From: Trichoderma breve
Taxonomy: Eukaryota; Ascomycota; Sordariomycetes; Hypocreales; Hypocreaceae
Direction of reading: 5' to 3'
Assembly: GCF_028502605.1 (NCBI RefSeq)
Contig: NC_079236.1
Location: 992,001 to 1,056,000 of the forward strand
DNA: 64,000 nt
Part shown: positions 1 through 64,000 of the stretch, piece after piece
Position numbering within the stretch: position 1 is the first letter of the stretch
Layout: each line of letters starts with the position of its first letter
Made by a program: the position numbers and the translations under genes
Notes under the pieces: generated by a model
The model's input: the letters and a program-made list of their open reading frames with translations, nothing else
Database searches by the model: none
What the model was told of the DNA's origin: nothing

Positions 1-726
1 TTTACCTGCAAGGGCTGACGGCCTGGACGTTTATTCGCGAGGCGGGCGAGGTCAAGGCCGGCCAGTGGACGCTGGTGCATGCTGCGGCGGGAGGCGTGGG
101 CACGCTGTTGGTGCAGATGCTCAAGAGCGTTGGGGCCAAGATCATTGCGACGGCGAGCACGGATGAGAAGCTTGCGCTGGCCAAGAAGCACGGTGCGGAT
201 TATCTCGTCAACTCCAACGATGACATTGTCAGCAAGGTCAAGGAGATTACGGGCGGTCACGGCATCGACGCCATCTTTGACGGTGTTGGCAAGGCGACGT
301 TTGATGCCGATCTGCAGATGATTGCTCTCAAGGGCCACCTCATCTCATTCGGCAACGCTGTAAGTTTTCAATCCCATTGCTGAAACACAAAGAAAAATGG
401 AAAGAAGAATGAAAGAAAAGAATGAAACATAATGAGACAAAGGATGAACTAACAATGAATCTCCTCTCTAGTCTGGAGCTGTCCCCCCTGTCAACATCCT
501 GCAGCTCGGCCCCAAAAACGTCAAGCTCATGAGACCCATCGTCAATGGCTACGTCTCTGAAAGAGCAGACCTTGAAAGGTACACGTCCGAGCTCTTTGAC
601 CTTGTCATCTCCAAGAAGCTAGAGGTCAACATCCACAACATCTACTCCCTCAAGGATGCCGCCCAGGCGCACATTGATCTAGAAAGCAGAAAGACAACGG
701 GCAAGCTCCTGATCAAGATCAACTAG
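1..726 (+). CDS. NADPH:quinone oxidoreductase (zeta-crystallin-like MDR), 5' truncated by window edge
   Basis: Two exons are visible, 3-359 and 472-726, joined across an intron with GTAAGT donor, CTAAC branch site and CTCTCTAG acceptor. The reading frame is already open at base 3, so the N-terminal GroES-like half lies outside the window. The visible part has the nucleotide-binding AAAGGVG motif of the medium-chain dehydrogenase/reductase superfamily, followed by a Rossmann pattern and the conserved tail ending in TTGKLLIKIN. Members of this family reduce quinones with NADPH, usually as soluble dimers in the cytosol. The next gene is convergent, with 244 bp between stop codons. I am sure of the family; the physiological substrate cannot be told from sequence. 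Confidence 0.9.
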
Positions 727-970
727 ACGTCATTCACTTAGACTATAAATAAAAAATCATTACATGTTTTATTTCTTCTTTTGGTATTTGTTCTCTTTCT
801 ATCGCCGAGAAATAACGCATCCATTGTCCAACATCCAATTTCGTAGATGACGCTCATTCTGACGAAAATACTAAATTTGATCATTCATGTCTATTTTTAA
901 AAAGCATCACATCCAATTCTGCTCTTTTTGTTTCAATGCATTTTTCCAACGCTAATATATCCATTTGTTT

Positions 971-2432
<1,462 letters not shown>

Positions 2433-4489
2433 TGTGGTTGAGCGTCTGGATTGTAGGTGAGGAGTCGCGGTAGAGAAGAAAAGGCCAGGCCGGTGTGAGT
2501 GTGACAGCGAGAGTGAGAGGGGGGAGCGGATTTTATTGCTACGGGCGACTAATAATGTTTGTGCTATGGGTGCGGATACGCCTCTTATTAACTGTCTTGA
2601 TAGGCGCGGATCGACCTGGGAATAACTGGGATAGTGCCGATGCTGGTGGCGCTGGAGCTGGATCCGGCGCTGGAACTGGGACCGGTGACGATCTCGAGGT
2701 CCGACCGCTGAAATTACCAGAGATAGAGACGGAGGCTGAGCGTGAGATGCTGGACGAGTATACGAGTAGCTGGAGAGAGACGGAGACGGAGATGACGCCA
2801 GCAGCCGGGGGAGGGGCCGTGAAGCCATAGACAGTCTCTGGAGCGCCATGCTTCAGTTGGTTTTGCAGTGGAACGAGTCCATCCAAGCAGGGATGAACTG
2901 AAACTTAGAGCAGAAAGGGTCCCAGATTACTTTAGCCACCGCTGGGCTTCCAATGGATGGCTTAGCTTTCATCGTTTTCCACTGGTTGGCCAGCAAGTGA
3001 TACGCCAGACGGTAATTAATTCCCTTTGGTGGGGTTATGCGAGACTTGACGGGTATTACAGCCAAACACGGTGGCTTTCGAGCGCTTCATGGACTTCTTA
3101 GCACCAAGACTAGCAGTTCTGGCCTCAGCTGTGTTCCTGGATTTACATGGTTCAAGCTCAAACTACCTGGACAGAATACGACACTGGCTCGTAACATTCC
3201 CTGCTGATTACATGATTATATTAAGATATATTAATTGCTCCCCTGTTGCTTGTGATGATGCACTTTTTCATTTCGTGATCAAATCATGGCCCTGGTTCAA
3301 TTGCTCGGCATGATATGATGAGAGCCTTTGCTTAGGAAAATGACGGTGGGCGGTTGGCTGCAGATCAGTGGTGTTTGCAAAAGCTTGTGCTAAAGATGAA
3401 ACGCGCATCACCATCAAGACCCTTGTTGATCCTCACTGCACTTTGATCTGGGTATTACGAGTACAGCATCTCCTTAACAAAAGATCGGCTACATATCCAA
3501 ACTTTGTATATGTATGTAGTACGAGTACTCTCCTGCATAATGCTTTGTTTGCATTGGTCTTATCGAGTTGTAAGTGCCTTTATCTCCGTTTTCAGCCCTG
3601 TTGATTCTTTGTGGTAGGTACATGCAAGTGTGTAGGTACTCGCTGAGACCCACGCTGCTGAGACATGATATCGCCAACAGTAACAAGGCTGTGCCGCACA
3701 GCTTCTGACAAAGACAGCATGCACGCAATGACCCAAAAAAAGAACGTGGCTGCAGCATTATTCTATCCTTTATTACGAGTAGATTCAATTAAACGCATTT
3801 AACCAAAACTTCCATCACCAAGATGAAAACATCAACTTGTACTAACGTGTAACTTGTACTTTGCGCTTCTGCGCTTCAATTCTCTGACGCGCACGTGACC
3901 CCGCTCAATCGTGCCTGATTCTTCACCCAAAAAATGCGCCGCTTAAGCCTCGGCGCGTCACGCTACCGCGCCCTCAGTGAAGTTGTCATCGCGCAAACTA
4001 AGCCCAAAGGCACCTCAAAGAGACAAAATCCCATCCTCACACGCCCAAACATATTTCTATCTCATCCTTGCATTTCGAAACTCTCTACAGAAGCTCATTG
4101 TTTCCCCCGGATACAAACAAAGTGGCCTTCCAACGCCTCCTTACCGCCCCTTCTGGTGACATGCGTCTCATCCCAACTTAACAAAGATGCCCTTTGTTGA
4201 TCTCAACTCTCCCCCAGTAAGGATCCATCTTGGCTGGGACACAAAGAATCTGGGACCCAGCAGACGACGAATCCGGATTTAGGCTTGGAATAAAATTAGA
4301 TTGCGGCTGTCTTTGTTTTGTGAATTTGGGCCTCGATCCGATCCTATTTGAGCATATCCGTCCTCGATTTTTCACCTTCTCCATTTTGCCGATTTTCAAA
4401 ATTTCCAAAACCTCTCATCCTGTTCATTATCAACTGCTCTCTCATCTCATTTGCCACGACCTAAAGGATACATCCCTCACTTTGTTATC
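2433..4489. other. Intergenic, shared upstream region of the epimerase and SUN genes
   Basis: About 2 kb separate the divergent epimerase and SUN-protein start codons. The part next to the epimerase is GA-rich, and the part before 4490 is pyrimidine-rich, as in fungal 5' UTRs. Reading frames exist on both strands but none has recognisable protein features. I see no RNA gene or repeat. Confidence 0.6.
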
Positions 4490-7400
4490 ATGATGAATGG
4501 TGGAAGGGGAGGCAGACCACGGTCAAGAGAACGCAACCCTGCTAGACGACCAAACACCCGGACAGAGGTGGAGGATTTCAAGAAACCAGACTTTCCCTCC
4601 CTTAAAGGCGCACCTAGTACGAAACGGCAGTATACATATGGAGCTGCAGAGGAACCTCGCCGCCTCAGCGTGGACGGCATGCCAGCCACCCTTCAGGATG
4701 CTATGAATGGTGTTCTTCAGAGGCAGCAACGTCAGGAGGCTGAGGAGGCTGCGGATCTGCAACGTCATGGACAATACTTGAAGCCTCAAGTCACTCGTCG
4801 ACAAAACCCGGCGAGAGAAGCCGACGAGTCGGAATCCGGATCAGACGTCGGGTCTAATCAACCATCACGTGGCCGGGACAACAGCAAGTATAGACAGGGA
4901 TTGAAGTCTGCCATGGCGAAACTCGGTACATCTCTTCTACGCCGCACATTGTTTGAGAAGTCATATGACGCTAATCATTTTTTGCAGCAAAACCAAGTAA
5001 CACAGCAAAAGTAGCCTTTGATCGAACGTTCAGTCAGCCAGCATCTGAGGATGAGGACGACGACGAGGAGGATGGAGAGCTCACTCCCGATGAAAGTGAT
5101 GTTTCCGATTCGCGGAGTTTCAACGCCGAGCGTGATTATTTTGGGCATGCTACGTTGAGGTTATCGCCAATGCCGCCGCCACAAGCCGTCAAACCAATTT
5201 CATTGTCCAGCTCGACAAGGTCATCCACTCTATCGGGTCGATCCGTGTCGACCAATGACCAACATGAGCAGGCTACGCCAAATCGAATCATCGAAGCCCC
5301 AAGTAAAGCTTGGAGTGCCGTCAAGAGCCTCCTAGGGGGAAGGGTTTCTGCGCCTGTCAGTCCACCGGAATCAGACACGCAGCTAAGTCAAGGGACTAGC
5401 ACCACCAGACTTCAAGAACAGAGCCAATCCACAGCAAGAATGCGTATCCCCAAGGCACCGACTATTGTGGCCCCAGCAAATCAACTCCGAGGCAAGGAAC
5501 AGCGGACGGTAATTCCTCGAAGTAGCACTATCATAAATCGTCTGTCTCCCCTTGCCGCTACCCGGCGGCCAGGCAAACCTCTCCTCAGTCAACAAGACTC
5601 TCCTTTTCCCACAGATCACAGCGAAATGGACGACGCCATGCAAGACACTATTCGAGAGACTGAAAGCCGAGTTTCGCGCCAAGAGAAATGGTGGCGCATT
5701 CTCGCGTCCCTCTTCCCATTTACTTCTAGGCGGCAACCTCAGCAAAGCCATGTTCCAAACGGAGAGATCAACTCTCCCGTGTCTTCTGATTTCGACTCTG
5801 ACCTCGATTCGGAACTCGATTCAGATCTCACCGACGAGTCCATCAACTGGCAACAGCTGTTCAATCCACTCACATATCTGCGGGCCATTTATTGGTTTTT
5901 CAGCACCGCCCTAGAAAGCGTCGTCAACTCCTTCTTCGGTCTCTTCTCAGACTCTCTGCGAGACCGACTAATGCTCATTGGCGAGGCGCTGATATACACC
6001 ATTAGTGGCTTTTCGTTCCTTTTGCTGGCTGCAGTGCTCTCCAGCATTGCCATTGCCAACTTACCGAGCTTTGAAGAGGCTCCATCAGTTTCTGTTCCCT
6101 CGGTCTCAATACCAACCTTGCCAAGGTTCGATGACCTTGCCTCTCGGATTGGAAATTTTATTCCTTCCATTAGCTGGTCCTCGCGGAGTGCATGGGATGA
6201 CTTTCCAGGGCTTAATGAGCTACGAGGCGACCAATATGCCGAGTTTGGGGATCTCATCAACCAAATACTACGAGATCTCCGCTTAATGAAGGGTGCTGGG
6301 AAGCTTCATGAATCATCCATTGAACAGCTGAACTCAGTCGTTCCCAAGATGGTTCACATGACACTCAAAGATGGAAAGCCCGTTGTCACGCAAGACTTCT
6401 GGCATGCCATCCGGGATCTTGTTGAGAAAGATGGCAGCTTCCCAATGCTAAACAAGAGCAAGGCCGGCAATTACGAGCCTTCGTCAGAGAAGCAGTGGAA
6501 AGATATCGCAGCATGGCTAGCGAGACGCCCAGAAATTGCCTCAAAAATTAACGAGGCGAACGATGGACTAGCCAAGAAGCTGCCACATATGTGGGAGGCT
6601 TGGGCAACTGACAACCAGCGCAAGGTCGAGCAAACGCTACGCCCCATCTTGGACAAGATGAAGATTACCGGATCTCTCTCCGACAAGGACATTGACAAGC
6701 GCCTTGACCAGATGATCAAAAAGCACGTGGGCAACACCAAAAGTGGCAGCACTGTTGTGAGTCGTGAATACTTTTTACAGTACCTAAGGGACGAGTTTGC
6801 CAGCCATCGTACGGAGATGAGGGCCGAAATCAATGAACTACAGCCCAAGCTGGAACAGCTGATTCGCGACTCTGTCGATCTAGCCAAAAAGGATGACTCC
6901 CCGAGCATGACCAAGGCGGAAGTTGCTAAGCTCGTTGATGGATTGGTGCGCAAAGCCATTGCCGATATGAACCTAGAGGCCATGGCCAAGGGTCGGATTC
7001 GCTCGCACTGGGACAGGGATCTGAAGAACCAGCTCAACTACTTTGGAGTAGGTGCTGGCGCCATTGTCGATCCCAAACAAACGTCTACCACGTTTAAGCC
7101 CGATGCCAAATATCTCAATGATAAGGGTCTCAAGGGTGCTCAGCCGTACCCACCCATAGAAGCTCTCCTTCCATGGCATGACGATGGCGACTGTTGGTGT
7201 GCTGCTCGTGAGGTAAACAAACGCGGCAACCCCCATGGTGCCAAATTGAGCGTCATCATGGGCCACTCAATCATCCCTCAGCATATCGTGATTGAGCATA
7301 TCTTACCCGGTGCCACATCAAATCCCGGTGCGCGACCCCGTCACATCGAAGTGTACATCAAAATCGAAGACTCGGCTACTCGAGAGCGTTTGTTGGATTT

Positions 7401-7677
7401 TTCAGCGGCGCACTTCCCCGATGACCTGTCAGATTGGAACTATGCCCCGGCTGATCTGCCTCCTCAGTTTGTCAAGGTGACTCAGTTTGTCTATGAGGGT
7501 GCGGAACTGCATGATGGCGTTCATGTTCACCGCCTCAGCAGCGAACTCATGGCCCTCAACGCTGAGACTGACCAGGTGATTGTTCGAGCTGTGAGTAATT
7601 ACGGAGCTCCCAATCACACATGTTTCTACCGCATTCGCCTCTTTGGGCATAAAGTAGCAGAGCCAGGCGACATGTAA
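4490..7677 (+). CDS. SUN-domain nuclear envelope protein (Sad1/UNC-84 family)
   Basis: Two exons (4490-4925, 4988-7677) encode 1041 aa; the 62 nt intron runs from GTACAT to TTTTTTGCAG with a GCTAATC branch site. Two ATG codons are adjacent (4490, 4493); the first is chosen. The N-terminal ~450 residues are Ser/Pro/Arg-rich and disordered, with acidic runs, which fits a nucleoplasmic region. One hydrophobic segment starts near residue 474 (LIYTISGFSFLLLAAVLSSI). A long helical, probably coiled-coil luminal region follows. The C-terminal ~175 residues (from about 865) form the SUN domain, ending in the typical NYGAPNHTCFYRIRLFG. SUN proteins span the inner nuclear membrane and bind KASH partners in the perinuclear space; in fungi Sad1 tethers the spindle pole body. 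Confidence 0.9.
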
Positions 7678-8348
7678 AAACAAAAAACACAAAAAAAAAT
7701 TCTGCATTCGGCGGCGTCACAGGAGCGTTGGTTTTTGATCTCATCTTGAATTTTGTCTCTTCTTTCTTCTTTTCTTTCTTCTATCGTCTTATTAGTGGGA
7801 AAGCATCTTTCTATTGAAGCCAGGCGCAAACGTAGATAGGGTCGGAAATTCGGAATGGGCAGTGGAGCTGGAAAAAAGGAAGAATACCCCTCCTCACGAA
7901 CGAACACAGCAGGTTTTTGTTTTTTCTGCACAGATGGTGGGACATGTTGACTTTTTTTTACGTACCTATTTGAAATGAAGGCAATGGAGATTCACATTGG
8001 ATGACTTGACTTGTTCGTTTTGACAGCTCTGTGCATGTGTGTTTGTGTATGCTGCTTTGTCTGTTGGTTGTGCTCTGGCCTGCCTTTCTATTTTGTAGTG
8101 GTTTGTGAGTTTTTTGGTGGTTTGAGAGTATCAGCCTTGTTTTATTTTGAGGCTTTCTGCCTTGAGAGCATCGCAAATAGAGATAGAAGAGGGCGTCATG
8201 CAGGATGCTGAATATACCAGCGGTTGACTTTTTATACAAATTCTGATGCTTTTACACTGCAAGCTAACATTATGCTCTGAATTACACCTCCCCCAATATA
8301 CAACACCAGCCAGAAATGCTCTCCCAAACGGTATCGACAAGTCTCCAT
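7678..8348. other. Intergenic between convergent genes
   Basis: The 3' ends of the SUN and Dbp4 genes face each other here. The stretch is A- and T-tract rich with GT-rich runs around 8020-8120. I see no gene, RNA or repeat structure beyond low-complexity sequence. Confidence 0.6.
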
Positions 8349-10835
8349 TTAACCATCCAGCAGACCTGCAGCCAAAGCTTCCAGGTCCTCCAATGTTTCA
8401 GGTTCCTGATCCACCTCAATAACCTTGCCTCCCTTCTTCTTCTTGCCGCCCTTGCTCTTCTTCTTGGCGTCTGAATCGTCTGAATCGTCCTGGAACCACT
8501 TCTTGGCCTTCTTCCGCGGCGGCTCAGCATCTGAGTCATCATCACTGCGATCCTCCCCAGCAATAGGCAGAGAGCGCAACAAAGCCAACGGATCTTCGCC
8601 GTCGCCGTTCCCGCCAAGCTCCGCATCAAAGCTCTCACCACCAGCCATCTCCATCGCTTCTCTCGCCTTTCTCTTCTCCTTCTTCTCTCTCTTCTTCTGC
8701 TTCGCGAGCGCCTTGTCGTCCACGTCAGCCTCCTTGACCCTGACCGTCTCGCTATCCAAGAACTTCTGTCGCTGCTCTTCTGCGGGACCTTGTTGCTTGA
8801 AGTCTTCTTCGTCTTGGAGCTCGTAGATTTCGTGCGCGTTGCCTTCTTCGTCAAACACGAGCTTCGACGAGCTGCCCATGAACTTGGCCATCTTCTTCTT
8901 TGACTGAAGGGCTTTCTCACGGCGTTTTGAATCGACGACGTATAAATCGTCGCCGCCTAGCGCTATGACTTTGGCATTGTTGATAGTCGCCTTGCCTGTA
9001 AGTGCATCGACCTCATCATCGTTTAGTCTTCTCTTTACAGACAAAAAGTCATCCTCTTCATCATCGTCTTCCTTGCCTCCATCCAGCACAAGTTTAGAGT
9101 AATGGCTTGACAAAACGTCCTGGTTCGTTCGTTCAAACATCTTGTCGTATTTCGTCCGCACCTCGGGCTTCTTCTTCTCCTTCTTCTTTTCGTACTCTCC
9201 GTCCAGATCCATGTCTGATTCTGAGTCGCTTGACATGCCTTGGCGGGGCGCGTTCTTTATCCTCTTGATATCCTCCCCCTTTTGAAATTTTATCTGTGGG
9301 GTTCCAGGCAGACCAAGGCTCGAGGCATATGCGTCCCAGTCGTGGTCGTCAAACTTGAACACTTCTTTGTCTTTTTGCAGGTGAATTGACCTTGTGTAAC
9401 TGATGAATGCCTTTTGGCCCAAGTATTTCAAGTCGGGGAACTTAAAACACATGTCCTGCAGATTATTCTTGATGCTCTTTTTCTTTTTCTCCTTGACGTG
9501 CACTTTTTGTATGGGAATCTTCTTGTGCTCTAGTCGCTTAATCATCCCTTCTTCTTCGCTGGGGTCGAGGAAGAGAACGGCACGGCCGTTGCTCTGGAAT
9601 CTGGCTGTTCGTCCCACACGGTGGATATACGTATCAGCATCTTCGGGGCAATCCGCCTGAATGACCCAGTCAACAGCAGGGAAATCGATGCCTCGCGCAA
9701 CCACGTCCGTCGCAAACAGACATGATGTCTTTGCAGCAGTGAATCTGTTTGTGATTTCCAGTCGTGCGATTTGTTTTTGACGGCCGTGCAGGTGAAGTAG
9801 CGGAATACCGGGCTGAAGATGTCGAAAGCTTTCGTAGACAAACCGGACTTGCTTGCCGGAGCTGAGGAAGACAATGATTTTGCTCTTGACGTTGGCTTTG
9901 ATAAAGCCATAAAGCGTATCAAGTTTTTCGGGGAGTGGGGTGACGATGTAGTGTTGTTGAAGGGTAGTGGGTGTTGCTGTCGTTGCGTCTTGGTGCACGG
10001 AGACGTATTCGGGATCTTTCAGGCTGAGTCGGGCAAGATCTGAAACTTTTTTGCTCTGAGTTGCGCTGAACATGAGTGTCTGGCGCGACTTGGGCAGATG
10101 CTCAACCAGCGCATCAACTGCAGATTGGAATCCCATGTCCATGATTCGATCCGCCTCATCCAACACCAAAATCTGCAAGTTGTTTGCATCGAAGCCGGCC
10201 GTCTGGTCCAAGTGCTGCAGCATTCGTCCTGGCGTGCAGACAAGGATATTCATTCGAAGCAACCGCTCAGCCTCCTCCTTCAGATTCTTTCCACCAATAA
10301 CCAACCCAGCTGAAAAGGCGTGGTGTCGTCCGATCTTGCGTAGCACTTCGAAAATCTGAACCGCCAGCTCTCGAGTTGGGGAGAGGATGAGAGCACCAAG
10401 GCCGTCGAATTCTGTCCATTGTTCGCGATAGAGCTTCTCCAGTACCGGTACCAAAAATGCCAGAGTCTTGCCGCTGCCCGTCTTCGCTGCACCGAGGATG
10501 TCTTTGCCCTGCAATGCCAACGGGATGGCTTGTTCCTGGATTTCGGTCATGTTGGTGAAGTGTGATGCGTGGAGGCCGGATGCCGTCGCAGGTGAAATGG
10601 CCGCCGACAGGTCAGCAAAAGTCTTCACCTTGCCAGACTTGGGGTCCTACGTAGAATCACGGTAAGTTACAACATCTAGGATAAATGCATTTGCGCCTCA
10701 TCCACTCACCAGCTGGGCAATGGCCTCCGCGAGTTTGTGCAGGTCTTCATGATCGCGCTTCCTCTTTTGCTTCTTGAGCTCTGTCTTGTTCGGCTTGTGC
10801 TGCGGCTTCTGCTTGCCGGCAGTTTTTGCAGGCAT
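8349..10835 (-). CDS. dbp4: ATP-dependent RNA helicase Dbp4 (DEAD-box)
   Basis: Two exons (10710-10835, 8349-10646) give 807 aa. The start MPAKTAGKQ is preferred over an in-frame upstream ATG because the lysine-rich N-terminus from there is family-like. The helicase core is complete: Q motif near residues 52-79, AKTGSGKT (96-103), PTREL (132-136), TPGR (180-183), DEAD (205-208), SAT (236-238), VVARGID and HRVGRTAR. A long acidic/lysine-rich C-terminus with nucleolar-type runs follows. Dbp4 (Hca4 in yeast) works in the nucleolus on early 40S assembly, helping release the U14 snoRNA from pre-rRNA. The length matches the family. Confidence 0.95.
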
Positions 10836-10952
10836 TGCGACTTCGGGTGCAGATGTTGGGCTGGATGAGGATTTTGTCGAGACCGAGTTCCAGATTCTGG
10901 TCAATGGACGCTCGCTGCATGTAGCGATAGGAAACTTTTTTGTCGAAGCGAG

Positions 10953-10980
10953 CTTATCTTATCCTTGTCGATAAGATAAG
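10953..10980. promoter_or_regulatory. Perfect GATA-site palindrome upstream of dbp4
   Basis: An 11-bp arm CTTATCTTATC (10953-10963), a 6-bp spacer and its exact reverse complement GATAAGATAAG (10970-10980) place four GATAAG-type sites in 28 bp. It lies about 120 bp before the dbp4 start codon. Fungal GATA factors such as AreA or the siderophore repressors bind HGATAR; which one acts here is unknown. Confidence 0.6.
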
Positions 10981-11553
10981 AGCGAAAATGGAGTACAGGG
11001 TAGCTTCAGAAGCATGTCTTTTGGGCACGTCGCTCCTCATCCAATGAAGCAATACTTTGGAGATTTCAATAAACATGTAGAGATGATAAAGGAATTATCA
11101 ATTCTCTGCTCTTGTTTTTACTCTCGTCGGCAGCTAGAAGGCATTCATAGAATCATTCGCTCTTGTGTGTTGAGTTTGAAGAGACTCGACGGAAGATATA
11201 GAATGAGCCAACAGAAAAGAGACTGCCAGCAAATAAGTCAGGTAGCCCAGTGACCTCCATTAGCCTAATATCACATACATGGTTAGCCGTAATAGCCTTA
11301 CAAAAATGAGGTGTACCAAGATTAGCTTGTGACATAGCAACAATCACTTGGATATTTACACTGAGTTTACGAGTGACACTACCTGAGTACCAAGGGATTG
11401 AATACGCGTAGAGGAGTTGCTCCACATTGCCCTTAGTACTGCCCGTCTAAGGCCAGATCATCAAAACCCCAGGTAAAATAAAATACAAAAATAAAAAGTC
11501 CGGCCATACAAGAACAAGGAGAGAATCAAATGTTCAAGAAATAAAAAAAGAAC
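10981..11553. other. Intergenic between dbp4 and the tRNA-Cys pair
   Basis: The sequence is AT-rich with no convincing reading frame or RNA. The last bases before 11554 are an A-run on this strand, which is the oligo-T terminator of the first tRNA-Cys gene read on the minus strand. Confidence 0.55.
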
Positions 11554-11684
11554 AGGACCGAACGCGGATCGAACGCGTGACCTAGAGATCTGCAATCTCT
11601 CGCTGCCAAGTAAGTTAGTTATTGTGTAACAGAATGGGAATTATGTTTCAGATTCGCTTACCTCTACCACTGAGCTATCGATCC
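11554..11684 (-). tRNA. tRNA-Cys (GCA), copy A, interrupted in the D stem by a GT-AG intron
   Basis: The minus strand folds as a complete 72-nt tRNA when bases 11603-11661 (59 nt) are removed. The acceptor stem is GGATCGA with TCGGTCC. The D arm is GCTC/GAGC, the anticodon stem AGAGA/TCTCT with loop TTGCAGA (anticodon GCA), and the T arm ACGCG/CGCGT. The unpaired base 73 is U, as usual for tRNA-Cys. Box A and box B are intact, and an oligo-T terminator follows. The insert falls between tRNA positions 24 and 25, not at the usual 37/38 site. It starts GTAAGC, ends GGCAG, and has CTAAC with the branch A at 11615, 12 nt before its end. It looks like an mRNA-type intron. Confidence 0.85.
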
Positions 11685-11776
11685 CTTGTGATGGAGCGGG
11701 ATTTTAGTTAGTCTTATAAAACTTGGCCAACGGACACGGCAAAAAGGGAGCAAGTTGAAAAAAAGAGAAAAAAGAA

Positions 11777-11905
11777 AGGACCGAACGCGGATCGAACGCG
11801 TGACCTAGAGATCTGCAATCTCTCGCTACCAGATTTGTTAGTGTCTAAGTTGAAACTGGAAATTGTGTTCAGATAAGCTTACCTCTACCACTGAGCTATC
11901 GATCC
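11777..11905 (-). tRNA. tRNA-Cys (GCA), copy B, interrupted in the D stem by a GT-AG intron
   Basis: This second copy lies 92 bp upstream of copy A in transcription direction. Its two exon parts (23 and 49 nt) are identical to copy A, so the same cloverleaf and GCA anticodon form after removal of 11826-11882 (57 nt). The insert again sits between positions 24 and 25, begins GTAAGC, carries CACTAACA near its 3' end and ends TGGTAG. Outside those signals the two inserts have diverged strongly. An oligo-T terminator is present downstream. A tRNA intron at this place does not fit the usual endonuclease substrate after nucleotide 37. Confidence 0.85.
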
Positions 11906-12120
11906 ACTCGTTATATCAATGACTTTTCTAAAATGCTTATAAGTCTACTTAGTTGCTATGGGCCTATCAACGTGCCAAACCAAACGCCTGAAATCATCCG
12001 CACGCGCAAAGCGACGCTGTATTGTTTTTCTTTCTTTCAGTTCCATACCAATTGCGCTCCAGTAGATGTTTCATAGTTCAAACAAGCCGATTTCTCTTCT
12101 ACTTTCAGCCCTATGCAAAG

Positions 12121-14305
12121 ATGGAAAGCAGTAACCCATACTCATTTCACCTTTTTGGTGATCTCTGGCTCGAAGACCCTGTCCTGTATCTCAACGAGAA
12201 TGATCTGGCTAAGTTGGAACATGTCATGCCGTACCTTCATCAACTGGAGACAGAATTTAAAGGTACGGCAATGGTAGCTGCTTTCCTAATTTTACGTGTA
12301 TTATCCATGCTGATATGGTACCTAGCGAGACTTGCAAAAGCATCAAGAGACAACGATGGCAATGAAGGTTTTCGAGATCGATTTGATCTCATGGTTAAAG
12401 CCGAAACAACAGCATGGAAGCATTACGGCACTGTACAGGAAACAACGTTCCTCATCCCGCCAAGCGGCTCTCTTAATTCACCTGTTGCATGCCACTTGCA
12501 TTGCCCTTCATTCACAGTGATTGATCCATACAGCCAAGAAACTGCAGATGAATCAAATGTCTGCATTAAGCAACTGATAGACATCGGTTTTTCTCCCGAT
12601 CGATGCGTGTTGTACGACCATCTCTCTAGGCGCGAAGCGCTTGATGGGTTTCAGTTCTACCCAGCTGATATTCTCCGTATCCATGAATCTTTCACCTTAG
12701 AACTTAGAAGCCGAATGTCCGCCATTGTGGATATATGTTGGGGGGCCTGTGTACGAGAACGCATGCAGAAACTTTATAACTTGACACCATTTAAGCTGTA
12801 GGGAGCTTTTAAGGGTGTCGAAATATGGTTGGAATGGGAGCAGACTAATCATTCTGATGATGGTATTTGGAAAGTTATTCGGTTTGTTACCTTTGTCAAT
12901 CATCCGCAGCGAATGTTGTACGGTTCACGAAAAAAAGAGGTCGCATGCAAGATCTGCACTTGACGGCAGCATCCAGACTTGCCGGAATGTCTATTGACGA
13001 ACAATTCTACACTAAAACCCATAAACCAGGAACCTATGGGAGGCTTACCACATGGCAGTACAAGAGGCAGCAAAGCATGAACGCTTCCGCAATCGCCGAA
13101 ATCTCCAGTTGCACGCCATTCGTATTAAATACAAATATGCCAAACATAGAAACATCTTTACCGGCCAGTTTCACCGAATTTAGACAAACATTGGGGGTGC
13201 CAAGAGATCATAACATGGACGATTTCTTTCAGGTAAGTCTAGTTATTTTACCATGCTATGACCCTTGGTTAATTTGATCTTATAGAATATAAAACGAGAA
13301 CCGCTTGCGCTATTTCCCGAACTTGGAAAACCGACGGACCACAAAGGCCTGTACTACCTGGCATCCGCACTCGTATCCAATGGCGCCGATTTAGGGCAAG
13401 CGCTTTTGATATGTGGACTGAGCTACTCTAATATTGCCCATTGCGAAGAGTTCCTAGATTGGAATGATATCCCTGTTCAGCTTCGAGTTTGGATTGAGAA
13501 TCAACGTGGATTGAAAATTAATATGAAGGCTGTCGAAAGTATAGACGACCTTCAGAGAGTACACAGATTGCTTTGTCGAACACAGCCGAAAGTGACTCTC
13601 CAAAGCCATGGGGCTATTGGCGTTGCTTTAGATATCTCCATACGATATTTCAAACAAATCGAGCACATAGGGCAAGATGCAAGTAAGATTGCAGATCTGG
13701 TCTTCGAAAATCCTTCCTTGTGCGAAGCCATGCCTCGAAAATGTGGGCTTTGTAATCAGAGTATTCTTGATGATGCCTTTCCTCGGTTTAAAAGGCTTGA
13801 TCCTCAAAGATATGTGCTTCGATTCCTCCAAAATGGGTGCGGACTCCCAGGCTGCCCAGGTAACCAGCTGAGTGCCTGGGCCATACCAGCAGACCCCTCG
13901 GTGAAGTACACTCGACCAGACCGGAACAAGCTCGTCGCCCTCCCAAGAAAATCAAACTGGGAGGCATATTTTCTACGGAATGGTGTAGAAAATGGATCTC
14001 TTCCTGAAAATGTGACGCTTGTGTGTCGCCGCTGTCGTACGCAGTTGTTTGACGATACCGAGCCGCGCTGGACGAGGGAGTCCACCCCTCGCTATGTTCT
14101 ACGGCGACCCAATTGCAAGACCTGCAATAAGAAGAACACTAATTGGTCACCACAAAATACTTCGATTCTTTGGGTAGACTCGTCAAAACTTTCGCGGAAG
14201 TGGGCAAGCCTCTTGAAACAACCCGCGTTTGATCCAGAAGATGTTCTCAAGAATCCAGACTGGTATTTTCCAACGGCTGAAGCGCAAAAGGCAGATCATC
14301 AATAA
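12121..14305 (+). CDS. Unrecognised protein with a tandemly duplicated cysteine module
   Basis: My model has five exons (12121-12262, 12326-12750, 12802-12862, 12910-13232, 13286-14305) and 656 aa; the last intron (GTAAGT...TTATAG) is certain, the first three less so. I do not recognise the family. The C-terminal third has two copies of one module. Copy 1 starts at KCGLCNQ and copy 2 at VCRRCRTQ. They share C-x2-C, DD, PR, RYVLR and a closing cysteine pair, which suggests metal binding. No signal peptide is present. Intron 1 is 63 nt, has no stop and would encode a hydrophobic segment if retained. Intron 2 (51 nt) contains an in-frame stop. Neighbouring genes give no clue to function. Confidence 0.6.
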
Positions 14306-14780
14306 GTAGACGCCCGGCAAAAAAAGATAATTCTACTTTCCTCTACCGATTCCTTGCGTATTGGTAGCTCAACAGCATGCAGAGCTCCCGTCACTACATT
14401 GGTGATAATCATTAGATCGTAGCGGTTGAAAATCGTTAATGGAGCTTGAAATGTTATAACCAGACTCGTCTGGTTGTCACGACACTCACCTGATGGTCAG
14501 TTTCAGTTTCACGAGGTAGGGATATCTTGTGGAGTCGAAAGTGTTAACTCCTTTCGCTTTACAATACTCGGGATATCGCTGCTGAATACATCGATTTTCT
14601 TCTCTACACTCATTTTAATAACTTAAATAGCTAGCTATCATGGCCTGCATTATATGAAAGAAAGTTCTTGTCAATTTGGCTCGTAATCTATATCTCTTGC
14701 CACTTCTAACCTTATGTTGATCCACACATCGCCATAAGACTTTGGTGTGCACGCTTTCCTGTACTTCACTTACTATTGTA
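14306..14780. other. Intergenic between convergent genes
   Basis: This 475 bp stretch holds the 3' ends of two unrecognised convergent genes. I see no reading frame, RNA gene or repeat worth reporting. Confidence 0.55.
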
Positions 14781-17700
14781 TCACTGATACGTTTCCACAA
14801 AGTCGTAAATCTTGCAGCCATATCCGCCATAACTGCAAATCTGCTGCACCGCCAGCCCAACATACATAATGATACTCTCGATCTCATTGTCCCAAGATGC
14901 TGCCGCAAATCCCAACTGCTTGCCAAGCTCGAAAAAGGCTTCAATGAAGTGGTTGGCGACAAGCTCTGTCTTCACTGTTCCTTCTTGTGCTTCGTGGATA
15001 TCGTTAGTGAGGGCAACGCAGAGTGTAGGGACAGCCACAACGGCGGCGATGGTGCCCTTCCAGCGCTTGATGGTTGGCTGATCGGCCTTCTTCACCTTGG
15101 CGATGACATTTGCCAGCGCTGCGGCGCCAAAATTGGAGACGGTGAGCCCCAATTTCTGTATTATTGTTAGCGGGAATATTCAGAAGATGCTGGATTTCTC
15201 AATCAGTCGTGTGAAGTAGACTTACAGAGTACTTGACAAATTTGGCTGTTGTAGAGGTATCAGTCGGCGGCTTCGTGGGATCCTCGCCGACTGGCCAGGT
15301 GATGAACGTGGATATCGTCTCGAATGTAAGTGACGTTGCGTTCAGCACATTGGTGAGCTGGGCAACAGGTCCGATCGGAACACTTTCTAACCCGGTGCCT
15401 TCAAGGGCGCTGTCGATGAGGAGAGAAATGGTCTTGAACTCGCCATACACCAACTCCAGACTCGTGGCCGTTGCCAGCGTGAAGTTGGTCACGTCCTTAG
15501 CAAGGGCAGGATCAGCTGTGCCCGATACATACTGACCGAAAGTATCAGAGGTCAGTCGACCCGTAAGCTTTGGAGGGGCCTTGTCTGCCTTGGCCTTGTA
15601 GAGAACTGTTGTAGGAATGGCCATGAGCAATGCGACCAGTCCTAGTAGAGAAAGGGGTCGGTTGCCGGCAATCTTCTTCCAGAGCCATCCAATTACAGGG
15701 ATATCCATGTTGCCGTTGGCGAGGGTCTTGATCAAGTTGATACCCAAAGCCAAGGCCTTGAATAGGATATCTCCAAGGGTCTTGAGAGAGTCGATTATGG
15801 CATCTAGAAGATCTCCAGAGATCTTGACCATGAGAGCCTTGATATCATACTCCCCGCTATCGAAAAAGTCGAGGAAATCTTTGGCGACGTTAGTGCAGAG
15901 TTTGACGATAGTGTCGAGCTCATCTTGGATATCGTCCCAAATAGCAACGAGGTCGTCTTCTGCCGAACCAGGAGTGCTATTATCAGTTAGGACGGCATTG
16001 GTAGTACCGCCACCATATGTGAAATAATATGTCGACCAGTTGTAGGCAACATCCGACTTGACATCTTGGTCAGTCTCATCAGCATTAGACGCAGCAGTGG
16101 GCTCTAGGGCAGCCTTTGACTTTACGCTCTTAGGAGCAGCAGAAGCGCCATCGTAGTTTTGGTTCTGCAGCGTGGGTAATTGAGCTTTGATGGTGGTACG
16201 GAGCTCTTCTAGCCATGAGTCGACTGTGATCTCAGTAGTATCCAGAAGATGTTGCCCATAGTCAAGAGCTGCATTAAATCCAGTGGTAATGCTGTCGGCT
16301 GTAGCGAGAATGTCATCCCAATTGAACAAGTATCCCAAAAAGTCAATAACATCCTGCAACAGGACGCCCAGCTTCTTGAAGACCCAGACGACAGCCTTGA
16401 CAATGACCGAAGCTGTATCCAGAATAAAGGTATAGATTTCATCGCCAATTTTGATAATGAATTGCCAGACTTTGCCAGCAGCGTCCTCTGGAATGACACA
16501 TTAGTCAGTAAAGGTTGAAAATTGTACGGGAGTGGGATTTTGACGATAGAGACATATGCTTACCAACAAGATTAACACCCCAATCAACAGCATCTTCAAC
16601 CTTGTCCTCAACCTGATGCCAGAGATCTTTGAGCGTGCCTCCAATAGAGAAAGCTCGTATGCCATGAGCCATTTCCCCTCCAGAAGCAGCCACAAGGCTT
16701 ACTGCCTTGAAGGATTTCAGCAACTGCTGCTGGCTATCCCCTTGATTCTGACGTGTCTGATCTACCAAGGCTTGAATCGATGCAGCAGCACTCTTGACAT
16801 CGTCATCCGAGGCATCGGATGGAATAAGAGGAGTACCATCTTGCTTCTTGAGGGCGCGAACATCTTCGGGAGTCTGAACATTGTCAAGCTTCATAATTAC
16901 CTTCACCGAGGGATCCAGGAGTGGGTTCTGCAGAGAAGTCTCAGGAGATCCAGGTTTGGCAGCGCGGTAAGCGTCTGCTGAGAAAACGAAACAAGAAGCA
17001 TCATCGCTCTGAAGTTGTATGTTCAGAACTCCCTTGGCATCTGTCTGATACCATTGACCAGTGGGCCCAAGTGAAGCATACCGGCCATTGACGGTACATC
17101 GAACAACACCTGAAGCGCTGACTCTGAGCCAGCACCCAGGAATGAGACTGGCTTCATCGCTAGTGGTGGCTGTAGCATGCATCCGCAGCATGAATCCCTT
17201 GGTCTCGATGACATTCAAGTCTGACGCATACCAGAAGGGGTATGTTTGCCACAGCTGTGACACCGAATCTTGTTGCAAGAGGATGAGGTTGCCATACTCA
17301 TCTACGGATAGCAAGCTGCTGACAAGTGTTTGATCTGAACCGTCAGCAGACTTCAAAGAAAGCAACCCAGAAATTTGGCCGCCTTTTCCATCCGAAAGGA
17401 GAGGAATCACAGTTCCATTGGAAAGGGTTGTGCTTTGTGCTGTATAATAGTGAACGGCGTCTGTGTTGGTCGTGTACCAAAATCTCAAAGTTTGTCCAGA
17501 CAAGGTGACATGGAGGTCCTTGAGGCCACTGACTTGGTCTCCCGTGTTTATGACAGTTCCTTTGCCTTTGGCAGAGCAGTATTCGCTTGACTTGAAGGCC
17601 GTGATGTTTTGACCTCCAATGAGAAGAATACTCTGATGCGACGTAGGATCGACATATGAATTAATGCAAGTTGCGCCTATGAGAAACCGGTTAGCACTTC

Positions 17701-18515
17701 TACATAATGTGTGTGTAATGTGAGAGTGGTGACATACCGGTAGGGCAAATTGGCTCCACGACCATGGTGCTGCCGGTGAAGAACTTGAACTGAATGTGTG
17801 TAGGCCCGCTGAAGGTTTCATATAAGACAAATACGCCGTCTCCAAGAGCACAGGTTCCCAAAGCAACGTCTATAATTCTTTTGGGATTCGCAGCCAAGGA
17901 CCATGGACCCAATAACGTCGCCTGGTTCTGAATAAATTGGACAAATCGTAGATCTTCTGTGCTGGCAAGTCTGTCTGGACGTTGGAATGCTACCATAACT
18001 AAAGGCAAGGTGCGTTTTGTATCCGTAGATTTATTGTTCTATCAGAACAGTATTAACATCACGCTCTAGGCCTTTGGGTATCCAATAGAGTACCTTCAAC
18101 ATACCATGTAAATGTGGTCAACTGTAGGAAAGGAAGCTCCACGAATAATCTTGGAGCTTGGAATGGGACTCTGAAGTTCAGCAAATGTGATACCGTAAAG
18201 CAATGTAAAGGAAGATGTGGCGTTGGCTCCAGGAGTGGCAATGCAGATGTCAAGTGTAGAATCCGGTGCTTGAACAACAGCAAAGGCCTGAACCTTGGTA
18301 CCGCTGGGAACGATGCCAGATACGCTTCCAAAGTCAATTTTAGTGGCTTTGCCATTGATGACAGTAATCAAGTAAAGATAGGAGTCTTCACTCAGGGAAA
18401 AGACACCTGGATCCATGTTGGCATCTCTGAAGACTGCAAAATGCTGGCCAGCTGGGATGGGGTTGGCCGAGACATAGTTTGTCATCAGCTCCGAGTCTTG
18501 TTTGATGGTCACCAT
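14781..18515 (-). CDS. Large unrecognised protein (1153 aa), beta-rich N-terminal half and helical C-terminal half
   Basis: Five exons on the minus strand (18105-18515, 17738-18038, 16564-17676, 15226-16487, 14781-15155) join in frame; every intron is GT-AG, 55-75 nt. The start is the first ATG (MVTIKQDSEL) downstream of a TATATATA box. I do not recognise a family. Residues ~1-650 are rich in short beta-strand patterns with many aromatic and Thr/Ser residues. The C-terminal ~450 residues consist of amphipathic and hydrophobic helices, with one strongly hydrophobic segment (SLLGLVALLMAIPTTVL). There is no N-terminal signal peptide. It is divergent from the 569-aa gene at 19592 with about 1.1 kb between starts, so the two may be co-regulated. 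A pore-forming or membrane role would be a guess. Confidence 0.72.
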
Positions 18516-18627
18516 GGTGAAAGAGTGATGGGGTGAAAATATGAGTTTGTAGGATGTTTCTTTGTATAGCTGCTGATGAAGAACTGGTGAGTGAATAGTT
18601 TGATGAATCTAGACATGCAAGACTTGA

Positions 18628-18635
18628 TATATATA
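18628..18635 (-). promoter_or_regulatory. TATA box of the 1153-aa gene
   Basis: TATATATA lies about 115 bp before the start codon at 18515, a usual fungal spacing. Core-promoter role is inferred from position only. Confidence 0.4.
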
Positions 18636-19447
18636 CATCAACATATATGAGAGCGTCGTGAGTTTGGGTTGCCTCCCCCGCCAATATCAAGGCCGATGTC
18701 TTTACTGCTGCTATTACAACCACCACACCCCAGCCAGCGGTGCCACCGATGACTTGATATGATGTAAATGATGGCTTTTCGATGGTTTCTCTTCAAAGAC
18801 CCAATTGCGTCTTCGGCTGGCGATGCCAAGACCGACAAACTCGGGTCATCGGCATCCGAATCATCGTTCAATTGATGCAAATACGGCAATACGAGCCCAC
18901 TCAGGTACTTCCATGACAAGCGAAAATGTGCTGGGTTCACGATGCAACATGCAAGGCTGGTATGAGCGGTATAGCCGTTGCAGCGTTTCTTGTTATTTGG
19001 ATGCCTCGTGCTGATGCATTCACACCTAGTCAATATTGGATCCTTCCTAGAAAGCAGCAGTTATGATGCATGCCTATAAGCTTACCTTTATTTTTCAGGG
19101 TGCATGGCAAGAGAGGTTAGCGGACATTCGTATCGACCCCTGCATTACGACCCTACCGTTTAACTCTGCCGGCGGTTAAACAAGAAGTGATCACATAGCT
19201 GCATATTCCCGTTGGCTGCCGATCTGTGGTTGGCCAGAATTGTCGCAAGGCTGTGTCGACAAATCGAAGCTGAATGTAAGAAAATAGCGTTCCAGAATAC
19301 ATAGTCACCAGGGCTTGCGGGTTCCAGACTATCGTGTTCTGTTTGCTTGATTGCCCGATTAGGAAACCTTTTTGAGGTTGACGGGAAATGATATCATAGG
19401 TAGTCCTTTGTCTTGGAGTTATCAAGAACTTCATATTCGAAATTTGA

Positions 19448-19455
19448 TATATAAG
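19448..19455 (+). promoter_or_regulatory. TATA box of the 569-aa gene
   Basis: TATATAAG lies about 135 bp before the start codon at 19592. The region from 18636 to 19447 between the two divergent promoters has no reading frame of note. Confidence 0.45.
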
Positions 19456-19591
19456 CTCTCTTTTCGCTGATGATTAAAGTCTCAACAACAAGCGATCACA
19501 GCTAGAAAAACAAGCAACTCTAAGCAATCTATTTTACTGATTCTCTTTACAACTTTAGTTTCAAAGCACCATCTCCCAATACACCGCCAAA

Positions 19592-21652
19592 ATGACAAGT
19601 TACATCAACTCCACTGACTCAAACCCCTGGGATCAGATGATTGTTCTTTCCCAGAAAACCATCAATGAGTCCTTTCAGAACATGTGGGAGGTTGCTCAGC
19701 TTGATGGTGATTCACCTCTCACTCACTATGAGCGCACTACTAGAGGTGGTGAATATCTCAAGTTTGATGTTGGTGCTCCCTCTGTGGAACTGCAGGTTGT
19801 CCCCAAGGATGAATTGCTTTTCTTCAAGTTGTCTATGACAAGCGGATCTTGTTTCATCTACTTGAGCGATGACTCAAATGATGATAGTCATATCGACTGG
19901 CAGATCAACGACTGGGTTTTTGCTTTTTCGGTCAGCATTGGTAAGTGCATTCCCTTCTTCATAATATTTCCGCATATCGTATATTTACCATATCTTTAGC
20001 GCAAAAGACGGTCGCAAAAGAAAGCCAAGAGTACAAGGACTTCAAGAACCGTTCTGGGCTCCTCAACTGGGACTTTTCATTGGCATGCCTCTTTATTGAT
20101 ACTTCTTGTAAGTTGTATTTTGATATATTATTCTCTCGTTGAAAACCACTAATTCTAAATGTTGTTCTCCAGCGTCTACCAAGTTTTCGGAGGAGCTGAG
20201 TACTTTCGGCGACAGGCAGAATGATTACAATACCCTCATGACTGCCAGATCGAAGGGAGTCTTCCAGTCATTCGTTAGTGAGTGGGTTAATGTAATGGCA
20301 GCGTCGGGGTGCAACATCTTGGGTTACTCTGCACAGGCCAGTGCCGACACAAGTGGTATGCTCTCCTTCTCCCCCCTTAGCAGGTATATTCAGGAACATT
20401 GGCGCTCTAACTTCGTACTCGCTGTCTATAGACCAGTATCAACCCACCTTCCCGCCTACCCTTATGGACTATGATACCTACCCTTGGAAGGCTACTCCGA
20501 CTTCGGCGAACCAAGACAACCTCGACACCAATTCTCTGTGCTATCTCATGATGTCCAACTTCACCGTGCCTGCAACTGACGCGGTAACCTACAGCGGCCA
20601 GTGGACAGATGACAAGCACGGCGGTACTTATGTTCTGAATCGTTCCCTCTTCTGGCCCTGGATGTTTACAGTGCTTCGAGACGTGGTCAAATCCATGGTC
20701 CCTGTTCCAGATGTCCCCACGCTCTATTGGGACAACACTGACCCCAACCACCCATATGCGTCTCGAATGGAATATCACTTTGGAGATAACACGGCCAGCG
20801 ATGACAGCTATAAATTTGTCTCAATTGGCCCTGGTCAATGGTCTTGGACCGGTGTGCCCCTCAGCCAGTCCAACAAGGTCGCCAATCCAAATGATGGGAG
20901 TGATTACGAAACCATTGTTGAATCTACCAATGTTCCTAAGCCTGGTGCTCGTAAGTGCAGCGTGCCACCCAAAGAATACTTAACACAAGATACATATACT
21001 GAGACAAGTTTGATAGCCCCTGTCAGCGGCGGTACTCTTAGTTTTACCGCCGGCCAAGAACAGATCAGCCTGACTGGCAAGTCTACTTTTGTTGTCCGAG
21101 TAGACCACAGCAGGAAGAAGAATCCCACGTAGTATGTTGAGGCTTACTGGACTTTTGAGAATACACTCATTTATCCAGAGCGATGGATCAATTGGCTAAC
21201 ACTGCACTAGTACCCTAATGACCTTTGTCTTGACTTGGAGCGTTTCTATTGCCGTGGCCGCGGTTACTGATGGCGGAGTTCAGTTCACTATTATAAATCA
21301 CACCGTGGACACCGAATCGACATCGGAGGGCAACTTGTCCTGGGTACCATCAGCGGATGTCGTGGCATCCAATCTCAAGACTCAGATGAGCAACAGTCTC
21401 ACCAATGCTGCTTCGACTGCTAATGCAAACTTGATGAATGTTCTCGCGAACCAGCATCGACTGTATCTCCCTGCCAAGGGGCATTTCCTTATGCATGACC
21501 CTGTTTTCAATAGCAAGGGCGACCTTTTGGTTGGACTGGATTATAACGGGTAAGGAGACGAAAACCCTATCCTACCAAATCGAACATGATAGAGCGCGAA
21601 TTCTAACCATTTTCTTAGGGCTGACGCACCACCACCGCCGGCTAAGAAATAG
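19592..21652 (+). CDS. Unrecognised 569-aa protein, possibly TULIP-like
   Basis: Six exons (19592-19940, 20000-20107, 20173-20355, 20432-21128, 21211-21549, 21619-21652) join in frame with GT-AG introns; the last exon encodes only a proline-rich tail ending PPPPAKK. No signal peptide is seen. The N-terminus has W-D followed by spaced S and I-N (NPWDQMIVLSQKTIN) and then alternating beta-strand patterns. A similar layout occurs in tubular lipid-binding (TULIP) proteins such as the P47/OrfX group. That resemblance is weak and is inference only. The C-terminal part has a conserved-looking LPAKGHFLMHDPVF. It shares its upstream region with the divergent 1153-aa gene. Confidence 0.7.
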
Positions 21653-22117
21653 ATACGAAGCTAGAAGGGACTGGAAATGGGATCATTGAATAGCAGTGGA
21701 CGCAACGACACTGCTTTAGTTGCCCTTTTCCACTTTGAACTCTGTTTCTTGCTTCACATGTATTGGCTTTTCTTTCTCTTTGGTGTTTAGTATGGGGGAG
21801 CAATCTTTCATAATAAACCTTGAATATGTTTGTGATTTACTACTATATAGAAAATTGACATTTGTTGTCTGAGATACTATCTAGTGCAATACTCAGATTG
21901 AATGGAAGTAAGAGTCAAAACACTAGTAGCCTGAAAGCGTATTGTAACCTTGCATGGAGAGAGTAATCGGCCTGTAAGTTATGAACTGAAGCGAAAGAGG
22001 CAGTGATTTCTTGATAGAGAGAGTATTGAGCTTGTCTGTGCCGCTTGTGAAAGGATTGCGCTTGTGAAAGGGTTGATGAACTAAAGTTTGGCCGTCTGTC
22101 TTCAACAAAGACGCTAA
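21653..22117. other. Intergenic
   Basis: This is 3' flank of the 569-aa gene and 5' flank of tRNA-Leu. Nothing else is recognisable. Confidence 0.5.
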
Positions 22118-22225
22118 GGCGGGTTGGTGGAGTGGTCTAACACGTGCGACTCAAGATAATATCTTGATCCTTCAAAAGGATTTCGCATCTCGCAAGAGGC
22201 GTGGGTTCGAATCCCACACCCGTCA
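22118..22225 (+). tRNA. tRNA-Leu (CAA) with canonical intron
   Basis: The acceptor stem GGCGGGT pairs with ACCCGTC (one G-U), and the discriminator is A. The anticodon stem is TGCGA/TCGCA with anticodon CAA at 22152-22154. An intron of about 26 nt (22156-22181) sits directly after position 37, the normal place. The long variable arm (CTCGCAAGAG region) is typical of tRNA-Leu, and the T arm is GTGGG/CCCAC. An oligo-T terminator follows. It is a useful contrast to the tRNA-Cys copies in this window, whose introns lie in the D stem. Confidence 0.93.
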
Positions 22226-22862
22226 GTCTTTCTTTTTTCCCATCTCGTGTTGATTTTTTTGTCCTAACTAGACCTCTCTAATCATCCAGTCACATCTCAA
22301 GGAGCATGTGGATTGCTTGCCTACACTAATTTGGCTCTTCGCGCATCCTTCTCTGTCAATGCCCGAAGCCCACTGATCACTAAAGTCAAGTCATGAACTA
22401 GATGTGGGTTTCCGATCCCTTAGGAATATAGCACTGTTGGCGATGAGAAAGAGAACATGTACGCGACAGCAATGACAAGTGTAGTCGCTTTAGTATTATT
22501 CAGTTATTTGAAGTAAATGCTGAGAGCCAGCAGACTGCGTCATCTCATTAGCTGTCTACAGTTCATTCGTCTTTCTGAGGCTGCTGTGAGCCAATAGCAC
22601 TACACCATTTCGAAGAGAAGGTATCTGATTGCGCTCAAGGCCGGAGATGCGACACTCGTATGCTACCAAGTAGACAAAAATGAAAGAGACAGTAATCCAG
22701 TTAAAATTGGTACAGTTTTGCCATGGGTCTCTCCAAGTTTGAAAGGAAATACACCCCTGTATCTTGTCAGTTGATCAACAGGCGGTCTTTTGACCCCAAT
22801 TCACACCAGAAAGGAGCTTGGGGTAGATTGAATGTACCCCGACTACATGGATATTGAAGACT
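22226..22862. other. Intergenic
   Basis: No gene or repeat is seen between tRNA-Leu and the promoter of the SMP-30-like gene. Confidence 0.5.
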
Positions 22863-22869
22863 TATAAAT
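22863..22869 (+). promoter_or_regulatory. TATA box of the SMP-30-like gene
   Basis: TATAAAT lies about 95 bp upstream of the start codon at 22961; the leader between them is rich in CAAAT and TTTC. Confidence 0.45.
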
Positions 22870-22960
22870 GCAAGTGAGCGTCGTTGTATAATCGAATCGA
22901 ATCAAATCATTTCACACATATTTGTCTTTCGGTCTTTTTATCGCCTTCTTTACTTGCACA

Positions 22961-24019
22961 ATGGCTCTATGGGCTGCTACTCTGTTCGCCCTTTGTGGCG
23001 TTTCCTTAGCCTCCTCATCAGCGCCATCACTTAGTTCCGTCAGAACTCTATTCGAGTTCCCCAAACAATCTTACATCGAGAACCTCGCAGTTCGAAGCAA
23101 TGGCCAGATTCTCATCTCGGATCTCAGCACATCGCAACTTTATCTTTTTGACCCTTCAGCGCCTGGGCCAAGTCAGCCTGTTGTTGTCCATGACTTCACC
23201 GAGTCCCTTGGCCTCGCAGGCATCGCAGAGTACCAGCCAGACGTATTTGCCGTGATTTCGGGTAATTCTTCATTTACCAGCGATATTCCTAGTGCTGGAA
23301 CATGGAATGTTTGGAGTGTAGACCTACGCGGCGTTGGGATTTCCTCGTCACATGGCAAGCCAGGGCTCACATCCCCGCCTGTGGTGAAGAATATTGCGCA
23401 TGTTAAGCCAGCCCAATTTCTCAACGGCATCTCAGTGCTCTCTCAAAAGGACCAAACTCTTCTCGTTGGCGATGTGAATGGTGGTGTTATCTGGAGCTTG
23501 GACATTAAGACGGGACACTACGAGGTTGCTATTAACAATACATTCACAAAGCTTTACGCATCACCACCTTTTTCAGCATCGGGAGTAGATGGAGTTCATG
23601 TTCGCGGCAACTCAGTCTACTTTACAAACTTTGGAAACGGCACTTTCAATAAGATGCCCATCAACTCGGACGGCACCTCTACAGGGCCTGTTACGACAAT
23701 TGCACATACTAAGGGGCCATTGGACCAGTACGACGACTTTACGTTTGACTGTGATGGCAATGCTTTTGTGGTGACTGGAGGCGGAAATACTATCGAGCTG
23801 ATTTCAGCTGATGGCAAGCGCCAAGTTTATTTTGCTGGCAACCTCAACTCTACTGCGATTGCCGAGCCAACGTCTTGTGCATTTGGCCGTGGCCCACACG
23901 ATAAGAATGTCCTCTATGTTGTTACGGCTGGTGGAATGCAGACGCCAGTAAATGGAGACATTGTAATCGGTGGACAACTCGTTGCAATCAACACTACTTC
24001 GAGGGGATCTGCATGCTGA
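22961..24019 (+). CDS. Secreted six-bladed beta-propeller protein (SMP-30/gluconolactonase-like)
   Basis: A single exon encodes 352 aa. The frame opens upstream, but the first ATG (22961) begins a clean signal peptide MALWAATLFALCGVSLAS. The mature part shows repeated propeller-blade patterns: LAVRSNGQILISDLSTSQLYLFD, LNGISVL followed by LLVGDVNGGVIWSLD, and a late GVHVRGNSVYFTNFGNGTFNKMPI. These are typical of fungal SMP-30/NHL-like proteins. Related proteins are lactone hydrolases or products of secondary-metabolite clusters. Catalytic metal ligands cannot be assigned confidently, so the enzyme activity is open. N-glycosylation sequons (NNT, NGT, NST) fit an extracellular protein. Confidence 0.75.
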   Translation: MALWAATLFALCGVSLASSSAPSLSSVRTLFEFPKQSYIENLAVRSNGQILISDLSTSQLYLFDPSAPGPSQPVVVHDFTESLGLAGIAEYQPDVFAVISGNSSFTSDIPSAGTWNVWSVDLRGVGISSSHGKPGLTSPPVVKNIAHVKPAQFLNGISVLSQKDQTLLVGDVNGGVIWSLDIKTGHYEVAINNTFTKLYASPPFSASGVDGVHVRGNSVYFTNFGNGTFNKMPINSDGTSTGPVTTIAHTKGPLDQYDDFTFDCDGNAFVVTGGGNTIELISADGKRQVYFAGNLNSTAIAEPTSCAFGRGPHDKNVLYVVTAGGMQTPVNGDIVIGGQLVAINTTSRGSAC

Positions 24020-24299
24020 ACTCTGGCAATATTCTTGTTTCGATAGATCGGAATAGCTTTGAAGCTAGTATTGAGAAATAACATAAGCATTAGGACGGGG
24101 AAATGCCCAACGTCTGTTACATTCTCTCTCAACTGTTAACTGACAACTAGAAATATCTAATCTACAACATGCATGTATTTAAGCAGCAGCTGAGTAAAGT
24201 GAGAGATTCTCAAGAAAAAAAAAAGTGCGCAATGATGGAGCGTCTTTAGTCTCCTAAACAAGAGCTGACGTGACCGGAATCGACAGAGAGCTTTCCAAT

Positions 24300-24653
24300 C
24301 TATGGTCTATAGCACGAATCACTGCGGCCTTGGCCGTTATCGACGCATCTTTCACCACAGTAGTCAACAAAATGGATTTCTCCATTTGGTCCACCTGCGC
24401 AATAGAATAGCGACTTCTTCCTCCAGCTGTCATCTGTGGGCTTGCCAGCTGCTCTGAGGGCGCTCACTATCTGGTCATAGTAGTTGCCTTTTCTTTGTTA
24501 GAACAAGCAGATTAATACCCGGAGCTTTTCTACATTCTCACCGATGCCTAGAAGAGTAGATCCACAGTAATCGAGATTCTTGCTGCAGTTTCTCGCTGTG
24601 GCGAAAGGGACGAGAGTGGCTAGAGCTGCGACAGATGCAACTGTGAAGCGCAT
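24300..24653 (-). CDS. Small secreted cysteine-rich protein (99 aa)
   Basis: Two exons (24542-24653, 24300-24487) are joined across a 54-nt intron with GTGAGA donor and CTAAC branch site. Residues 1 to about 19 (MRFTVASVAALATLVPFATA) form a signal peptide. The mature ~80-residue protein has six cysteines in the contexts NCS, YCG, YCA, YCG, RCV and SCY, enough for three disulfides. A TATATAAA box lies about 30 bp upstream. Such proteins are common fungal effectors or apoplast-interaction proteins. No family is recognised. Because it is spliced, neither exon stands out alone as a long reading frame. Confidence 0.8.
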
Positions 24654-24681
24654 GGTAACGGTGGATTAAGTGTGAAAAGCT

Positions 24682-24689
24682 TTTATATA
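24682..24689 (-). promoter_or_regulatory. TATA box of the small cysteine-rich protein gene
   Basis: TATATAAA on the minus strand ends about 30 nt before the start codon at 24653, which implies a very short 5' leader or a second start site. Confidence 0.4.
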
Positions 24690-26851
24690 ATATCTTAGGC
24701 TTGCAGAGAAACAGTGAGAAAAGATGAGAAATGGCTGGTTTAAATATTCAAGTCTCTGAAAGTTCACTCATTCTTGAAGACTGCAGTAGCGAAACACAAA
24801 GCATTTCTAGGGTTGAATTGTGTAGCGATTTTGTGTTCCGAAACATCATAAGAGAAGATCTCATACGTGTCTCGTATGTGATAACAGTATATAACAGAGC
24901 GGAAGCATATGGAATGCAGGGTTCGGACATCCAATACATGTATCCACAAGGCAACCCCACCGAGTACGAAGATTGCAAGTATTACGGATGATACTTTTAG
25001 GGATATTTAATATTAATTCTCTGTAAAGTCCTTTTGCCGTACGCGACGGGTTATTTTTTTGCCACATTTGATCTCTTTCCCGTTTGTCAGAAGAATGTGA
25101 AAGAATGTGATACATACTCTCAGCGACATGTCTTATTGAGTCGTAGACTGTCTACGAGTGTTGATTGCTCGGCATGGGATGCCCCGGAAGTAGATAACTG
25201 TTTTGATTCTGCTGAAAATTTATCACAGTCTTCTTAAGAATATATTTTGATCGTCACCATTGAGACGTATCACCTTGGGGATGTTTACAGCTACGCGGTC
25301 TATCTACTCTACGACACCTTTGAGATGCAGATAATGCTTCAAATCAATAGAGAGTCTTCGTAAAAGCAAATCTCAAACCCTCACTGCCAGTCTGATGATT
25401 CTCGCCTGTGATAGTCGAATGAAGTCTGTTATTCTGGGGAAATTCACAGACTAACGCCTCACAACAATGGATAGGGCGACGGGCCGATGACAGTTAAATG
25501 TTTGAGTGAGCCGGATGCAGCCGATGTCTTGAACCCGTGTGTCTGATATCCACTTTACAGAAAATGAAACCTCCACTGTGGGATAAAATGTGAGCGGCAT
25601 ATCGGTTAGCCATACCTACGGAACGTAGTTCACTTGTCCCCCGTGTGCCACTTACACTACACGGACGGAGGGTTTTGTATTGGCTATCTGCCTTCACGCG
25701 CTACATGTCTCGCGTATAATTCGTGTTGTGAGAATTGTCAATTATATGTCAGTAGAGAAATCCTCTGAAAAAAAATTCCCAAGAAATGAAAAATGGCGTT
25801 GTTTAGCGGCATCGCTTGAAGAGTCGGAATGATGGTGTGGAGATCTTTGACGTACGGCATGTGCAATGCAGCCATCGTCGTCACATGAAAACAAAACAAA
25901 GCAGCGCCCTCTTGCTAGATACGTTAAGCGATACGTCCAAACTTGAGCTGAGCGATTGAGCCGGTAACAAACAGGGCGAAAAAGTAGCGCTGGTGTTGGT
26001 CGAGGCACCCCTCAGAGTTAAGAAGAGGGTGTATTATACGATGTTCGTGGTCAGCTTCAGCTTCAGCTTGAAGGGTTCTTTTTGAAGAGCTGAAAAAAAG
26101 AAACATTTTCTCTGTCGTCATAGACGACGCCCAGATAGCTACAGCATATTCCATCCATTTACAGCTGGAAGACTTTCACATCGTCCTCTTGGAAGCATAT
26201 TACTCCAATGTTTTATGTCTGAGCCGTAGCTAGTCACACCAGGTAGACGTAATTGAGCTTTACCTAGTTACATCTAAATATATATACTATATATAAATTT
26301 TTTTAGAGTAATACGCATGATCATCCCTGGAGGTCATCTTCTGAAGTGTACCAATAATGATACTATCTTGCCGAAAGCCCCCAAAGATTTTGCTCAGCTC
26401 CCCCAAATATCCTTCGGTGTTGCTATACGAGCCGTCTTATAAATTGGGAATAAGTCACACGCTATTGCTTCTCCGCTGGCCTATGGTCTCTTCCATCAAT
26501 GTGCCATCGGTTCAGCTTCACCCGGGCTGAATTGCTGCTGCCATTCATATTCCTGGTTCTTGAATAGACTTTCTGCCACAACCCATCCCTTTCTATTGTT
26601 TGCTAAAAATAAGGTTAATTTTGACAGCCACCCCGCTGATTGCTCTGATGTTCTGCCTTAGCTCGGTGTCGTCACTCTTGGCAGTTTAACCTAGTTCGAT
26701 CAGCTCCTGGAAAGCTCGGCAACTGCTGCATATGCATTTCTTTCTCCCATAAGAATGATCGCCGCGCTCTAATTATATTTTGTTTTCTTCTAGATCATCT
26801 TATTTACTATTCTTGAACCCTCATTATCTATCTACCCATCAGAGTCCTACG
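24690..26851. other. Gene-poor intergenic stretch
   Basis: About 2.2 kb with no supported gene. A 74-codon-plus frame at 24731-24991 begins with ATG but has no homology-like pattern or signal peptide, and the opposite strand is open too. AT-rich runs occur at 26270-26310. Confidence 0.5.
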
Positions 26852-27799
26852 ATGTCTGAAGTCACCAATCGTAATGATGTTCGAGCAGCAAATGCCGCCG
26901 GAGGTTGGACTATTGTCTATGGAGATCTCATCAACGAAGCGGATGTAGTTGAACTGATCATATCTGTTCCCACCGGCACTGTAGCTGGTTGGGTCTCCGA
27001 CCAAGTGGACGCACAGGTGCAAAAGTTTAACCAAAGCCTTGCCACCGTCTCTGACGACGTTGTCAAAGAAGCAACAGAATTTCTCAAAAGCCTTCTTCAG
27101 GGAAAGAGATCCGGGGAACGAGACATCAATGGATTGGGTGTCAAAGCAGGAATTGTCACGTATCATCGCAAACTCAAGACGCCTTTTGGTTCTACGCCGT
27201 TGCCAAACAACCATCAACCGTACATTGGTATACGAATTACCAAGCCTCTGCCACCAAAGGGGGCTGCTACTACAGTTCAAGTGCCGCCAAGTGCGCAGTC
27301 GGGTATGCAGCAGCCTGCGCAATCGAGGGTGCCATCGAATGGCCTAGACAGCAGGTCATGGTACAGGATCACGAATTCAGCGAGACCCGGAATGGCAATT
27401 GATGTTGTCAACGATGGGAATCAACAGCAAGATGGCCAAGTACAAATGGCCGCTGAAGGGAATTTCAGCGGACAGCATTGGCAGCTTCGTCCTTCTAGAA
27501 CCAACCCCGGCGCTTATAACCTGTGTAATATGTGGCTTGGAAGCGACAAGTGCTTGGATGTATATGGCAACGACAAAACACGACCACATCTAGCCACAGC
27601 TGGTAACTACTCGGGACAGCAGTGGCGCGTAGAACAACAGGGGAACGGAACTTGGAAGCTGTCGAACTCGTATTCTGGGCCATTGGCCCTGTCGGCTGAT
27701 GCTTATGGAGCAGAGCTATCCCTCAAAGACCCCCAGCTTTCTCCTGCAATGTCGTGGACCTTGCAGCCTATTAAGCCAATCACAGAGGTTGGGTTTTAA
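26852..27799 (+). CDS. Ricin B-type (beta-trefoil) lectin-domain protein
   Basis: A single exon encodes 315 aa from the first ATG in frame (MSEVTNRND). Residues ~165-315 show beta-trefoil lectin repeats: WYRITNSARPGMAIDVVNDG, GNFSGQHWQL, KCLDVYGND, GNYSGQQWRV and LALSADAYG. They carry the repeated GNxSGQxW/QxW signature of carbohydrate-binding ricin-B folds. The first ~130 residues form a separate domain I do not recognise, and a Gln/Pro-rich linker joins them. There is no signal peptide, so the protein is probably cytoplasmic or released by an unconventional route, as for many fungal defence lectins. No catalytic toxin domain is visible. Confidence 0.8.
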   Translation: MSEVTNRNDVRAANAAGGWTIVYGDLINEADVVELIISVPTGTVAGWVSDQVDAQVQKFNQSLATVSDDVVKEATEFLKSLLQGKRSGERDINGLGVKAGIVTYHRKLKTPFGSTPLPNNHQPYIGIRITKPLPPKGAATTVQVPPSAQSGMQQPAQSRVPSNGLDSRSWYRITNSARPGMAIDVVNDGNQQQDGQVQMAAEGNFSGQHWQLRPSRTNPGAYNLCNMWLGSDKCLDVYGNDKTRPHLATAGNYSGQQWRVEQQGNGTWKLSNSYSGPLALSADAYGAELSLKDPQLSPAMSWTLQPIKPITEVGF

Positions 27800-27932
27800 T
27801 GCTTAGGATATCTGTATATTATTTGCCTAGTTTATGTAAAAGCTGTACTCTTTGGCGAACTCTTGTCATATCTATCCATGTCCTACAACGGCACACAAAA
27901 TGAATTCTCAATGACCACATCACTCGCAGTCT

Positions 27933-29238
27933 CTATTGGTTAGCGTTTTGCTTGAGCTTCAGATACTGAGCGAGCAGCTCTCTCATGGTTTGTTCAAAGC
28001 TAGTAAACTTCCACCCAAACGCTTTTTCTGTAGCATCGCCATCCAGTCGCCACTTGATACAAGGCAGCGTGCCCTCAAGCGGTAGCAATTTACTTTGCAC
28101 TTCTTCTGGGAAATATTTCTTGGCAACCGCTGCAATATCTCTATCCCAGACAACACCTTCAGGGGTGTCAGAGCTAAGGATGTACTCGGTATTTCCTGGA
28201 ATTCGCGAGCTGTCCACTGCGTCGACATGGGCGCGTGCAACGTCCGCAACGTGAACAGGCACACCGACAAACGGAAATGATGAGTTCGTAGAGCCGTCAA
28301 GTGCTGGGGCAAGGACTGCAGCTCGGTTATCCTTCAACAGTTCATCTACAGAGCCATTTGGAAGAATTCGCTCGTCCGAACCAAACACCACCGAGGGAAG
28401 CAGATGAACAAAGTCAAAGTGAGGCTTCTTTTTCGCAATAAATTCCCGCGTAGCGATTCTTGAGTATGCCTTTGAAGCCCAGTAGGCTTCCATGGCACTG
28501 CCATATGGCTTTTGAGGATCTGAATTTATATCCGATGCTGTTCATCGACGATTAGAAAAGTTGAATCATGGGGATGCACCATGTCTCATACCGAAGTACA
28601 GTCTCTCACTGTTGGGAGCCATGTTCCATTCGAAAGGAATCAAGGTGACGCCTGTGCTGTGTGAGTTTTATACTGTTTTGCATATGGTGCGCCTAGAGGA
28701 CTTACACGAGGAAGTGATGACAATTCTTCGGACGGATGGGACATTGGCGGCTGCTTCCAAGACCGTGGTCACCATGGATATCGCGGGACTTATTATGTCT
28801 CTCTCGTAGTCGTCACTCTAATTAACACATTAGTTCTAGAGGTTATTATACACACTAAAGATTGGAGCACTTACTTCATGTGCCAGCGGGGATGCGATGT
28901 GGATAATGCTCGTGATGCCATCTAGAACAGCAGGCCAATTGTCACATGCCAAGAAATCAGGAACCACGACAAAGTCTAAGATCCCGTTCTTATGGCCTTC
29001 AGAAATCAGGGAGCTCTTGTCCGTAAGCTGTGAGATGCTTCGCTCATTTCGAACGACAGCGCGAATGGCATATCCTCTTTCGAGAGCGATAAGTAGCGAC
29101 TTAAAACCAATGAAGCCTGTGACCCCGGTTATCTAAAGGGGCGTATTAGCCAAAAGAGTTGTGAACTTTTAACTTTTTTCATCTTGAATCTCTCACCAGA
29201 AGCTTTTGTGAAGCAATATCATGCTTTGCAGAGTTCAT
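27933..29238 (-). CDS. Extended short-chain dehydrogenase (dihydroflavonol/aldehyde reductase-like)
   Basis: Five exons (29197-29238, 28875-29132, 28706-28817, 28592-28651, 27933-28537) give 358 aa. The NAD(P)-binding TGVTGFIG follows MNSAKHDIASQKLL across the first junction. The catalytic Y-x3-K lies in AYWASKA, and a serine triad member lies in ITSS. The overall layout matches fungal NADPH-dependent aldehyde or ketone reductases related to Gre2 and cinnamoyl-CoA reductases. Exon 4 acceptor choice (second of two AGs 5 nt apart) is fixed by the conserved VTLIPFEWN stretch. The protein is presumably cytosolic. Its substrate is not predictable; these enzymes often act in carbonyl detoxification or secondary metabolism. 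Confidence 0.88.
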
Positions 29239-29311
29239 CTTGAAGACTAGGTAGAGAGAGGATGTGAGATTGACATGAAGAATGTGTTACAAAACAGCAG
29301 AAACCGTCCAT

Positions 29312-29319
29312 CTTTTATA
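29312..29319 (-). promoter_or_regulatory. TATA box of the reductase gene
   Basis: TATAAAAG on the minus strand lies about 75 bp before the start codon at 29238. Confidence 0.45.
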
Positions 29320-29459
29320 GACAGAGCCATGGATGTAAGTCCATGTTAAGTAGGACTTAGTAAGACCACTGAAATCAGTTTACTTGGCTGATTACACCGT
29401 CAGTTTCAATGTGAATTACACTCAGCATAGAACGTTTAGACGTTCACAGCATCTCAGTG

Positions 29460-29482
29460 CGGAATTCCGTTGCGGAATTCCG
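29460..29482. promoter_or_regulatory. Twin CGG-AATT-CCG palindromes in a divergent promoter
   Basis: CGGAATTCCG occurs at 29460-29469 and again at 29473-29482, 13 bp apart centre to centre; the second extends to a 12-bp palindrome. Inverted CGG triplets with a short spacer are the classic target form of Zn2Cys6 dimers. The sites lie between the reductase and the divergent Esf1 gene. Confidence 0.5.
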
Positions 29483-29751
29483 CGCTCAGAGAATCTTCCA
29501 GCTGTATTTCTTAGCGACTTCAGTGACTTCATCCATCACTAACAGCGATTTCTCTAGGCGGCCAAGATCCACATTTATCCACCAAAGCCAATCGCCCATT
29601 GCACACTCTTATTGGCTGACGATAAGCTGATAACGATATCCCTGCCAAAAAGTTTCGGTCCAAAGAAAAAGTTGCGACAAGCATCACCAGCATCGTTGCG
29701 GAAGCAGCAACAAAAACAAGCCCTTCGATCATATAATCCACAGCCTCAAAG

Positions 29752-31896
29752 ATGGACAAGCGAAAGGATAAGAAGAAGAATGGCGGCGCAGCGCCCCAGG
29801 CGCGAATCACCGATGCGCGATTCGCCAGCTTTCAGACCGATCCTCGATTTCGGCTACCGTCGAAAAAGAACATGAAGACGACTGTCGACAAGCGATTCGC
29901 GGGCATGCTCAAGGACAATGACTTCACAGCCACCGCTCGAGTAGACAAATACGGACGCAAGATCAAGTCTGATTCTAAGAAGAAGGCTCTGGAAAGGCTC
30001 TACCAACTGGAAGACGAGGATGAAGACGAAGAAGAAGACTCCGATGAAGAAGAGGCCGACAAGCTAGCAAGGGGCAAGAAGGACGATGACAACGAAGAGG
30101 AAGAGGAAGAGGAAGAGGAAGAAGATGACTTTGAGGTTGACGATGACGAGGTTGAAAGAGAGCTAATGGCTGCTGGGAGACCTCGGAAATTCGACCCCGC
30201 GCGAGAGGGAGGCTTCTCCTCCTCTGAGGACTCAGATTCCGATGACGATTCCGAAGAAGACGAAGAGCTGGATCTTGCAACCGGCGGCGATATGCAGCGA
30301 CTAGAGCGAGAGGAGATCCAGACCGGAGAAGTAACGAATCGGATAGCCATTGTCAACCTCGACTGGGACCACGTCAAATCAACAGATCTGATGGCCTTGT
30401 TCACCAGCTTTATTCCTGCCAACGACCCTGGCAAAGTCCTAAACGTTGCCGTATACCCAAGCGAGTTCGGAAAGGAACGTATGCAACAAGAAGAGATTGA
30501 GGGCCCACCCAGGCAGCTCTTTAAGAAGGGAAAGAAGGACGTTGAGTCTGATGACGAGAGTGCATCCGACAGCGAAGCTGAAGAGGCTGCTATCAAGAAG
30601 AAGTTGATTCAAGAGGGCGACGATCAAGATTTTGACAGCGACGCTTTGAGAGCATATCAACTTGACAGGTTACGGTACTACTATGCCATCATGACCTGCT
30701 CAAGCAAAACCACTGCCCAGGCTATCTACGAAGCAACCGACGGAACCGAGTATCAGGCCTCATCCAACTTCATCGATCTGCGATTCGTCCCAGATGATGT
30801 TACGTTTGATGACGAGCCCAGAGATGAATGCAGCAAAGTACCCGAATCATATAAACCCATCGAGTTCGTCACCAATGCGCTACAAAGCTCAAAGGTGAAG
30901 CTCACTTGGGACATGCACCCTGAGGAGATCAGCCGCAAAGAATCCATCAAGCGAGCCTTCAAGGGAAGCAGAGCCGAGATTGACGAGCAAGACCTAAAAG
31001 CTTACCTCGCTGGTGACAGCGACAGCGAAGATGATGATGAGGAGGAGAATGCCGGCGAAGCAGCTGCTGACGATGAACCCAAGCTAACCAAGAAAGAATT
31101 GGCTCGGCAAAAGATGCGTGAGGCCCTTGGTCTCGCAGCTGAGCCGGTATCCAAAAAATCCAAGGATGCCCCTGTGGGTGAGATGGAAGTCACCTTCACC
31201 CCGGCTCTATCAGGCGAGAAAGCCAAGAAGGACGAAAAGGAAGAAACCACAATCGAGAAATACGCCCGTAAAGAGCGCGAAAGGAAAGAGAAGAAACGAC
31301 AAGCTGCCAAGGCCAAGCGTGAAGCTCTCAATGACGATGACGGCGAAGCTGATGAGGACGTCCACGTTGTCACTGGCGGTGGCGAGGACGATGACGAAGA
31401 TCTTGGCTTTAACGACCCCTTCTTCACCACTGAAGACCCTACCCCTACATCCAAAACATCCATCCGCAAGGAAGAGCGCCGCAAGAAGCGTGAGGCCCGC
31501 GAAGCCGCCGAAGCTCGCGACGCCGAAGAAAAAGCCCATCTGTCCAAGGTCATGGCTGAGGACGCAAACGACAACCAGGTGGACCACCTCGATCATTTCG
31601 ACATGAACGAGATTCTGCGCGCGGAGAAGCAAAAGGGCAAGAAGGCCAAGTACCAGAAGAAGAGCAAAGACGCTGCAGGTCTGCAGTCAGACTTCAAGAT
31701 GGACGTCAAGGATGACCGATTCAAGGCTGTGTTTGATAGCCATGAGTTTGCTATTGATCCTTCTAATCCAAAGTTCAAGGCCACGGAGGGAATGAAAGAG
31801 CTGTTGGAGGAGGGCCGGAAGAAGAGGAAGGTGACCGGTGGTGCTGATGAGGAGGAGAGACCGCGTCAAAAGAAGAGCAAGAAGGGAAGACGATGA
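29752..31896 (+). CDS. esf1: Pre-rRNA processing protein Esf1
   Basis: A single exon encodes 714 aa, matching the family length. The N-terminus (DARFASFQTDPRFRLPSKK) is diagnostic, and the core NRIAIVNLDWDHVKSTDL is the Esf1 RNA-binding-like region. The C-terminal NUC153-type motif reads DDRFKAVFDSHEFAIDPSNP. Very long Asp/Glu runs separate the blocks, and a Lys/Arg-rich tail follows, typical of nucleolar proteins. Esf1 acts in 18S rRNA maturation in the small-subunit processome. It is divergent from the reductase gene. Together with Dbp4 it is the second early-40S factor in the window, about 19 kb away, with no sign of linkage in function. Confidence 0.95.
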   Translation: MDKRKDKKKNGGAAPQARITDARFASFQTDPRFRLPSKKNMKTTVDKRFAGMLKDNDFTATARVDKYGRKIKSDSKKKALERLYQLEDEDEDEEEDSDEEEADKLARGKKDDDNEEEEEEEEEEDDFEVDDDEVERELMAAGRPRKFDPAREGGFSSSEDSDSDDDSEEDEELDLATGGDMQRLEREEIQTGEVTNRIAIVNLDWDHVKSTDLMALFTSFIPANDPGKVLNVAVYPSEFGKERMQQEEIEGPPRQLFKKGKKDVESDDESASDSEAEEAAIKKKLIQEGDDQDFDSDALRAYQLDRLRYYYAIMTCSSKTTAQAIYEATDGTEYQASSNFIDLRFVPDDVTFDDEPRDECSKVPESYKPIEFVTNALQSSKVKLTWDMHPEEISRKESIKRAFKGSRAEIDEQDLKAYLAGDSDSEDDDEEENAGEAAADDEPKLTKKELARQKMREALGLAAEPVSKKSKDAPVGEMEVTFTPALSGEKAKKDEKEETTIEKYARKERERKEKKRQAAKAKREALNDDDGEADEDVHVVTGGGEDDDEDLGFNDPFFTTEDPTPTSKTSIRKEERRKKREAREAAEARDAEEKAHLSKVMAEDANDNQVDHLDHFDMNEILRAEKQKGKKAKYQKKSKDAAGLQSDFKMDVKDDRFKAVFDSHEFAIDPSNPKFKATEGMKELLEEGRKKRKVTGGADEEERPRQKKSKKGRR

Positions 31897-32252
31897 ATAG
31901 TTACTGTTGGGAAACGTGTATGACATGGATATCTCCGTCAGATAAAAGGGAGTTGGTTTCTGTCTAGTTAATTTTTGTATAATTTGCCCATGTTAGATCA
32001 TGCGTATACAGAGTATATAGCCAATGATGAAAAGAAAGCTGATTAAAATTCGGCCCCCCCATTGAAGCGTATTACTCATTGTAACGAATATATATAACAG
32101 CCATATACTTCTTATGGCAGCTGGCTGTCAACGCAGCTACAAGAAAAGAAGAGTCTAAGCACACACATATTATACACTCTTTTGACAATTTCCTCCTCTA
32201 AAACTCTATTGGTATATTATGTGTACGCGCAATTTGAACAAAAAAAAACGAT

Positions 32253-33854
32253 TCACTCCGCGTCATAGGGCTTTTGGCCACTCCAGAAATGCATCTTGCC
32301 GTACGCGTGGACTTTGGGGTCACGCATAGCCTGACGACACTCCATGAAGAAGATTTCCATTTCTGCCTTTTCCCATCCGAGCATGGGGAAATGAATAGCT
32401 CCCACCGCTGGGAAGAAGTCTTCGCAGGCTGTGCGATAATACATACCGACTAGACGCTTAACTCTAGCAGTAAAAAGTTAGTCAATTCATGTCCAAGAGA
32501 AGGGAGATTGCATATGCGAATGTAGAAATAATAGGACACATAGAAAGCAACGAGCCAAGGTAGAGGCTTAACTTACTTGTCTTTCGGCCATGTGCCATAT
32601 GGGAGCTTGATATAATTGTGTTGGATGTTGACAAAGCCTGCCTCAGCCAAATACTGTCTCCCAAAGACAGCGGCATGGGCATTTGTGCCAAATTTTGCAA
32701 ACGCCTCAAGCATGTACTCAGTGAATTTCTTGAGAGGCCAGTCGTCTGGGATCGTGTTGTCATCTGAATGTACATCTCCATCCACGTCTTGTAGCTCGAC
32801 CCAACCACCCGGCTTCATATTGCTATAGAAGGAAATCATTTTTAGCCAGAGAGACTCTCTAGAGAACAAAAATAGCGCTGCGGTGGGCCAGAGCTTACTC
32901 GTATGCTTGCTTAAGCAGACCAACGGGTGATTTCATGACGGGTATCATGTTGCGTAGGTGCACAAAGTCCCAGTTATCACCGTTGAGCCAGTCTGCTTCG
33001 ACATCGTCGACGAGAAATGTGACATTGGCAGGCACCCAGGTAGGTTGGATAGGACTCAAGTCAAGTCCCAGAACCTCAGCACCCGGATATCTGTCGCCCA
33101 CTACCCACTCATGTTACTGCCTGGTCTTGCGCATTCTGAGACATAAACTTGTATACGCAAAGATATAATTCAGACAAATAGCGACGTAACAAAAGGACTT
33201 ACTCTCAATAGCCCATAAACCGGTGCCGGTACCGAGATCAATAATCTTCTGCGGATGGTCCCCGATCGGGGCATAGAATAGCTTGCCGTCTGTAGCCTCC
33301 AGCATCATTGTGTGGAGCATGTCCTCACGGTTCTGTTCCGCCTCATCATTGGGGATTGGGTATCTGCCGTGTCGGTAACGATGATACCGCCGGCCATTGA
33401 CATGGCTATGGTCATAAATGCTTGATCCCAAAGATGTAGAGTCGGTTTGGTCGTTGATGGACTCGGCATCATATTCACTGGGTGAAAATTCGCCATCCTC
33501 ATCACTGCCACCTGGCTCGATGACGGCATTGCCGTGTAAGTGCCCCAAATTCTCCGCCTCAGGCTCCTCATCTATAAGCAAGCTGGTTAATTACCTTGCC
33601 CCAAAGCGGGTACAACAGGTCTCATTCAAATAACATGGGTTTCACGGCTTGACTCGTTGGCGTGCAAGTGAGATACACAACAATAGTTAGGCGCGGACTC
33701 ACCCCGCGATTATTGAAACATGAGTGGCTAAGCTACAAAACTGCTCACCTAGATTTCCAGCAGGGCTTGACTTGCCGACAGGGCTCGATCGAGGAGCAGG
33801 TCCAACCAGGGAATCACTCCGGCTGGATCTCTTGCTCCCTGTAGGGCTCCCCAT
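32253..33854 (-). CDS. LaeA-like SAM-dependent methyltransferase
   Basis: Five exons (33749-33854, 33203-33571, 32899-33100, 32577-32822, 32253-32463) give 377 aa. The SAM-binding motif I is DLGTGTGLWAIE, followed by GLDLSPIQPTWVP, WDFVHLRNM and GGWVELQD. These are the motifs of the fungal methyltransferase group related to LaeA. An acidic, Ser-rich N-terminus precedes the domain, as usual in this group. Such proteins are abundant in Pezizomycotina, and most are not the true LaeA regulator. The start at 33854 is conservative: the frame is open further upstream with another ATG at about 34049. The first intron (177 nt) is longer than the others. Confidence 0.85.
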
Positions 33855-36800
33855 GGCATAATCTAGTGGCGTAGGACTGATTATGCGCACTGGATCGTAG
33901 CTGCGACGAAAAGAAGGGTCCTGATTGATGATGATCACGCGATCTGAGAATGTGACAGGTAGCGGGGATGAGTGAGGGCGGCGAGGATGCGGGCGAATTG
34001 GCCATGAAAGCACAGGCCCAAATGGATGCGGCCAAGATCGCAATGCCAACAGTGCTCAGCAGTGCCAAAGGCAACGCCAATCAAGCACAGGTCTCAACAA
34101 ATGATCATGCAAATCAAAGTAGAGCCTGTGTTCTGAGAGAAGGTGCGATGTAGAAGAGAGGGGAGAGACAGCTTATTCCTGGAGAACTGAGACCAGGCTG
34201 CAGGTGTTGCTGGGTTTTGCGTCGCCTTACTGGATTGCTGTTGGTCAACCCTGCATGTAATATGCATATCGCATGCATCTGAGGTGGTAGAGAGGGCGCG
34301 TGGCTCTCTGGCAAAGGCCAGGATATACAGTTGCACGCATGCACGTTGCTACACTCGCATGCGGAGTTGATGGCTATCCAGATCGGGGAGTCCAGGGGCT
34401 GTCAGGCAGCTTTTGGACCCATCGCAGCTCATCGGGACAGTAATAAGGCAATAAGGGTACTATGTGCCTCTCAAAATTCTTGGTGCGGGAGACCACGAGG
34501 CTGTGTTACAAGGGATGGAATGAGACATTTGCTCTCCTGGCGGATTAAACCGCTCAGCCGCATATCTCGCTTACTCAGATGGCTTCAATTCCAGTAACAG
34601 GATTGGATATCAGCATAAGCCAATGCAAATAATTTTCTCTAGGTTTCGTAACGCACATGGTTCTTGGAGCATTTTGCGGCATAAAGGAACGCTTCGTTGT
34701 TCAACGAGAGAGTGTCCTTGTCGACTAATATCTGATTGGCAAGCAGCAACAAGTGTGATATTGCTGGATAGGTCTCGCTCTCTCCAGTGGACAAGACGGA
34801 TGTTTCATTTCGATTTGCATCCACATCATTTCCAGTTAATGGAAATAGTGATTCTGCCAGCAAGTCATTAACTGAGAATTTCAAGCCGCTCTGTGCCTAT
34901 ACACTTACCTTTGCATCAATTTCTACCAGGCATTCCTCCAAGTCAATGCTAGATTAGCCTAGACGTTGGAGGCTCCTAGTTTATCGCTGCTTTCGGCTTA
35001 GAAGAACTGGTAAACTGTTGGTGATGTCTTTCTCCTTGGTGTGATTGCCATCTTTTGTTTAGTAGCCTGATGAGAGTATGGCGCCGTTAAATGCCAGCAC
35101 GAATATCGCCATCTGGCCGTAGATATGCGTGTCTCTGAGGATGGTTGTTCATCATGAATCTCTCATGGGAAGAAGAAAATGACATAAATTAAAAAGATTT
35201 GCTCGAGAATGAAAATGTTGTCGCGATGCGATGACTAATGCACTGATCATAACGGCAGGAAGGAGGGTGGCCGCTTCATTCCATGAGGAAGGAGGGTGAC
35301 AAAGTACGAGTACCTCATTGCGACCATCGTGAGATGCTTCGGATACTTCATAACCCGCAACTCTCAAACCCGTATCTACAGGTGCAATCTTGAAGCGAAG
35401 ATCCCACGCATCAACCAATTCGTCTGATTACATACTCTTGGTGGCCATCATTCACCCGGATGAAGAATCGGTGCAAGAGAATTGGCTCGTGAAATGCTCA
35501 CGGTGTTCCCCCAAAGATGTCCGAACATTTCTCGCTCATCTCCGAAAAAGCAACATGGAATATACAAGAAATTCAGCTTTCCAGGTATGTATGCAAGTTA
35601 GGAGCCCACGGTGTTCAAAGCAAGTCCTCAAGGGAGCTCTAACTGACGATGCGGTAAAGGGGCTGTGGCCATTTGAACTTCCCGAGAACATCCACTTGCG
35701 CGGCCATGTTGGTTACCCTATTCGTTCACCATAAGCTTCGACTCACCGTTGATGAGCAGCAATGGATCAGACTCATTGATGGAGTACTATTTGGACTTCC
35801 AACCGGAAGACAATGCAACTCTTTTCATCTAAGCCTCTACTCGGCCCCCCCCCCATTTCTTTCTCGTTAGCAACCCAACGCACACGCCTATTTCTACGTC
35901 GGTCTGCCGCAGGGATCACCTCGTGAACAGTGAAGAGTTCCGGTGTTGGGCCAAGGAATTCGAAGTCTTCCGACCACGCCTCTGGCCTTCTATTCTGACG
36001 CTTTGAGCTACCGCGGGAAGCCCCCAGCAAGATAGCCGAGACATTTCCACGTTTGGTACAACGTTTATCTTATCAACGGTCAAGGAGGTTGACGTTATCC
36101 AAGCTTCCCGTGTCTTAGATTGCAATAGTAATAGTCATTCTGGGATATGCTCATCTCAGTTTGATGGACAACGGCCGTTCCACCCCTGGATTTGCCGCGC
36201 ATGCAACAACTTTTGTCGACCAACAATGCCACCTTGTGAAGCGTCAACTAATAACAGTACTCACTGTACTCACTCTGTGTTAATACATCAGCGTGAGCAT
36301 GGGGACGAATCCCGTCTATTTCTGTGACAGCATTGACATCATGTTTGCATTTTCAATACCAGTTGAAGCAAATTGCGACTTCTTTCTGCTGTCCGATAGA
36401 GACACATTCATAAGAGCATGCCTCTGCGACAGGTACAGTGTTACTCACATTGAGGATGTGAGAGCATTCGCATCGATACAACACATGCGCAACCGTATAT
36501 CCATCAGTTCAGGAAGTCCTGCCAAGGCTCCAAGATACTAATGTGTTGGCAGCTCACAGTGGCCCAATAAACGAGCTTTGGTGGGCTTTGCGCTAATCTA
36601 GCATTATGTCGTCGCCTGTCACACAAGACATGCAGTATCACACGCAAAGCCTCCCTTGCCTCGACTCTGCTGGCGTTAAATGACGACCATATCCAATCAA
36701 TGGCATTTCTGGGGCGACTAAGCCTGAGACGGTTGCCATCTAAATCGCATATGAAGCCTGAGGTCGAGATGATAACTGATATGTCTGACTGTCCTCGCAA

Positions 36801-39759
36801 TGGTAACTCTTTTCTACTCAGAAGCTTGCAGGCGGGCTGCATGAGCACGGATCACACATTTCTTTTCGTCTTTAGTGTTAATTAACACTGCCTTTTCCGG
36901 TGAGCATTCGTTTGACAGAGCATCCGTGCGCGCCACATTGGTAGCGAGGCGGACAGTGTTGGTTCATTATTGTCCTGAGAGCTAATTAACCTTGCGAATT
37001 AGACGTCACCGAGACTCTGGAGGTTGTGACATGTGTGCGCTCTGCTAAATTGTTATTAGCAGGGGAGGGGGGAAATGCGGATATCAGTACACATACGTAC
37101 GAAATTAGATGCTTGTGCAGCTGAGATTCTTTCCGTCCCGCCCCCAATGCGATCTGTCACGAAGTGGTTGATTTTTTTTCTTTTTCTCTTCCGTCATGCA
37201 AGCTGTCGGAACCATGGCAGAAACAGGAACGGTTCTTTTTTTCCTACGAAGGCATCCCGCATACCGCTCTATCACAACGCCACAGCTCACATTTCATTTT
37301 CTTTCAGTGGCGTCAATCTTTAAACGATGGGGCAGCTTGTGAAAAGTACGCTCACCACTACCCCGGACGAAAGGGATATTTGTCCGTCAAATGCCGAGTT
37401 TTCTGTGGGTTAGCTGGAAAGGACCATACAAGAGGAGCCTCAACTAATGCTATTATGGAGAAATCGAGTTGCGATGTTGTTGAGTACCTCTGGAGCGACA
37501 ATCGACTCGCATGACGGTATAATGCAGGGCCAGATTCTTCTCCGCCCACAATCTCATGGCCTGCATCCACCATGTCCAGCGCAGCTGTGCCTTGACCAGG
37601 GGCTCGCGTGCGGAAGTGATGACCACTAGAGGGCATGGGTCATGGCTTTGGACTGAGTGAGTTGAATGGAGACAAGAACGCCTCCACAGACCGTCTCCGC
37701 TGCACACCAGCTCGGCAACTCTGGTCGGCCGTTCGCATCGGCCGCAACGATGTCCAAGCTACAGGGCATCAAACCTACAGGCAGTGCTTTAGATCAACAA
37801 GATCGGGCGCTCCAGCAACTACCAGCCAATTAAACGGTAATGAGAGAGAGCATCGGGCCCTGCTCGCTCATCTGAGTAGTGGAGTGGACGAGCAACGATT
37901 GGCCCTACGATATCTGATTGAGCATCACAAGGAGCTGCAAGCTGCAAGGGCGATGCAGCGTTGCATTAAAGGGAGAAGGATGACACAAAGTAAACAAGAG
38001 CATCGCATACACTTGCCCTGGTTGTAGGCGAAAGACAAACTTGAATCAAGATGCTGCAAATCATCACCTACACTCTATGGGGATACAGCATGATTCTCAT
38101 GCAAGTAGCCGATTATCTGCCCGAATTGATGACTGATCCAAATAGAAGGGGAAGGGAAGAGGCTTGCTCTCATTGCGCCTAAACGCATATACAAACGGGC
38201 ACAGAGCGATGCTAGTGTCGACGTACGGGCGCGGTGACGAGCTAATACGAGTGAGGCTGAACGGACCCTGTCAGACAATCTCCACAGTGGCTAGGAGAAC
38301 GATCGATGTCATTTACTACTGTCCATCACGTCCTGATCAATCAAAGGAGATCAACCTTATCGCAAACAGACAGGTAGCGAGGAAGGCCAGTGTCACGACA
38401 TATACGGCATGGCTAGCTCACCCTGTTCAACTTGAGCTGGATCATGGTTGGCTTGGCAGATACACGGCCCGCCTTGTCGCACTGCGGCCATGGCTCTTCC
38501 TTGGTGGCTCAAAGCTTTTCACACCTGCGCTAAGGCGAACAAATCCTTGCTAGTCGCCATTGCAGGGCCTCTTACAAGCCAGGTACGGAGTATTTTGCTC
38601 TTGGGTTAACCGGATCTGGTTCTCAGATCCCGACAACTCCTGGCCTCCCATGAGTGTTTGCCCCAGCTTTCATATGTTTCCATGGAGCACGCTAGGATTG
38701 GCCGCTCAAAGCCGTCTGGACGATCAGAAAGTTAGACAGCCACCTTGCAGAGTATGCCGCCCTTCGCTAGGAAATAAGCTGGCTGGTACCTCGTTTATCA
38801 TGTGAGAATAAACGTTACCGGACGAGCGTGGGCGCTGTAACGCGGCGGAGAGAGCATGAGAAAGCATCAAACCAGCCTGGGATACCACCCCTGTGTGTCT
38901 CAGTGTTTCCACAGCTGGTGGCTGGCTGATCGATATCTTGGACATTTCGAGTAGCGAAGAGCAAGCACATCGGCCCGGGATGACCTGAATCAACAAGAAG
39001 AGCGTACAATGATTTGACTGAGTGGGAAGCTGCCGCCAATCATGATTGCAACTGGCCATATCGCCTCATCAGAGACACGCATACGTAGTGTAAGGGCCGG
39101 CAAAAAGAAGAGTCAAACGCAAGGAGCAACTCTGTAACTGTGCGCTGAGACTCTCCCTCGGAAGTGCGTTGGCTTTATGCGGAACCCTTGCAAAGGGAGC
39201 CGCTTTTACTCGGCATGGGAGGCGTTGAAGGCGGTACTACGCCTCTCTAATTTTCTAGGTTCTTTCACTCGTTTCTTTTTCTTCCTTGTTCCTCTGGTTG
39301 GACAAGGCAAACTCGACTCCTTTTCTCTCTTCTAGACGCTATACCCCGTTCCCATCATGATCGACAAAAACGTGTGAAATGGCGTTGGTTAGCCGCGATT
39401 AGTTCGAGAAGGTCTTATCCCACACGTGTCGGAAGCCTTCCTGGAACCCAGAGACACAACCGCCCTGAACTTGTGCCCAGCAACCCTTCTTCTTATTTAT
39501 GACTTACTCCTCCACCGTCCACGAGGTTTCGATGTCGCCCTTGAGTCGATAGCCCTCGACATCAAGTACTTAATCCGTTGGCTTCCCTTGTGACACAGGT
39601 TTTCGTGTTGGACGGCCGTCCATTCTTTTGCCCTTAACATCAATTACACTTTTGACTCTTCAAGCTTTTCATTTTTCCTGGTATTTATCGATTTTTTGTT
39701 TCATATTTCTGCTATTTATGTCTCTACTATAATCACTTCAACATACAAAGCTTATAGCA
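33855..39759. other. 5.9 kb without recognisable genes
   Basis: This is the longest gene-free stretch here. Small frames occur on both strands (for example 35390-35734 and 37635-38027), but none has a signal peptide, motif or plausible splicing partners. A 14-bp palindrome GTGTTAATTAACAC lies near 36875-36888. The last ~500 bp before 39760 are pyrimidine-rich and look like promoter and 5' UTR of the receptor gene. A long non-coding transcript or missed small genes remain possible. Confidence 0.5.
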
Positions 39760-41603
39760 ATGGGCTCTGAGTTTGGCATTGCCGAGGATACCAAGCCTGA
39801 GCTTCGGCTCGGAGCGGTGGGTATCTTTTACATTTGCTTCGCGTCAATATGGACAGTCATCCTCCTCTGTGGCATGACTTTCCTTTGGGTGCGTCGCGAT
39901 ATGCCCATCCTGCGGATCAGAGGCCTGCCACTATCCTTTGCAGCGATAAGTTTCATGCATCTCTACTGGCTTGCCGTACAGCTCGGCTACTGGTATGGTG
40001 CGTTGATGCCCGAAGTTGCTGAGTTTTGGATCATGGGCATCTGGTTTCCTTTTGGAATCGCCCTGTTTCACGCCTCCAATAGCAGGTTTCTCTATGTCGC
40101 CGATGCCCAGAGGAAGTTCATTAGGTCCGAAACTCCATCTATAGTTATTGACCGGAGGAGTTTGCTGGGTCGATGGCGATCGATAGATTACAACCGCCGA
40201 ACTCTTATTCTAGTATTCATCGGCATGGGTCTTCAGGTGAGTTGGCATTTATTCGGATCTTTACATTTCGAAGGATGTTGATCGGCTGACTTTCCCTTTA
40301 GCTCCTCCTGACGGTTATCACCTTCCTCATCTCCCGCAAGTTCCACGACTCGTTTGGTATTGCTGGCACTGAAGTCCATGGAAACTACATGCAACGAAAA
40401 GTTGCTCAAGGCCGCGGTTGGGAATGGTTAGTTTTATACAATCGTCACTGCCTTGACATCCACAAGCTAACCATCTCTTAGGTGGCCCTCAATCTTCTGG
40501 CAAATGTTCTGGGCATGGATCTTTGCGCCCTATATTCTCTTCCGTGCGCGTAACCTTCGCGACACTCAAGGATGGAGGTTTCAGACTATCGCCTGCTGTC
40601 TCTCCAAGTAAGTCGCCTCGCAGCATATCGTCTACTTGTTGCTAACGTCCCATAGTCTTCACTCTGCACCAATGTGGCTTATTGCCCTGTATGTACCCGG
40701 AATGCAGCCTGTCAACAACTACTTTATTCCTCCGCAATGGTAAGTTGCAGTTCTTAGCAAACAAGTCATATGTATATCTAACCCAGACAATGCAGGATCG
40801 CTGTTTCCATCATGCTGCTCGAAATTTTTACCGTCTTTGTACCCATTATCGAAGTCTGGAAGCACAACGCCCTGACCCAAGAAACTCTCAACTCTATTGC
40901 ACGCTGGGAGTCGCGAAAGAAGGGCTTCTCTGGTGGAGACAAGTCCATCAACTCAGATTCGACTAGGTCCTCGTGGGGAGGACGAATGGGAAGAGCGTCT
41001 TCTGTTCACACCAATAGCTCCGGCGGAAGCATCCTGACCATGGAGGCCCTTGAACACACACTTTCTAAAAACCCCGAGCCGTTGCAGCAATTCTCTGCTC
41101 TCCGAGATTTCTCCGGAGAGAACATTGCTTTCCTTACGAGCGTCAAGGAGTGGAAGGCCCTCTTTTTCTCCGCCGTCAAAGAATTGGAGAAAGATGACGG
41201 CGCTGTAAAGGAGCTGCCTCGCGAGTGCTTTGAGAGCGCCCTCAAGATCTACGTCGATTTTATCAGTGCGACTCATGCCGAGTTCCAGATCAACCTCTCT
41301 TCTACAGACTTCAAGAGCCTTCAAGTCGTCTTTGAGCACGCGGCAAACATCATCTGTGGCAGTGAACGCAGCAATCCCGACCCTTGCACGCCCTTTGACG
41401 ACATCCCTCACCGGACTGACTCCGAGAGCACTCTTAACATTGTCCGCTATTGGGGTGAAGTTCCCGCCGAGTTCAATGAGCATGTATTTGATGATGCGGA
41501 GATGAGCATCAAGTATCTGGTCTTGACAAATACGTGGCCTAAGTTTATCAAGGAGAGACGCTCTTTTGACATGGCCAGTACTGTCGAGACTGGCAATAAC
41601 TAA
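39760..41603 (+). CDS. Seven-transmembrane receptor with C-terminal RGS domain
   Basis: Five exons (39760-40236, 40302-40426, 40482-40607, 40656-40739, 40796-41603) give 539 aa. The N-terminal ~290 residues hold seven hydrophobic segments, beginning with [21 protein letters not shown] Ser/Gly-rich linker leads to an RGS domain from about residue 365 ([24 protein letters not shown]) to [19 protein letters not shown] domains speed GTP hydrolysis on G-alpha subunits. The 7TM-RGS layout is the fungal GprK class, related in design to plant RGS1. It acts at the plasma membrane. The ligand is unknown. Confidence 0.9.
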
Positions 41604-42960
41604 ACAAACTTAAAAAAAAAAAAAGGTCAATCTTCGTTCTGAGATCATATATCCTATTCTTTTAGGTGAAAATAATTATTATTGTAGGACAGGTATATGG
41701 GCTGGGAATGGTTTTTTTTTTCTGGATATGCAAGAACATTTGTTGTATCTCATTACACGATCTCCTCATGACGGGCGCTGTAGCTGTGATTATTGTTTTG
41801 TTGACGGATTGCGGGTATGACTTGGAGGGGGCTACTCTGTGAATTTGATGATGGAGCTATGAATTCCCCTAAAATTAAGAATAATATTTGTGGATTTACG
41901 GATGATGTAGTTTCCGAATTACCGCTGCCGCTATTCAAGGCCGATTCAGAGCTGAATGCCCGATGATCTTGACTGTTTGGAGACTAGAATTGTGCTTTCT
42001 GCAGATAGGCGCAGGGACAAGCATCTCACCATTTCGCTTGTCGCATTGAGTGGAGATGGAGATCTGCCTATACGAACCATGGCCTGCTATGCAACTATGT
42101 AATGTATGGCCTGCTCCGAGGACTCCGTATATGAGCATGGGTTGATTGGATGCTCGTATATCTGGTTTGCCGCGTTAATGCGCCTGACCAGGTAGGTAGC
42201 TAGTCATGTATGTAATAGGAACATCGATTTCGCCGATCAAAGGGGGAAAATCTCTCGATATGTGATGAATCGGCGCATCGTAGAGATCGTAGATGTGCCT
42301 GCGATCGAAGATTACGAGATTGATCGCTTGTGGTGTTTTGTTTGATGGTGGTAGCGAGATGAAGTTTGATCATTGCCTACATCGGCCTTGTGTGCAAACA
42401 AGATGGTCCATAAAGCTGCTGTGAATACCTATGCGCTTGCTATCGTTCCCCCCACCTCTTTTTTTTTTTCTTTTTCTTTTGTTCATTTTTAAAAGAGAGG
42501 ACGTAGAAGTGATCGCCATTCAGTGCGATATGTGTTCCTATTCTGGGTGTGTGTATACTCACTCATTTTGGGGTCCCGCATATACTGTCCACCACTTGGC
42601 CGGGATGTCGGACTTAGCTACTGGCCTTGTTTAGATAGGAGCCACGACTGGTGGTGAGATGATCAGAGAAAACTAGATGAGTCAGTGTCCTTAAAATAAG
42701 CACATCAGGGACAATCGAGCGCCTCGGTAAATTGGCCATCATGTCGCTACGGGAAAAATACATGGCCAAGGAAACACGTCTAGCAGACCTCGGTACAAGT
42801 CCAATACACGTGCATGTCCAATTCAAGAATGATGCTGTGCGGGATACACAAAGAAGAAACCCGACGAGGAATTGATCTTCTGACCGAAATATCGTCCATT
42901 ATTGGAACGTTTCAAGACTTGTTTCAAGGTCTTCCGCCTCAGCCGGCGGTGACCCTCTGT
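41604..42960. other. Intergenic, no gene seen
   Basis: No supported reading frame or RNA. GATCG-rich stretches occur around 42230-42330 and a T-rich tract around 42460. Confidence 0.5.
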
Positions 42961-42969
42961 GATGCAACA

Positions 42970-43810
42970 CACCGTTGATACCGGCTATCTGGGAACGGAA
43001 ATTCTCCAAACTCGATCGCGTTAAATGGAGAACTCACCTCGCTAGATGGTGACATCCTGACGACGAGCAAAAGGTAGAAATATAGCAAAAAAGATTTGGC
43101 TGCAGAGAGTTTCGATTTAGATAAAGATCAGTGGCTCCGCCTTTGCGGAAAATCCAGCAGCGATGCAAAAGTCGACGCCGTCGTCCACAATGGAGCTGCT
43201 GTGAACTGGGTTGCCAGTTGTAGTGATCTGCACAAGACTAACATTGATTCCGCGGTACAACTACTCAAAATTGCCATTGAATCTACGGCGTTTCCCAAGT
43301 ATGTTTACATCTCTGGAGGGCTGAAGAAGAGAGCATCTGAAACGCTGGAAGAATTTGCAGCCAAATTGCTGAGTTGGGCTGGATATTTCCAAACAAAGTT
43401 TGTTGCCGAGAGCGTAATCCGCGAAATTGCTTCAAGATTGCCGGCAGTTCAGAACCGCATATCAGTAGTTAAACCAGGCCTGATCATCGGAACAGCAGCT
43501 TCAGGAGCCGCCAATACTGATGATGTCCTTTGGAGGGCAGTGGCAACAGCAGTTGGTATAGGGTTAACCCTTTTGTCGATAAAGTAGATGGGACTAACCT
43601 CGACAAATGTTGGGAAATAGTCAATTGCTCTAGAGTCCCTTGGGTTGAATGGCCCGGAGTTGTAGGGCACACATAACACAAGTGGGCCGTGGTCAGCTCA
43701 TCTAATGTGGGCCATGCAAGACTATCTCGACCATAGAAAATGGTCTATGGAGGTTCCATTGAGTGCCAAAGACTCTGACAGCTTGTATGTTGCGGTGAAA
43801 ATAGGCATCT
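42970..43810 (+). pseudogene. Relic of a thioester-reductase (R) domain from an NRPS/PKS-like enzyme
   Basis: The block 43090-43590 reads DAVVHNGAAVNWV, NIDSAVQLLKIA, KYVYISGG and FQTKFVAESVI, the hallmarks of Lys2/NRPS-type reductase domains. Just upstream, near 42983, a remnant of the Rossmann motif (GYLGTEILQT) remains in a frame closed by stops. Downstream, VPWVEWPGVVGH and then WAMQDYLDHRKW appear in shifted frames. At least two frameshifts and several stops break the sequence. No adenylation or carrier domain is recognisable in front, so the element is a decayed fragment. An intact R domain releases a carrier-bound product as an aldehyde with NADPH. Confidence 0.75.
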
Positions 43811-45296
43811 ATATAATTATCTATTAATAATCTAGGTTTGAGGGAAAAGTCCTAACGGACTTTATTTTAACAATTAGGTTGCTAACGTTCAATGGCACCT
43901 TCCCAAAGTTGCCAGCTGCTGACTTGACTATGCTGATTCAAATGCGAGGTAAATCCGACATGCAAAATCAGGCAGACATTTATAAGTATCAGACCGCTCT
44001 TTACAGTTGAACCTGTTAGGCAGCAAAGAGTTGTTGGCACTTGCATCCGCTCCTTGTATATTGTCTAAAGAATTTCACACAGCTTGATATAGTTGCTTTG
44101 CTAGGACTAAGGGTAGTTATCTAGTAAGACTTTGACAAAGAAAAACACAATGAAATTCACTGTAAAATTCGATATTGAATGTAATAAGCAGGAGATACCT
44201 CGGCCGTACTTTCTTTAGTGAGCGGATCTAAACGCATGTTGTTATAAAAAGTGCTATAGCTTGAATCATAAATACTATTATGTTGACCCTTTTTAGTATC
44301 TTTTTTAACTACATGTACGTAAGATGCCCGATGGTGACATTATAGTACACAATCGCCTGGTTTGCATGCTGTGCGGGCTCCGGGCTAATTAGTCCAGCCG
44401 TCATATTAAGGCCTAAGTAAGCTAGTCAAAATAAGGCAAGAAGTATCGTAATAATCCGCATACCAGCTCGCCTCAGCAAAGGAAGGGACGGGAATTAGAC
44501 ATATCACATTAGAAACTGAAAACAGCGGGCGCCAGGGTTGTACTGCAGAATTACCCGACGTATAATGATCCCGAATTTGAATACTTTGTAAGATTGAATT
44601 ATTCATATAAATGAACTTTCCGGGAGCGACCCCGCAAAGGTCAAGGACATTGAGACTTTGACATTTGGGAACTCCTTAGTTAAATGGTTAACTAAGAGTC
44701 TCATAAGCTCAATGCTCAACCTCCTCGGGAAAAGGCAAATAGGACATGCTAAAAGGCACATTGCCAAACTTGTAGTATTCCGTTAATATATTGAGCTATG
44801 TTTCAAAAGCCACCTAGCTTTCGGAATGAAAATTTAGAATATGTATATACCGGCTGATCGGCAGATCGGCAGTTAGAAATAGGCAACTCCAAAACTACTG
44901 CATAATGAAATCCCTACATTATTATACTCCTAGGGCCCAATCTGGCAGCTAGCTATTGCTTTCGCTCTGGAAATGTCTGGTAAGCCGCATTAGTGGTCTC
45001 ATTGACCGCATATTCTAAGACACTCGTATGAGGCGAGTCAGCCCAAAGTCCGAGGCTATAGCTCACTGACTTTGCGAGAAACTCACGATTGCCTCTACCG
45101 ATGCCGCTGTTGCCACCAACACAGCAAAAACCAAGTACCAAGAGTATACTAAACACAGCTCCGCTTTCAACTATTGCTTGTCATGCTTATTCAATTTCAG
45201 GTTCCTATGCATCGAGGGTCAGCGGTTAGCGGCAGGGGGTAGTTTACAAGGGCGCAGCCTCAGAAGTAGACGGGGGCTGGAGAGCAAGAGCTTTAG
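43811..45296. other. AT-rich gene-poor stretch
   Basis: About 1.5 kb without a supported gene, following the reductase relic. A 9-bp inverted repeat (CTTAGTTAA, ATGG spacer) sits at 44675-44696. The base composition hints at decayed DNA, but I see no transposon ends or coding remnant. Confidence 0.5.
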
Positions 45297-45303
45297 TATA
45301 AAG
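45297..45303 (+). promoter_or_regulatory. TATA box of the GH71 gene
   Basis: TATAAAG lies about 90 bp before the start codon at 45391. Confidence 0.45.
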
Positions 45304-45390
45304 ACCGGGTGAAGAGACACTATTTCACAACTATCAAGACACCTCTTCCTATCGTCCAAACATCAAGAGCGCCTTTTGGATACTCCAAAG

Positions 45391-46857
45391 ATGCGTTTGG
45401 CCGCCCTCGCCCTCGCCCTGCTTGACTTGGCTCTGCAGGCTCGAGCTCAAGCAGTCTTTGCTCATGTCATTGTACGCATTGAACTCTTCTAACACGCTAC
45501 TTTGCATTGCTAACTGGTCCAGGTTGGAAATACGTATGCATACACTCAGGCTGATTGGGCGTCGGACATCAGGGCCGCAGCCGCCGCAGGAATCGACGGC
45601 TTTGCTTTGGATATCGGATTCCAAGATACTGTATCTGGAACGAAGCCGGTAATTGGGGCGCTGAACAATGCGTACAATGCCGCCGATGCCGCAGGTTTCA
45701 AGCTCTTCATCTCCTTTGACTATTTAGCTCAGGGCCCGTGGGACGCTGCCGACGTCGTCAATGTGCTCAACACATATAATTCGCATCCCAGCGCATTTAA
45801 GTGGCAAAACACTGGCAAGCCTGTGGCCTCCACCTTCGAGGGTCCAGGCAATGCAGGAGACTGGGTCGGCATTAAACAGCAAACAAATGTTTTCTTCATC
45901 CCTGATTACTCAAGTCAAGGACCCCAGGGAGCGGCCGCCCTCCCGGCTGTGGATGGTCTCTTCTCGTAAGTAAACCCTTGAGAACGGGGAAGCGAGAAGA
46001 ATGCATTCTAATCATGTTTCACAGCTTTGCTGCCTGGCCCAACGGCCCCAATGACATTACAATCGATGCGGATCAACAATACGTCCAGGCGCTTAACGGT
46101 AGACCTTACATGTCAGTATTCCCACATCTAGTTGATGTCCTCTATGAACTCACAAGTATTATGTAGGATGCCCGTCTCCCCATGGTTTTACACGAATCTT
46201 CCAGCCTTCAACAAGAACTGGCTATGGAGGGGTGATGACTTGTGGCACCAGCGATGGCAACAGGTCTTGCAAATCAACCCTCCTTTGGTCGAAATCCTGA
46301 CCTGGAACGACTACGGCGAGAGTCACTACGTCGGACCATTGCCTCCCGCGGCTATCCAGAACCAGTCGCTGCCCGAAGGCTCTTGGTACGTGGAGAACAT
46401 TCCTCACAACGCATGGTTGAACGATTTGCCCTATTATATTGCGCAATATAAGAAGCAACCACTGCCCAACGAGAACCACGTTACCATCTGGTACCGCCTC
46501 AACCCGGGAACTGCTTGCTCTGCCGACGGAACCCCTTGCAACACCGTCACTCAAGGCCAGACTCAATTCGCACCACAACAGTGTGACGTTGACGCCATCT
46601 ACTTCACTGCCTTTGTGCCGTCGTCTGCTACCGCTACAGTCCACGTCACCATTGGTAACAACGCGCCCGTCTCCGTTACCGCCCCTGCTCCTGGCATCTT
46701 CCACTCTAGCGTTCCGTTCAACGGCCAGACCGGCGCCGTTTCGATCTCGGTAACTGCATCGGGAATTAACCAGATTGGACCGGTTTCATGCCCAGCGATC
46801 ACAACTGCCTGCAATAATGGCAACGTGAACTGGAACGCCTGGGTCGGTGGTTCTTAA
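45391..46857 (+). CDS. Secreted alpha-1,3-glucanase (mutanase), GH71
   Basis: Four exons (45391-45471, 45523-45965, 46025-46111, 46167-46857) give 433 aa. A signal peptide (MRLAALALALLDLALQARA) precedes VFAHVIVGNTYAYT, the GH71 start. Conserved GH71 blocks include GIDGFALDIG, FKLFISFDY, MPVSPWFYTNLPAFNKNW and EILTWNDYGESHYVGP. The enzyme cuts alpha-1,3-glucan in fungal cell walls, in mycoparasitism or in own-wall remodelling. The C-terminal ~130 residues form a beta-rich module with several cysteines. I see no clear CBM24, which some Trichoderma mutanases carry. Exon 1 ends in frame before the conserved VGNTYAY block. Confidence 0.93.
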
Positions 46858-47234
46858 AGAATCAGATAAGAATTGCAAAAGAGTCCACCTCCAAAGGTCG
46901 CTCTTGAATAACAAATTGTTCTTTTGAGGAGCTCCTAGAGTACTTTAGCTTTACACCTTCTATAGGACAATCTGAAATTATATTTAAAAACTTCTAAATG
47001 CTATGTTTTCCCAGCACTAACGTTGCAGTTACGTGCTCCTTGAATGAGATAAGTCGTGGAAGTTAGCCAATTGGCAAGGCTTGCAATAGATACGTCGGTA
47101 CCCGATAGCCTCAAAACCTGATGGTACCCAACCCGTGCCCTTTATCCGTCGAACAGTACTAATGAAGACTTCTTAAATCGACACCCGTGAAGATAATTTT
47201 AAAAACTTACCAAAGAAGCGTGAACTGAGTTATA
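46858..47234. other. Intergenic
   Basis: 3' flank of the GH71 gene and promoter of the gasdermin-like gene; nothing specific is seen. Confidence 0.5.
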
Positions 47235-48083
47235 ATGTCTATACGAACAATCCCGACGTATCATTCAGCTCCAAATTTCTCCATACCACCGCCCGATGCT
47301 AACGGGCCACTACAGCTCGGAACGCTCCTTGCTGACCCAAGCGACCCTATTCCGCTGAATCCTATCGATCGGATCCCAGTCCAAGACGATGAAATATTTC
47401 GATCTCACCTTGTCGGGTTTCGAACAACAACGAAACGTCAAAGTAACGGAGAGCTGGGCATCTTCGCGAAGCTGCTGGGACTAAAGGGGGCCGGCGGCAA
47501 GCTCAGCGTCAGTGGAGCCCGATCCAAAGAAGAGCTCCTTTCCGTAGCCCGTCTCGACACCGAATTCTTCATCCCGTCTCTCGAATACATCAAACTCGCG
47601 ATCGAGGCTCCTGCCGTACGGGCCTTTCGTAAGGCCTCCCGCGATCGACTGCCGCTGTTTCTGGTCACCGGCATCAAGATAGCCCGTGGAGCATCGGCGT
47701 CGGTGCTGCGGGGGCGAGCTTTCGGCGGGGGTGTGGAGGCCGGGATGCCCGACTTGGTCACCGGCGTCGTCGAGCTCGGGGCCTTGGCTCGGGGTGAAAG
47801 GAACGTAGAGAGTGAAGTAGGTTTCGAAGATGCGTCGGATTTTGTGTTGGCTTATCGGGTATCGCGGGTGAAGAAGAACAAGGACGAAGTAAAAGCGCAG
47901 GTGTATACCAGAGGCGCTACAATGGTTGCCGATGATGTGCAGGAAGTGGTCGATAGGGATGATGGAGAGCTGGAGATTATCCATGACTTTGCCTCAGAAA
48001 TCATGGAGACAGACGAAATAATGCTTGACGAGACAGGTATGGCCGACCATGAACCTTGCAGATGGGTATTGCACCACATGTAG
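47235..48083 (+). CDS. Candidate gasdermin-like pore-forming protein
   Basis: A single exon encodes 282 aa, without signal peptide. The strand-turn-strand pattern from LFLVTGIKIARGASAS through a glycine-rich loop to SDFVLAYRVSRV parallels the middle of gasdermin N-terminal domains. The sequence is not clearly similar to vertebrate gasdermins. An acidic tail of ~45 residues at the C-terminus (DRDDGELEIIHDF onward) could be the autoinhibitory piece removed by cleavage. Fungal gasdermin-like proteins (RCD-1, HET-Q1) are about this size, and many are encoded next to a protease gene. Here a subtilisin-like protease gene lies tail-to-tail, 143 bp away. The call rests on fold pattern, length and context; it needs structural confirmation. 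Confidence 0.5.
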   Translation: MSIRTIPTYHSAPNFSIPPPDANGPLQLGTLLADPSDPIPLNPIDRIPVQDDEIFRSHLVGFRTTTKRQSNGELGIFAKLLGLKGAGGKLSVSGARSKEELLSVARLDTEFFIPSLEYIKLAIEAPAVRAFRKASRDRLPLFLVTGIKIARGASASVLRGRAFGGGVEAGMPDLVTGVVELGALARGERNVESEVGFEDASDFVLAYRVSRVKKNKDEVKAQVYTRGATMVADDVQEVVDRDDGELEIIHDFASEIMETDEIMLDETGMADHEPCRWVLHHM

Positions 48084-48226
48084 GGGTGGCCTATACCGCT
48101 CGGACAACGGTGATGAAGGTGGAATCTCGTCTATAAGAACATCGGAAGATGGGAATTTGATGTTTAAATTACGGTACCCTTTCTGATTATATAATATATG
48201 ATGTTTATTTGTGTATCTAAAACTCC

Positions 48227-51212
48227 TTAACGCCTCAGGACCTCCAAAATCTGGTGCTGAATTAACTCGCTTGACCTGTCCCCAACCCACAAATTCCAAG
48301 GTGCAACGTATTTATATCCATTGTCAGACTGACTGCTAAGGAGCGCAAATATTAATCGCATCCCATCACAGGAATAAAGACGTTTCACCTGGTCCTCATT
48401 TAGCAAACCGTCCCGTGAGATAATCGCGAGTGCATTAGCCGCAATCGCCGCGGCCACTGCCGTTGCGAAAGATGTCCCAGACTTGACCACTTCTTTGCCT
48501 TTCCAATTAAGGGGGATAGCGGTCCCCAAAGTCATGAAGTTGTCATCATTGTCTAATGCTCTCGGTGATATCCCCCCATCCTTCCCCTTGCCGTTCGAGG
48601 CATGGATGCATAGCACGTTACGATTTCTGCCTGGGTGTGCCCGCGGCTTGTTGTTGCCATCGTTTCCCGCTGCTGCCAGTACAATTTTACCCGCTGCTAT
48701 AGCTTTATTAATGGCGGCATCAAGCTCTAGATCTAGGAGATCAAGGCCAAGAGACAGTGAAATGATGTCAACGTCTTGCGTTAGTGCCCACTGTATGGCC
48801 TGCAGTGTATCAGATAACCACAAATGAAGTAGGATAACTATCCAAAGCTTACCTTGGAAATCAAGTTTGTATCCTCTTGGGGCATCACTCTTTTGACAGC
48901 AACTTTAGCAACACAGAGTATGGCTTCAGGTGCGAGTGTCAGGACGAGCTCCGCTATATGGGTCCCATGGCCGATCTCATCATTGAGATCCTCAGAATCT
49001 CCTTTGAAGCTCTTCATTTCTCCTAAGTTTCCCATTAGTTTAGCTGCTTTCAAGCTTGGATGCGTTATGTCGATCCCAGTATCGATTATGCAAACTTTGA
49101 TCCGTTTATGGATTGTATAGACTTTAGGAACGTATGCTTTAATGAAAGAAGTCATATTATCCAGAAAGGTTTTGGTCGAAGAAATAGCCCTAATTCTTTT
49201 CTGTTAGCTTTATATGCGCCCTTCGAATTTAGCAGGCATCCCTACCTAGAGTCTGCTAGGGATGTGTCGGGTTCCAGATCATCAAATATCCGGACGAAGC
49301 GGGTGGGCACAGGAGGAAAAGTGGTAGTGGTGTTAAGTAGGCTGGATATAGCCACCCTTCTAAATCCCGAGGTAGAATCATCTGTTGCGACCCGGGCACG
49401 TTTCGGTATCTGCTTGCTTTCCTGACCTGCAATAATTGTAGTTTCTCCTGGTTGAATGTGTGACCCTTGATTGTTCCAATGTCCCCCTGAATCCTTGAAA
49501 TTAGGAGCTGACACTTCTTCACAGCCTCCTACGTGAGAAGTATCTATTTTTTGATCGCTGAAATTTGTTATCCGGACGGGCATTAACTCAGCCGTAGACT
49601 TAATACTCGAATCCAGATCCATAGGGGGGCAAGAATCGCTACGGCGTCGTTTCCTGCTTCGTTTGCGATAGTGCGCAAGGTCCTTCTCTAGGTTTGCAAC
49701 TATCGAATTGTATATGACCTTCGCCGGTTTCGTTGTAGTTTCTTCTGATGTTAACTCGGATACAGAACGATGCAGCTCGAGGCATCCTTCAATCGCCTTG
49801 AGATAGTCGTCACATGCGTAGAGCATTTCATCATCAAGGACTTTAGATAAAGTCAGCCAGAGGTTAGGCCGCCCAAGTCTATCACACTCTGTCGCAGTAA
49901 TCCGCCTACCCAGCTCCATTTCCACGAGAAGTTTTCCTAGGGCAAGGAAGACTGAATCTTTCATTATATTACTCAGGTCATTCTCGTCTTTCTCAGATGA
50001 GGTACGTTGTGGATCGCAACGAATGTAAGGTGGTGCCTCGAACTCGAGGGAGCTTGAGGATCCGGTTGCCGATAATAAGAGTGAGATAGTATCCGCAGAC
50101 CAACCGCTATGTGTCCAAGGACAGTCGAAAAGGTAAAAGAAGCACCAGCCTAGGTTCAAAGAGAGTTCCCTCTTTTCCTGAATAGTGAAACTTTTAGCAG
50201 AGAGCGAGGATGATCGGATTGGAGAAAAGTGCTTTTTTTCAATCAGCTCCTCTAATGTTTTCACCTGTACCATGGCCCGCCTTTGTGCACGCTTCTGTTC
50301 CCTTGGCTGCTTGTACAGCGTTCCTTCGAGTAAGAGAAGGTTTAAAACTTCGTTGTAACACTGTGCAACAGTAATATCCTCACAGAGACTTTGCAGGGGT
50401 CTGAGTTTTACTTTATTATGCTCGTCTCCAGGCAACCTTCTGATTCCCATCAGATCAGTGATTTTTTGATAAAAACGGTTTAATGAAGGTTTGACATACC
50501 CATCAGATAGGCATTCAATCTCTTGCCATCCTGTAAGATCTCCGCACGAGGAAAGAAGCAAGGAAATTAGCGACTTGTCTTCGGCCTGCCAGCTCTGGCC
50601 GGCTCCTTGTAGAAGCATATGATGCTCAGATCGTCTCTTACAACAAGCCATATGCCGCTCTAAACTCATAAGAAATGCATCTATTAACGTCTTCTTGTTT
50701 CCGCAAAGAGTTACAGAGCTCAGTTCGAGGTTCTCAGCTGCTGGTGTGACATCATGTAGATGAGTCCTTAAAATGGATTCTATGCGCTTGTTGAATGATT
50801 TGAGTGCTGGAACAATCAATTTCGCATCACTCAATGACATTGTCCTCGGCAAAGTTGAATCGGCCTCAGTTTGTTCTTTGCTGCTGAGCACTTGCAGGCC
50901 AAGAAGTTTCTGAATATATTGGAGGGAGGCAGAAGGGGGCTCGTTGGACAAAATTCGCTGTAGAATTGGGTAAATCTTTTCGAAAAGCCCGATTGCTTCC
51001 AATTTAATGTGGTGGATTATTTCAAGGTCGACTTCTAAGTCGGGTTGTATCGAGATAACAAGCTGCAGGAGCTCATATTGAAGAAATTGATATGGGGTTA
51101 GCACGTGCGGCGGAGATTCGCTAATGCCTGTCTCTCCATGCTGAGCTGCCTTATAAAGATAAGGCTGGATCGTTTGGAGTGCTTTCCATTCTTCCAAATC
51201 AATAAGACGCAT
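48227..51212 (-). CDS. Subtilisin-like serine protease (S8) with large N-terminal DUF7580-type region
   Basis: Three exons (49246-51212, 48853-49189, 48227-48799) give 958 aa. The catalytic triad is intact: D692 in IIDTGID, H730 in GHGTH and S878 in SGTSFA; N814 in AAAGN supplies the oxyanion hole. The ~650-residue N-terminal region is helical. Its block ELSLNLGWCFFYLFDCPW, then PPYIRCD and LALGKLLVEMELGRRI, resembles the DUF7580 region fused to S8 domains in many fungal proteins. There is no signal peptide in this model. The frame is open to 51371, where a CGTAG acceptor suggests an extra upstream exon, so the true start is uncertain. The context suggests cleavage of the gasdermin-like neighbour. 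Confidence 0.85.
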
Positions 51213-51689
51213 TTGCGTGCCGCCGAGAATGATAGGATATACAAGTGTTGTTGCTTCGGCCTCAGTAAAAAGAATGAAAATAAGTAGAGATAAAAAGATG
51301 AGGACAGCCCAACAGCTTCGCAAGGCTCTGCCAGAACGACCCTGTTGAGAGGGGGCGTCGCCAGGATTCACTACGAGAGAAAGAAAGAAATATCAGCTAA
51401 AATCAGTTCAAATACAAGTCTATTAATCAAGTAATATCTGTAGAACTTGAGCTTGGTAGATGGCGCGTGTAGAGAGCGATCTTGGGGTGGTGCGCTATAA
51501 ATTACTGGTGAGTTTTCATTTTCAGCTTCATTGGTCGAGTTACATTGGGCCGGTGATTCCCAACGCACGTGATTATGTACGTATTTCGGAGATCTGATAC
51601 TGGACCTCAAGCTCCTTCAATCATTTAAAGCAGGAGATCTTATTCCACTCAGAGGAGAGTCTCGACTATCCAACCTGTAGCAAGAAGAG

Positions 51690-51995
51690 ATGGACGACCC
51701 AAACGCCTGGCCAGACATTTATTCAGCCGCCTTGGATTGCGATCTGCTATTTGACAAGTGCCAGACACAGATCGCCGAACCAAGGACAATCGGGCTACTT
51801 AACGAATCTGCTGCCGCCGTTGGCCGTCTTGCGAGAGATCATCAGGCCCGGTTTCAGGCTTGGGCATCATATTTAGGCGTCTTTGCCGAAGAAGATGTTT
51901 GCCTTGATCGTCGCTTATCCAAAAGCAAGGATGTTCAGATAATGGTAATTAATTTGCTTCGCATTATCTTTCTCAATTTGCGATACTGTGAGTTA

Positions 51996-52030
<35 letters not shown>

Positions 52031-53983
52031 CATCTGGAAACTATAATAGCTACTGAATTGAAACCTAGTTTTGCGAACAATCCATATAAGAGACGATGGT
52101 ACTCGCAGGATAGCCCTGAAAAGCGAAACCGAGTTGCATATTCAACAGTCGGCCCCAAGCATTGACAATTTCGCGGATGACCTTAGACAAACGCAGGAAT
52201 CTATTGAAGGAGCTATTGATCGTCTGCACCGTCTAGGAGTAACCATCCGACAGTCTTCGACCGCCGGCTTGATCTCAAGGGTGAGGGCCTTCTCAGCAAA
52301 AAGATCAGATTCCTCTCTAGAAGAAATATCATTCTTGATGATAAAATTCCTCTACCCAATAGCGCCATTGAATCTTCAGCGCCTTCTCAGCCGGTCCATC
52401 CTAGAACGCCACTTCAATATAGAGTATCGAGGAGAGCACCAACGGCGCTTAGCAGCCCGTCGTATGCTCGTCTTGGACGATGATGATCATAAAGAAGATC
52501 AACCTCACGCCGACAATGGTAGCCAAGAAGTGTTGAGACCGGCCACTAGAAAAGATTACGTCAATGAAGCGGCCGATATTGTTCGTGACGACTCTGAGAA
52601 GGAAACAGATATACTTCTTTCAAAGTCGGGAACGAAGCCATCGACTCTCCAGACACAAGAATTTGAGCGTAAGGTTAACGAGAAAAAGCCCCTTAAAGCT
52701 TTATCCGCCATTTCCAAGACATCTTCGGTACCTATAGGCGACGTTAATTATCCAAAACCACCAAAGCCTCAGGGAGAATACGACTGGGCTACTTGTTATT
52801 GGTGCTTTGAGTCTTTCCCACACGATAAGTTCCAGAATGTAAAATGGTGGAGGCACGTTCCAGACACACCTGCGCTTTGTGATATAGTCACTAACGCTAT
52901 AAAAGGCGCCATGTCGACCATGACCTTCGACCTTATGTATGTCTCGTCAATACTTGTTCAGAGTCTATTGATGCATTCGATAGGTTTACCCCATGGATGG
53001 AACATATGGAAAAGCATCATTCACCAAATTGGACTGGAACGATCAGTTGTAGAGCCATGTGGAGGTGCGACATTGAACATGAATCACCACAATTGTTTGA
53101 AGATGAGGCTTCATTAAAAGGCCACATACGGGAACACCATCACGCAATATTCACAGAGTCTCAAATAGCGGGTATAGCTCGTCGAAGTTCGATTCGTATA
53201 CCGGGATCCAAAGATATTTGTCCCCTTTGCAGCTTTGATTCTAGCAAAACCCCTCTTGACGCAGATGAACCGAATCACTCGCGACATTCCTTGCAGATTA
53301 AACGAAAAAGGCCTACACAGACAAAAGTAAACGTTGGCGTTCAGGAAAAGCGTAGAAAAGTTCACTTTCATGACGAAGGAGGGAGGAAAAACTTGGGATT
53401 AACCAGTTCAAGCGAATCGGAATTGGATCTGCCAAGTAGCCCGAGTACTGAGTCTGTTTCACCTCAAATCAAGGAGCGATTACAACGGAAACAACTATCA
53501 AGACACATAGCAACGCACCTAAAGGCTCTTTCGTTCGTGTCCCTCCGCCTCAAAGCTTTCCAGGAGCAACTTGAAATAGGAGATGAAGATTTTGATACGG
53601 AAGACGGGCAAGGGGACACAAGCGAAGATGGCGGACCGAGTGGGCTCGATACCGAGCTCGACGCGATGTCTCTCGATTTCGAGGATGATCCGCCCATTCT
53701 AGAACTCAATAGTGAAAATTTACCTATTTTTGATTTGGTATCGGTATTCACATCGTCACAACAGATCCCACAACAGATCCAAGTCTCCGATCTTGGCCCT
53801 CCTGATCTTGGGATTGATGCAAATGAGAATGGCGATTCAGAGCGTAAAGTTTGGGGCCCGCGCTCTTATGATTGTTTTGTGAGCAGCCAAGATATCGAGG
53901 AAAGTCGAAACTCCTTTACATCAAAATTAGCATATGAAAATAGCTCCACTGGCGCAACAATATGTCTCACAGACCGCCAGTAA
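51690..53983 (+). CDS. Fungal C2H2-like zinc-finger protein of the type found near NLR/het loci
   Basis: Three exons (51690-51987, 52069-52846, 52906-53983) give 717 aa. The N-terminal ~100 residues (ARDHQARFQAWASYLGVFA) are the helical module common to this family. The central and C-terminal blocks are degenerate C2H2 fingers: CYWCFESF with RHVDHDLRPYVC, WMEHMEKHH, then CPLCSFD and RHIATHLKALSF. Acidic stretches follow. The second donor (TG|GTGGAG) is weak but is the only one that joins the family pattern W-R-H-V in frame. Intron 1 contains a 33-T run. The gene is divergent from the protease gene and presumably shares its promoter region. Function is unknown; many such proteins carry an unreliable oxidoreductase label in databases. 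Confidence 0.8.
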
Positions 53984-54272
53984 CAATGTATCAATACGCT
54001 TTATAATTTAACTCTTAATAATTCGAGTATAATTACCTATGAGGCCGTTAAGACGACCCTTTTGTATGCTTAAACGAAGATCGTAGCCGTCCGTTTACTC
54101 TTGGTAGCTCTTGTTAAACTGACTTATAATATTTTGTAAAGTTTACAAGGAAGAAAATATGTGACATGGCTTCTATAGATGAAATTGATCGCAACCCTAT
54201 TTGTGAATGCGCCGTGGATATATGCGAATTCATTGGCCACTTCTCCTTCTATACGGTACATCACCATAAATG

Positions 54273-56546
54273 TCATGTCTCAGTCGTCGGAGCTGCTATA
54301 AAGTTTGGATTATAAATGGTCATGAAGTCCGGCCAAAGCGCATCCTCAAACTCATACTCCTGCCAAAACACAGCATCCGGATCCGTGAGCGGCTCCCCAG
54401 GCGGCTGTGTCTCCGCCATCACCGGCTGCTCCTGAGGAACCCGCGAGAGATACCACTGGCGAATCCACCGAAGCTTGAAGCTGAGTCTGCAAAACTGGGT
54501 GCCGCCGCCATCTAAAAGTCGGCGCCTGCGGCCAGCTTCCTTGGCCCATGTATCTGCGTCCTCGAAGCGATCGCTGAGACGCTTCATCACGTCCGCAAAT
54601 TCGAGTTTTCTGCGCGCCATTGTGGGCTGCCAATCTATTGAAGGGTCTAACAGGAGCAAACGAGAGCTGGTGACAATGGCAAAAGCGAGAAGTCCCGTAA
54701 CTGAGGTGGGAAGACCAGGCAGCTCGTTGGGATGAAACGAGCAGAGCGTGTCGAAGAAGTCGACGGCGGCGAGAAGGCATTTCCAAAGAGTATCGAAGCG
54801 TTGTAGCGGTTCTGGATTCAATGTGCCCATTTCGACGGGTGTAGTGAATTGCGTGGGAATTGCTGCCTCGGCGAGGCGCATGAGAGTGGCTTGATAATAC
54901 GCTTTGAAGATGTCTTTGGTGATAGCTAGTCAGCGACAGGGCATCATAGGTGGATAGGATTATACGAACTCCTCTCCTTGACACACTCTGGCTGCATGCT
55001 TATCATGTCATACAGTTCTCGACGAACATTGTTAATGACCATGTCCATAGGCGACAAGTACGCACTCAGTCCAACGTCAACCACATCAAAGGTAGGCAGC
55101 AAGCCGTAGGCACGATCAGCCACGCGCTGCATTTTAATGAGTGCAACCAGAAATAAGTCAGACTCCAAGGAAGATTCGGCCAAGGATTCGCAGCACTGCG
55201 AAAGATAGTTGTTCCAAGGAAATTGGGTGCCTCGCTTGAACAGGGCAGATATGCTATAGTTGATCAGCCTACACTCACACCAAGCAACGTGAAGCAAAGC
55301 GAAATGCGTTCTTACAGTGATGTAATGTGGTAAAGCCCCAAAATTGCCCGCTTCTCATCAGCAGTATGTGGTCTTGGCTTCGACAGGCCCTTGTTAAGCG
55401 TTGCCCAGGCTTCTCCCAGGAGAGACTTGGGATGCATCTTAGTAGACTCCGGAGACCTGTCCAGTTTAAGATCCAAAGCCATGGCGACTGCCAAATGCAC
55501 AAAATTTGTCGCTTCCGTATTCATGTAGAAGTGAAAATCGCCCCTATTACACTCATATCGTTAATGCGGTTAGAAGTTGGAGTGCTTCATGTATGAAAGA
55601 CTCACCAGGCCAAGTGAAGGAGAAGAGCCTGCAAGATTCCCAAATTTCTTTCCTGCTTCACAACCATTCTGTCTGCAATATACTGACGAAACCAATTCTC
55701 AACGCCTTGCTGAGTAGCCGACGACTGCGGCGTGACCGCCGCCATGATGGTCCAGAACAGACATCGCGACGAGGCATACAAAGCGCAGGGATCAAGATTC
55801 TCCGGGATGATGACAAAAGGATAGTTAGGCATAAACTCGCGCCGATAAATGTCAAAGTAAGAAAGCACCTCTTCAAAGGTGAAGCTAAAGCCTGGGATCA
55901 ACTGGAAAGTAGTTGCCGGCTCAGACGGAATAGTGAGCGGTATCTGCGGAGTTTCACGCGTAATTGGCTGTGGCAGCGCAGTATCTTGCAACGGCTTTTG
56001 CAGGTGTAATTTGGGCGCATCGCTGATTGTAACCTTACCGGTATCGTTACTTTCAGGAGTCAAGGGTGGTGTTCCAGACGCCTGCATGTGCTGACCCGTC
56101 GCAAGCATGGACACCAACCCGTCAATCTTCTTCTCCAGCTGGGCCACTCTTCTAATTTCAGTTTAGTAAAGCAAATTCACACGACAATGGATCTGAGATT
56201 CCGGCAAACATACGTTGATTTGCCTCTCTTCTTCCGCCGTACCGGTGCCGGCACATGGCACGGAATCTTCATGCGGTTACATCTAAGGCAACGCAGGTCA
56301 GCTCACTTCGCCCAATTCGACCAATACAAAATCGCCGCAATCACACCTTATGCAACCGGCGTCCCCCTTACCGGCCCCAGACTCGGGCCATCGACACTTC
56401 ATCTTCAGCCGGGCGCAATTGGCACATGCCCGGGTTTTGGGGACCTCCGGACCCGTGGGACGACTTCCGGAGCCGCTCTCAGGCGGAGCCCCGATGACTC
56501 CGTTGATGGCACCTACATCTACAACGATTGAACGATCAACATCCAT
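54273..56546 (-). CDS. Zn2Cys6 transcription factor with fungal-specific domain
   Basis: Six exons (56347-56546, 56214-56282, 55606-56151, 55316-55543, 54970-55268, 54273-54925) give 664 aa. The binuclear cluster CANCARLKMKC plus CIRCNRMKIPC is split by the first intron, a placement common in this family. A short coiled linker (VAQLEKKIDGLVSML) follows, then the fungal-specific transcription-factor domain in the middle and C-terminus. Introns are mostly 50-75 nt, but intron 5 is only 44 nt (GTTCGT...GACTAG), so that junction is less certain. The gene's own upstream region holds many TCCGG half-sites, so autoregulation is possible. Targets are unknown. Confidence 0.88.
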
Positions 56547-56663
56547 GGTTATTCATGCGTCGGAGAATTAGTGATGACTTTATTTCTGGACCATGAATGA
56601 GAAAATTAACAAGGAGCAAATTTACATCGTTCTTTGGAAGCCATAGTGTTGAAGGATTGAGAC

Positions 56664-56762
56664 TTCCGGCTCTCCGGATATTATCTTAATGTCCGGAGCC
56701 GTAAATCACGTGCGACGGTGTATGGAATCCGGTTATTATTTTATCTACCGGTTCCGGATATC
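56664..56762. promoter_or_regulatory. Cluster of TCCGG/CCGGA half-sites upstream of the Zn2Cys6 gene
   Basis: Within 100 bp there are TTCCGGC, CTCCGGATA, GTCCGGAG, ATCCGG and ACCGGTTCCGGATA. TCTCCGGATA and GTCCGGAGCC form an imperfect inverted pair. CGG/CCG-type triplets suit Zn2Cys6 factors, here perhaps the neighbouring regulator itself. The function is inferred. Confidence 0.4.
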
Positions 56763-59475
56763 GACTCTGCTTCGTCTTTATACTCCGTTATCGACAAATT
56801 AATCGACGTATTAATAAGACGCCATAGTACCATCCTATTTTCTATGTAGAGACGCAATCCCAAATTCGCCTGGCTCTGTATTGGAGCGGTTTCCTTATCA
56901 CTTCACGTGTCCATCTGTCTCAGTGGATCGTGATGCATTGTCTTTTCAAGACAAAGTCTCAGTTCACAATGACTCGGCGATATGGGATGACCACGCCTCT
57001 ACTCGTCGCGTAGCCATCACGTAATTCTTTTGTCAATGCAAGATAAGCCTTATGCGGAGATAAACCTCCATGAATCGAAGATGCTACTACTTTCTTTGTC
57101 TCAGCCATCATCACTTCGTGTCAGTCGTGTTTGGCGCTTAGCAGACCTAGTTCAATTCTCTCGGCTTTGTGCCACGCTGCTTTGCTCCATCAGAGCCGTA
57201 TCGGGTACTGAATGTGATGAAACATGGTGATAACCCTAGTCATAGTATGAATCCATGTCACTTAAACTCCCTCTTAGATAGGTGTGCTCGTATCAATATC
57301 TACGCGAACCATGGGCCCTGCTCTACTACCCAGCTGACGGGAGTCAACACCTCCACGCAATCGATGCCGCCCACTTCCAATCCTACCGGTACCTGCGTAA
57401 TTGTACATGTATTTCATGGTGGGTGTGTTCTCACTCGCACCTCCCGTATGACCTGTCAAGCGTGGCGATCTTGATCCCAGTAAAACTCTAAGCAGATCTC
57501 AAGGGAAAACTGACAAGGTATATCTTCTCACGATCTCAAGTGTCAAGCCACACCTACGATCGTGGCCGTCAGGTGAGGAACAAAGTTCTTCAGCATCCCT
57601 GGTCACAAGGGAGCAAAACCAATACACAGGCCCATCTACACCTGTATCTCGTCCATAGAACCAACGAACTAGCGATTTATCTGAATCGCTCTCTGCATAT
57701 TTGATTCAGCTCGCCGCTCCAGTCTTCAACAAAAACTATCCGGTTGACCCGCCCAGAACAATGGTCATTAAGCGCCCGCGTGAAAAGCTTAGCTTTTGCA
57801 AGGTTGCCCGCTTTCCCGTGGTTCCCGAGGTTCCCAAGATCTGCAGCCCTAGACCGGGATGTGTTCGTGGTTCTCTCCACAATCTGTGGGTAAACTGAGA
57901 TCCTGCTGCGATCGCATGACGAGTAAATCTGCGCTATTCAGCAAAGCTCATAGCTAGTACTCGGTCAACATAGCCTCTCTGCGGTATTATCGTGGCATTT
58001 ACGATCTAAGTGGGTTGCTTCAGCTGTGCAGCCGCTGAAGAATTATCCCAAAGAGGTGATTGATTGACAGAATCGGCCAGGGATCTGTCTGTTTTCGCCC
58101 AACAATCGCTCAAAACGTGACGAACAAGGCGCTATTTCAACTGCCTGTCTCAGTTGAGCTCTCAATCACATTGTTTGTCACTAGTTCAGTATACTATTTA
58201 CACCTAGGTAAACACTAAACACCGAATCTTGGTCTTCAGCATCCTTGTCTGCGGCTGAGCGTGCCCACACGGCGTTTAACCCATCGAGATTCGGCCGAAA
58301 CCAAGATCGCGCAGTGAATCTACCCTCAATTGCGAACCCCATCTCTATGGTAAACTCTTCAATACCCTCAAAATCCTCGATCTAGACTAATTTTATCGCA
58401 AGTCAGGCTCTCTCCAAGCCCGCTAAAATCCGTATCATGACCCCTGCAACGGCATTGTCCAAGCCACGCTCTTCACTCCCTCTTCCCGCAAACCAAAAAC
58501 CCCCATCCCTAGTCTCAACAGGGTTCCCCCCCTCGATCATCTCTGCACACGTGTTTTCATAATTCTTCTTTAAGCGACGAAAGTAACGCCAAATTCAGCC
58601 TCGCCCGCTCTCATCCCTTCACAGCCGAAGGCGCAAAAAGTAAGCAAATATTAGCAGAAGACATGCATCTCCGCCACCTTTCCAGGCCATCAACCCGGAC
58701 CCCTCTCATGTAAGCCCCTCTCATGTAAGCCACACATTCTGCCGCCCATTCAAAACCTCATACCTGTATTCTACCGCTTCTTGGCAACATACATCAGTTC
58801 TTGCGCCCACGATCGACAATCAACCGGCTAATTGCTTCAAGTAGCATTAACTCAGGTCCGTCACATTGTGGGGCGCGCGTCAAATTAATATGGGAATTTC
58901 TTATTTTTTTCTTCCGAATGACGGCTAGCCGCTTATTCTTATTCTTCGTGGGGTGCAAGAAAAAAGAGACTTTGAATCACAGTGTCGACTGTAAGTGGCA
59001 TATACTGGGCGACTGGAGCTTCGACTTACACACGATCTTGCAGCTCGATGATGCAGGCAGCTCAATGTCACGATACACCACGTCACCGCCAAAAAAAAGT
59101 ATTGTAGGAAAATAGCAAATCAATTTTTCAGACTAACCCCATAGCTGTATGTTTCGACTACTTTTGTACAGCAAAATCTTTCAGATGGCTCACATATACA
59201 GCCAAAAAACGATGGACAAATACCTCTCCGTCAAAGTAAATGATTGCGCGCCCCCTTGTCCCTGCTGCAAAAATGGACACAACCTCCGATAACCCTTTCA
59301 GAAACGCCAGATAAGTGACATGAGAAACAAACAGTAAAAGTAAAAACAAGAAGAAAAAAAAAAAAGTCACAAAATATAATGCAGAGAATGTCAAGAATAA
59401 GAAGTACTGAGGGGGGAAATGGGCAACGCGCGGTATGATACCATGCTTCTTTTCACAATGAGACATGCCATCCTC
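56763..59475. other. 2.7 kb without recognisable genes
   Basis: Upstream region of the Zn2Cys6 gene and 3' flank of the adenylation-fusion gene. Small frames exist but none shows protein features. No RNA gene is recognised. A duplicated CCCCTCTCATGTAAGC occurs near 58703-58730. Confidence 0.5.
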
Positions 59476-62400
59476 TCAACTGTCCCAAATGGCACCATAG
59501 GCCGGGATACCCCTGGTCTCTAGTCCATATACCACCTTTTTAGTGATCTTTTCATTGGCAATGATGATGACGGCTTCGGCGCCAAAGTCCTTGGCCAGGT
59601 TGTAGCCCATGCGAACGAGATCGGGCCGGCCCTGGGTTCGGGTATCATGGATGACGGCGCCGGGAATAGTTCCCTTGATAGTATCCATAATCTTCTTACC
59701 AAACGTCTTTTCAGGCGAAGCAGCTGACCAGATAAGCTGAGTGGGACAGCTTGGTTGCGCGATGTGGCCCAGCATGGGACCGATGCCAGATCCTGTAGCA
59801 ATGACGACAACACGATTGAACAATGTGGCAATGCGCATAACACCGCATGTCGGAAGGCCACGGACCCAGATGCTTGTGGGGGGGTTTTGAATACACGCCT
59901 TAGTCCAATCGCCAGCATTGGATACCACGAGAGAGTAACCTGGCGCAATACCATCTTCGAGGTTAGCCTGAGGGGCTGGGATCGTCGCAAAGGAGTGCCA
60001 CTCAATGAGTGGGCGGTGGGATAGGCGTGTAAAGCTGCCGTTGACAGGGATGGTGTAGTCAAAGTGCAGACGGATAGCGTGATCCGACAGCGGCTCGGCA
60101 TTGACCTTGACTTTGCGGAGGAAGATCCAAGAGGAAGCAACGCTGCATGTGGCAACGCCGAGCATCCAAAACGCCGGCGTCTTGACAAGTGCAATCCCAA
60201 CATCCTCTCCTACTGGGGTAGAATCGTAAACGGAGACAACAGTCTTGGCCCAGAAAAGCGCAAGCGTGGTCCACCCCATGAAGCGGTGCATCTTCTCAAA
60301 CATGTTGTGACTGGGCTTGCGAAACATGGGTAAGGCAGAGGCAAGGATAAGACAACACAGCGCACAGAGAAGCCACGAGACCACTAGGTTGGCTAAAGAG
60401 TACCCAGATGGTTGTCGATGGAGCTGAAAGCGGGCAACTGTGGCCTGGATCGTAGAGCCAAGGAGCCACGCGGTTGCGCATATACCAGCAGCAGAGTGGA
60501 TGCCGCCAAGATGGTAGATTTTGGCACATCGGCGGCGAATCCAGAATGGGAAGGACTTGGGAACAGAGCAAGAGATGGTGTAAAGAACGTTTATGACGAC
60601 ATCTTGGCGGATGAGAACACCGGTGACCAGATTAGCCGCAGTGATAGTCGCGAGCCATTCGACTTTGGGGTTGAGAAGCAGGACGGCGATGAGAACACCA
60701 ATGTTAATGAGACCAACGAGGCTGAACAAAACGCGATAAACAATGAGAACACGCTTTTTGAGACCTCTCCATGGCTTGGGCCACTTCTTTTCGGGAATAT
60801 CTCTCAACAAATCGAGCGACTTTTCGGTCTGCTCCTCTTGCGCCTTGGCAGAGGCGGCCGTTAGAGTCGAAGATGAAGAAACGGACCGAAGACCGACCAA
60901 AGAGCCAGACTTGTCACTCTTGGTTCCCGGCAGAGCAGCTGGATGAAAGGTAGAACTGAACACTGTTGAAGATTCAGAGATTGTGGGAGAGGCCGGTCCG
61001 ATGGCCAGCATGCGTAGAGATTTCTTGTCAATCTTGCCATTTGCCGTGGTAGGAAACTCATCTAGGAGATGAATGCTAGATGGCACAGCATAGTATGGTT
61101 GAAGTTTGCGAGTGTGCTCCAGAATGGCTTCGCCATCTTGGGTAGAAGGGACTGCAAACCCATGGATTTCTCCATCAATCAAGAGCGCACAGGCACGAGT
61201 GACACCTGGCGCTGAGGCCATGGATGAAGAAACGCCATCCAATTCAACACGGAAACCCTGGTAACGAGCAGCATATTAGATTCCGTTCCTCACAGAAGCG
61301 CTACGGCAACACGGCCCACAAACAAATATGTGTAAAAACGGGAACTCACCTTGACTTTGACCTGATCGTCGACTCGACCGAGAATTTCAATGGAGCCATC
61401 AGGTCGCCACTTTCCCAAATCACCGGTACAATACATTTTAGATCTATTATTGTGAGACAAAACAAGTGTGTCAGTCAATATCCCACACTTTCACGGGGAT
61501 CTGAGCAAGCAGATCCCGGGCTGAGAAAACACTCTTGACAAGCACTCCCTTGAGAAAACTCACCCATCATTGGTAAAGGGATCTGGAACGTAAGACTCCT
61601 TTGTCTTGGCCTCAAGGCCAACGTAACCGCGAGACACTCCGTATCCGCCGGCCCACATAGTACCGGGTTCACCTACCGGTACAGGACTCCCATTGTCATC
61701 GAGGATGTAGACGTTGTTATTGGGGGTAGGGCGGCCGATAGATAGGCTGTCCCCAACAATGTGTTTCTGCATAGTGTTGACAATGGTTGTCTCCGTGGGG
61801 CCGCAGCTGTTCCAGTATGTTGCATGCTTGGCCCACAGATCAGCTAGGCTAAGGGGTAGGTTAGTACACGTAGACACTCGAAAGAAAACGTCCAAGGAAG
61901 GGAGGTTTAGCGGGGATCGACTTACTCTTGTGAAGTAGGTTCACCAGCAGTGGCAACGACTTTGATCTTGGGATACTTGGTAGGAGGGTACTTGGATAGA
62001 ATAGTCGGTGTGCAAATCAAGGTATCCAGCTAAATCAACCATTTTCATCTCATGTTAGCCCAATTCACCGCCAAGCGTAGCAATTTGGTGTAATCCATCA
62101 TTCAGGATTCTCCCTCCCTCTCTGACACTCACCAGCTCAATAGCGGGTTCCCACTTGGAACCCCGGATGACAAGGGTGCCACCGTTACACAGGCATGCAA
62201 AGATTTCCCAAGCAGCTGGCACTCGAATATTAGTAATGTGAAATGGAACTGGGGTGTGTGAATTCATCTCAGGGCAAGCAACATACCCATGTCAAAACTT
62301 ATGTTCAGAACTTGTCCCACCCGGTGACCTGGTCGAATACCCAGGTTTCCGGGAGACATACAGACAAGATTGGCAACATTTCTATGTGTAACGTCGACGC

Positions 62401-63080
62401 CCTTGGGCTTACCCGTTGTACCTAACTCGCAACTTTTAGTTTTCAGCTGCTAACTGGCAGGGAGGGTGGGTATAGCAGCTGCGGCCTCGGCGCTGCTAGT
62501 GAGACCTCGAAGAAATGCACGTACCGGATGTGTAAATGATGTAACATCCACCATCAGAAGTGGCCAAATCCACCCATTTTCCATCATAGGTCAAGTCGTC
62601 CAGCTGCTGCTGCTGCTGCTGCTCGATTATGACAGGAGTGGCATCGGGGCAGAGGTCACGGATGCGATGAACAGTCGATGATAGGCAGCAAACGATGTTG
62701 CCGCCAGACTGCTCAAAAACATGCCGTATAGTCGAGTCCGGAACAACGCCCCCATCAAGAGGAACATACTGGGCGCCACAGGAGAGGATGGCCCAAATGC
62801 CCACCACCATCTCGGCGCTCCTTTTCACAACGAGAGGGACCCTCTGGTGAGGGCGTACACCCAGGCTGCGGAGTTCAGCGGCCAAGGCCTGAGCCCGAGC
62901 ACCGAGCTGGCGGTATGTAATTTGCCTGGTGGTTGCACCAGACAAGTCATGGAGGGCCACATTGTCAGGGAAAGACCTGACATGATGGTAGAAGGATGAT
63001 GTGACGGTTGGGAAAGGGCACGGCAGCCTGGGGCCATACTGCATTGCAGTATAGTCCAAAGGGGGACTTGACATCTCCAT
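59476..63080 (-). CDS. Adenylation domain fused to a membrane flavoreductase (TmpA-like), NRPS-like
   Basis: Seven exons (62525-63080, 62287-62421, 62133-62215, 61926-62029, 61564-61848, 61350-61443, 59476-61257) join in frame to 1012 aa. The first half is an AMP-binding domain: [41 protein letters not shown] and TANGKID. No carrier (T) domain with a DSL-type serine follows. Instead there are about six transmembrane segments ([20 protein letters not shown] onward) and a C-terminal FAD/NAD(P)-binding oxidoreductase part ([13 protein letters not shown]). The C-terminal half resembles Aspergillus TmpA, a membrane flavoprotein linked to conidiation. Substrate and product are unknown. A glutamine run (six Q) coded by CAG repeats lies in the adenylation domain near 62605. 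Confidence 0.85.
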
Positions 63081-63272
63081 GACACCAGATGCTATATAAA
63101 GCGTATGTCTGTATGTCTGTATGGATATGCAGGTGTCTTGATGTCGTGTGATCAAGTAGATATGGATGGGTATGAGGTGAATAAGAAGAGAAGAGTGGTG
63201 TGAAGAAGAAAGACAATGAGATCGGAACGTGCTGCTGCTCGTCCAACCCGACGAAGAGGCCGAGCGCCACCA

Positions 63273-63280
63273 TTTATATA
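63273..63280 (-). promoter_or_regulatory. TATA box of the adenylation-fusion gene
   Basis: TATATAAA on the minus strand lies about 195 bp upstream of the start codon at 63080. Confidence 0.4.
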
Positions 63281-64000
63281 CGTGAGAGGAGAAGAGTCCT
63301 TGTTCTTTCATCCCCCCTCTTCCAACGGCGAACGTCCTGCAGAACCCTGTCTAGGAAGGGTCCGGCCCATGGTGAACCATGCATCGTAGCCCTGACTACG
63401 ATGCGGACAGTAGCGGATCAAAGGTATTCGACGTAGGCACGAGCGACTTGCTGGTGTGGTCTTTGCCGCTTCTGAGCGAATATGAAAGTGTGTGTGTGGT
63501 CTTGGTGGAAGACCCATCGAGATGCCGCCGGTGTCCAATACAAAGACACCAGGGCTCACTCGCGCGTGGAGGCTGAGACCAGCTAGGGTCAAGGGAAGAA
63601 ACTGCAACATCGAGAGATACGGAAGAAGGAGTGGAGGCGAGGAGGTACAGACAGGGTTCGGGGAGAACAAGGACGAAAGGTGATATGGTACGAAGCGGTA
63701 TACCAGGTCGGTTACGTACTGACCGCACTTCTCGTGATGATGGATGCTTGTGCAGGTGTGAGGGACGGGTTGACAGATCAAATCTGATTGGATACATAGT
63801 TGCCTTGCCTAGTATCGATGCGATCAAAATGCGAATATCCGCGTGGACAGTATCCGATTGCTCTCTCATGATTAATCGCGGAGTTGCTACTAGAGCTACT
63901 CCTCATGTTGCTAACCCTCCCGTTTCTCCTACTGTTGCTCCCCTCAACTTCATACCAGAGTGGAGAAGTTGTGATAAAGTGGTGTTATTAGTTGTTTAAT
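63281..64000. other. Right edge, upstream region
   Basis: Promoter-side DNA of the adenylation-fusion gene up to the window end. Short open frames on both strands show no recognisable protein features. Confidence 0.5.

Follow-up and report, generated by a model that had tools for sequence, protein, structure and literature searches.

In the window, i.e. the whole 64,000-nucleotide stretch of Trichoderma breve DNA that was analysed, we identify a pair of minus-strand genes that most probably are functional nuclear genes for tRNA-Cys(GCA), which Pol III transcribes and whose D stem is interrupted by a spliceosomal intron. The splicing of nuclear tRNAs is regarded as a system separate from that of pre-mRNAs, and a tRNA in need of the spliceosome would, if this reading is true, join the two.

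The first gene of the pair occupies positions 11554-11684 and the second 11777-11905, with exons, intron and U73 included in each case. In gene 1, exon 1 (11662-11684; tRNA nucleotides 1-24) contains the A box and ends in the AG that directly precedes the 5' splice site. It is followed by a 59-nt insert of the form GTAAGC...CTAAC...CAG (11603-11661), whose branch-site motif CTAAC lies at 11614-11618 with the branch A at 11615, and then by exon 2 (11554-11602), which begins with C25 and includes the anticodon GCA, the B box and U73. Gene 2 has the same sequence in exon 1 (11883-11905) and exon 2 (11777-11825), which are separated by a 57-nt insert of the form GTAAGC...CTAAC...TAG (11826-11882; CTAAC at 11837-11841, branch A at 11838). 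Both genes are preceded on the same strand by TATAA, starting at -34 in gene 1 (11714-11718) and at -36 in gene 2 (11937-11941), and are followed by a likely Pol III terminator, respectively a run of seven Ts (11543-11549) and one of six (11768-11773); A and B boxes are recognizable by eye in both. Exon 1 ends in GGTAGAG at its 3' end, and the D stem is completed by the C that forms the first base of exon 2. Removal of the insert yields the same 72-nt cloverleaf from the two genes; it has all four stems, GCA as its anticodon and, at position 73, the cysteine identity base U73. The preliminary description had placed inserts of 59 and 57 nt between nucleotides 24 and 25 and held their removal to be needed for the cloverleaf, and this is borne out at the above minus-strand positions. 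Neither gene has an intron at 37/38.

The motifs GTAAGC, CTAAC and AG had likewise been described correctly. Both inserts and their borders read AG/GTAAGC...CTAAC...YAG/C, with GAG/GTAAGC at the 5' splice site, and in both the branch A is 12 nt from the insert end with no AG between the branch site and the 3' end. Thus, each has a GTRAGY 5' splice site after AG and a CTRAY branch site at the usual distance from a YAG end. Seven consecutive base pairs are possible between this 5' splice site and the U1 5' end. Since exon and insert each end in AG, there are three cutting registers that give one and the same product, and one of these is GT...AG. A search of both strands of the window with the pattern GTRAGY-N35-45-CTAAC-N6-16-YAG, which was chosen after the inserts were known, recovered two matches, both of them the tRNA-Cys inserts (mean of 0.2 in 20 random sequences of matched dinucleotide make-up). 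In a looser test, five of 255,764 window stretches of 57 or 59 nt were intron-like from end to end.

Comparison of the two genes revealed distinct conservation of exons and inserts. The exons are identical at 72/72 bases, whereas the insert cores, i.e. the inserts minus GTAAGC, CTAAC and the terminal AG, align with 29 matches, 12 mismatches and 8 gap columns (exons versus insert cores: Fisher p = 1.6e-6, gap columns left out). Within the inserts the splice-signal positions are kept at 13/13 as against 29/41 of the other positions (one-sided p = 0.023). The inserts are homologous, their alignment score being reached by 0/500 shuffles, which implies that the insertion predates the gene duplication; therefore, the two copies are not independent and the two genes amount to one observation, partly counted twice. 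Gene conversion alone, as an account of these differences, would have to leave out the middle of a 130-base gene. Fixed exons flanking a drifting insert are what selection for the spliced product would be expected to yield, and the constancy of the exons together with the kept splice signals points to the inserts being introns rather than marks of decay.

The pair does not stand alone in the genome: a third tRNA-Cys(GCA) gene is found on contig C3 (C3:2744327-2744412; Rfam 58.6 bits; TATAA at -54). It has an intact D arm and a canonical 12-nt intron at 37/38; the genome check proposed in the preliminary description did, in other words, recover a further tRNA-Cys(GCA). Its spliced form and the window genes are the same in 60/74 columns: they agree in the D stem, the anticodon arm and the variable region, and its acceptor and T stems differ from theirs but remain paired. 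The genome hence has at least three tRNA-Cys genes. Because the third needs only the endonuclease, the window genes cannot be called essential; of the earlier proposal of spliceosome-dependent maturation, spliceosomal removal stands as the account best supported by the sequence, and a strict dependence of the tRNA-Cys supply on it does not, given the third gene. This gene also lends some weight to the alternative that the window pair is dead or goes unspliced while the third tRNA-Cys does the work, as does the supposition, in a 2014 review of tRNA introns, that a D- or T-arm insertion in one of many synonymous genes marks a pseudogene (PMC4090602). Nevertheless, we consider this alternative improbable, as it is at odds with exons that have stayed identical despite the drift of the insert, with the full retention of the splice signals, and with TATA boxes and terminators that are all in place.

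We also searched the genome (38.5 Mb in 9 contigs) for further tRNA-Cys(GCA) genes. A BLAST-type search with the 72-nt mature sequence matched only the window genes; having missed the third gene, it cannot prove the absence of further copies. With the Rfam tRNA model, 63/1209 candidates across the genome were scored; the resulting tRNA list is therefore not a complete one, and the window's own tRNA-Leu is not on it. An anticodon-arm pattern with at most three mismatches gave 256 matches as against 86 in a reversed control; the two exact ones are the window genes, and nine of the nearest do not look tRNA-like by eye. The pattern TTGCAR-N16-TTCRANYC gave 18 matches, with 5/5 pairing in both stems only in the window genes, and AGTGGT-YTGCAR-GTTCRANYC a single one, namely the third tRNA-Cys (reversed control, 3). 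A 17-base arm with at most two mismatches was found at 15 places, comprising the three tRNA-Cys genes and 12 others, four of which were run through ARAGORN and gave no tRNA. A CTGCAR pattern had 12 matches, a pattern-level count in which the letters were examined for five. For the interrupted D arm itself, the GTAAG form of the intron pattern (GTAAG...CTRAC...B-box) had eight matches, two of them the window genes and the other six candidate places on C6, C2, C8 and others (control, 10), and the GTGAG form 11 candidate matches (control, 5). Two scans of viral contigs for relatives gave no match.

A default Rfam scan of the window detected neither gene of the pair; with lax filters the Rfam tRNA model recovered gene 1 at 44.8 bits with a large D-arm insertion, and gene 2 gave no match at E<=1. 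ARAGORN run without introns reported no tRNA anywhere in the window, and run with introns it misread the two genes as tRNA-Lys and tRNA-Ile. A custom tRNA model (R1) scored genes 1 and 2 at 70.5 and 69.7 bits; as the spliced tRNA-Cys sequence was part of the input for this model, and tRNA-Thr genes likewise reach 60-67 bits with it, the scores are evidence for tRNA shape and not for identity. Comparable genes may accordingly be missed elsewhere, since ARAGORN misreads such tRNAs and the default Rfam scan passes over them. The window also contains a tRNA-Leu(CAA) gene with a canonical anticodon-loop intron (22118-22225, plus strand; Rfam 50.2 bits; 33-nt intron by ARAGORN).

A different route for removal of the inserts would be cutting by the tRNA splicing endonuclease, followed by ligation, at a non-canonical place. 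Such a process is described for Cyanidioschyzon merolae and supposed for nucleomorphs, whose nuclear-type tRNA genes are, as here, interrupted in the D arm (PMC9602550, PMC4090602), and a review states that some eukaryotic endonucleases can take the non-canonical D-arm introns of those algae (PMC4090602). However, the C. merolae introns are tied to bulge-helix-bulge motifs and the endonuclease, unlike the present inserts, and those of the Guillardia nucleomorph are 3-24 nt in length as opposed to 57-59 nt here (PMC9602550, PMC4090602). At the junctions of the window genes a strict bulge-helix-bulge was formed in 0/6 gene/register combinations, a count made without a positive control, and the best attempt reached at most 3/4 pairs in the central helix and at most 2/4 in the exon helix. 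Moreover, the endonuclease pathway has no use for GT, CTAAC and YAG, and the insert is at 24/25 and not at 37/38; removal by this enzyme is hence, in our view, highly unlikely.

Returning to the spliceosomal reading, folding predictions suggest an order of events. When the insert is left in, the cloverleaf is predicted at -13.0 kcal/mol and the best precursor folds at -32.8 and -32.3 kcal/mol, with the spliced cloverleaf at -23.2 kcal/mol. As the insert-bearing cloverleaf lies 19-20 kcal/mol above the best precursor fold, splicing probably precedes tRNA folding. We therefore envisage that Pol III would make a pre-tRNA-Cys carrying a 57-59-nt U2-type intron between nucleotides 24 and 25, in which U1 would read AG/GTAAG and U2 the CTAAC branch site; the spliceosome would then join the exons, whereby the D stem becomes whole again and a 72-nt tRNA results, which could fold and enter the usual processing. 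The tRNA splicing endonuclease would be bypassed by the window genes, as they are without a 37/38 intron.

The TATA box, A box, B box and T-run of each gene are consistent with transcription of both by Pol III. Among 30 other tRNA genes of the genome, which are the best-scoring ones only, TATAA occurs between -70 and -20 in 7/30 (10% in shuffled upstream sequence) and a run of five or more Ts within 40 bases in 29/30. No run of four Ts is present in either tRNA-Cys insert or in the insert of the U6 gene described below, and we infer that Pol III would read through the intron. The pair lies between a DEAD-box helicase gene on the minus strand (8349-10646) and an open frame on the plus strand (from 11992), so that read-through is conceivable and the inserts might be regular mRNA-type introns within an extended Pol II transcript across the tRNA genes, with the tRNA released from it or not made at all. 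We regard this as very unlikely, as the borders of both inserts fall precisely at the points that the cloverleaf requires, either gene comes with a TATA box, A and B boxes and a T-run of its own, and the absence of T4 runs from the inserts differs from their presence in 3/6 window mRNA introns, albeit a small sample.

A second Pol III RNA of the same genome appears to be interrupted in a like manner. We recovered one significant U6 match in the genome (C3:3415326-3415394), which scores 34.7 bits, below the gathering score of 44, and spans positions 1-73 of the 105 in the model; the next match has E = 0.4, and this uniqueness refers to the 47/2488 candidates that were scored. Weak U6 matches (E<=10) were obtained in 10/14 prokaryote control genomes, none above the cut-off. 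On the minus strand at C3:3415241-3415340, the stretch behind the match consists of CCTGCACTAAGGAT, then GTAAGT...TACTAAT...CTGCAG, then GACACGCTCAATCAAAGAGAAGC, i.e. there is an insert after GGAT, which in U6 is followed by GACACGC. Rfam gave no match on this 100-base piece alone. The insert (GTAAGT...CTAAT...CAG) is 59 nt long, the length of the gene 1 insert, and its branch A is 12 nt from the end, which is the geometry of the tRNA inserts. Alignment does not relate them in sequence: the scores of the two tRNA inserts against the U6 insert were reached by 282 and 32 of 1000 shuffles. Given the U6 insert and its geometry, an mRNA-type intron is probably already spliced from a Pol III RNA, U6, in this fungus. 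If this is the only U6, then GT-AG splicing from a Pol III RNA would be vital, and the chief argument against the tRNA reading would be gone. Together, the kept signals at the exact cloverleaf boundary, the lack of a bulge-helix-bulge and the U6 insert of the same kind make spliceosomal removal the best-supported reading at the level of sequence; both this removal and the use of the resulting tRNA in translation are what we infer for the window genes.

Among Pol III RNAs, U6 is already known to carry spliceosomal introns. The mRNA-type introns of fungal U6 snRNA genes likewise interrupt a small RNA made by Pol III and combine GT-AG ends with a branch site, but here a tRNA is the host, its A and B boxes are internal and its fold is broken by the insert. 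Fungal U3 snoRNA also has spliceosomal introns, though U3 is not a tRNA. The canonical 37/38 introns, such as that of the third tRNA-Cys (12 nt), differ in place and length and have neither GT-AG ends nor a branch site. According to a 2017 paper, no small structured RNAs apart from U3 and U6 were known in which an intron is a frequent occurrence (PMC5832005). Searches of the open-licence PubMed Central literature turned up no paper on a spliceosomal intron within a tRNA gene, and the string 'spliceosom' occurs nowhere in the text of a 2014 review of tRNA introns (PMC4090602). As far as this search extends, a tRNA is a new host for a spliceosomal intron and, if the reading is true, would join U6 as another class of Pol III RNA on which the spliceosome naturally acts.

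As to origin, a mature tRNA might have acquired the intron through reverse splicing, with a DNA copy of the interrupted RNA made afterwards, which would explain the 24/25 intron and the missing 37/38 intron together; this speculative scenario, to which we give only limited credence, includes a tRNA-Cys supply that has since been partly spliceosome-dependent, with cysteine decoding tied to splicing capacity. A spliceosome-dependent tRNA would in itself open to direct testing the notion that abundant RNAs acquire introns by reverse splicing.

Finally, we compared the inserts with mRNA introns of the window. These come from a single gene on the minus strand (59479-63080) coding for an NRPS-like protein with an AMP-binding domain, whose six GT-AG introns (n=6) were placed by alignment to P0121; over the last exon the protein is 98% identical to one from T. 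camerunense. The introns are 71-120 nt long and begin with GTGAGT (three), GTAAGT, GTATGT and GTACGT; T is at +6 in 6/6, and CTRAY is present in 5/6, 12-27 nt from the end. The tRNA inserts are therefore of the same kind, but the earlier statement that they match the mRNA introns of this genome exactly in form and length is too strong, as they measure 57-59 nt as against 71-120 nt and GTAAGC is seen in 0/6. The window further codes for an Esf1 protein with 96% identity to that of T. harzianum. An additional open frame on the plus strand (46132-46854) matches only positions 182-370/375 of glycosyl hydrolase family 71 and, given this coverage, is predicted to be an exon or a partial gene.
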